NCBI GenBank assembly: GCA_902596065.1
Contig: CACJSL010000009.1
Location: 1-34,444 of the forward strand
Direction of reading: 5' to 3'
From: an uncultured Alphaproteobacteria bacterium
Lineage (GTDB): Bacteria; Pseudomonadota; Alphaproteobacteria; HIMB59; GCA-002718135
DNA length: 34,444 bases
Shown here: piece by piece, positions 1-34,444 of the stretch
Layout of the letters: each line of letters starts with the position of its first letter
How positions within the stretch are numbered: position 1 is the stretch's first letter
The notes under the pieces: model-generated
Told to the model about the DNA's origin: nothing
The model's database searches: none
The model's input: only the letters and a program-made list of their open reading frames with translations
Translations under genes and position numbers: made by a program

Positions 1-2
1 GA

Positions 3-533
3 AGAAATTCATTTATTCCCAATAATCAACCTAAAGATTCAATTGAAGAATATACAAGATATAATTTAAAGGGTTGGGAGGCAAATGAAAAAGTATTTGA
101 TAGTGATGCAGACATAGTTGATCATCAAGTAGCTATTATTGAATATGAGAATGGTGCAACTTTAGCTTTTCATACTAACATGCGTGTACCAGATGAATTC
201 AGAAGATTTGCTGTTATTGGAACTAATGGGATGGTTGAAGGAGATTTTGTAAGAGGTTTTTTAAAAGCTCATGATCAAAAAAATAATGTAATATTAGATG
301 AAAATTATGGAGCAGCTTTTGGCATGATAAAAGGTCATTATGGTGCAGATAGTTTAATGCTCAAAGATATTAATGAACATTTAATTAATTCTGAATCATC
401 GCCATTGCCAGTTGGAGTAATAGATTGTATGGAAGCAGGAATTGTTGCCATGAAGATAGATGAATCAAGAAAAAGTGGTAAAATAATTGATATAAGACCT
501 ACATGGAAAAATATAGATAGTATTCTTGGTTAA
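3..533 (+). CDS. Gfo/Idh/MocA-family oxidoreductase, C-terminal part (5' truncated by window edge)
   Basis: The ORF in the track starts at the ATG at 180, but the same frame is open back to position 3 (RNSFIPNNQPKDSIEEYTRYNLKGWEANEKVFDSDADIVDHQVAIIEYENGATLAFHTNMRVP...). The C-terminal pattern (AFHTNM...RRFAVIGTNGMVEGDF) is typical of Gfo/Idh/MocA enzymes next to sugar ABC operons. Confidence 0.75.
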   Translation, partial: RNSFIPNNQPKDSIEEYTRYNLKGWEANEKVFDSDADIVDHQVAIIEYENGATLAFHTNMRVPDEFRRFAVIGTNGMVEGDFVRGFLKAHDQKNNVILDENYGAAFGMIKGHYGADSLMLKDINEHLINSESSPLPVGVIDCMEAGIVAMKIDESRKSGKIIDIRPTWKNIDSILG

Positions 534-535
534 AA

Positions 536-1441
536 ATGAAAATGAAAACTAAACTTAGGTCATACAATTCTCCTACTTTTTTAGCTTATGCTCTCATAGC
601 CCCAGCAGCTATTTATATTTTATGTATTGTTGCTTGGCCATTAATTGAAACTGTTAGATTATCTTTTACTAATTCAAGTTTAGCTGGAGAAGAATATATT
701 GGTTTTGAAAATTATGAAAAAATGATTTCGAGTAAAAAATTTAATAAAATTGTTATTAGAACTTTTGTTTGGATGTTTTTTTCTGTGAGTCTAAAATTAA
801 TAATTGGTTTAATAGGTGCAGTATTACTAAACGCGAATGTATTTGGAAGATCAGCTTTTAGAGTTTTAGTAATGCCTCCGTGGGTAGTGCCCATAGCTAT
901 TGGAATGCTTGGTTGGCTTTGGTTATATAATGGATATTTTGGAATAATAGCAGGAGTTGGAATGAGGACAGGAATATTAGACGGACCTTTTGGATTTCTA
1001 GCTTATAAACAAAGCGCTTTTATTTCAACAGTAATAGCTGATGTTTGGGTTGGCGTACCTATGGTAACAGTTTTTTTTCTTGCAGCTATGCAAGGTGTTC
1101 CAAAAGATTTATATGAAGCAGCCTATTGTGATGGCGCTTCAAGGTGGTCACGATTTTTTAGAATTACATTACCTCAAATAACACCTGTTATTGTGACTAT
1201 GTCAATACTGTCTGCTATTTGGACATTTAATTCCTTTGAAATTATTTGGATTTTAACTGAAGGAGGGCCAAGAGGAGCAACAACAACACTTATTATTGAT
1301 ACTTATAAGCAAGCTTTAGGTAACTATAAATTTGGAAGAGGCGCTGCAAGGGCAGTTGTAGTAATGATTTTGTTAACTTTATTTGCAGGCTTTTATTTAG
1401 CTTTACTTGCGAGAATAAACAAAAGGGTAGCTCATGAATAA
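536..1441 (+). CDS. Carbohydrate ABC transporter permease (MalF/UgpA type)
   Basis: Multi-TM protein with the EAA motif (YEAAYCDGASRWSRFFRITLPQITP); starts 2 nt after the upstream stop. Confidence 0.92.
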   Translation: MKMKTKLRSYNSPTFLAYALIAPAAIYILCIVAWPLIETVRLSFTNSSLAGEEYIGFENYEKMISSKKFNKIVIRTFVWMFFSVSLKLIIGLIGAVLLNANVFGRSAFRVLVMPPWVVPIAIGMLGWLWLYNGYFGIIAGVGMRTGILDGPFGFLAYKQSAFISTVIADVWVGVPMVTVFFLAAMQGVPKDLYEAAYCDGASRWSRFFRITLPQITPVIVTMSILSAIWTFNSFEIIWILTEGGPRGATTTLIIDTYKQALGNYKFGRGAARAVVVMILLTLFAGFYLALLARINKRVAHE

Positions 1442-2273
1442 ATATACAATTTTAGAAAAATTATTAATTTATTTTGGAATTTTAATATTTATGACATTTA
1501 TTCTTTTACCTTTTGTTGAAATGTTTTATGCCTCTTTAAGGCCTTTAGACCATTTATTTAGATCACCTTATCAATTTTATTCAGATGATCTTTCATTTTG
1601 GGCATATAGTGAAATGTGGAAAACTGTTCCTATGCTTGGACGTTACATTTTTAATAGTTTTTTTCTTGCAACAGTAACTTCTTTATTAACTTTATTATTT
1701 GTTATTCCAGCAGCTTATTCATATGCAAGATTCAATTTTCCTGCAAAGAATACTAGTTTGTATCTTTTACTTGCAATTAATATGTTTTCTGGTGCTGTAC
1801 TATTAATACCGTTATATAAATTATTAAGAACATTTGGTTTGTTAAATACTTATCAAGCAATGATAGTTCCAGGAGTAGCTTTTTTAATTCCTACTTCAAT
1901 TTGGTTATTAAAATCATATTTTGAAAAAATTCCAATTGAATTAGAAGAAGCTGCCTTTTGTGATGGAGCTACAAGAATTCAAATACTTAGACATGTTATA
2001 GCTCCTTTAAGTACACCTGGTTTAGTTGTTGTAGGTATCTATGCATTTATAGGTTCGTATGCTCAACAATTTTTATTTGCAATTTCATTTAATCAAAAGA
2101 AAGAATTTATGCCTATACCTGCAGGTCTTTATGAATTTATTGGTTACACTACTGTTAAATGGAATGAAATGATGGCTGCTTCCTTAGTAGGTATAGCTCC
2201 TGTTCTCCTTGTTTTTTTATTTTTACAAAAGTATATTGTGGAAGGATTAACAGCAGGAGCTGTAAAAAACTAG
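1434..2273 (+). CDS. Carbohydrate ABC transporter permease (MalG/UgpE type)
   Basis: EAA motif (LEEAAFCDGATRIQILRHVIAPLSTPG) and C-terminal YIVEGLTAGAVKN; overlaps the previous permease by 8 nt. Confidence 0.93.
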   Translation: MNKYTILEKLLIYFGILIFMTFILLPFVEMFYASLRPLDHLFRSPYQFYSDDLSFWAYSEMWKTVPMLGRYIFNSFFLATVTSLLTLLFVIPAAYSYARFNFPAKNTSLYLLLAINMFSGAVLLIPLYKLLRTFGLLNTYQAMIVPGVAFLIPTSIWLLKSYFEKIPIELEEAAFCDGATRIQILRHVIAPLSTPGLVVVGIYAFIGSYAQQFLFAISFNQKKEFMPIPAGLYEFIGYTTVKWNEMMAASLVGIAPVLLVFLFLQKYIVEGLTAGAVKN

Positions 2274-2377
2274 AAAAACAGTCCCTTTTTTTTTAAAAAT
2301 AAACAATATTCTTACTTGATACACTTCTAGTATTAACTTAATCATAATAGTTATAAATATAATTATACGGAGGAAAT

Positions 2378-3589
2378 ATGAAATTTACCTTTATTAAAAC
2401 AACACTTATTGCTTTTGTAGTGTCTCTGTTTAGCTCATTTCATTTAATGGCTACAGACATGCATGGTGTTATGTGTGGTGGTGAAATTCGACCTGCAGAC
2501 CAAGCTGTAGTAGATCAATTTATGGCAGATAATCCTGGTGTTAATGTTACTATGGAAGCTGTTCCTTGGGGAACTTGCCAAGATAAAGTTATAAACTTGG
2601 CCATAGCAGGAGATCCTGTGAGTTTTTCTTATGTAGGATCAAGAACTCTAAAAGGTTTAGCTGAAAATGGACATATTGTTGCTGTTAATATTCCTGATTC
2701 ACAAAAGAAAATGTATCAACCAGGTATATTAGACACAGTATCTTACAAAGGGGAAATTTGGGGATACCCTCATGCTTTTTCTACAAAAGCCCTTTTTATG
2801 AATTGCGGTATTCTTGAACAAGCTGGTTTAGCTTGCAATGGCCCACAGTCTTGGGATGAGCTTTATGCAATGGCTGAAACTATTAAAAATAATACAGGAA
2901 TTGCAGGTATTGGTTTAACCGGAAAAGATTTTGATAATACTATGCATCAATTTTTGAACTATCTTTATAGTAATGGGGGACAAGTAATTGATCCTGATAC
3001 TAATGAAATAACTTTAGATAGTCCGAATACTGTTGAAACTTTAGAGTTTTATGCAAAGTTAGCAAATGTTTCTCAAGAAGGACCGTTAGCTTGGGAACGT
3101 TCCCAGTTAACTGAACTATTTAATGATGAAAAAATAGCTATGTATATCAATGGTCCTTGGGGAGCTGGGCAACATAAAGAAGAACTTAGTGTGAAAACTG
3201 TAAGAATTCCTGCTGGTCCAAATGGTAGCCAAGGAACACTTTTAATCACTGATAGTGTTGCAGTCTTTAATAATACTGGTCATGAAGATATGGCGAGTGC
3301 TCTTGTAGCTCAGCTTACTTCAGGTGATGCTCAATATGATTTAGATACTAGTTGGGGTCTAACTCCAATTATGCAATATCCTCAAATTGGTAAGGTAGCG
3401 CCATACAATACAGATTATTGGATGATGTTTATTGATGCCATTGCAGATGGAGGTCCTGAACCTCTATTTGTAGATTATAAAGCTTTTCAATCAGTTATGA
3501 ATTCTATGATTCAAGGAGCAATTCTTGGAGAAGGAGATGCGGCTGATTTAGTTGCTGAAGCAGCTGAAGAATTGGAAGAGTATAAATAG
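2378..3589 (+). CDS. Extracellular sugar-binding protein (SBP) of ABC transporter
   Basis: Signal peptide (MKFTFIKTTLIAFVVSLFSSFHLMA), SBP family 1 pattern, strong SD GGAGGAAAT, directly after two sugar permeases. Confidence 0.92.
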   Translation: MKFTFIKTTLIAFVVSLFSSFHLMATDMHGVMCGGEIRPADQAVVDQFMADNPGVNVTMEAVPWGTCQDKVINLAIAGDPVSFSYVGSRTLKGLAENGHIVAVNIPDSQKKMYQPGILDTVSYKGEIWGYPHAFSTKALFMNCGILEQAGLACNGPQSWDELYAMAETIKNNTGIAGIGLTGKDFDNTMHQFLNYLYSNGGQVIDPDTNEITLDSPNTVETLEFYAKLANVSQEGPLAWERSQLTELFNDEKIAMYINGPWGAGQHKEELSVKTVRIPAGPNGSQGTLLITDSVAVFNNTGHEDMASALVAQLTSGDAQYDLDTSWGLTPIMQYPQIGKVAPYNTDYWMMFIDAIADGGPEPLFVDYKAFQSVMNSMIQGAILGEGDAADLVAEAAEELEEYK

Positions 3590-3603
3590 ACAAATTTTAA
3601 AAT

Positions 3604-3631
3604 AAGGACTGCCTTTTGGCAGTCCTTTTTA
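3604..3631 (+). terminator. Rho-independent terminator of the SBP/permease operon
   Basis: Perfect 10-bp stem AAGGACTGCC-TTTT-GGCAGTCCTT followed by T run. Confidence 0.92.
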
Positions 3632-3710
3632 TTTAGTATAAAAATTTTCTAAACAATTTTGATATTTAATAGATAATAATCTTAAATTATTAATGTATAT
3701 ATAATATTCA

Positions 3711-5516
3711 ATGTGTGGAATTGTCGGTATTGCTAGCAAAAATAATTGTATAGATAATATTTTGTCTGGATTATATTCTCTTGAGTACAGAGGCTATGAT
3801 TCATCAGGATTAGCAACAATAAAAAATAATCATTTTGAATATAGTAAAAATATTGGTAAAATTTCTAATTTACAAAAATCTGTTAAAAATAATAAATTAA
3901 CTGGAAACGTTGTAATTGCTCATACTAGGTGGGCAACTCATGGCAAACCTTCTATAAAAAATTGTCATCCATTTATAAAAGATAATTGTGTTTTAGTTCA
4001 TAATGGTATCATAGAAAATTATACAGATTTAATAAATTATTATTCAATAAAACAAAAAAATATTAAATCAGATACGGATACTGAAATAATTGCTGAAATA
4101 TACAATAAGCTATTAAATGAATTTAATAATCCTATTGAAGCTATCAAAAACCTAAATAAAAAAATAGTAGGATCATTTTCTTTTGCATTTTTAGTTCATG
4201 GATCAAAATCAATATATGTAACAAGAAGAGGGAGCCCTTTAGTCTTAGGGAGCGGAGAAGGATTTAATGCTGTTAGTTCTGATGTCTTGGGTTTGCCAGA
4301 TAATACAAAAGAAATTATTTTTTTAGAGGAAAATGATATTGCCGAAGTAAATGATTCTTCAATTCTAATTTATGATAAAAATAAAATCATCAAGAGAGAA
4401 AAACATAAATTTATTCCAAAAAAAGAATTTAAAGTTAAAGGAAATTACAAACATTTTATGGAAAAAGAAATTTTTCATCAACCAATAAGTATTGAAGATA
4501 CAATTTTGAATTTTGCTGATAAAAAAAGAAAAGTTGTTTATTTACCTAAAACCAATATTAAATTTAATGAATTTTCAAACATCATTATAGTTGCTTGTGG
4601 AACAGCTTACCATTCTTGTATGGTGGCAAAATATTGGATTGAAGAGATGACTGACTTCAATGTTTCAATCGATATTGCATCTGAATATAGATATCGCAAA
4701 AATAAAGTTAATAAAAATTCATTTGGAATAGTTGTATCTCAGTCAGGTGAAACTATGGACACCTTAAAATGTTTAAATAAATTTAAAAAAAATAATATTT
4801 TCACAATATCTATAGTAAATGTTTTAAATAGCTCAATTGCAAGGTTAAGTGATTTTATTTTACCTACTTTAGCTGGTCCTGAAATAGGAGTCGCTTCCAC
4901 AAAAGCTTTTACTTCTCAATTATCTGTTTTAGCTCTATTTGTACTTAATCTTCAGCAAGGAAGTAAAAATATTAATAAGATTTTTTTTAATTCTATTTTT
5001 AGTATCCGCAAATCTGTTAAAGAAATTTTAAAAAAAGAAAATGAATTTAAGAAAATAGCTAAAAAATTAGTTGATACTAAAAGCATTTTTTATATTGGTA
5101 GAGGTGCCATGTATCCTATTGCATTAGAAGGCGCTTTAAAGTTAAAAGAAATTACCTATAAGCATTGTGAAGGCTATGCCGCTGGAGAACTAAAACATGG
5201 TCCGTTAGCCTTAATTGAAAATAATATACCCGTTATTGTTTTAGCTCCTTTTGATGAAAATTATTCTAAATTACTCTCAAATATACAAGAGGTTAAAGCT
5301 AGAGGTGGAAGAATTATTATGATTACAGATAGGGATGGTGCAAAAAAAGTAAAAAAATATTGTGATCAAATTGTAATAATACCAAAAACAAATTTTTTAA
5401 CATCCCCAATATTATATTCGATACCAGTCCAGTTAATTGCTTATTATTTAGCAGTTTTTCTTGGAACAGATGTCGATCAACCAAGAAATTTAGCGAAATC
5501 TGTTACTGTAGAATAA
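3711..5516 (+). CDS. glmS: Glutamine--fructose-6-phosphate aminotransferase (isomerizing)
   Basis: N-terminal MCGIVGI (Ntn glutaminase Cys), two SIS domains, C-terminal DQPRNLAKSVTVE; 601 aa. Confidence 0.97.
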   Translation: MCGIVGIASKNNCIDNILSGLYSLEYRGYDSSGLATIKNNHFEYSKNIGKISNLQKSVKNNKLTGNVVIAHTRWATHGKPSIKNCHPFIKDNCVLVHNGIIENYTDLINYYSIKQKNIKSDTDTEIIAEIYNKLLNEFNNPIEAIKNLNKKIVGSFSFAFLVHGSKSIYVTRRGSPLVLGSGEGFNAVSSDVLGLPDNTKEIIFLEENDIAEVNDSSILIYDKNKIIKREKHKFIPKKEFKVKGNYKHFMEKEIFHQPISIEDTILNFADKKRKVVYLPKTNIKFNEFSNIIIVACGTAYHSCMVAKYWIEEMTDFNVSIDIASEYRYRKNKVNKNSFGIVVSQSGETMDTLKCLNKFKKNNIFTISIVNVLNSSIARLSDFILPTLAGPEIGVASTKAFTSQLSVLALFVLNLQQGSKNINKIFFNSIFSIRKSVKEILKKENEFKKIAKKLVDTKSIFYIGRGAMYPIALEGALKLKEITYKHCEGYAAGELKHGPLALIENNIPVIVLAPFDENYSKLLSNIQEVKARGGRIIMITDRDGAKKVKKYCDQIVIIPKTNFLTSPILYSIPVQLIAYYLAVFLGTDVDQPRNLAKSVTVE

Positions 5517-5518
5517 TT

Positions 5519-6247
5519 TTACTTTAATTTATTATTGATAAAAGCATATTTTTTTTCTAAAATTTTATTATGTTTTTTGCTATTAGGTAAATTGGAACTT
5601 AAGTAAAAAGGAAAAGGATTTTGATTTTTTAATTTTGAAGACATTTCAAGCCACAAGGAATTCAAAATAAATATTCCTGCAATTGTAGAAGATGAAGTTA
5701 CTCCAAAATCTTTATAATTTATTAAAGTATCACCTATAGGACTGTAATTATCTATATAAATATCGTTATAGAAATAAAGTTTTGATTTTTTGATTTTTTT
5801 CAACTTATCTGAATAAGTTTTAGAAGTTACACCGATAACATATATTTTTTTATTTTTCATTATCTTTGCTATTTCTATAGATAATTGATTAATACCACTG
5901 GTTGAAAAAATAATTATAGAGTCATTTTTAGTAAAATTATATTTCTTTAAAATATTTTTAGCTAATTTTGGATTTCTTTCATACTCTGATGCTTTTTTTA
6001 TGCCATAAGAAAAATCTATTCTTTTATCTAAAATTGGAGTAACCCCAGCAAATGCTCCAGCTCTATGCAAACATTCTTCTGCTATACAATGATTATGACC
6101 AGTACCAAAAACATACACAATTCCTCCATTAACATAGTTGTTGGATAATTTGCTAGCAATTAATTTAATCTTATTTCTTTCATTTTTAGAAATTTTTTTT
6201 AATATTGAGGATAATTTTTTAGAAAAAATATCTATAGAGTTTTTCAT
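5519..6247 (-). CDS. SIS domain protein, UPF0309-like sugar-phosphate isomerase family
   Basis: SIS features (VYVFGTGHNHCIAEECLHRAG, FSTSGINQLSIEIA, IDNYSPIGDT). Confidence 0.8.
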   Translation of the reverse strand: MKNSIDIFSKKLSSILKKISKNERNKIKLIASKLSNNYVNGGIVYVFGTGHNHCIAEECLHRAGAFAGVTPILDKRIDFSYGIKKASEYERNPKLAKNILKKYNFTKNDSIIIFSTSGINQLSIEIAKIMKNKKIYVIGVTSKTYSDKLKKIKKSKLYFYNDIYIDNYSPIGDTLINYKDFGVTSSSTIAGIFILNSLWLEMSSKLKNQNPFPFYLSSNLPNSKKHNKILEKKYAFINNKLK

Positions 6248-6309
6248 AGATAGCTTATAATGAAAAAACGAATCAAAAAAAATTAAAATTATTAATTTAG
6301 GAAATTATC

Positions 6310-7392
6310 TTGATATCTTTAAAAGGCAAAATTGTTAACTTTGACGAAACCTTCAATGGAGAAATAATTTTCAATAAAAAAATAGATAAAATCATAAGGT
6401 CAAAATCTATACAAAATGAAGATTATATAATTCCTGGATTTATAGATCTGCATTGCCATGGAGCTAATGGTTTTGATACAATGGATGGATGGAATTCTAT
6501 TAAAAAAATGTCAGCATATCATCTGAGTAATGGCACTACATCTATTTTACCAACGACTTGGACTAGTACAATAGAACATACATTTAACGCACTAAAAGAG
6601 TTTCAAAACTATAAGAATACTAACACTAATATATTAGGTGTTCATTTAGAGGGGCCTTTTATCAATCCAAACAAGCTAGGGGCACAACCTCCGCTAACGA
6701 TAAATCCATCAATTGAATTTATTAAAAAATTGATAGATGTTGCCCCGATTAAAGTTATCACTCTTGCTCCAGAGTTAGATGGCATGGATGAATTTATTTA
6801 TCATTTAGACAAGCTTAAAATTAATATTCAATTTGGCCATTCTTTAGCTGATTTTGAATGTTGTGCTAAATTTATGAATAAATATAGTATTGGATTTACG
6901 CATCTTTATAACGCTATGTCGGGTAATCATCACAGAAGTTCGGGGGTTTTAGGTGCTGCTTTAGAATTAGGATCTTTTGCAGAAATTATTTGTGATCTTA
7001 ATCATGTTAACGAAACTTCTATTAAGATTGCTAAAAAATGTATTAAAAATTTGTATGCTGTTAGTGATTCAATGGGAGCTACTGGATTAGAAAATGGCAT
7101 ATATAATTTTTTTGGAGTTGATATTGAAAAAATAGATAAAAAAGCTGTTGTTAAAAAAACTAATGCTTTAGCTGGAAGTGTAATCAATATGCATGATACT
7201 TTTTCTAATTTAATTAAATTAAAATTTTCTTTAAATGAAGCTGTTAAAATGACTAGTTACAATGCTGCTCAATATATACAAGAAAATGAGCTGGGATATA
7301 TCGGAGAAAATAAAATATCTAATATTTTAGTTTTAGATAAAACTTTTAAAATTAAACAAATATATTTAAATGGAATTAAAATTAATGAATAA
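6310..7392 (+). CDS. nagA: N-acetylglucosamine-6-phosphate deacetylase
   Basis: PGFIDLHCHGANGFD, HLEGPFINPNKLGAQ, FGHS, THLYNAMSG, SDSMGATG motifs; TTG start. Confidence 0.92.
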   Translation: MISLKGKIVNFDETFNGEIIFNKKIDKIIRSKSIQNEDYIIPGFIDLHCHGANGFDTMDGWNSIKKMSAYHLSNGTTSILPTTWTSTIEHTFNALKEFQNYKNTNTNILGVHLEGPFINPNKLGAQPPLTINPSIEFIKKLIDVAPIKVITLAPELDGMDEFIYHLDKLKINIQFGHSLADFECCAKFMNKYSIGFTHLYNAMSGNHHRSSGVLGAALELGSFAEIICDLNHVNETSIKIAKKCIKNLYAVSDSMGATGLENGIYNFFGVDIEKIDKKAVVKKTNALAGSVINMHDTFSNLIKLKFSLNEAVKMTSYNAAQYIQENELGYIGENKISNILVLDKTFKIKQIYLNGIKINE

Positions 7393-8407
7393 TTCAAAAG
7401 TATTAGAAGAAGCATTAAGTATACCATCCATAATTGAAAATTTTTCAAATATTGATAATAATCCTTATATAGAAACAGCTAATTTGATTAATCAAAAAAA
7501 AATTAAATATATTGTTACTATAGCTAGAGGAACATCAGATTGTGCTGCCCTTTATAGCTCTTATATTTTTGCTAAATATCTCGGTCTACCTACTTATAGT
7601 ATGCCTCCTTCAATTATTACTCTTGAAAAATCCCATTTTGATTTTTCAGAGGCTTTAGTTATTATAATTACTCAATCAGGTAAAAGTTCTGACTTAATTG
7701 AATGTGAAAAAAAATCAAAAGAAATGGGAGCAAAAACTATTTTAATTTCAAATAATGAAAATAGCCCAATAAATAATCAGTCTAACTATTTTTTTAATAT
7801 GTTTGCAGATGAGGAGAAAAGTGTTGCTGCAACTAAATCATTTGTTCAAACTTTGTTAATATTAATAAAGTTTGTTTTTTATTGCTTAGAAAAAAAAGAT
7901 ATAAATGACGATATAAAAAATTTAAGTGAGTTTCTTTTGAAAGATTCTAATAATCAGTGGGAAACGGAGATAGTAGACAATACCATTAATACAGGATTTA
8001 TACTTGGCAGAGGTGTGGGCTTTGCACTTTCAAATGAAATATCTCTTAAGTTTAAAGAATTATGCCAAGAAATGATAGAGCCATTTAGTAGTGCTGAAGT
8101 TATGCATGGGCCTAAAAGTTTAATTCAAGACTCATTTAAACTCTTTATTTTAGAAATGAATGACAACAGTGGTTTAACTGTTAAAAAAGATAGTAATGAA
8201 ATTACCAATTATACAAAATTAATTTATAATATTTCTTCAAATAATGAATCCAAAACAAGCTTTTTCTATCCACCAAATAAAATAACTGAATTAGATTCAG
8301 TGGTAATGATGACAAAATTTTATCCTTGGATCATCCGCTATTCTTTAAGCAAAGGACTTAATCCTGATAAACCACGTTATTTAACAAAAATAACAGAAAC
8401 ATTTTAA
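7385..8407 (+). CDS. SIS-domain glucosamine-6-phosphate deaminase/isomerase (NagB-II/AgaS-like, GlmS C-terminal-like)
   Basis: Two SIS domains without a glutaminase domain, ARGTSDCAALY, MHGPKSLI, C-term LNPDKPRYLTKITET. Track start at 7370 is an upstream ATG; the ATG at 7385 (MNNSK) is more likely. Confidence 0.82.
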   Translation: MNNSKVLEEALSIPSIIENFSNIDNNPYIETANLINQKKIKYIVTIARGTSDCAALYSSYIFAKYLGLPTYSMPPSIITLEKSHFDFSEALVIIITQSGKSSDLIECEKKSKEMGAKTILISNNENSPINNQSNYFFNMFADEEKSVAATKSFVQTLLILIKFVFYCLEKKDINDDIKNLSEFLLKDSNNQWETEIVDNTINTGFILGRGVGFALSNEISLKFKELCQEMIEPFSSAEVMHGPKSLIQDSFKLFILEMNDNSGLTVKKDSNEITNYTKLIYNISSNNESKTSFFYPPNKITELDSVVMMTKFYPWIIRYSLSKGLNPDKPRYLTKITETF

Positions 8408-8412
8408 AACAT

Positions 8413-10032
8413 TTGGATAATTTCGATATAGTTATTGTTGGAGCAGGTTCAGCTGGATGTATAGTTAGTAATCAAATAATTAAAAATACAAACTTAAAAG
8501 TATTATTAATTGAGGCAGGTCCAGGTGATAATAGCCCAACTATCCAAGTACCCCTTGGTTATGGCATGACTTTCTATCACAAAAAAATGAATTGGAATTT
8601 TTATTCTGAAGCACAAAAGAATTTAAATAATCGAGAAATTTATTATCCACGAGGAAAAGTTTTAGGAGGATCTGGATCAATAAATGCTATGATTTATGCA
8701 CGAGGATTAAGTTCAGATTTTCAAAATTGGAATTTAAGTAGTGATTGGTCTTGGAAAAATATTAAAGCTACCTATGATCAAATAGAATTTACTGTTAATG
8801 ACAAAACAAATATATTACCTCCTAATAAAATTCCAGTAAATGATGTAAGCAAAAAACATCATCTAATATTAAGAAATTTTTTTGATGCAGCTAATGATTT
8901 TAAATTTAACTTTAATAAACAACTAAAAACATCTCTAGAAAATCAAGTTGGAAATTACAATGTTAATATATTTAACGGATTTAGAACTTCATCATCTAAA
9001 GTTTTTTTAAAACCTATAATTAAACATCCTAATTTAACTATTTTTACTAAAACAGAAGTTTTAAAATTAAATTATGAAAATAATAAAATAATAAGTTTAA
9101 AGATTAAGCACAAAAATAAAGTAATTTCAGTAAAACCAAAGATAGGTACAATCTTATCAAGTGGAGCAATAATGACGCCTTATCTTTTGCTAAAATCAGG
9201 TATAGGTAATGCCGAAGAACTAAATAATTATAATATCCCTATCAATTTACACAGCCCTCATATTGGTAAAAATTTACAAGATCATTTAGGTTTAGATTAC
9301 TTATACAAAACATCTATGATGACTTTAAATTATGATCTAGGTACTTGGAGTGGAAGAATAAAATCAATTTTAAAATATTTATATAATAGAACAGGTCCTT
9401 TTGCATTAAGCCTCAATCAAGGAGGAGGGTATATTAATTGGAATTCATTAGACCCTTACCCTAACATTCAACTATATTTTAACCCATTAACTTATTCAGT
9501 TTCTTATAAAAAAAATAGACCTTTACTTAAAACTGATAAATTTAATGGTTTTATCATTGGCTTTAATTCATGTAGACCAAAAAGCCTTGGGGAAGTTAAA
9601 TTAAGAGCATCTAAAACAGATTATTTACCAAGTATAGATCCAAAATATTTAAGTGATGAAAGAGATATTCATGATTTATATTCGGCTTTTGATTTTATTA
9701 GAAACTTTTCAACTAATAGACACTTAAAAGAAATAATTGATTCATCAGTAAATATTACTCCTATAAATGCAAATAATGAAGAATTACTTGGCCACTTTAA
9801 ATCAAATGCTGGCACTGTTTATCATCCTTGTGGAACATGTCGTATGAGTAAAGATATTAATTCAGGCGTTGTCTCTGAAAAACTAAAAGTTCATGGTATT
9901 AAAAATTTATGGATAGTGGATGCTTCTATTATGCCAAATATTACATCAGGAAATATCAATGCCCCTGTTATGATGCTATCATATTTATCTAGTAAAATTA
10001 TTATAGAAGAATTAAAACAAAAATATAAATGA
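8413..10032 (+). CDS. GMC-family FAD-dependent oxidoreductase (choline-dehydrogenase-like)
   Basis: N-terminal Rossmann GAGSAGCIV, PRGKVLGGSGSINAMIYARG, C-term VYHPCGTCRMS and VVDASIMPNITSGNINAPVMM; TTG start. Confidence 0.93.
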   Translation: MDNFDIVIVGAGSAGCIVSNQIIKNTNLKVLLIEAGPGDNSPTIQVPLGYGMTFYHKKMNWNFYSEAQKNLNNREIYYPRGKVLGGSGSINAMIYARGLSSDFQNWNLSSDWSWKNIKATYDQIEFTVNDKTNILPPNKIPVNDVSKKHHLILRNFFDAANDFKFNFNKQLKTSLENQVGNYNVNIFNGFRTSSSKVFLKPIIKHPNLTIFTKTEVLKLNYENNKIISLKIKHKNKVISVKPKIGTILSSGAIMTPYLLLKSGIGNAEELNNYNIPINLHSPHIGKNLQDHLGLDYLYKTSMMTLNYDLGTWSGRIKSILKYLYNRTGPFALSLNQGGGYINWNSLDPYPNIQLYFNPLTYSVSYKKNRPLLKTDKFNGFIIGFNSCRPKSLGEVKLRASKTDYLPSIDPKYLSDERDIHDLYSAFDFIRNFSTNRHLKEIIDSSVNITPINANNEELLGHFKSNAGTVYHPCGTCRMSKDINSGVVSEKLKVHGIKNLWIVDASIMPNITSGNINAPVMMLSYLSSKIIIEELKQKYK

Positions 10033-11126
10033 AAATAAAGAAATTAGAAACTTTTACCAAACCATTTGTAAGTTTTGTTAAAGTTACTTTAGAAGATGGC
10101 TCAACTGGAATTGGGCAAATGTCAACTTATCATGCTGATATAACAGCACAAATATTTCATAAACAGGTTTGTCCTTGGATTTTAGGAAAGAACTATGAAG
10201 ATTTTGAAGACATTGAAAACTTAATATTAGAAAAAGAACATAAATTTCCTGGTTCTTACTTATTACGTGCAATTGCTGGTTTGGATACAGCATTATGGGA
10301 CCTAAAAGGAAAACTAAAAAAGTTACCAGTTGTTTCATTAATTGGTGGCAATCCTGGTTTTCTAAAAATTTATGGATCATCTATGAAAAGAGATATTCAG
10401 CCTTATGATGAAGCAAAAAGATTTAAAACTCTTCAAGATGAAAAAGGTGTAAGTGCATTCAAATTTAGGATTGGATCAGAATGTGGAAGAGGAAAAGATG
10501 AATGGGAAGGTAGAACAGAAGAAATTGTTAGATTAATTAACAAAGAACTTGATATATCTACATCTAAACTAGTTGATGCAAATAGCTGCTACTCTTCTGA
10601 ACAAGCAATAGAGATTGGCAAGTTACTTATAGATAATAATATAACTCATTTTGAAGAACCATGCCCTTATTGGGACCCAGAAGAAACAAAAAAAGTTACA
10701 GAAGCACTAGAAATTGATGTCACTGGAGGAGAACAAGATTGTGATTTTAGAATATGGAAAGATATGATTGATAGAAAAATTGTTAATATATTTCAGCCAG
10801 ATGTTATGTACATGGGAGGATTAACAAGAATCTTAAAACTAGCTAATATGATTAGTAAGTCTGGTTTTACGTGCACACCTCATGCTGCAAATTTATCTCT
10901 TGTCACAGTTTGTACAATGCATTTTTTAAAGGCTATACCCAATGCTGGTAAATACTTAGAATATAGTATTGAGGGTGAAGATTATTATCCATGGCAGAAA
11001 AATTTATTTTCTAAACATCCATTCAATATTATTGAAGGAAATGTTGAAATTTCTGATGATCCTGGATGGGGAGTTGAAATTAATAAAAATTGGCTTGAAA
11101 CATCAGATTATAATATTTCTGAATAG
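10029..11126 (+). CDS. Enolase-superfamily (mandelate racemase/muconate lactonizing type) sugar-acid dehydratase-like enzyme
   Basis: KFRIG, DANS, FEEPCPYW, GGEQD, TPHAANLS catalytic motifs; ATG overlaps the GMC stop codon. Confidence 0.9.
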   Translation: MKIKKLETFTKPFVSFVKVTLEDGSTGIGQMSTYHADITAQIFHKQVCPWILGKNYEDFEDIENLILEKEHKFPGSYLLRAIAGLDTALWDLKGKLKKLPVVSLIGGNPGFLKIYGSSMKRDIQPYDEAKRFKTLQDEKGVSAFKFRIGSECGRGKDEWEGRTEEIVRLINKELDISTSKLVDANSCYSSEQAIEIGKLLIDNNITHFEEPCPYWDPEETKKVTEALEIDVTGGEQDCDFRIWKDMIDRKIVNIFQPDVMYMGGLTRILKLANMISKSGFTCTPHAANLSLVTVCTMHFLKAIPNAGKYLEYSIEGEDYYPWQKNLFSKHPFNIIEGNVEISDDPGWGVEINKNWLETSDYNISE

Positions 11127-11128
11127 GA

Positions 11129-11157
11129 TTGAATTGAATTAATTTAAAATATATAAT
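11129..11157 (+). promoter_or_regulatory. Putative sigma70-type promoter of the small Cys-rich protein gene
   Basis: TTGAAT - 17 nt - TATAAT, 24 nt upstream of the ATG at 11181. Confidence 0.5.
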
Positions 11158-11180
11158 CTTTGTAAAAAAGGTAATTATAT

Positions 11181-11369
11181 ATGGCTACGTATGAATGTTC
11201 TAAGTGTGGAATGTCTGTAAACGCAACATGTGGTAAATGTGATGATCCATTAGTTGATGATACAATTGATGTAAATGGTACTTCTGTTCAAGTTTCAAAA
11301 TGCCCTAATGATCATGGCAAAATAAAATCACCAAGTTGTTGTGGTGAAGATATGTCTTGCACGTTATAA
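11181..11369 (+). CDS. Small Cys-rich (probable zinc-ribbon) protein, unknown function
   Basis: 62 aa with 8 Cys: CxxC-x7-CxxC, then C, CC and C (YECSKCGMSVNATCGKCDDP...SPSCCGEDMSC). Confidence 0.8.
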   Translation: MATYECSKCGMSVNATCGKCDDPLVDDTIDVNGTSVQVSKCPNDHGKIKSPSCCGEDMSCTL

Positions 11370-11374
11370 AAAAA

Positions 11375-12169
11375 CTATTTTAAAAAATTTTTAATTTCTA
11401 AATTTACCAATTTAGATTTTTCATAATACGCCATATGCTTCATTGATTTAATAATTTTTATTTGACTGTTTTTAATTTCTTTATGTAATTTCATACTCAT
11501 TTTAGGTGTAGAATTTATGTCCTTTTCGCCAGTAATTATTAAAGTTGGAAAAGTAAATTGATTAAAATTGATTTTTTCATTATTAGATTTAGTAAATAAT
11601 TTATATACTGGTAAAAAATTTTCTTTTTTATTTTTTTCTAATATTTTATAAAATTTTTTATATATTTTAGGATTTTCTTTTAAATACTTTTGTGAAAACC
11701 ATCTTTTAATTGCTATATTTGAAATACTACTTCCCTTAAGTGCCAATTGATACCTTGAAAATACTAAATCTTTTTCTTTTTTTGATCTTTTATAAACTGA
11801 AGAAATTAATACTAACTTATTAATTTTTTTGTTAAAATTATTGCAAAATTGGAGAGCAATTAAACTTCCTATTGAAAAACCTATTAAATTAACTTTAGTA
11901 AAACCTAGATAATTTATAAGGTTATTTAATTGAATACCTAAATTTTGATAGTTTATTTTTTTTAATTTTTTTTTTGTCCTACCATGATTTAATAAATCAT
12001 AGAAAAGAATATTCTTTTTAAAATATCTTTTTTGATTAGACCAAGCTGAACTATCTAATCCAACTCCATGTATAAAAATTGTGGGGATATTTTTTTTATC
12101 TAAGTGGTATTCATAGTAAGTATCATTTTTATCATAACCTTTTATAAATTTGTTGGTTATGGTTTGCAT
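11375..12169 (-). CDS. Alpha/beta hydrolase
   Basis: FIHGVGLDSSAW oxyanion region, nucleophile elbow GFSIGS, late TGEKD and HMAYYE. Confidence 0.9.
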   Translation of the reverse strand: MQTITNKFIKGYDKNDTYYEYHLDKKNIPTIFIHGVGLDSSAWSNQKRYFKKNILFYDLLNHGRTKKKLKKINYQNLGIQLNNLINYLGFTKVNLIGFSIGSLIALQFCNNFNKKINKLVLISSVYKRSKKEKDLVFSRYQLALKGSSISNIAIKRWFSQKYLKENPKIYKKFYKILEKNKKENFLPVYKLFTKSNNEKINFNQFTFPTLIITGEKDINSTPKMSMKLHKEIKNSQIKIIKSMKHMAYYEKSKLVNLEIKNFLK

Positions 12170-13341
12170 TAAGATGCTTGTTTAATTCTAGCCTTACTCT
12201 TATCTTTAAAATGAGGTATTACCTTTTCAGTAAACATTTTAATACTATTCATACAATCTTTATGATTCACACCTGGAAAATTTGACCACACTTGCAAGTA
12301 TTCTAAGTTTAATTCTGATTGTAATTCTTCAATTTTTGAAATAACATAGTCGATTGTACCGAACAGCATATTACGTTCATGGAGAAAGTCATAATTAAGT
12401 AAATCAAGTTTATTTTCAGTTTTTGGAAGCTCTTCATCAGGATTCATATGATTACCTAAGCCCCTCCAATGACATACCCACTTAATATAATTTATCATTT
12501 GTTCGCCAGCTTTTTCCTTAGCTTCTTCCATGGAATTAGCTAAAAACATATCCCTTACCAAACATATTCCTTCGCCCATTTCTACATTTCTTTTTTCAAT
12601 TTTTGATTTAGCATTTTTATAAACTTCAAAACGTTTTTTTAGAGTTTTAACTGTAGGAATCCACATTATAGTATTTATATTATTTTTTGCTGCCCACTCT
12701 ATAGAGCTGTTACTATCTACTACTTGCCAAAGAGGAGGGTGGGGTTTTTGAATAGTTCTAGGCACAATACTTAATTTCTTTAAAATTTTTGTTTTAATAT
12801 CCATGAATTCTTCATTAGGTGGGCTCATACTATGATTCCATTCAAAATTTGGAGTAGGGTATGTATAAAATTCACCTTTGTGATCAAAAAACTTTTCAGA
12901 CCATGCTTTTTTTAATATTGTTATTGTTTCTTCAAATAATCTAAAATTTTTTTCATTATTTTTTGTATCTGCCTCTGGATTAATATTTAAGGCTTCTCTT
13001 CCATAAATTCCTCTTCCAATTCCAGCTTCCACCCTTCCATTAGACAATTGATCTAATAAGGCAATATCTTCAGCTATTCTTATTGGATTCCAAAAAGTAA
13101 TAATACTTGCAGCTTGCCCTATACGAATATTATTTGTTCTTGCAGCTATATCTGCACTTAACATTAGCGGGTTTGGACATATTTCCATTCCTTCATGACT
13201 AAAATGATGTTCAGTGAACCAAATGGAGTCCCAATTATTTTGATCACAATAAACGGATATTTCTCTTATTTCCTCTAAGATTTGAGTATATTTTTTTTGA
13301 TTATTCCAATTTGTTGAATTACAAAAATAACCGAATTTCAT
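12169..13341 (-). CDS. LLM-class (bacterial luciferase-like) flavin-dependent monooxygenase
   Basis: FTEHHF...CPNPLMLSADIAARTNNIRIGQ and LDQLSNGRVEAGIGRG. Track start at 13377 is a GTG 12 codons upstream; MKFGYF at 13341, preceded by GGAGGGTAGGT, is the probable start. Confidence 0.9.
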   Translation of the reverse strand: MKFGYFCNSTNWNNQKKYTQILEEIREISVYCDQNNWDSIWFTEHHFSHEGMEICPNPLMLSADIAARTNNIRIGQAASIITFWNPIRIAEDIALLDQLSNGRVEAGIGRGIYGREALNINPEADTKNNEKNFRLFEETITILKKAWSEKFFDHKGEFYTYPTPNFEWNHSMSPPNEEFMDIKTKILKKLSIVPRTIQKPHPPLWQVVDSNSSIEWAAKNNINTIMWIPTVKTLKKRFEVYKNAKSKIEKRNVEMGEGICLVRDMFLANSMEEAKEKAGEQMINYIKWVCHWRGLGNHMNPDEELPKTENKLDLLNYDFLHERNMLFGTIDYVISKIEELQSELNLEYLQVWSNFPGVNHKDCMNSIKMFTEKVIPHFKDKSKARIKQAS

Positions 13342-13415
13342 ACCTACCCTCCAACTTTTGTAGGCGACCGATCCCACTTTCGTATCTTACGACGAGTTAT
13401 GTATCGCAATATCTA
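13342..13415 (-). promoter_or_regulatory. Candidate structured 5' leader of the LLM monooxygenase-hydrolase operon
   Basis: GC-rich island (about 47% over 60 nt) in a very AT-rich intergenic region. Contains a CGTA-AGA-TACG hairpin and competing stems GTGGG/CCTAC and CCTAC/GTAGG, the latter flanking the SD GGAGG. TTGTTT...TACTAT promoter-like elements lie just upstream. Confidence 0.4.
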
Positions 13416-13513
13416 TAGTATTCTTTAATGAGAAAAAAACAATAAATATGTAATAAATTGTTAATTAAAACTGTGATAATGTTAATTTATTTAATAAAAG
13501 CTCTAATTTATTA

Positions 13514-14173
13514 ATGATCAAAAATATAATATTCGATTTTGATGGAGTTTTGGTTGATAGTGAGAAACTTGTTGGCCGGGCTTTCGCACAATATTTGGCA
13601 GATAGAAATATCCCATTTTCTGAAGAAGAATTTGCACTTTATGCTGGTAAAAAAACTATACATATAATTCAAGAACTTTCTGTAAAATTTAAAATTGAAA
13701 ATCAAAAAAATTTTTTTGATGATATTATGAAAATTGCTTTAGATATTTTTGTAAATGAATTAACGCCTGTACCAGGAGCAGAAAATTTTTTAAAGAGTTC
13801 AAATTGTAATTTTTTTATTGGATCTAATAGTATGAAAGAAAGAATTCTTATAGGTTTAAAAAAAGTAAATTTCGAAAGTTATTTTAAAGAAGATAAAATA
13901 TTTTCTTTTGATATGGTAAGTAATCCAAAACCAGAGCCAGATGTATATTTAAAAGTTATTGAAACTTATAAACTTAATAAAGATGAAACAATTATTATTG
14001 AAGATAGTGCAGTTGGAGTTACTGCTGGTGTGAAAGCAGGTGTAAAAGTTATAGGCTTTACTGCTGGCGGACATTGGTTTCCTCAAAGATCACAACAAGA
14101 ATTACTAGATGCAGGAGCTGATTTAATTATTGATAATTACATTGATTTATCAAAAAAAATTAAAGACTTATGA
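13514..14173 (+). CDS. HAD-family hydrolase (beta-phosphoglucomutase/phosphatase-like)
   Basis: IIFDFDGVLVDSE, IGSNS, KPEPDVYL, EDSAVGVTAG motifs. Confidence 0.92.
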   Translation: MIKNIIFDFDGVLVDSEKLVGRAFAQYLADRNIPFSEEEFALYAGKKTIHIIQELSVKFKIENQKNFFDDIMKIALDIFVNELTPVPGAENFLKSSNCNFFIGSNSMKERILIGLKKVNFESYFKEDKIFSFDMVSNPKPEPDVYLKVIETYKLNKDETIIIEDSAVGVTAGVKAGVKVIGFTAGGHWFPQRSQQELLDAGADLIIDNYIDLSKKIKDL

Positions 14174-14634
14174 ATGAAGGGCCATTAGTTAAAGGAAATC
14201 CTCTAAGAATTTCAGTCTATGCATTATTATTTTGTTATATTATTGGGGAATTTATTTTACCAAAGTATCCTTTAATTTATATTATTAATTTAATAGGTAT
14301 AACTGGTTTAATTATCAGTCTAATATTTTTCTTCTCTGGATTTGAAATTTTTAAATCTTATAAAGAAAACCCTGTCCCAACCTCAGCTTCTAAAAGATTA
14401 ATTAAAACTGGAATTTTTGCATATACTCGCAATCCTATTTATTTATCTTTTGTTCTGTTTCATTTCAGTATGTTTCTTGTTTTTGAAAATGTTATGTATT
14501 TTTTAACTTCTATAATATTATTTATATGGATAAATAATTACGTTATAAAACCTGAAGAAGAATATCTAACTAATACTTTTGGAGATGAATACATAAGATA
14601 TAAAGAAGCTGTTAGTAAATGGATTATTTTTTAA
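14170..14634 (+). CDS. Isoprenylcysteine carboxyl methyltransferase (ICMT)-like / phospholipid methyltransferase family membrane protein
   Basis: Several TM helices, TGIFAYTRNPIYLSF, EEEYLTNTFGDEYIRYKEAVSKWI; ATGA overlap with upstream HAD gene. Confidence 0.82.
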   Translation: MNEGPLVKGNPLRISVYALLFCYIIGEFILPKYPLIYIINLIGITGLIISLIFFFSGFEIFKSYKENPVPTSASKRLIKTGIFAYTRNPIYLSFVLFHFSMFLVFENVMYFLTSIILFIWINNYVIKPEEEYLTNTFGDEYIRYKEAVSKWIIF

Positions 14635-14662
14635 TGTAGAAGTTTAGAAGAGAGTTAAAGTT

Positions 14663-15130
14663 GTGATTAAATTATGGATATTTGTTATAATATTATTCAG
14701 TCATAATATATATGCCCAATATGACTCTAAAGATGAAAATAGAATAATAGATACTTCTGATCAAATAATAATTTTATATAATTTAGCTAAAAAAAATATT
14801 GAAGATAAAGAATTTAAAAAATCACTTAAATTACTTAAAGCTCTTTCAAGAAGAGATGATCTAGGAAGTTATGAAATAGAAATATTTAATTTACTTGGTG
14901 ATAGTTATAGAAAAATAAAAAAACCTAATTTTGAAAAGTCAGAAAAAGCATACAAAAAAGCACTAGCTATTGATGAAAATAATATTGTAACATATTTCAA
15001 TTTAATTGACCTTTATTTATTAATTAATGAGAAAGAAAAAGCTGAAGAAATATTAATTAAACTTGGTAATTTGATAGGTACTGATCAAAATGTATACAAA
15101 GAATTAAAAGAAGAGATATTAAACTTTTAA
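14663..15130 (+). CDS. TPR-like repeat protein with signal peptide, unknown function
   Basis: N-term signal (MIKLWIFVIILFSHNIYA), TPR-like YKKALAIDENNIVTYFNLIDLYL; GTG start. Confidence 0.65.
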   Translation: MIKLWIFVIILFSHNIYAQYDSKDENRIIDTSDQIIILYNLAKKNIEDKEFKKSLKLLKALSRRDDLGSYEIEIFNLLGDSYRKIKKPNFEKSEKAYKKALAIDENNIVTYFNLIDLYLLINEKEKAEEILIKLGNLIGTDQNVYKELKEEILNF

Positions 15131-15987
15131 TTATATATTAAATTTTTAATTCTTTGATTTTTGTCAATTTTGATCACTATATCAGCTCTTTTTGGCAGCA
15201 CTCTAATCATAAATTTAGTAATTTTTTCATAATGAGATATAAAATATTCTAATTCTTTTTTATTCATAATTTTTTTATTATTTCTTTCCCTCATCATTTT
15301 TTCTTGTTTAAATCTCCAATTTAAAACATAGTTAAAACTTGAAGATTTTAAGAAAATTTTCTTTTCAAAAAGTTTAAATAAATTTGAATATTCATTTTTT
15401 AGTTTCTGATTATAAAAATTTCTCCATATCATGTGAGGATCTTCTTTTTTTTCTAATAAATTAATATTTTTATATAAATACTTTTTCTCTATTGGAGGTG
15501 ATCCACAACACCATCCTTCAAGAATTAAGATATCAGCTTTCTGAATAATCTTTTCTTTTTTTTTTGACCGATCATCCTTAAGTTTATCAAATATAGGTTT
15601 ATAAATAGGATACTTCTTATTTTGAAACGAATTAATATCTTTTATTAATTTATTTAAATCATGTGTACCAGGAACACCTCTAGTAATTAAAAGAGGATGA
15701 ATTTTTTTTGATAATATCCATCTTTCTTTCTTTGGCAAATAATAGTCATCTAGGCTTAATGTTAATATTTTTTTTTCATAAAATTTAAGAATATTTTTTT
15801 CAATAATTTTAAGTAAAGTTGATTTACCAATTCCTTGTGATCCAGAAATCAAAATTTTTTTTTGTTTTGAATTGGCAATGTTTTCAATTATAGGTAAAAT
15901 ATATTTACTTATGTATTTTTTTGAAAATTTTTTCTTAGTTAAAATACTTAAGTCTTTATTAATTGAATTGACAATTTTATTTTTCAT
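15127..15987 (-). CDS. D-glycerate 3-kinase-like P-loop kinase
   Basis: Walker A GSQGIGKST, SLDDYYLPKKER, RGVPGTHD, ILEGWCCG, MIWRNFYNQ, as in GLYK-type kinases. Confidence 0.8.
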   Translation of the reverse strand: MKNKIVNSINKDLSILTKKKFSKKYISKYILPIIENIANSKQKKILISGSQGIGKSTLLKIIEKNILKFYEKKILTLSLDDYYLPKKERWILSKKIHPLLITRGVPGTHDLNKLIKDINSFQNKKYPIYKPIFDKLKDDRSKKKEKIIQKADILILEGWCCGSPPIEKKYLYKNINLLEKKEDPHMIWRNFYNQKLKNEYSNLFKLFEKKIFLKSSSFNYVLNWRFKQEKMMRERNNKKIMNKKELEYFISHYEKITKFMIRVLPKRADIVIKIDKNQRIKNLIYN

Positions 15988-16047
15988 AATAATTATATGT
16001 CAATTTACTATATTAAGATTAAGTGTATATAGAAAGTTTATAAACTT

Positions 16048-16641
16048 ATGAAATTTTTATTTGATTTAGGTGGAGTGTTTTTTGATTGGGATCCTAAATT
16101 TTTTTTTACAAAAATAATTTCTGATAAAGATGAGATGGATTTTTTTTTAACAAAAGTTTGTAATGATGAATGGAATTTAGCCCAAGATTCAGGTCGTAGT
16201 ATTGAAGATGGAGAAAAAGATATTATAAAAAAATTTCCTGAATATGAAAATCTTATAAGGCAATACTACCCAAATCATAGAAAAATGATCAAAGGAACTT
16301 TTCAATCTTCAGTTGATATTTTGGTAAAATTAAAACAAAATAATTATGAATGTTTTGTTTTATCTAATTGGTCCTCTGAAACATTTATAGACATTCCTAA
16401 AGAATTTAAATTTATGAATAATTTTGATGGCTTATTAATTTCTGGAGAAGACAAACTTGTTAAACCTGATCCTAAAATTTATTTATTAGCTATAGATAGA
16501 TTTAATTTAGATCCAAAAAATACAGTATTTATTGATGATAAGTTAGTAAATATTAATGCTGCTAAAAAACTTGGATTTAAAACAATACATTTAACTAATC
16601 CTAATATAATTGAATCTGAGATAAATAAATTTATAAAATAG
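16048..16641 (+). CDS. HAD-family hydrolase (HAD-IA, YihX/haloacid-dehalogenase-like)
   Basis: FLFDLGGVFFDWDP, LSNWS, KPDPKIYLLA, FIDDKLVNINAA. Confidence 0.9.
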   Translation: MKFLFDLGGVFFDWDPKFFFTKIISDKDEMDFFLTKVCNDEWNLAQDSGRSIEDGEKDIIKKFPEYENLIRQYYPNHRKMIKGTFQSSVDILVKLKQNNYECFVLSNWSSETFIDIPKEFKFMNNFDGLLISGEDKLVKPDPKIYLLAIDRFNLDPKNTVFIDDKLVNINAAKKLGFKTIHLTNPNIIESEINKFIK

Positions 16642-16717
16642 AATAAATTTATTGAGCAGAGAAGTTTACTAGAGGAATACTTCTTTAGGAGGAAATAATA
16701 TGAAACTCTCTGCTCAC
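16641..16717 (-). ncRNA. Candidate LacI-controlled small RNA with anti-Shine-Dalgarno loop
   Basis: Deduced RNA 5'-GUGAGCAGAGAGUUUCAUAUUAUUUCCUCCUAAAGAAGUAUUCCUCUAGUAAACUUCUCUGCUCAAUAAAUUUAUUC. It has a 13-bp stem with one bulge (GAGCAGAGAGUUU / AAACUUCUCUGCUC), and its loop carries two CU-rich anti-SD motifs. A promoter with a LacI-family operator lies immediately upstream. Confidence 0.5.
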
Positions 16718-16723
16718 TTAAAT

Positions 16724-16752
16724 AATATAACTAAAACGTTTTGGGGTATCAA
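16724..16752 (-). promoter_or_regulatory. Promoter with embedded LacI-family operator, driving the candidate sRNA
   Basis: Minus strand TTGATA-CCCCAAAACGTTTTAGT(17)-TATATT. Operator CCAAAACGTTTTAG differs at one position from the perfect palindrome at the agl promoter. Confidence 0.6.
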
Positions 16753-16761
16753 AATATGAAC

Positions 16762-16810
16762 GAATCGGTAATATTTCTCATCTATTTATGATTAGTAAAT
16801 ATACCGATTC
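16762..16810 (-). terminator. Long hairpin 3' of the agl operon (terminator or 3'-end stabiliser)
   Basis: GAATCGGT(A)ATATT ... AATATACCGATTC, 13 bp with one bulged A, just downstream of the ATPase stop (16829); no strong T run. Confidence 0.55.
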
Positions 16811-16828
16811 TATTAATTATTGTTATTA

Positions 16829-17908
16829 TTATTTAAAAGCTTGGTTACTGCTATCAAATAATTGACAACGTGAAGCTGTGAAACCAACTTTTACAGTATC
16901 GCCAACTTTAATATTAGAGTCACCTTCTGTCTCTACAACGAGAGGTTCACCATCTTTTTCTAAATATAGAAATGTACCAGAACCAAGTTTTTCCACTACA
17001 AAAACTTTGCTTTCCCAGCTTGCATCACCATCTTGATTAACTAATAAATGTTCAGGCCTAATACCTAAGGTAACTGAATCACCATTCGATGAATTTGAAG
17101 AAGTTTTTGGTATTGTAATTTTGGATGTTCCAAAAATATCTATTTCTGTAGAGTCATTCGTTGAACTTAAGATCTTGGAGTCAACAAAATTCATTTTTGG
17201 TGATCCAATAAATCCTCCTACAAAAAGATTTGATGGATTACTATATAATTCCATAGGAGAGCCTTTTTGTGAGACTATGCCTTCATCTAAAACAACTATA
17301 TCATCTGCTAGTGTCATTGCTTCAGTTTGATCGTGAGTTACATAAATCATTGTTGCATTAAGTTGATCATGTAATTTAGCTAGTTCAACACGCATTTGAA
17401 CTCTAAGAGCTGCATCAAGATTTGATAAAGGCTCATCAAATAAGAAAACTTTTGGTTTTCTAGTTATAGCTCTACCAATAGCTACACGTTGTCTTTGACC
17501 TCCAGAAAGTTGCTTTGGTTTTCTTTGAAGATATTCTTCAATTTGCAAAATCCTCGCAGCTTCTTGTACTCTTTCATTTATTTCATCTTTTGATCTTTTT
17601 TCTAATTTTAATCCAAAAGCCATATTGTCAAAAACTGTCATATGTGGATATAAGGCGTATGACTGAAACACCATTGCAATATTTCTTTGTTTAGGAGGAA
17701 GATCATTAACGACTTCTCCATCAATAGAAATTGTTCCCGAATTAATATCTTCTAATCCTGCAATCATTCTTAACATTGTTGATTTTCCACACCCACTTGG
17801 GCCAACTAAAACAGTAAAAGATTGACTTTTTATATCAAGAGAAATGTCTTTAATAACATGCACATCTCCATAATATTTATTTATAGTATTAATATTTATA
17901 TCTGCCAC
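16829..17908 (-). CDS. aglK: Sugar ABC transporter ATP-binding protein (AglK/UgpC/MsmX type)
   Basis: Walker A GPSGCGKST, LSGGQRQRVAIGRA, Walker B FLFDEPLSNLDA, C-terminal regulatory domain. Likely GTG start at 17908 (AAAGGAGGATGAAGTGGCAGAT) rather than 17935. Confidence 0.85.
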   Translation of the reverse strand: MADININTINKYYGDVHVIKDISLDIKSQSFTVLVGPSGCGKSTMLRMIAGLEDINSGTISIDGEVVNDLPPKQRNIAMVFQSYALYPHMTVFDNMAFGLKLEKRSKDEINERVQEAARILQIEEYLQRKPKQLSGGQRQRVAIGRAITRKPKVFLFDEPLSNLDAALRVQMRVELAKLHDQLNATMIYVTHDQTEAMTLADDIVVLDEGIVSQKGSPMELYSNPSNLFVGGFIGSPKMNFVDSKILSSTNDSTEIDIFGTSKITIPKTSSNSSNGDSVTLGIRPEHLLVNQDGDASWESKVFVVEKLGSGTFLYLEKDGEPLVVETEGDSNIKVGDTVKVGFTASRCQLFDSSNQAFK

Positions 17909-17972
17909 TTCATCCTCCTTTGAGCGATCTTTCAAGCAATTTTAGTTTATTCCAATATTGATTTAGAAGCAA

Positions 17973-19286
17973 CTAAATTAAATAACCAAGGTGTTGATAT
18001 TGTTTTTCTATCATATGATTTAAAAGTTTTTCAGCTTCAGTAACGTTATTAACAACTGGATCGGCTAAAAGGGCCTTTAAAGCCTTGTCTTTAGATTTTT
18101 CTAGAATTGCCTCAGCAGTTAATCTCATTACGCTTACTTGGCTTAGTAACAAAGTTGAAAAATCAAAAGGATAATTTTCTAATTTAATACCATGAATACC
18201 TTCTTTATTGATTATTCCTGGCACTTCCACCACTATATTTTCAGGCAAATATTCTATATACCCCTTATTAGGTAAATTAACTGCTGCCTCCTCATAATTT
18301 AAATCTTGAATTATCCCTTCAATAATTGCTACTACTCTTTCTTTAGGTTTTTTTTGAAGATCAAAATAATCTTGGTATGATTCCTCATTTTCATAAAATG
18401 TAAGACACTTTTCTCTATATTTTGTATAAAATTCTAAAATAGCTTCATGATCTGCTACGCTATATGCCCACTGAATATATTCTCCTAAATGACTATCAGT
18501 TGTTATTGGAAGATAACTGTATCTATTAAATAATTCAAAAAAAACTCCTCTTTCTGCCCCAGGCTTTTGTCCCCATATTTCATGATCATTTACATAATTT
18601 TTGAAATATTCAGGTCCTTTTTTTCTAATGATTGGATACGCGTCTTTTGCTGTATCTTTAAATTTTGCTTCTACGAGAATACTTAAATGATTTAATCCTC
18701 CAGCTCTATATTCAATATTTTCAAATGGAGTATTTAAAATATCTGGAAGTTGTCTCTCCATGGAAGCTATCTCATGACAAAGACCTATAAATTTCATTGA
18801 AGGATATTTTGTAGTTATTGTTTGACAAACCCTTTGCATAGGATTTGAATAATTAAAAACATATGCATTTGGACAAATTTTATTAATGTCATCACAAATT
18901 TCAACTATTGGTGGAGTAACTCTCAGTGAATGAAAAAGACCACCTGGACCTCCATTCTCTCCAAAAACTTGTTGAAAGCCATATTCTAGAGGAACTTTCC
19001 AGTCTTGATCCCATAAATCAAATCTTGGTTGAACTTCTATGGATATAATACAAAAATCAGCTTTTTTTAAAGCATCTTTTCTGGAAGTTGTTGCCTCTAT
19101 TGTAAAATTTAATTTTAATTTCTCTTTGTATTTTTTTGCTATTAATTCTGTATTTTTTAAGGACTCAGCATTAATGTCATGAAGAACAATCGTAGATTTA
19201 TCAAGTATTTTCGATTTAAAAATATCACCAATCGTACCTAATCCAAAGTTTGTACTTCCAGCTCCAATCAAAACAATTTTACTCAT
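17973..19286 (-). CDS. Glycoside hydrolase family 4 (NAD-dependent alpha-glucosidase/alpha-galactosidase-like)
   Basis: N-terminal IVLIGAGSTNFG Rossmann motif, NYSNPM, GLCHEI, GGLNHLS, as in GH4 enzymes. Confidence 0.9.
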   Translation of the reverse strand: MSKIVLIGAGSTNFGLGTIGDIFKSKILDKSTIVLHDINAESLKNTELIAKKYKEKLKLNFTIEATTSRKDALKKADFCIISIEVQPRFDLWDQDWKVPLEYGFQQVFGENGGPGGLFHSLRVTPPIVEICDDINKICPNAYVFNYSNPMQRVCQTITTKYPSMKFIGLCHEIASMERQLPDILNTPFENIEYRAGGLNHLSILVEAKFKDTAKDAYPIIRKKGPEYFKNYVNDHEIWGQKPGAERGVFFELFNRYSYLPITTDSHLGEYIQWAYSVADHEAILEFYTKYREKCLTFYENEESYQDYFDLQKKPKERVVAIIEGIIQDLNYEEAAVNLPNKGYIEYLPENIVVEVPGIINKEGIHGIKLENYPFDFSTLLLSQVSVMRLTAEAILEKSKDKALKALLADPVVNNVTEAEKLLNHMIEKQYQHLGYLI

Positions 19287-19289
19287 AAT

Positions 19290-20432
19290 TTAACCCTTTA
19301 CTGATCCTGCAACTAAACCCCTAATAAAATATCTTTGTAGTAAAAAAAATATCAAAAGAGGAACTGTCATAGATACAAAAGCACCTGTTGTCAAAATTTC
19401 CCAATTCTCTCCTCTTGATCCTAATAATTCTTTTAATTTAGCTGTTAGAATTATTTCACTAGGTACTTGATCTAAAAATACTAAACCAACTAATAAATCA
19501 TTCCAAACCCACAAAAATTGTAAAATAAAAATTGAAGCAAAAGCAGGAATAGACAGAGGTAAAATTATACGCAGAAATATATCATAATGAGTAGCACCAT
19601 CTACTCTAGCTGCCTCCATCATTTCATTTGGTAAAGATTTGATAAAATTTCTTAACAAGAAGGTTGTTGAAGCTAAACCAAATCCAGTATGCGCCATCCA
19701 CACACCTGGATAAGATTTAGCAGCAACTCCAAATAGTGCTCCAATATCATTATATATCGTTAAAATAGGTATAAGAGACATTTGTAGGGGCACAACTAAA
19801 GATGCAATAACGATAGCTAAGAGAGTATCTCTTCCAAAAAATTGCATCCAAGATAATGCATATGCAAAAAAAGAGCAAATTATTAGAGGTATAAGGGTTG
19901 AGGGTATGGCAACAGCTAAAGTGTTAATGAATGCCTGTCCTATTCCCTCTTTAAATAATACCTCTTTGTAATTATCAAAAGTAAATTTTGGAGGACTTAA
20001 AGAGGTAGTAAATATTCTTTTTCCCTTTTTTTTCTCAAATTTATTTAATGATTTCCAAATATAATCTCCATTTTCAAAAATATTTACTTCACTTTTATCT
20101 TTAAAAATTCCTGTTTCACCAATTTTAAATTGATTTATTCTTTTAGAAGAAATACCAAAACTTTGTATTTTCTTACCTTCTACATTATTAAAAAAATTAC
20201 CTTTAATTATAAAATAACCATTTTCTTCAATTTGTTCTTCTTTTCCTGACATTCTATAAATCTCATTTACATGAGTGGTTGTTAAAGATGTCCACCATCC
20301 GCTTATAGCAAGTAAGTCTTTGTCTCTTAATGAGCTGATGAACAAACCAAAAGTAGGAGTAATCCAAATTATAACAAAAAATAATAGTAGCAATTGAGAT
20401 AGCAGAGATGAAAAATTAATTTTTTTTATCAT
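19290..20432 (-). CDS. aglG: Alpha-glucoside ABC transporter permease, AglG-like
   Basis: MalG-type permease (MMEAARVDGATHYDIFLRIILPLS) with a ~100-aa extracytoplasmic insertion after TM1; length (380 aa) and insertion match my recollection of AglG. Confidence 0.85.
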   Translation of the reverse strand: MIKKINFSSLLSQLLLLFFVIIWITPTFGLFISSLRDKDLLAISGWWTSLTTTHVNEIYRMSGKEEQIEENGYFIIKGNFFNNVEGKKIQSFGISSKRINQFKIGETGIFKDKSEVNIFENGDYIWKSLNKFEKKKGKRIFTTSLSPPKFTFDNYKEVLFKEGIGQAFINTLAVAIPSTLIPLIICSFFAYALSWMQFFGRDTLLAIVIASLVVPLQMSLIPILTIYNDIGALFGVAAKSYPGVWMAHTGFGLASTTFLLRNFIKSLPNEMMEAARVDGATHYDIFLRIILPLSIPAFASIFILQFLWVWNDLLVGLVFLDQVPSEIILTAKLKELLGSRGENWEILTTGAFVSMTVPLLIFFLLQRYFIRGLVAGSVKG

Positions 20433-21430
20433 ATTTTTTGCTCTTCTCTATGTTTATGTATATTCCAAATCATTATAGGGATTACTCCAAGCATTATAAC
20501 AATTGCTAATACACTTCCTCTCCCTGAGTCTCCTCCGCCTCTAAACATCCAATCATACATTAAATTAGCTAAAACCTCTGTTTGCCATTCTCCATTTGTC
20601 ATAGCAAAAATAATATCAAAAATTTTAAGAACCAATATCGTTATTATGGTCCAAATAACTAAAATTGTTTGCTCAAGATATGGAATGATTATTGAAAAAA
20701 ATATTCTAAATTCACTTGCTCCATCAATTCTTGCTGCCTCTAACATTTCTTTTGGTATACCTCTTAAAGCAGCACTAAATATTACTAATGCCAATCCTGT
20801 TTGTATCCAAATCATAATTGCCATTAAAAAAAGATTATTCCAAATTGGAATAGTGATCCAAGCTTGAGGTTCAAATCCAAAAAAGACAATTATAGCGTTA
20901 AGTAATCCAATTTGAACATCTCCCGGACCTCTATATTCATAAATAAACTTCCAAATTACTCCTGCACCAACAAATGAGATTGCCATAGGCATAAAGATAA
21001 TAGATTTTGCAAAAGTACCCCACCATATTTTATCTGCAAGTTTTGCAATTACTAAACCAAAAAAAGTACTTAAGGTAGGAACTACCAACAACCACCCAAG
21101 ATTATTTAATATTCCTCTTCTAAATTCTGGATCCTTAAATGCCCAAATATAATTATATAGTCCGACAAAATCTCTGCCAAATTTATCATAAAAACTTAAT
21201 CGTACTGTTTCAAAAACTGGGTAAAGAATAAATATAAATAAAACTATAAATGCAGGAGCTATAAAAATTACAGCTCTAATAGAAGTTTCGTGTGAAAATT
21301 TTTTAGATTTATTATTTACAAAATGATCTAATATAAAATTTGATATATGAAAGTATGCAATAAATATTAATATTCCAAGACAAACAATAAGAAATAAAGA
21401 AACTATACTCACAAGAAATTTATTATACAA
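20429..21430 (-). CDS. aglF: Alpha-glucoside ABC transporter permease, AglF-like
   Basis: MalF-type permease (EMLEAARIDGASEFRIFFSIIIPYLEQT); overlaps aglG by 4 nt. TTG start at 21430 without a clear SD, so start uncertain. Confidence 0.82.
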   Translation of the reverse strand: MYNKFLVSIVSLFLIVCLGILIFIAYFHISNFILDHFVNNKSKKFSHETSIRAVIFIAPAFIVLFIFILYPVFETVRLSFYDKFGRDFVGLYNYIWAFKDPEFRRGILNNLGWLLVVPTLSTFFGLVIAKLADKIWWGTFAKSIIFMPMAISFVGAGVIWKFIYEYRGPGDVQIGLLNAIIVFFGFEPQAWITIPIWNNLFLMAIMIWIQTGLALVIFSAALRGIPKEMLEAARIDGASEFRIFFSIIIPYLEQTILVIWTIITILVLKIFDIIFAMTNGEWQTEVLANLMYDWMFRGGGDSGRGSVLAIVIMLGVIPIMIWNIHKHREEQKI

Positions 21431-21436
21431 AATAAG

Positions 21437-21463
21437 CAGGCGAACAAGTGAATTGTTCGCCTG
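21437..21463 (-). promoter_or_regulatory. Intercistronic hairpin between SBP and permease genes (leaky terminator/mRNA stabiliser)
   Basis: Perfect 11-bp stem CAGGCGAACAA/TTGTTCGCCTG with 5-nt loop, between aglE stop and aglF start. Confidence 0.8.
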
Positions 21464-21476
21464 TTAATAGGAGGTA

Positions 21477-22787
21477 TTATTTTATTGCGTCCCAGCTAGC
21501 TTGGATAGAATCAGCAACATCTTTTGCAGATTTTCCATTGGTATAATCAACCATGCCAGTCCAGAAACTTCCAGCGCCTATTGCGCCAGGCATTAAATCT
21601 GAAGCATCAAATCTAAAAGTAGTAGCTCCTGTTAGAATTTCCCCAAGTTTTCTAAAAGTATCACTTGCATATTTACTGCCATCAACACCTTTGTGAGGAG
21701 TTAAAAATCCACCCTTAGCCATCCAATGTTCATGAGGTTCAGGATGCATTAAGAATTTCATAAATTCTACTGTAGCTTGATTATCATTTGTCGCTGCTAC
21801 AACTGTTCCTGCTCCAAGTACTGGAGTACCAAGATCTTTAGTTGAAAAAGCAGGGAAGTAAAAGAAATCATAATCTACTCCAGCTTCAAGTCCTTCTGGG
21901 AAAAAAGCAGGAATAAAACTTGCCTGACGGTGCATCATACATTCAGATGGTGAAGTAAATAGGCCATTAGGCGCATCTCTGAAATCTGTAGTTGCGACTG
22001 CTTTTGATCCACCGTTGACATAATTGTCATTAAGAGCGAATGAACCAAAAAAATCCATTGCTTCTAATACCTTAGGATCATTAAATGGCATGTCATTTGA
22101 CACCCAATCATCATACACACTTGGTGGATGAGTTCTTAGCATAATATCTTCCATCCAGTCAGTTGCTGGCCAACCAGTTGCTGCACCAGAGCCCAAACCA
22201 ATACACCATGGAGTATTTCCATCAGAGGCCATTTGTTCAGTTAAAGCTATCAATTCTTCCATAGTGCCAGGTATTTCATAGCCATTATCTTCAAAGTTAT
22301 CTGGTGAATACCAAACTAAACTTTTAACATTTGTTCTAAAGAAGATTGCATAAAACTGATCATTACCATTTTCATCTGCATATGTAGAAAGATCTACCCA
22401 AGACTGACCAGCTGCATAATTATCTAAAACTAATTGTTTTATATCATTTCCCATTGGTGCAAGACCACCCATAGCTGCAGCATTTGCTGCTAAACCAGGT
22501 TGTGGGAAAACAACTAGATCGGCTGCACTTCCAGCTTTAAGGTCAATCATAACTTGTTGCTCAAAACTATCTGAACCTCCATATTCAACTTCAGCTCCAG
22601 TAGCCTTAGAGAAGATATCCATAACCTCTCTCATAGTTGCGTCTTCAGGTGCTAACCACGGACCAAACATGGTAACTTTTTGGCCACTTAAATCAGGACC
22701 AGTATAATGTCCTCCAGCAAAAGCACTGCTATTAAAAAATAATATAGCAATTGCAGATGCTAAAAATAATTTTATTGTTTTTATCAT
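21477..22787 (-). CDS. aglE: Alpha-glucoside ABC transporter substrate-binding protein, AglE-like
   Basis: Signal peptide MIKTIKLFLASAIAILFFNSSAFA; SBP pattern; SD GGAGGAACAATTA before ATG at 22787 (track start 22838 lies inside the promoter). Confidence 0.85.
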   Translation of the reverse strand: MIKTIKLFLASAIAILFFNSSAFAGGHYTGPDLSGQKVTMFGPWLAPEDATMREVMDIFSKATGAEVEYGGSDSFEQQVMIDLKAGSAADLVVFPQPGLAANAAAMGGLAPMGNDIKQLVLDNYAAGQSWVDLSTYADENGNDQFYAIFFRTNVKSLVWYSPDNFEDNGYEIPGTMEELIALTEQMASDGNTPWCIGLGSGAATGWPATDWMEDIMLRTHPPSVYDDWVSNDMPFNDPKVLEAMDFFGSFALNDNYVNGGSKAVATTDFRDAPNGLFTSPSECMMHRQASFIPAFFPEGLEAGVDYDFFYFPAFSTKDLGTPVLGAGTVVAATNDNQATVEFMKFLMHPEPHEHWMAKGGFLTPHKGVDGSKYASDTFRKLGEILTGATTFRFDASDLMPGAIGAGSFWTGMVDYTNGKSAKDVADSIQASWDAIK

Positions 22788-22826
22788 TAATTGTTCCTCC
22801 GTCTTAAAATTATAATTAATAAATAA

Positions 22827-22855
22827 ATATTTTACCAAAACGTTTTGGTTGTCAA
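22827..22855 (-). promoter_or_regulatory. agl operon promoter with LacI-family operator
   Basis: Minus strand TTGACA-ACCAAAACGTTTTGGTA-AAATAT (alternative -10 TAAAAT with 15-nt spacer); 16-bp perfect palindrome ACCAAAACGTTTTGGT at 22834-22849. Confidence 0.85.
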
Positions 22856-22902
22856 TTGATTATATTTAAAATATGGATATATGTGTTAGTAAATATTATT
22901 TT

Positions 22903-23925
22903 ATGGATATTCGAAAATTAGCAAAAAAACTAAATTTATCAATTACAACTGTTTCTAGAGCTTTAGGTGGTTATTCAGATGTTAGCGAAACTACTAGAAA
23001 AAAAGTAATTAAATATGCTAAAAAATATAAATATTCGCCAAATCCAAATGCTAGTAGTTTAGCTTCCGGCAAATCAAACACCCTTGGATTTGTTATTCCT
23101 CTTTATGGTCTTAATTCTAATACTTTGAACCAAGCTTCTTTTTTTGAATTTATAGCAGGAATGTCAACTAAAATTCATTCTGAAAATATTCAATTTTTTA
23201 TGATGTTTGCAAATAATGAAAAAGAAGAAAAAAATGCTTATGAAAAATTAATTCATGTCCAAAAAGTTAATAAAATTATTTTACATAATATAAAGATAAA
23301 AGATTCAAGAATAGATATGTTAAAAAAAAATAAAATAAAATTTGTTGCATGGGGTAGAACTCAAGGGTTGAATAATCATTCTTGGGTAGATTTAGATAAT
23401 GAAGAAAGTGCAAAGGTAATAATGCAATATTTAATTGAAAAAAATCATAGACACATAGCTTATGCAAATATTGCGGAAAATTATAATTTTGCCTTTCAAA
23501 GAAAGCAAGGTTACCTTTCTTCTCTTAAAAAAAATAAAATAAAATTTAATGAAAATTATTATATATCGATTAAGAATGAAGATCCTGATCAAAGTGCTTC
23601 AGCTATTAAAAAAATGTTAAATAAATATTCTAAAATTACAGCTATAATATGCTCTACTGAATATTCTGCTGTTGGCGCAATTAAGGCTTGCAATCAATTA
23701 AATAAGAAAATTGGAAAAGATATATCTATTATTACTTTTGATGGCCCAGTTGTTTCTACAATAGCAAATCCTTCTTTAACTGCTATAACCCATGAAAGAA
23801 AAAAGCTAGGTCAAAAAGCTATAGAAATATTAACTGATATGGATAAAAATAATAAAACTTATACCTATTTAGCTAAAGCAAATATAATTGATAGAGGATC
23901 TGTTTGTAAATTAAAGAAAAAGTAA
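22903..23925 (+). CDS. LacI-family transcriptional regulator (AglR-like)
   Basis: MDIRKLAKKLNLSITTVSRALGGYSDVSETTRKKV HTH, periplasmic-binding-protein-like effector domain; divergent from the agl operon. ATG at 22903 preferred over 22873. Confidence 0.92.
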   Translation: MDIRKLAKKLNLSITTVSRALGGYSDVSETTRKKVIKYAKKYKYSPNPNASSLASGKSNTLGFVIPLYGLNSNTLNQASFFEFIAGMSTKIHSENIQFFMMFANNEKEEKNAYEKLIHVQKVNKIILHNIKIKDSRIDMLKKNKIKFVAWGRTQGLNNHSWVDLDNEESAKVIMQYLIEKNHRHIAYANIAENYNFAFQRKQGYLSSLKKNKIKFNENYYISIKNEDPDQSASAIKKMLNKYSKITAIICSTEYSAVGAIKACNQLNKKIGKDISIITFDGPVVSTIANPSLTAITHERKKLGQKAIEILTDMDKNNKTYTYLAKANIIDRGSVCKLKKK

Positions 23926-24009
23926 GTTAATTTATATTTAATTCTTCTTTGTTTAATGTCATATTTATTTAATTTGTAGAAAATTAAAAACTTAATATAT
24001 AAGGATTTT

Positions 24010-25311
24010 ATGAAGTTAGTTTTAGTTGGAACAGGCTATGTTGGTCTTGTCTCAGGTTCTTGTTTTGCTGAGTTTGGATACGAAGTTATCTGCGTAGATA
24101 AAGACGAGTTTAGAATTTCAGAATTAAAAAAAGGAAAATGCCCTTTTTTTGAACCTGGAATAGAGGAATTATTATCAAAACATAGGGACCAAACTAAACT
24201 ACTTAGTTTTACATCTTCTTTGCCTGAAGCTATGGAAGGTGCTGATATCATATTTATTACTGTAGGCACTCCATCTAAAAGGTTAGAAGAAGATGCAGAC
24301 CTAAGTGCTGTATGGAATGTAGCAAAAGATATAGCTAATAATATAAAAAAATACACTTTAGTTGTAACTAAATCAACTGTTCCTGTTGGAACTACTAAAG
24401 AGATTAAAAAAATTATTTCAAAAATTGTACCTAAAGAAAATTTTGATGTTGTATCCAATCCAGAATTTCTTAGAGAAGGATCGGCTATAAATGATTTTAT
24501 GCGACCAGATCGTATAATTATTGGAACTGATAATGAAAAATCAATAAAAATTATGAAAGAATTATATCGCCCTTTATATTTATTAGAAACTCCAATTATT
24601 ACTTCATCGATAGAATCTTCTGAAATAATAAAATATGCCTCAAATAGTTTTTTAGCTACAAAAATTAGTTTTATAAATCAAGTTGCTGATTTATGTGAGG
24701 CTGTTGGAGCTGACGTGCAGGAGGTAGCTAAAGGAATGGGAATTGATAAGAGGATAGGCTCCAAATTTCTTAATGCTGGACCTGGTTTTGGAGGCTCATG
24801 TTTTCCTAAAGACGTTAAAGCTTTTACATCTTCAGCAAAAAAACAAAATATAAATTTTTCAATCTTAGACGCTGTAAATTCATACAATCAAGATCGACCA
24901 TTAGAAATATCAAAAAAAATAATTAATTTAAAAAAATATAATAAAAATTCAAAATTAGCGTTATTTGGATTAAGTTTTAAACCTAATACGGATGATGTTC
25001 GTGATTCTACTTCTCTTAAAATTGCACAATACTTATTTGATCAAGGTGTTATGATTAATTGTTATGACCCTGTAAGTAATGATAATGCTATGGATTTGTT
25101 TCCTAAGTTTAACTATTTTAAAAATGCCTATGAGGCTAGTGAATCAGTTGATGCAATAATAATAGGTACTGAATGGAATGAGTTCAGGGCTTTAAATTTT
25201 TTAAAACTAAAAAGTCTTATGAAAAATTTAGTAATTTTTGATTTAAGAAATATCTATAATAAACAAGAGCTATCAGATTTAGGATTTGAGTATTATGGAA
25301 TTGGTAAATAA
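24010..25311 (+). CDS. ugd: UDP-glucose 6-dehydrogenase
   Basis: MKLVLVGTGYVGLVSGSCFAEFG, NPEFLREGSAINDFMRPDRI, GPGFGGSCFPKD. Confidence 0.95.
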   Translation: MKLVLVGTGYVGLVSGSCFAEFGYEVICVDKDEFRISELKKGKCPFFEPGIEELLSKHRDQTKLLSFTSSLPEAMEGADIIFITVGTPSKRLEEDADLSAVWNVAKDIANNIKKYTLVVTKSTVPVGTTKEIKKIISKIVPKENFDVVSNPEFLREGSAINDFMRPDRIIIGTDNEKSIKIMKELYRPLYLLETPIITSSIESSEIIKYASNSFLATKISFINQVADLCEAVGADVQEVAKGMGIDKRIGSKFLNAGPGFGGSCFPKDVKAFTSSAKKQNINFSILDAVNSYNQDRPLEISKKIINLKKYNKNSKLALFGLSFKPNTDDVRDSTSLKIAQYLFDQGVMINCYDPVSNDNAMDLFPKFNYFKNAYEASESVDAIIIGTEWNEFRALNFLKLKSLMKNLVIFDLRNIYNKQELSDLGFEYYGIGK

Positions 25312-26704
25312 TTTTTTTATAGAAAAATTTAATCCTGAAGTACTTAGGGAATATGATATTCGAGGAATTGTTGAAAAAGATATTAATCAAAACACAGCTT
25401 ATACTATCGGTAGAATATTTGGGCATATAGTAAACAATAGATTTAATGAAAAATCTATTGTTGTTGGTTATGACGGAAGAAATACATCCCCAAATCTTCA
25501 AAAAGCTTTATGTGAAGGGCTTATTGAAAGTGGATCAAATGTTAAAAACATTGGCTTATGTCCGACACCAATGACATATTATGCTCACCACTTTTTAAAT
25601 ACAAATGCAGCAATTATGGTTACTGGGTCTCATAATCCTTCTGAATATAATGGTTTTAAAATGGTATTAGATAAGAATCCTTTTTATGCAAAAGATATTC
25701 AAAATTTTAAGAATTTAACAGATAATAATAAACTCATAAAAGGGAAGGGAAAGCTTGAATCTATTAATATTAAAAATCATTATATAGATCGTAATCTTGA
25801 AAATATTTATTTTAAAAAAAAATTAAAAGTTGCTTGGGATATAGGTAATGGATCAATGGGAGTAGTTATGGATGCTATTACATTGAAGATGAAAAATATT
25901 GAAAATATACTTATAAACAAAGAAGTTGATGGAAATTTTCCAAATCATCATCCTGATCCAACAGTGCCAAAGAATATGATTCAATTAATTGAAACAGTAA
26001 AAGAAAATAATTGCGATGTTGGATTAGCATTTGATGGAGATGGAGATAGATTAGGTGTTGTAGACAATAAAGGGAGAATAATATGGGCTGATCAATATAT
26101 GTTATTATTAGCTAAAGAAATATCATCTATTTATGAAAATCCAAAAATTATTATGGATGTTAAATGTTCTAAAGTTTTTTTTGATGAAGTAAGAAAATTT
26201 AATTGTGAACCAATTATGTATCAAACAGGCCATTCTCCTATAAAAGAGAAAATGAAAGAACTTAATTCTCCCTTGTCTGGAGAAATGAGTGGCCATGTCT
26301 GTTATGGTGATGATTTTTATGGATATGATGATGCTTTATATGTTGCACTACGCTTACTTAGAATTTTATCACAAGAAAAAGAAACTTTGTCTGAATTAAT
26401 AAATCAATTTCCTCAAACTATTTCGACACCTGAAACAAGATTTGATGTAGATGAAATAAGAAAATTTGAAATTATTCAAGAAATTAAGGAAAGATTAAAA
26501 AATAATAAAGAAGAAATAATTGATATTGATGGTGTGAGAGTACAAAATAGTCTTGGATGGTTTTTAATTAGAGCAAGCAATACACAAAATCAACTTACTT
26601 GTAGAGCTGAAGCTTTAAACAAAGACGATCTCAAAACTTTAACAAATTTGATTGAAGATCAACTATCATTAAGTGGTGTTAATTTTAAATTTAACCACGA
26701 ATAA
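25295..26704 (+). CDS. Phosphomannomutase/phosphoglucomutase
   Basis: LREYDIRGIV, TGSHNPSEYNGFKM (active Ser), AFDGDGDRLGVVD, GEMSGHVCYGD. Track start (TTG 25286) less likely than ATG 25295; overlaps ugd. Confidence 0.95.
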   Translation: MELVNNFFIEKFNPEVLREYDIRGIVEKDINQNTAYTIGRIFGHIVNNRFNEKSIVVGYDGRNTSPNLQKALCEGLIESGSNVKNIGLCPTPMTYYAHHFLNTNAAIMVTGSHNPSEYNGFKMVLDKNPFYAKDIQNFKNLTDNNKLIKGKGKLESINIKNHYIDRNLENIYFKKKLKVAWDIGNGSMGVVMDAITLKMKNIENILINKEVDGNFPNHHPDPTVPKNMIQLIETVKENNCDVGLAFDGDGDRLGVVDNKGRIIWADQYMLLLAKEISSIYENPKIIMDVKCSKVFFDEVRKFNCEPIMYQTGHSPIKEKMKELNSPLSGEMSGHVCYGDDFYGYDDALYVALRLLRILSQEKETLSELINQFPQTISTPETRFDVDEIRKFEIIQEIKERLKNNKEEIIDIDGVRVQNSLGWFLIRASNTQNQLTCRAEALNKDDLKTLTNLIEDQLSLSGVNFKFNHE

Positions 26705-27791
26705 AACAATCTCGTTTGTATTTTTTTAATCTTGAACAAGCTAATTTTGCATCCTTTTTTGAAAAAAATTGAAATCTAGATTCATATAATTGTTTTCCAT
26801 TAGATTTAATGAGAGCTACTGTAGCCTCTTTATTATTTGTTGTTTTTGGATATTTTTTTCTAATTAATTTTAAATGTTTTTCTGCATTTTTTTTATATTT
26901 AAAAGTTCCTACAACTACTATGTATTTATTTTTAGAAGTATTATTATCTATTTTTTTAGATATTACAGTTTTTTGATTATTTGTTTTTTCTATTTTTAAT
27001 TTTTTAAATGATCTATCCATAAGAAATGCAAGACTTTTATTTCTTTGTTTTCCTGTATCTCCACCAAAATACACACCTATAAGTCTTTTATTTTTTCTTA
27101 CTGCTGAAAAAGCTAATTGAAAACCTGAAGCCCGAATATATCCTGTTTTTATTCCATCTGCACCTTCATAGGATAGCATTAATTTATTATGAGTTTTATA
27201 AGTTTTATTTTTCCAAACAAATTTTGTTTTACTAAACAGTTTATATTCGTTAGGAAAATTTGTAATTAAAGCATGTGATAAAATAGATATGTCACGAGCA
27301 GTTGTCATTTGAGCTCTATCAGGAAGGCCATGAGCATTTTTAAATGTAGTTTTATTCATTCCTAGTTTTCGTGCATATGCAGTCATAAGTTTTGCAAATT
27401 CTTTTTCTGTTCCAGATATATTTTCAGCAACAACTGTGGCTACATCATTTGCAGATTTAACAATTAATGCCATAACAGCATCTTCAACACTAATGCTTGT
27501 TCCTGCTTCCAAATAAAGTTTACTTGGAGACTCAGAAGCTGCAAATTTTGAAACTTTTAATTGTGTTTGCCAATTTAAGTTATCTTTATGTATATAATCA
27601 AAAACTATATAGAGAGTCATAATTTTTGTAAGAGATGCAGGAAAATTTAATGTATCAGCATTAACTTCAAATAAAACTTCTTTAGTTTCATAATCCATTA
27701 CTATTGCAGCTTTTTTTGCAAATAAACTATTTGAAACTAGAATAATGAAAATGAAAAAAAAGACTTTAATGTATGTAGAAATTTTAATCAT
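26691..27791 (-). CDS. D-alanyl-D-alanine carboxypeptidase (PBP5/6-like) with C-terminal SPOR domain
   Basis: Signal peptide, SLTKIM (SxxK), SANDVA (SxN), DGIKTGYI (KTG), C-terminal SPOR-like VVGTFKYKKNAEKHLKLI...; 14-nt convergent overlap with PGM gene. Confidence 0.93.
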   Translation of the reverse strand: MIKISTYIKVFFFIFIILVSNSLFAKKAAIVMDYETKEVLFEVNADTLNFPASLTKIMTLYIVFDYIHKDNLNWQTQLKVSKFAASESPSKLYLEAGTSISVEDAVMALIVKSANDVATVVAENISGTEKEFAKLMTAYARKLGMNKTTFKNAHGLPDRAQMTTARDISILSHALITNFPNEYKLFSKTKFVWKNKTYKTHNKLMLSYEGADGIKTGYIRASGFQLAFSAVRKNKRLIGVYFGGDTGKQRNKSLAFLMDRSFKKLKIEKTNNQKTVISKKIDNNTSKNKYIVVVGTFKYKKNAEKHLKLIRKKYPKTTNNKEATVALIKSNGKQLYESRFQFFSKKDAKLACSRLKKYKRDCFIRG

Positions 27792-27890
27792 GTAATCTGT
27801 ATTCTTCTAACACATCTTTTTCGCTTCTCTCAAATAGAAATATATTTAATCTTAAAAAAATTATATAAAATTAGAAAAACTAGTTAGAAC

Positions 27891-28355
27891 CTATTTTATC
27901 TTTATTATTGCATCTATTTCTACTGAAATATCAAGGGGTAAGGCTATGGATCCTACTGCAACTCTTGTATGTTTTCCTTTATCTCCAAAAATTTTTACAA
28001 GTAGGTCTGAAGCACCATTAATAATTATAGGTTGATTTGAATAATTTGGATTACAATTTACAAAACCTCCTATTTTTATAAAATTATCAAGCCTACCCCA
28101 GTCTCCAGCAATACTTTGTTTTAATATTGAAATAATATTTAGACAGCATAATTCTGCTGCCAATATAGCTTCTTTATCACTTATTTTATCTCCTACTTTT
28201 CCACTATAAATAATTTGACCATTTTTTGATGGAGCTTGACCAGATATAAATACTAAATTATCGGCAATTTTATATGGAACATAATTTGCAACTGCTGAGG
28301 GAGGTTCTGGTATTTCTAGTCCTAAATCCTTGATATTTTTTTCAAACAAGTGCAT
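27891..28355 (-). CDS. RidA family (YjgF/YER057c/UK114) protein
   Basis: VFISGQAPSKNGQIIYSGKVG, FVNCNPNYSNQP, HTRVAVGSIALPLDISVEIDAI. Confidence 0.93.
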   Translation of the reverse strand: MHLFEKNIKDLGLEIPEPPSAVANYVPYKIADNLVFISGQAPSKNGQIIYSGKVGDKISDKEAILAAELCCLNIISILKQSIAGDWGRLDNFIKIGGFVNCNPNYSNQPIIINGASDLLVKIFGDKGKHTRVAVGSIALPLDISVEIDAIIKIK

Positions 28356-28398
28356 TAGGTATTTTATAAAACATTTTTAAAGAAGGTAAAGAAAAGAT

Positions 28399-28968
28399 AT
28401 GATTAAATTTAAAGAATTATTTTTTTTGTTTATATGCATATTAACTATTTTAATAGGAAGGTTATCAATGGCAAACGAGGATAGAGATACAATAAATATG
28501 ACTTTAAAGGATGGGGTAGTTGTTATTGAGACTAGACCAGATTTAGCTCCAAAACATGTTTCGCAAATTAAACAATTGATTTCTGAAGGACAATATAACG
28601 GAGTTGTTTTTCATAGAGTTATAGATGGTTTTATGGCACAAACTGGTGACGTGGAATTTGGAAATTCAGAAAAAAGTGATTTTAATTTATCTAGGGCAGG
28701 TACAGGTGGATCAAAAATGCCTAATATCCCAGCTGAATTCTCTAATGAAAATCATACAAGAGGAACTTTATCTATGGCTAGAGCACAGGATCCAAATAGT
28801 GCAAACAGTCAATTTTTTATCTGCTTTCAAGATTGTTCTTTTTTAGATGGACAATATTCAGTATGGGGGCAGGTAATAGAAGGAATGGAATTTGTAGACA
28901 ATATTGTAAGAGGTGAACCACCTCAAAGTCCTGACAAAATTATCAAAATGGAGATTGTGAATAAATAA
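28399..28968 (+). CDS. Cyclophilin-type peptidyl-prolyl cis-trans isomerase
   Basis: VVFHRVIDGFMAQTGD, RGTLSMARAQDPNSANSQFFIC, FLDGQYSVWGQVIEGM. Confidence 0.95.
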   Translation: MIKFKELFFLFICILTILIGRLSMANEDRDTINMTLKDGVVVIETRPDLAPKHVSQIKQLISEGQYNGVVFHRVIDGFMAQTGDVEFGNSEKSDFNLSRAGTGGSKMPNIPAEFSNENHTRGTLSMARAQDPNSANSQFFICFQDCSFLDGQYSVWGQVIEGMEFVDNIVRGEPPQSPDKIIKMEIVNK

Positions 28969-28971
28969 ATT

Positions 28972-30057
28972 ATGTTTGTTGCCGATCTGCACAATGACAT
29001 TGTTCAAAGGGCAATGATTGGTGAAGATGTAGGTAAACTTACAAAACAAGGTCATACCGATTTAAGTAGACTAATTGAATCTTGTATTGATTTAGAAATT
29101 TTAATTATTTGGGTTTCAACTATAGATAAATCAGAGAGTGCATTTCAGAAAGCAAATGAAATGTATGATAAAATAGAAGAGCTATCAATCAATAATAATC
29201 TAGTAGATATTCCTAAAGATCTTAATAGTATAATAGATAACAAAAAAAATAACCTTCTTTCAATTCCAATTGGAATAGAAGGAGGGGAGGCAATAGAAAA
29301 TTCTATAGATAAGCTTTTTCATTTTATTGAAAGAGGTATTTTATATTTTGGCCCAACTTGGAATCACTCTTTAGACTGGGTTTCATCTGGCAAAGATGAA
29401 TTTGAAAAAAATGATAGAATAAAAATAAAAGGACTATCTAAATTTGGGAAAGAAGTGATTCATACTTGTAATGAAAATAATGTTATTATTGATGTTTCTC
29501 ATATAGGAGAAAAAAGTTTTTGGGATATATCTTCTATTTCAAAAAAACCATTTATTGCATCTCATTCAAGCGTCTATAATTTATGTCCTCATTTTAGAAA
29601 TCTAAAAGATGAACAGATATTAGAAATTAAAAATTCCAATGGAATTATTGGAATTAATCCTTATCCATTTTTTATCGATCCTAATTTTAAAAAAAAAGAA
29701 TCAAATTATGTTAAAAATATTAAAAAGGAATTAGATCAAATAGGAATAAATGATACCAATCCAAATTTAAGATGGATTAAAAAACAACATTATTTGCAAA
29801 AAAAATTAACCAATATAGTTCCTTCATTAGATTTATTTATTGATCATATTGAATATATTATAAAATTAATTGGAATAGATTATGTAGCAATAGGAAGTGA
29901 TTATGATGGCTTAGATTGTCTGCCAAAAGGTTGGAATAGTTGTCTTGATCATATTAAAATCTCTGAGTCATTAGATCAAAAAGGATATTCTTTTTTAGAG
30001 ATTGAAAAAATTATGGGAAAAAATTTTTTAAGACTTTTAGAAAATAATTTTAAATAA
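28972..30057 (+). CDS. Membrane dipeptidase (peptidase family M19)
   Basis: ADLHNDI, IGIEGGEAIENS, DVSHIGEKSFWD, ASHSSVYNLCPHFRNLKDEQI, AIGSDYDGLD. Confidence 0.93.
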   Translation: MFVADLHNDIVQRAMIGEDVGKLTKQGHTDLSRLIESCIDLEILIIWVSTIDKSESAFQKANEMYDKIEELSINNNLVDIPKDLNSIIDNKKNNLLSIPIGIEGGEAIENSIDKLFHFIERGILYFGPTWNHSLDWVSSGKDEFEKNDRIKIKGLSKFGKEVIHTCNENNVIIDVSHIGEKSFWDISSISKKPFIASHSSVYNLCPHFRNLKDEQILEIKNSNGIIGINPYPFFIDPNFKKKESNYVKNIKKELDQIGINDTNPNLRWIKKQHYLQKKLTNIVPSLDLFIDHIEYIIKLIGIDYVAIGSDYDGLDCLPKGWNSCLDHIKISESLDQKGYSFLEIEKIMGKNFLRLLENNFK

Positions 30058-30658
30058 TTCTATAAAGTAACATTAAAGATATAATTATTAATACAATACC
30101 TGTAGTTTTTTGAATCATTAATTTTTTTTCAATTAATAAATTTTTAAGACCATATCCGGTTACTAATATACTGACTATTATATACCATATTGCGTCAATC
30201 AAAGATGCTGTTAGAACAAGAATAGAATTAAAATAAATGGAAGCATCAATAGCAATAAATTGTGAGTATACTGCAGTAAACCAAATCAAAATTTTAGGAT
30301 TGATAATCGCTATGGTAAATCCTTGTAAAAAAGAATTTAGTTGGCTTTGTTTTTCTTCTTTTTTATCTTGTTTATTTTTTTGAAAAACAAACATTAATCC
30401 AAACAAAAATAATAAAACTAGACCTATAATTTGAATTATCATAAATACAGTTTGATTAGTTTGGAGAATTAAGCCAAGTCCCAGTACAGCTAATGTTGCA
30501 TAAACACCAATTCCTATACCGTGACCTATAGAAGTTAGGATCCCTGCTAATCTATTGAAATTTACATTGTTTCTTATTACAATTGCCAAAGATGGACCTG
30601 GAGACATAGCTCCTGCGATACAGACAATAGCAAATTGAGACCAGACAAAAAATGTCAT
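30050..30658 (-). CDS. LysE family translocator
   Basis: AGAMSPGPSLAIVIRNNV motif, hydrophobic ~200 aa. Confidence 0.92.
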   Translation of the reverse strand: MTFFVWSQFAIVCIAGAMSPGPSLAIVIRNNVNFNRLAGILTSIGHGIGIGVYATLAVLGLGLILQTNQTVFMIIQIIGLVLLFLFGLMFVFQKNKQDKKEEKQSQLNSFLQGFTIAIINPKILIWFTAVYSQFIAIDASIYFNSILVLTASLIDAIWYIIVSILVTGYGLKNLLIEKKLMIQKTTGIVLIIISLMLLYRII

Positions 30659-31401
30659 CTACTTACATCTTTTATAATCTTTAGATATTTCTTAATTGTG
30701 TTTTCTAATCCAAAATTAATTGAGTCAATTACTATTGCATGACCTATAGAAACTTCTTTTATTGAAGTAATTTCTTTTAAAAAAAAATTAAGATTTTCTA
30801 AGTTTAAATCATGCCCAGCATTAAAATCGATTATAGGGAAATTTTTTTTAATATAATTAACTACTTCTTTATATGGTTTAATAGATTCATCTTTTTTTGA
30901 TTTATAATTATGAGCATAATCAAAAGTATATAATTCTACTCTATTTGGCGTAATTAATTCTAAATTTTCTAAAGTATTTATAGAAGGACTAACAAATATT
31001 GATACTCTGATATTATTTTTTTGAAATTCTTTTACAACTTCTTCTAAAAAAACTTTATTTTTTTTACAATCCCATCCAAAAGAAGAAGTAATAGCTTCTG
31101 GGGGATCTGGAACAAGAGTAACTTGATTAGGTGATACTTCTAAAACTTTTTTAATAAAGAATTCTGATGGATATCCTTCAATGTTAAATTCAATTTTACT
31201 ATTATTATCTAATAATAAATTTTTAATATCTTTTAGATCAGCAAATTTTGTGTGCCTTTCATCTGGACGTGGATGTACAGTAATTCCATTTGCCCCATAT
31301 AGAATACATTTTTTACATATTTCTATAAGATTTGGATAATCTGTACCTCTAGAATTTCTAAGAAGAGCAAATTTATTTACATTAATACTAAGCTGTGTCA
31401 T
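30655..31401 (-). CDS. pdxJ: Pyridoxine 5'-phosphate synthase
   Basis: LSINVNKFALLRNSRG, GANGITVHPRPDERH, TLVPD, FNAGHDLN, SIGHAIV. Confidence 0.95.
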   Translation of the reverse strand: MTQLSINVNKFALLRNSRGTDYPNLIEICKKCILYGANGITVHPRPDERHTKFADLKDIKNLLLDNNSKIEFNIEGYPSEFFIKKVLEVSPNQVTLVPDPPEAITSSFGWDCKKNKVFLEEVVKEFQKNNIRVSIFVSPSINTLENLELITPNRVELYTFDYAHNYKSKKDESIKPYKEVVNYIKKNFPIIDFNAGHDLNLENLNFFLKEITSIKEVSIGHAIVIDSINFGLENTIKKYLKIIKDVSR

Positions 31402-31480
31402 TTTATAATTATTTTCTTCACCGATTAATATTTATTTAACATATATTATAGATTAAGAATAATATAAAAATGGAGGTAAA

Positions 31481-31846
31481 ATGGCTACTTTAAATAAAAA
31501 AAATTTTGATAATCCAGATGAAACAATGACTCCTGAAAAAATGAAAGTTGATAATGTTGATTTAGGTAATGGTGTTAAAGCAGCAAGAATGACAACTCAA
31601 CCAGGATGGAAATGGTCAGAATGCATAAAGCCAATGATAGGTACGGATACTTGCCAGAAAAATCATGTTGGAGTTTGTGTAAATGGAAAACTAATGGTTA
31701 CTCATGAGGATGGATCTTCAATAGAAGTTGGACCTGGGGATGCATATACTTTTGCACCTGGTCATGATGCTTGGGTTGTAGGAGATGATGTATTTGTAGG
31801 ATATGAGTTTGATAGTGAAACAGCTTCTACATATGCAAAAAAATAA
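31481..31846 (+). CDS. Cupin-domain protein
   Basis: GWKWSECIKPMIG...HVGVCVNGKLMVTHEDGSSIEVGPGDAYTFAPGHDAWVVGDDVFVGYEF; SD GGAGG. Confidence 0.85.
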   Translation: MATLNKKNFDNPDETMTPEKMKVDNVDLGNGVKAARMTTQPGWKWSECIKPMIGTDTCQKNHVGVCVNGKLMVTHEDGSSIEVGPGDAYTFAPGHDAWVVGDDVFVGYEFDSETASTYAKK

Positions 31847-31873
31847 AGAAGATTAATTAAAGAAAGGGAGAGT

Positions 31874-32188
31874 ATGGCTACAATAATATATAGACGAACG
31901 ATGCAAGTGCATATGGATAAGCTTAGTGAGGCAATGGAAATTGCAACTGAGCAAGCTAAAATTTTTAAAGAACTTACTGGCAATGATGAATTAGTATCTT
32001 TTCAAATTGGAGGTAATCCCAGAACGATTTGTCGTCAAAGAATGGTGGAAATGGATAAATTAGGAGAAGATGATGCAAAAGTATCAGAAGATCCTAAATG
32101 GCAAGAATTAGAAAAACGACATAAGGGAGTCTTTGTAGATGGATCTATGGTTGATGAAATGCGTTATGTTATTAATATGCCAGAATAA
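31874..32188 (+). CDS. Conserved-looking hypothetical protein, 104 aa
   Basis: Complete ORF with SD (AGGGAGAGT), 28 nt after the cupin gene and before a terminator. Confidence 0.7.
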   Translation: MATIIYRRTMQVHMDKLSEAMEIATEQAKIFKELTGNDELVSFQIGGNPRTICRQRMVEMDKLGEDDAKVSEDPKWQELEKRHKGVFVDGSMVDEMRYVINMPE

Positions 32189-32204
32189 TTTTATTTATTA
32201 AAAT

Positions 32205-32224
32205 AGCGGGCTAAGCCCGCTTCC
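32205..32224 (+). terminator. Hairpin terminator
   Basis: AGCGGGC-TAA-GCCCGCT perfect 7-bp GC-rich stem after the 104-aa gene; short T tract. Confidence 0.75.
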
Positions 32225-32300
32225 CATATTAAAAATATTTTTTTAAACTTTTTTTAAATTTATTCCTTTTTATTTAAATTTTTTAGAATATCTATCTTAA

Positions 32301-33785
32301 ATGAAGAGTTTATTTGTAATTTTAGGAAATCAATTATTTGATACTAAATATATTCGTGATTTTAAAAATTCTACATTTTTTATGTGTGAAGATTATGAAC
32401 TTTGCACTTATCAAAGACATCATAAATTAAAAATATTATTATTCTTATCCTCAATGCGATCTTATGCAGATTTATTGAAAAAAGAAAAATACAAAATAAA
32501 ATATTTTGATTTAGATAATGATTTCAAAGTTCCATATGAAAGAAAGTTAAAAAATTTTATAATTAAAAATAATATTACTGAATTAATTACATTTGAAATA
32601 GAAGATAAATTTTTTGAAAATAAAATTAGAAAATTAGTAAATACAATTAAGATAAAATGGAAAATAATAGATTCCCCAATGTTTCTTAATTCTAGAAAAG
32701 AATTTAAGAATTATTTAAATCTTGCTAAAAAACCATTAATGGCTAATTTTTATAAAATTGTAAGAAAAAAATATCATATATTAATGGATGATGACAAACC
32801 TAGAGGAGGTAAATGGAGTTATGATAGTGAAAATAGAAAAAAATTACCAAAAAATTTTCAAATACCAAATATTCCTCAAATTCAAGAAACCAATCATACA
32901 AAAATATTAAAAGATATAGTTACCAAAAAATTTTCAAAACATCCTGGTAATACTAAAAATTTTTGGATACCCACAACTCAAAAAAATGCTGAAAAATGGT
33001 TAAATTTTTTTATAAAAAATAAATTAAATTTATTTGGAGATTATGAAGACGCAGTTGATAAAGACAATAATATTTTGTTTCATAGCGCACTAAGTCCACT
33101 TATAAATTTGGGCTTATTAACACCATTACAAATAATAAAAGAAATAAAAAAAGTAGAAATAAAAATAAAAATTAATTCATTTGAAGGTTATTTTCGTCAA
33201 ATAGGTGGATGGAGAGAGTTTATAAGAGGAATATATCAAAACTATGACAAAAACTTAGAAAAAAATAATTTTTTTAATCATAATAATTTTTTTAAAAATA
33301 GTTGGTATGAAGGAACAACTGGGTTAGTGCCACTTGATCATTCTATTAAAAATTCAATTAATTATGGATGGACCCATCACATAGAACGTTTGATGATTTT
33401 AGCTAATTTAATGAATCTTTGTGAGATAAAACCAAGGGAAGTTTATAATTGGTTTATGGAAATGAATATGGATTCATCAGATTGGGTTATGATGCCAAAT
33501 GTTTACGGGATGGGTCTTTTTAGTGATGGAGGGATTTTTTCTTCAAAACCTTATATTTGTGGATCAAGTTATATAATGAAAATGATGAACTTTAAAAAAG
33601 GTGAGTGGAATGATGTTATGGATGGATTATATTGGAGATTTATTAATAAAAATAGAAAATTTTTTTTAAAAAATCCAAGATTATCTATGATGGTTAGAAT
33701 ATTTGATAAAATGAAAATTGAAAGAAAAAATTATATATTAAATGAAGCAGAAAAATTTATTAACAAAAATACCTATGTCAAATAA
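32301..33785 (+). CDS. Cryptochrome/photolyase-family protein (deoxyribodipyrimidine photolyase-related, PhrB/CryB-like)
   Basis: MKSLFVILGNQLFD, GKWSYDSENRKKLP, FEGYFRQIGGWREFIRGIY, GWTHHIERLMILANLMNLCEI, WVMMPNVYGMGLFSDGG. Confidence 0.93.
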   Translation: MKSLFVILGNQLFDTKYIRDFKNSTFFMCEDYELCTYQRHHKLKILLFLSSMRSYADLLKKEKYKIKYFDLDNDFKVPYERKLKNFIIKNNITELITFEIEDKFFENKIRKLVNTIKIKWKIIDSPMFLNSRKEFKNYLNLAKKPLMANFYKIVRKKYHILMDDDKPRGGKWSYDSENRKKLPKNFQIPNIPQIQETNHTKILKDIVTKKFSKHPGNTKNFWIPTTQKNAEKWLNFFIKNKLNLFGDYEDAVDKDNNILFHSALSPLINLGLLTPLQIIKEIKKVEIKIKINSFEGYFRQIGGWREFIRGIYQNYDKNLEKNNFFNHNNFFKNSWYEGTTGLVPLDHSIKNSINYGWTHHIERLMILANLMNLCEIKPREVYNWFMEMNMDSSDWVMMPNVYGMGLFSDGGIFSSKPYICGSSYIMKMMNFKKGEWNDVMDGLYWRFINKNRKFFLKNPRLSMMVRIFDKMKIERKNYILNEAEKFINKNTYVK

Positions 33786-34125
33786 AGTTTTATTTAATAA
33801 TTCATGTAGTATTTGTAGATTTGAAATAAATCATTACAAAAAAATTTCTGATAATTCTTTTGAATGGATAGATATAACAAATAATGAGGAAGCAATAAGA
33901 TTAACTTCTAAATCAAAAAAAGATTTACTAAGACGTTTACATGTTATTGATGGTAACGAAGTTATTAGTGGAGCAAAAGCTTTTATTTTTATATGGAAAA
34001 AAATTCCAAAATATAGGATGCTATCTAAGATACTCGAATTAAAAATATTTTTTTATTTTTTTAATTTGTCTTATGAAATAGTAGCTTTTTTATTGTATAT
34101 TAAAAATAGAAAACAGCTAAAATGA
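33775..34125 (+). CDS. DCC-family thiol-disulfide oxidoreductase-like protein (DUF393)
   Basis: VLFNNSCSICRFEINHYKK near the N-terminus (CxxC retained), overall DCC-like layout. Start at MSNK (33775) overlapping the photolyase end. Confidence 0.75.
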   Translation: MSNKVLFNNSCSICRFEINHYKKISDNSFEWIDITNNEEAIRLTSKSKKDLLRRLHVIDGNEVISGAKAFIFIWKKIPKYRMLSKILELKIFFYFFNLSYEIVAFLLYIKNRKQLK

Positions 34126-34256
34126 AAAAAAAATTACCAAGTAAAGTATGTCCAATATGTAAAAGAAATTTTAATTGGAGAAAAAAATGGGCACTTAATT
34201 GGCATAAAGTTAAATACTGTTCAAAAAAATGCTCATCTAACAAAATTTTTGAATAA
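34122..34256 (+). CDS. DUF2256-like small zinc protein (absent from the provided ORF track)
   Basis: Translated by hand: MKKKLPSKVCPICKRNFNWRKKWALNWHKVKYCSKKCSSNKIFE*; CxxC...CxxxC; ATGA overlap with the DCC gene. Confidence 0.85.
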   Translation: MKKKLPSKVCPICKRNFNWRKKWALNWHKVKYCSKKCSSNKIFE

Positions 34257-34444
34257 TTTTTGGAATATAATTTTTAAAATTAAAGAATCCTTTATTACAA
34301 TATTGCCATGCAAATAGATCAATTTCTCTATACAAAAAATTTACTTTTGTAAGATTATTTAAATTTATAAAATCTAAATTCTCTCCTACGTAGGGATAAA
34401 AAATATAAAAATCTTCTTTTATCTTTTTTATATCATCTATGTTG
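34237..34444 (-). CDS. C-terminal end of an unidentified protein (truncated by window edge)
   Basis: Open minus-strand frame from the right edge to TAG at 34237-34239: ...NIDDIKKIKEDFYIFYPYVGENLDFINLNNLTKVNFLYREIDLFAWQYCNKGFFNFKNYIPKIIQKFC*. Confidence 0.6.
   Translation of the reverse strand, partial: NIDDIKKIKEDFYIFYPYVGENLDFINLNNLTKVNFLYREIDLFAWQYCNKGFFNFKNYIPKIIQKFC

Follow-up and report, generated by a model that had tools for sequence, protein, structure and literature searches.

In enterobacteria, Spot 42 and SgrS are small RNAs tied to sugar status, and GcvB silences substrate-binding proteins (SBPs) for amino acids and peptides. In Rhizobiales, AbcR1 and AbcR2 (alpha-r15) carry two distinct anti-Shine–Dalgarno (anti-SD) motifs in unpaired regions, the reference motifs being aSD1, CUCCUCCC, in the loop of the 5′ hairpin and aSD2, UUCCCCUC, between the stem-loops; their targets include the periplasmic binding proteins through which ABC transporters take up amino acids, with AapJQMP repressed and aglE also targeted (PMC8844928). 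NfeR1 and the alpha-r14 ('cuckoo') RNAs display anti-SD motifs in hairpins and have SBP mRNAs as validated targets (PMC8844928, PMC10746234); the defining feature of alpha-r14 is a set of three hairpins that all carry CCUCCUCCC (PMC10746234).

The stretch of DNA analysed here (the window, 34,444 nucleotides from an uncultured alphaproteobacterium) probably encodes an RNA that follows the same strategy without being homologous: an AbcR-like anti-SD sRNA that would repress the mRNAs of amino-acid and peptide SBPs, with sugar co-control in some lineages. An earlier note on this sequence had been reminded of AbcR, and the likeness holds for the two anti-SD motifs, would extend to ABC-transporter binding proteins as predicted targets, and does not hold for sequence or architecture. 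Rfam, which includes the AbcR (alpha-r15) covariance model, gives no match, and the motifs differ from the AbcR reference motifs, being UUUCCUCC and AUUCCUCU, both within one closed hairpin. AbcR adjoins lsrB and targets aglE, whereas the present RNA adjoins the agl operon and is predicted to spare aglE. Like the alpha-r14 RNAs it exposes its anti-SD motifs in a hairpin, although in one instead of three, and CCUCCUCCC is absent from the element. No Rfam similarity to Spot 42, SgrS or GcvB was found either, and regulators and setting are different, the present RNA having an operator of LacI type and sitting at the agl locus. If the target prediction is right, the RNA would work like the AbcR and alpha-r14 RNAs while belonging to neither group.

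The candidate lies between convergent genes, the ATPase gene at the end of the agl operon and, on the opposite strand, a HAD hydrolase gene. The operon encodes a binding protein, two permeases, a GH4 glycosidase and the MalK/UgpC-type ABC ATPase AglK (16829–17935, minus strand). A hairpin predicted by folding (16762–16810, minus strand), with counterparts in the same place in relatives, separates aglK from the sRNA promoter and is the probable operon terminator. In each of the 52 loci examined the element directly follows the 3′ end of aglK, and the next gene beyond it is HAD in some loci; in the others a glpD-like gene stands between the element and HAD. Judged by this synteny, the constant partner of the candidate sRNA is the ATPase gene aglK. 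The GH4 gene has been lost or replaced in the main g6 clade (L216, L225, L226), which keeps aglK, the operator of the agl promoter and the sRNA. Co-occurrence of GH4 with the sRNA was discarded as uninformative, because the sister family (f2) has close GH4 genes without the sRNA and many sRNA-bearing genomes of the window's own family (f1) have distant GH4 genes only.

The core of the RNA (16654–16715, minus strand) is defined by covariance-model match, alignment and covariation, and consists of a closing stem, P1, whose loop holds both of the CU-rich motifs pointed out earlier. The 5′ arm GAGCAGAGAGUUU (16703–16715) and the 3′ arm AAACUUCUCUGCUC (16654–16667) pair with one bulge, and the minus-strand hairpin differs from shuffled sequences by z = -4.0; the earlier note had the transcript begin with this one-bulge stem, which does fold but begins at 16715. 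Across 19 distinct sequences, 95.3% of the pair cells of this structure are paired, with 14 double-change cells distributed over five pairs; none of 500 shuffles reached the covariation score, and structures slid along the alignment are only 43–58% paired. RNAalifold supports the outer stem and prefers a different inner helix, and therefore only P1 is secure. Motif 1, UUUCAUAUUAUUUCCUCC (16688–16705), is near-invariant in the alignment and is the likely targeting region. Motif 2, GUAUUCCUCU (16671–16680), is conserved in most homologues; a degenerate copy in the same place in G004 keeps UAUAAUUUCCUCC and the stem core and has no motif 2, which may be secondary since it is lost in this most diverged homologue. 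After P1, an AT-rich hairpin, AAUAAAUUUAU / AUAAAUUUAUU (16623–16653, minus strand), overlaps the HAD stop codon and may form the 3′ end, as judged from the fold of the extended RNA; the whole transcript would measure about 65–95 nt.

A DNA search recovered the element from 52 of 100 related genomes, and a covariance-model search of the order from 89 of 162, always in one copy and always in f1, with none detected in f2. Among 385 genomes from across the class, the sole matches were the genome of the window and one other genome of its family. When named genomes were scanned for the pattern, nearly all matches were single-cell genomes and MAGs of marine Alphaproteobacteria, 'Pelagibacteraceae bacterium AG-337-I02' and MarineAlpha5_Bin5 among them, and from names, general knowledge and literature we take the sRNA-bearing group to be related to AEGEAN-169/HIMB59. 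Two Lachnospiraceae contigs (L171, L188) match the loop pattern exactly, probably by chance, and fall short of the stem criteria. Rfam has no match at gathering score, and up to E = 10 only chance eukaryotic or viral models; phage records contain no match to the element. The papers searched neither describe this RNA nor mention regulation by small RNAs in the marine lineage concerned. That the element is a real, new and family-restricted structured RNA can be held with high confidence.

The loop indicates what such an RNA might do. The complementarity of motif 1 spans an entire translation start, from the SD through spacer and AUG to codon 2, with UUUCAUAUUAUUUCCUCC set against GGAGGAAAUAAUAUGAAA; the earlier reading of a generic anti-SD loop was correct as to the anti-SD character but stopped short of this full extent. 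In six f1 genomes, the start-codon sites with at most two mismatches to the loop complement belong mostly to SBP genes, namely SBP_bac_3 (aapJ-like), SBP_bac_5 (dppA-like), OpuAC (ProX-like) and another SBP_bac_5, in a search that was pattern-based and covered few genomes. When the spacer was permuted as a control, few matches in f1 fell on start sites (one TRAP SBP, rplN and one dehydrogenase). An exact 16-nt trans target, AGGAGGAAATAATATG, was not found in f1 genomes, where the sequence, if present, occurs once, at the sRNA itself. In f2, the family without the sRNA, some SBP genes bear the same start motif (18 nt in L299); the motif is therefore partly a strong-start consensus, the enrichment of SBP genes was dropped as proof of targeting, and the case for targets relies only on the contrast between orthologues.

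This contrast is specific to lineage. The dppA-like start has 17–18 nt of contiguous complementarity in most f1 genomes (11–13 nt in G018 and G034) and 8 nt in the f2 orthologue, which is 84% identical. For the aapJ-like gene the values are 17 nt in g1 and G034, 12–13 nt in other g6 genomes and 8–9 nt in f2. In G005, whose loop has changed, dppA pairs over 13 nt with its own loop and over 10 nt with that of g1, one possible co-change. Long complementarity is missing from the more diverged aapJ-like paralogues of g2, g3 and g5. These groups (L288–L293; G007, G005, G004) have two adjacent aapJ-like genes, one with a weak start and the other with GGAGAAAATACATATG.

The most serious competing explanation takes the RNA to be generic, an anti-SD RNA or a decoy for ribosome-binding sites with no particular targets, its long SBP matches being just the common strong-start consensus. 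The loop can indeed pair with any GGAGG site, and the f2 starts mentioned above show that such motifs arise where no sRNA is present. A generic RNA, however, does not account for the difference between f1 and f2 orthologues of the aapJ-like and dppA-like genes, nor for conservation that reaches beyond the anti-SD to the anti-AUG and codon 2, and aglE, an SBP gene with GGAGG, goes unmatched, with 5–8 nt of complementarity in f1 and f2 alike. This explanation appears unlikely. An anti-start sRNA is the probable alternative: it probably binds mRNAs of ABC-transporter binding proteins for amino acids and peptides (aapJ-like and dppA-like, possibly ProX-like) at their starts and would thereby block ribosome entry, with no effect on aglE, the local gene for a sugar-binding protein.

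The promoter bears on whether the RNA is an independent transcript. On the minus strand, as the earlier note had it, a -35 element TTGATA (16752–16747) and a -10 element TATATT (16729–16724) stand 17 nt apart, with a LacI-type operator, CCAAAACGTTTTAG (16744–16731), in the spacer. A single mismatch separates this operator from CCAAAACGTTTTGG, the perfect palindrome of the agl promoter (22835–22848); the supposed identity of layout between the two promoters extends to the palindrome, but the agl -10 is poor at a 17-nt spacing. The product of a LacI-family gene (22873–23925, plus strand) presumably binds both sites. In relatives a -10-like hexamer peaks 6–8 nt upstream of the stem, and it has one and the same offset in 35 of 43 distinct promoters.

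An improbable reading is that the element is part of the aglK or agl mRNA, a 3′-UTR or terminator-like structure giving a processed sRNA or affecting mRNA stability, and not a separate transcript. Its invariable position right after aglK, kept in G005 even though the remaining agl operon is not adjacent there, would be expected of such an element; the hairpin standing between aglK and the sRNA, the -10 at a fixed distance from the stem and the operator at the sRNA's own promoter all speak for an sRNA transcribed from its own start just after the operon.

Sites with at most one mismatch to the operator number three in the 1.05-Mb assembly and two for the reversed-pattern control, so on the scale of the genome such a site by itself could be due to chance; what convinces is that relatives have it in the corresponding position. 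Every site within one mismatch of CCAAARCGYTTTGG in 17 large loci (220 kb) is at a sugar-operon promoter or at this sRNA. The third site of the assembly, again CCAAAACGTTTTAG (L033:1501–1514; G000:C1:46094–46107), may be a chance occurrence; it lies between a gene for an ABC permease and an ORF resembling a Fur-type regulator.

An operator lies near the sRNA in 19 of 78 distinct promoter regions. It sits in the spacer, at offset -29, in the window's genus, L005 and L205, and elsewhere it is found at -56 to -58, upstream of the -35. A classical repressor would not be expected at about -56, where an activator, or a role other than steric hindrance, would fit. One locus (L219, G059) has a perfect operator at +68, past the 5′ end of the sRNA and not at its promoter. 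The main g6 clade, G005 and G007 have none at the sRNA; the agl-promoter operator is retained in G008 and G007, and G005 has none within the stretch examined. Genomes of f2 (L224 of G060 and others) have the agl operon, the LacI gene and a perfect operator, with no detectable sRNA after aglK. Since most sRNA promoters are without an operator, control by the local LacI protein would be confined to certain lineages. The earlier note had proposed to look in related genomes for a conserved operator, stem covariation and an invariant CU loop, and saw the RNA as linked to a local sugar regulator: stem covariation and motif 1 are borne out among relatives, but the operator is a minority feature and motif 2 is missing from G004, and the proposed regulatory link would hold in some lineages, the window's included. 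There, and in the 19 regions, a palindromic operator at a promoter is shared with the regulator's own operon, the sequence signature of a LacI-type regulon, and LacI control in the window's lineage, though not across the family, is quite likely.

The strand of the RNA was read from base-pair substitutions. In the outer nine pairs of 26 distinct cores there are 19 G-U and no A-C pairs if the element is taken as minus strand; taken as plus strand, the same positions give 19 A-C mismatches. A plus-strand leader or small ORF (AGGAGG, ATG, MKLSAHLNNITKTFWGIKI) in the 3′ region of the HAD or glpD transcript has in its favour a perfect SD and ATG at 16687–16702. The G-U bias nevertheless selects the other strand, the upstream neighbour on the plus strand varies between HAD and glpD although the element stays, and the encoded peptides run from 1 to 34 codons in differing frames, are unconserved and lose their ATG in some lineages, so this explanation is highly improbable and the small ORF was rejected. 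Because of the G-U bias, the unconserved plus-strand ORF and the -10 at fixed spacing, the RNA is most likely encoded on the minus strand and starts close to the stem. Comparative genomics thus gives strong support to the short minus-strand sRNA with an anti-SD loop that had been proposed from one sequence, through stem covariation, G-U bias, the fixed -10 and distribution.

Where glpD flanks the element, a long hairpin is predicted in which the stretch following P1 pairs with motif 2 and the second half of P1, and its stability exceeds that of P1-keeping folds by about 5–18 kcal/mol; the hairpin is absent from the window's genus, and in the main g6 clade UUUUUGUUU comes after it. In a number of loci (L014–L031, L006, L009–L011) a long inverted repeat spans the 3′ half of the sRNA and the glpD stop codon and excludes P1, and its arms differ between two lineages yet still pair. 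Such an alternative hairpin could be a terminator or a switch. The repeat, reaching as it does the glpD stop codon, might suggest a cis-acting device for convergent transcription, an antisense RNA or bidirectional terminator facing the 3′ end of the HAD or glpD mRNA, but it is missing from the window's genus, G005 and G007, where loop and stem are kept, and the loop is conserved whatever the neighbouring gene, which leaves this the least probable explanation of all.

With the trans-acting, base-pairing sRNA as the preferred reading, the operator in the spacer would, in the window's genus, release the RNA upon agl induction, and sugar would thereby switch off amino-acid and peptide uptake. Sugar use is described as the distinguishing trait of the clade (PMC10308909). 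Extended to the family, a carbon-source switch in AEGEAN-169-type bacteria, running from a sugar repressor through an RNA antisense to SBP starts to the shutdown of nitrogenous-substrate uptake, and perhaps gated by the second fold in glpD-flanked lineages, can be put forward tentatively, with the balance somewhat against it. If true, this would be an independent case of the AbcR and GcvB strategy, carried out by an RNA without sequence relation to either, and a conserved RNA that ties a sugar operon to the uptake of amino acids and peptides would offer a concrete mechanism, open to testing, by which a small-genome bacterium could set priorities among its food sources.
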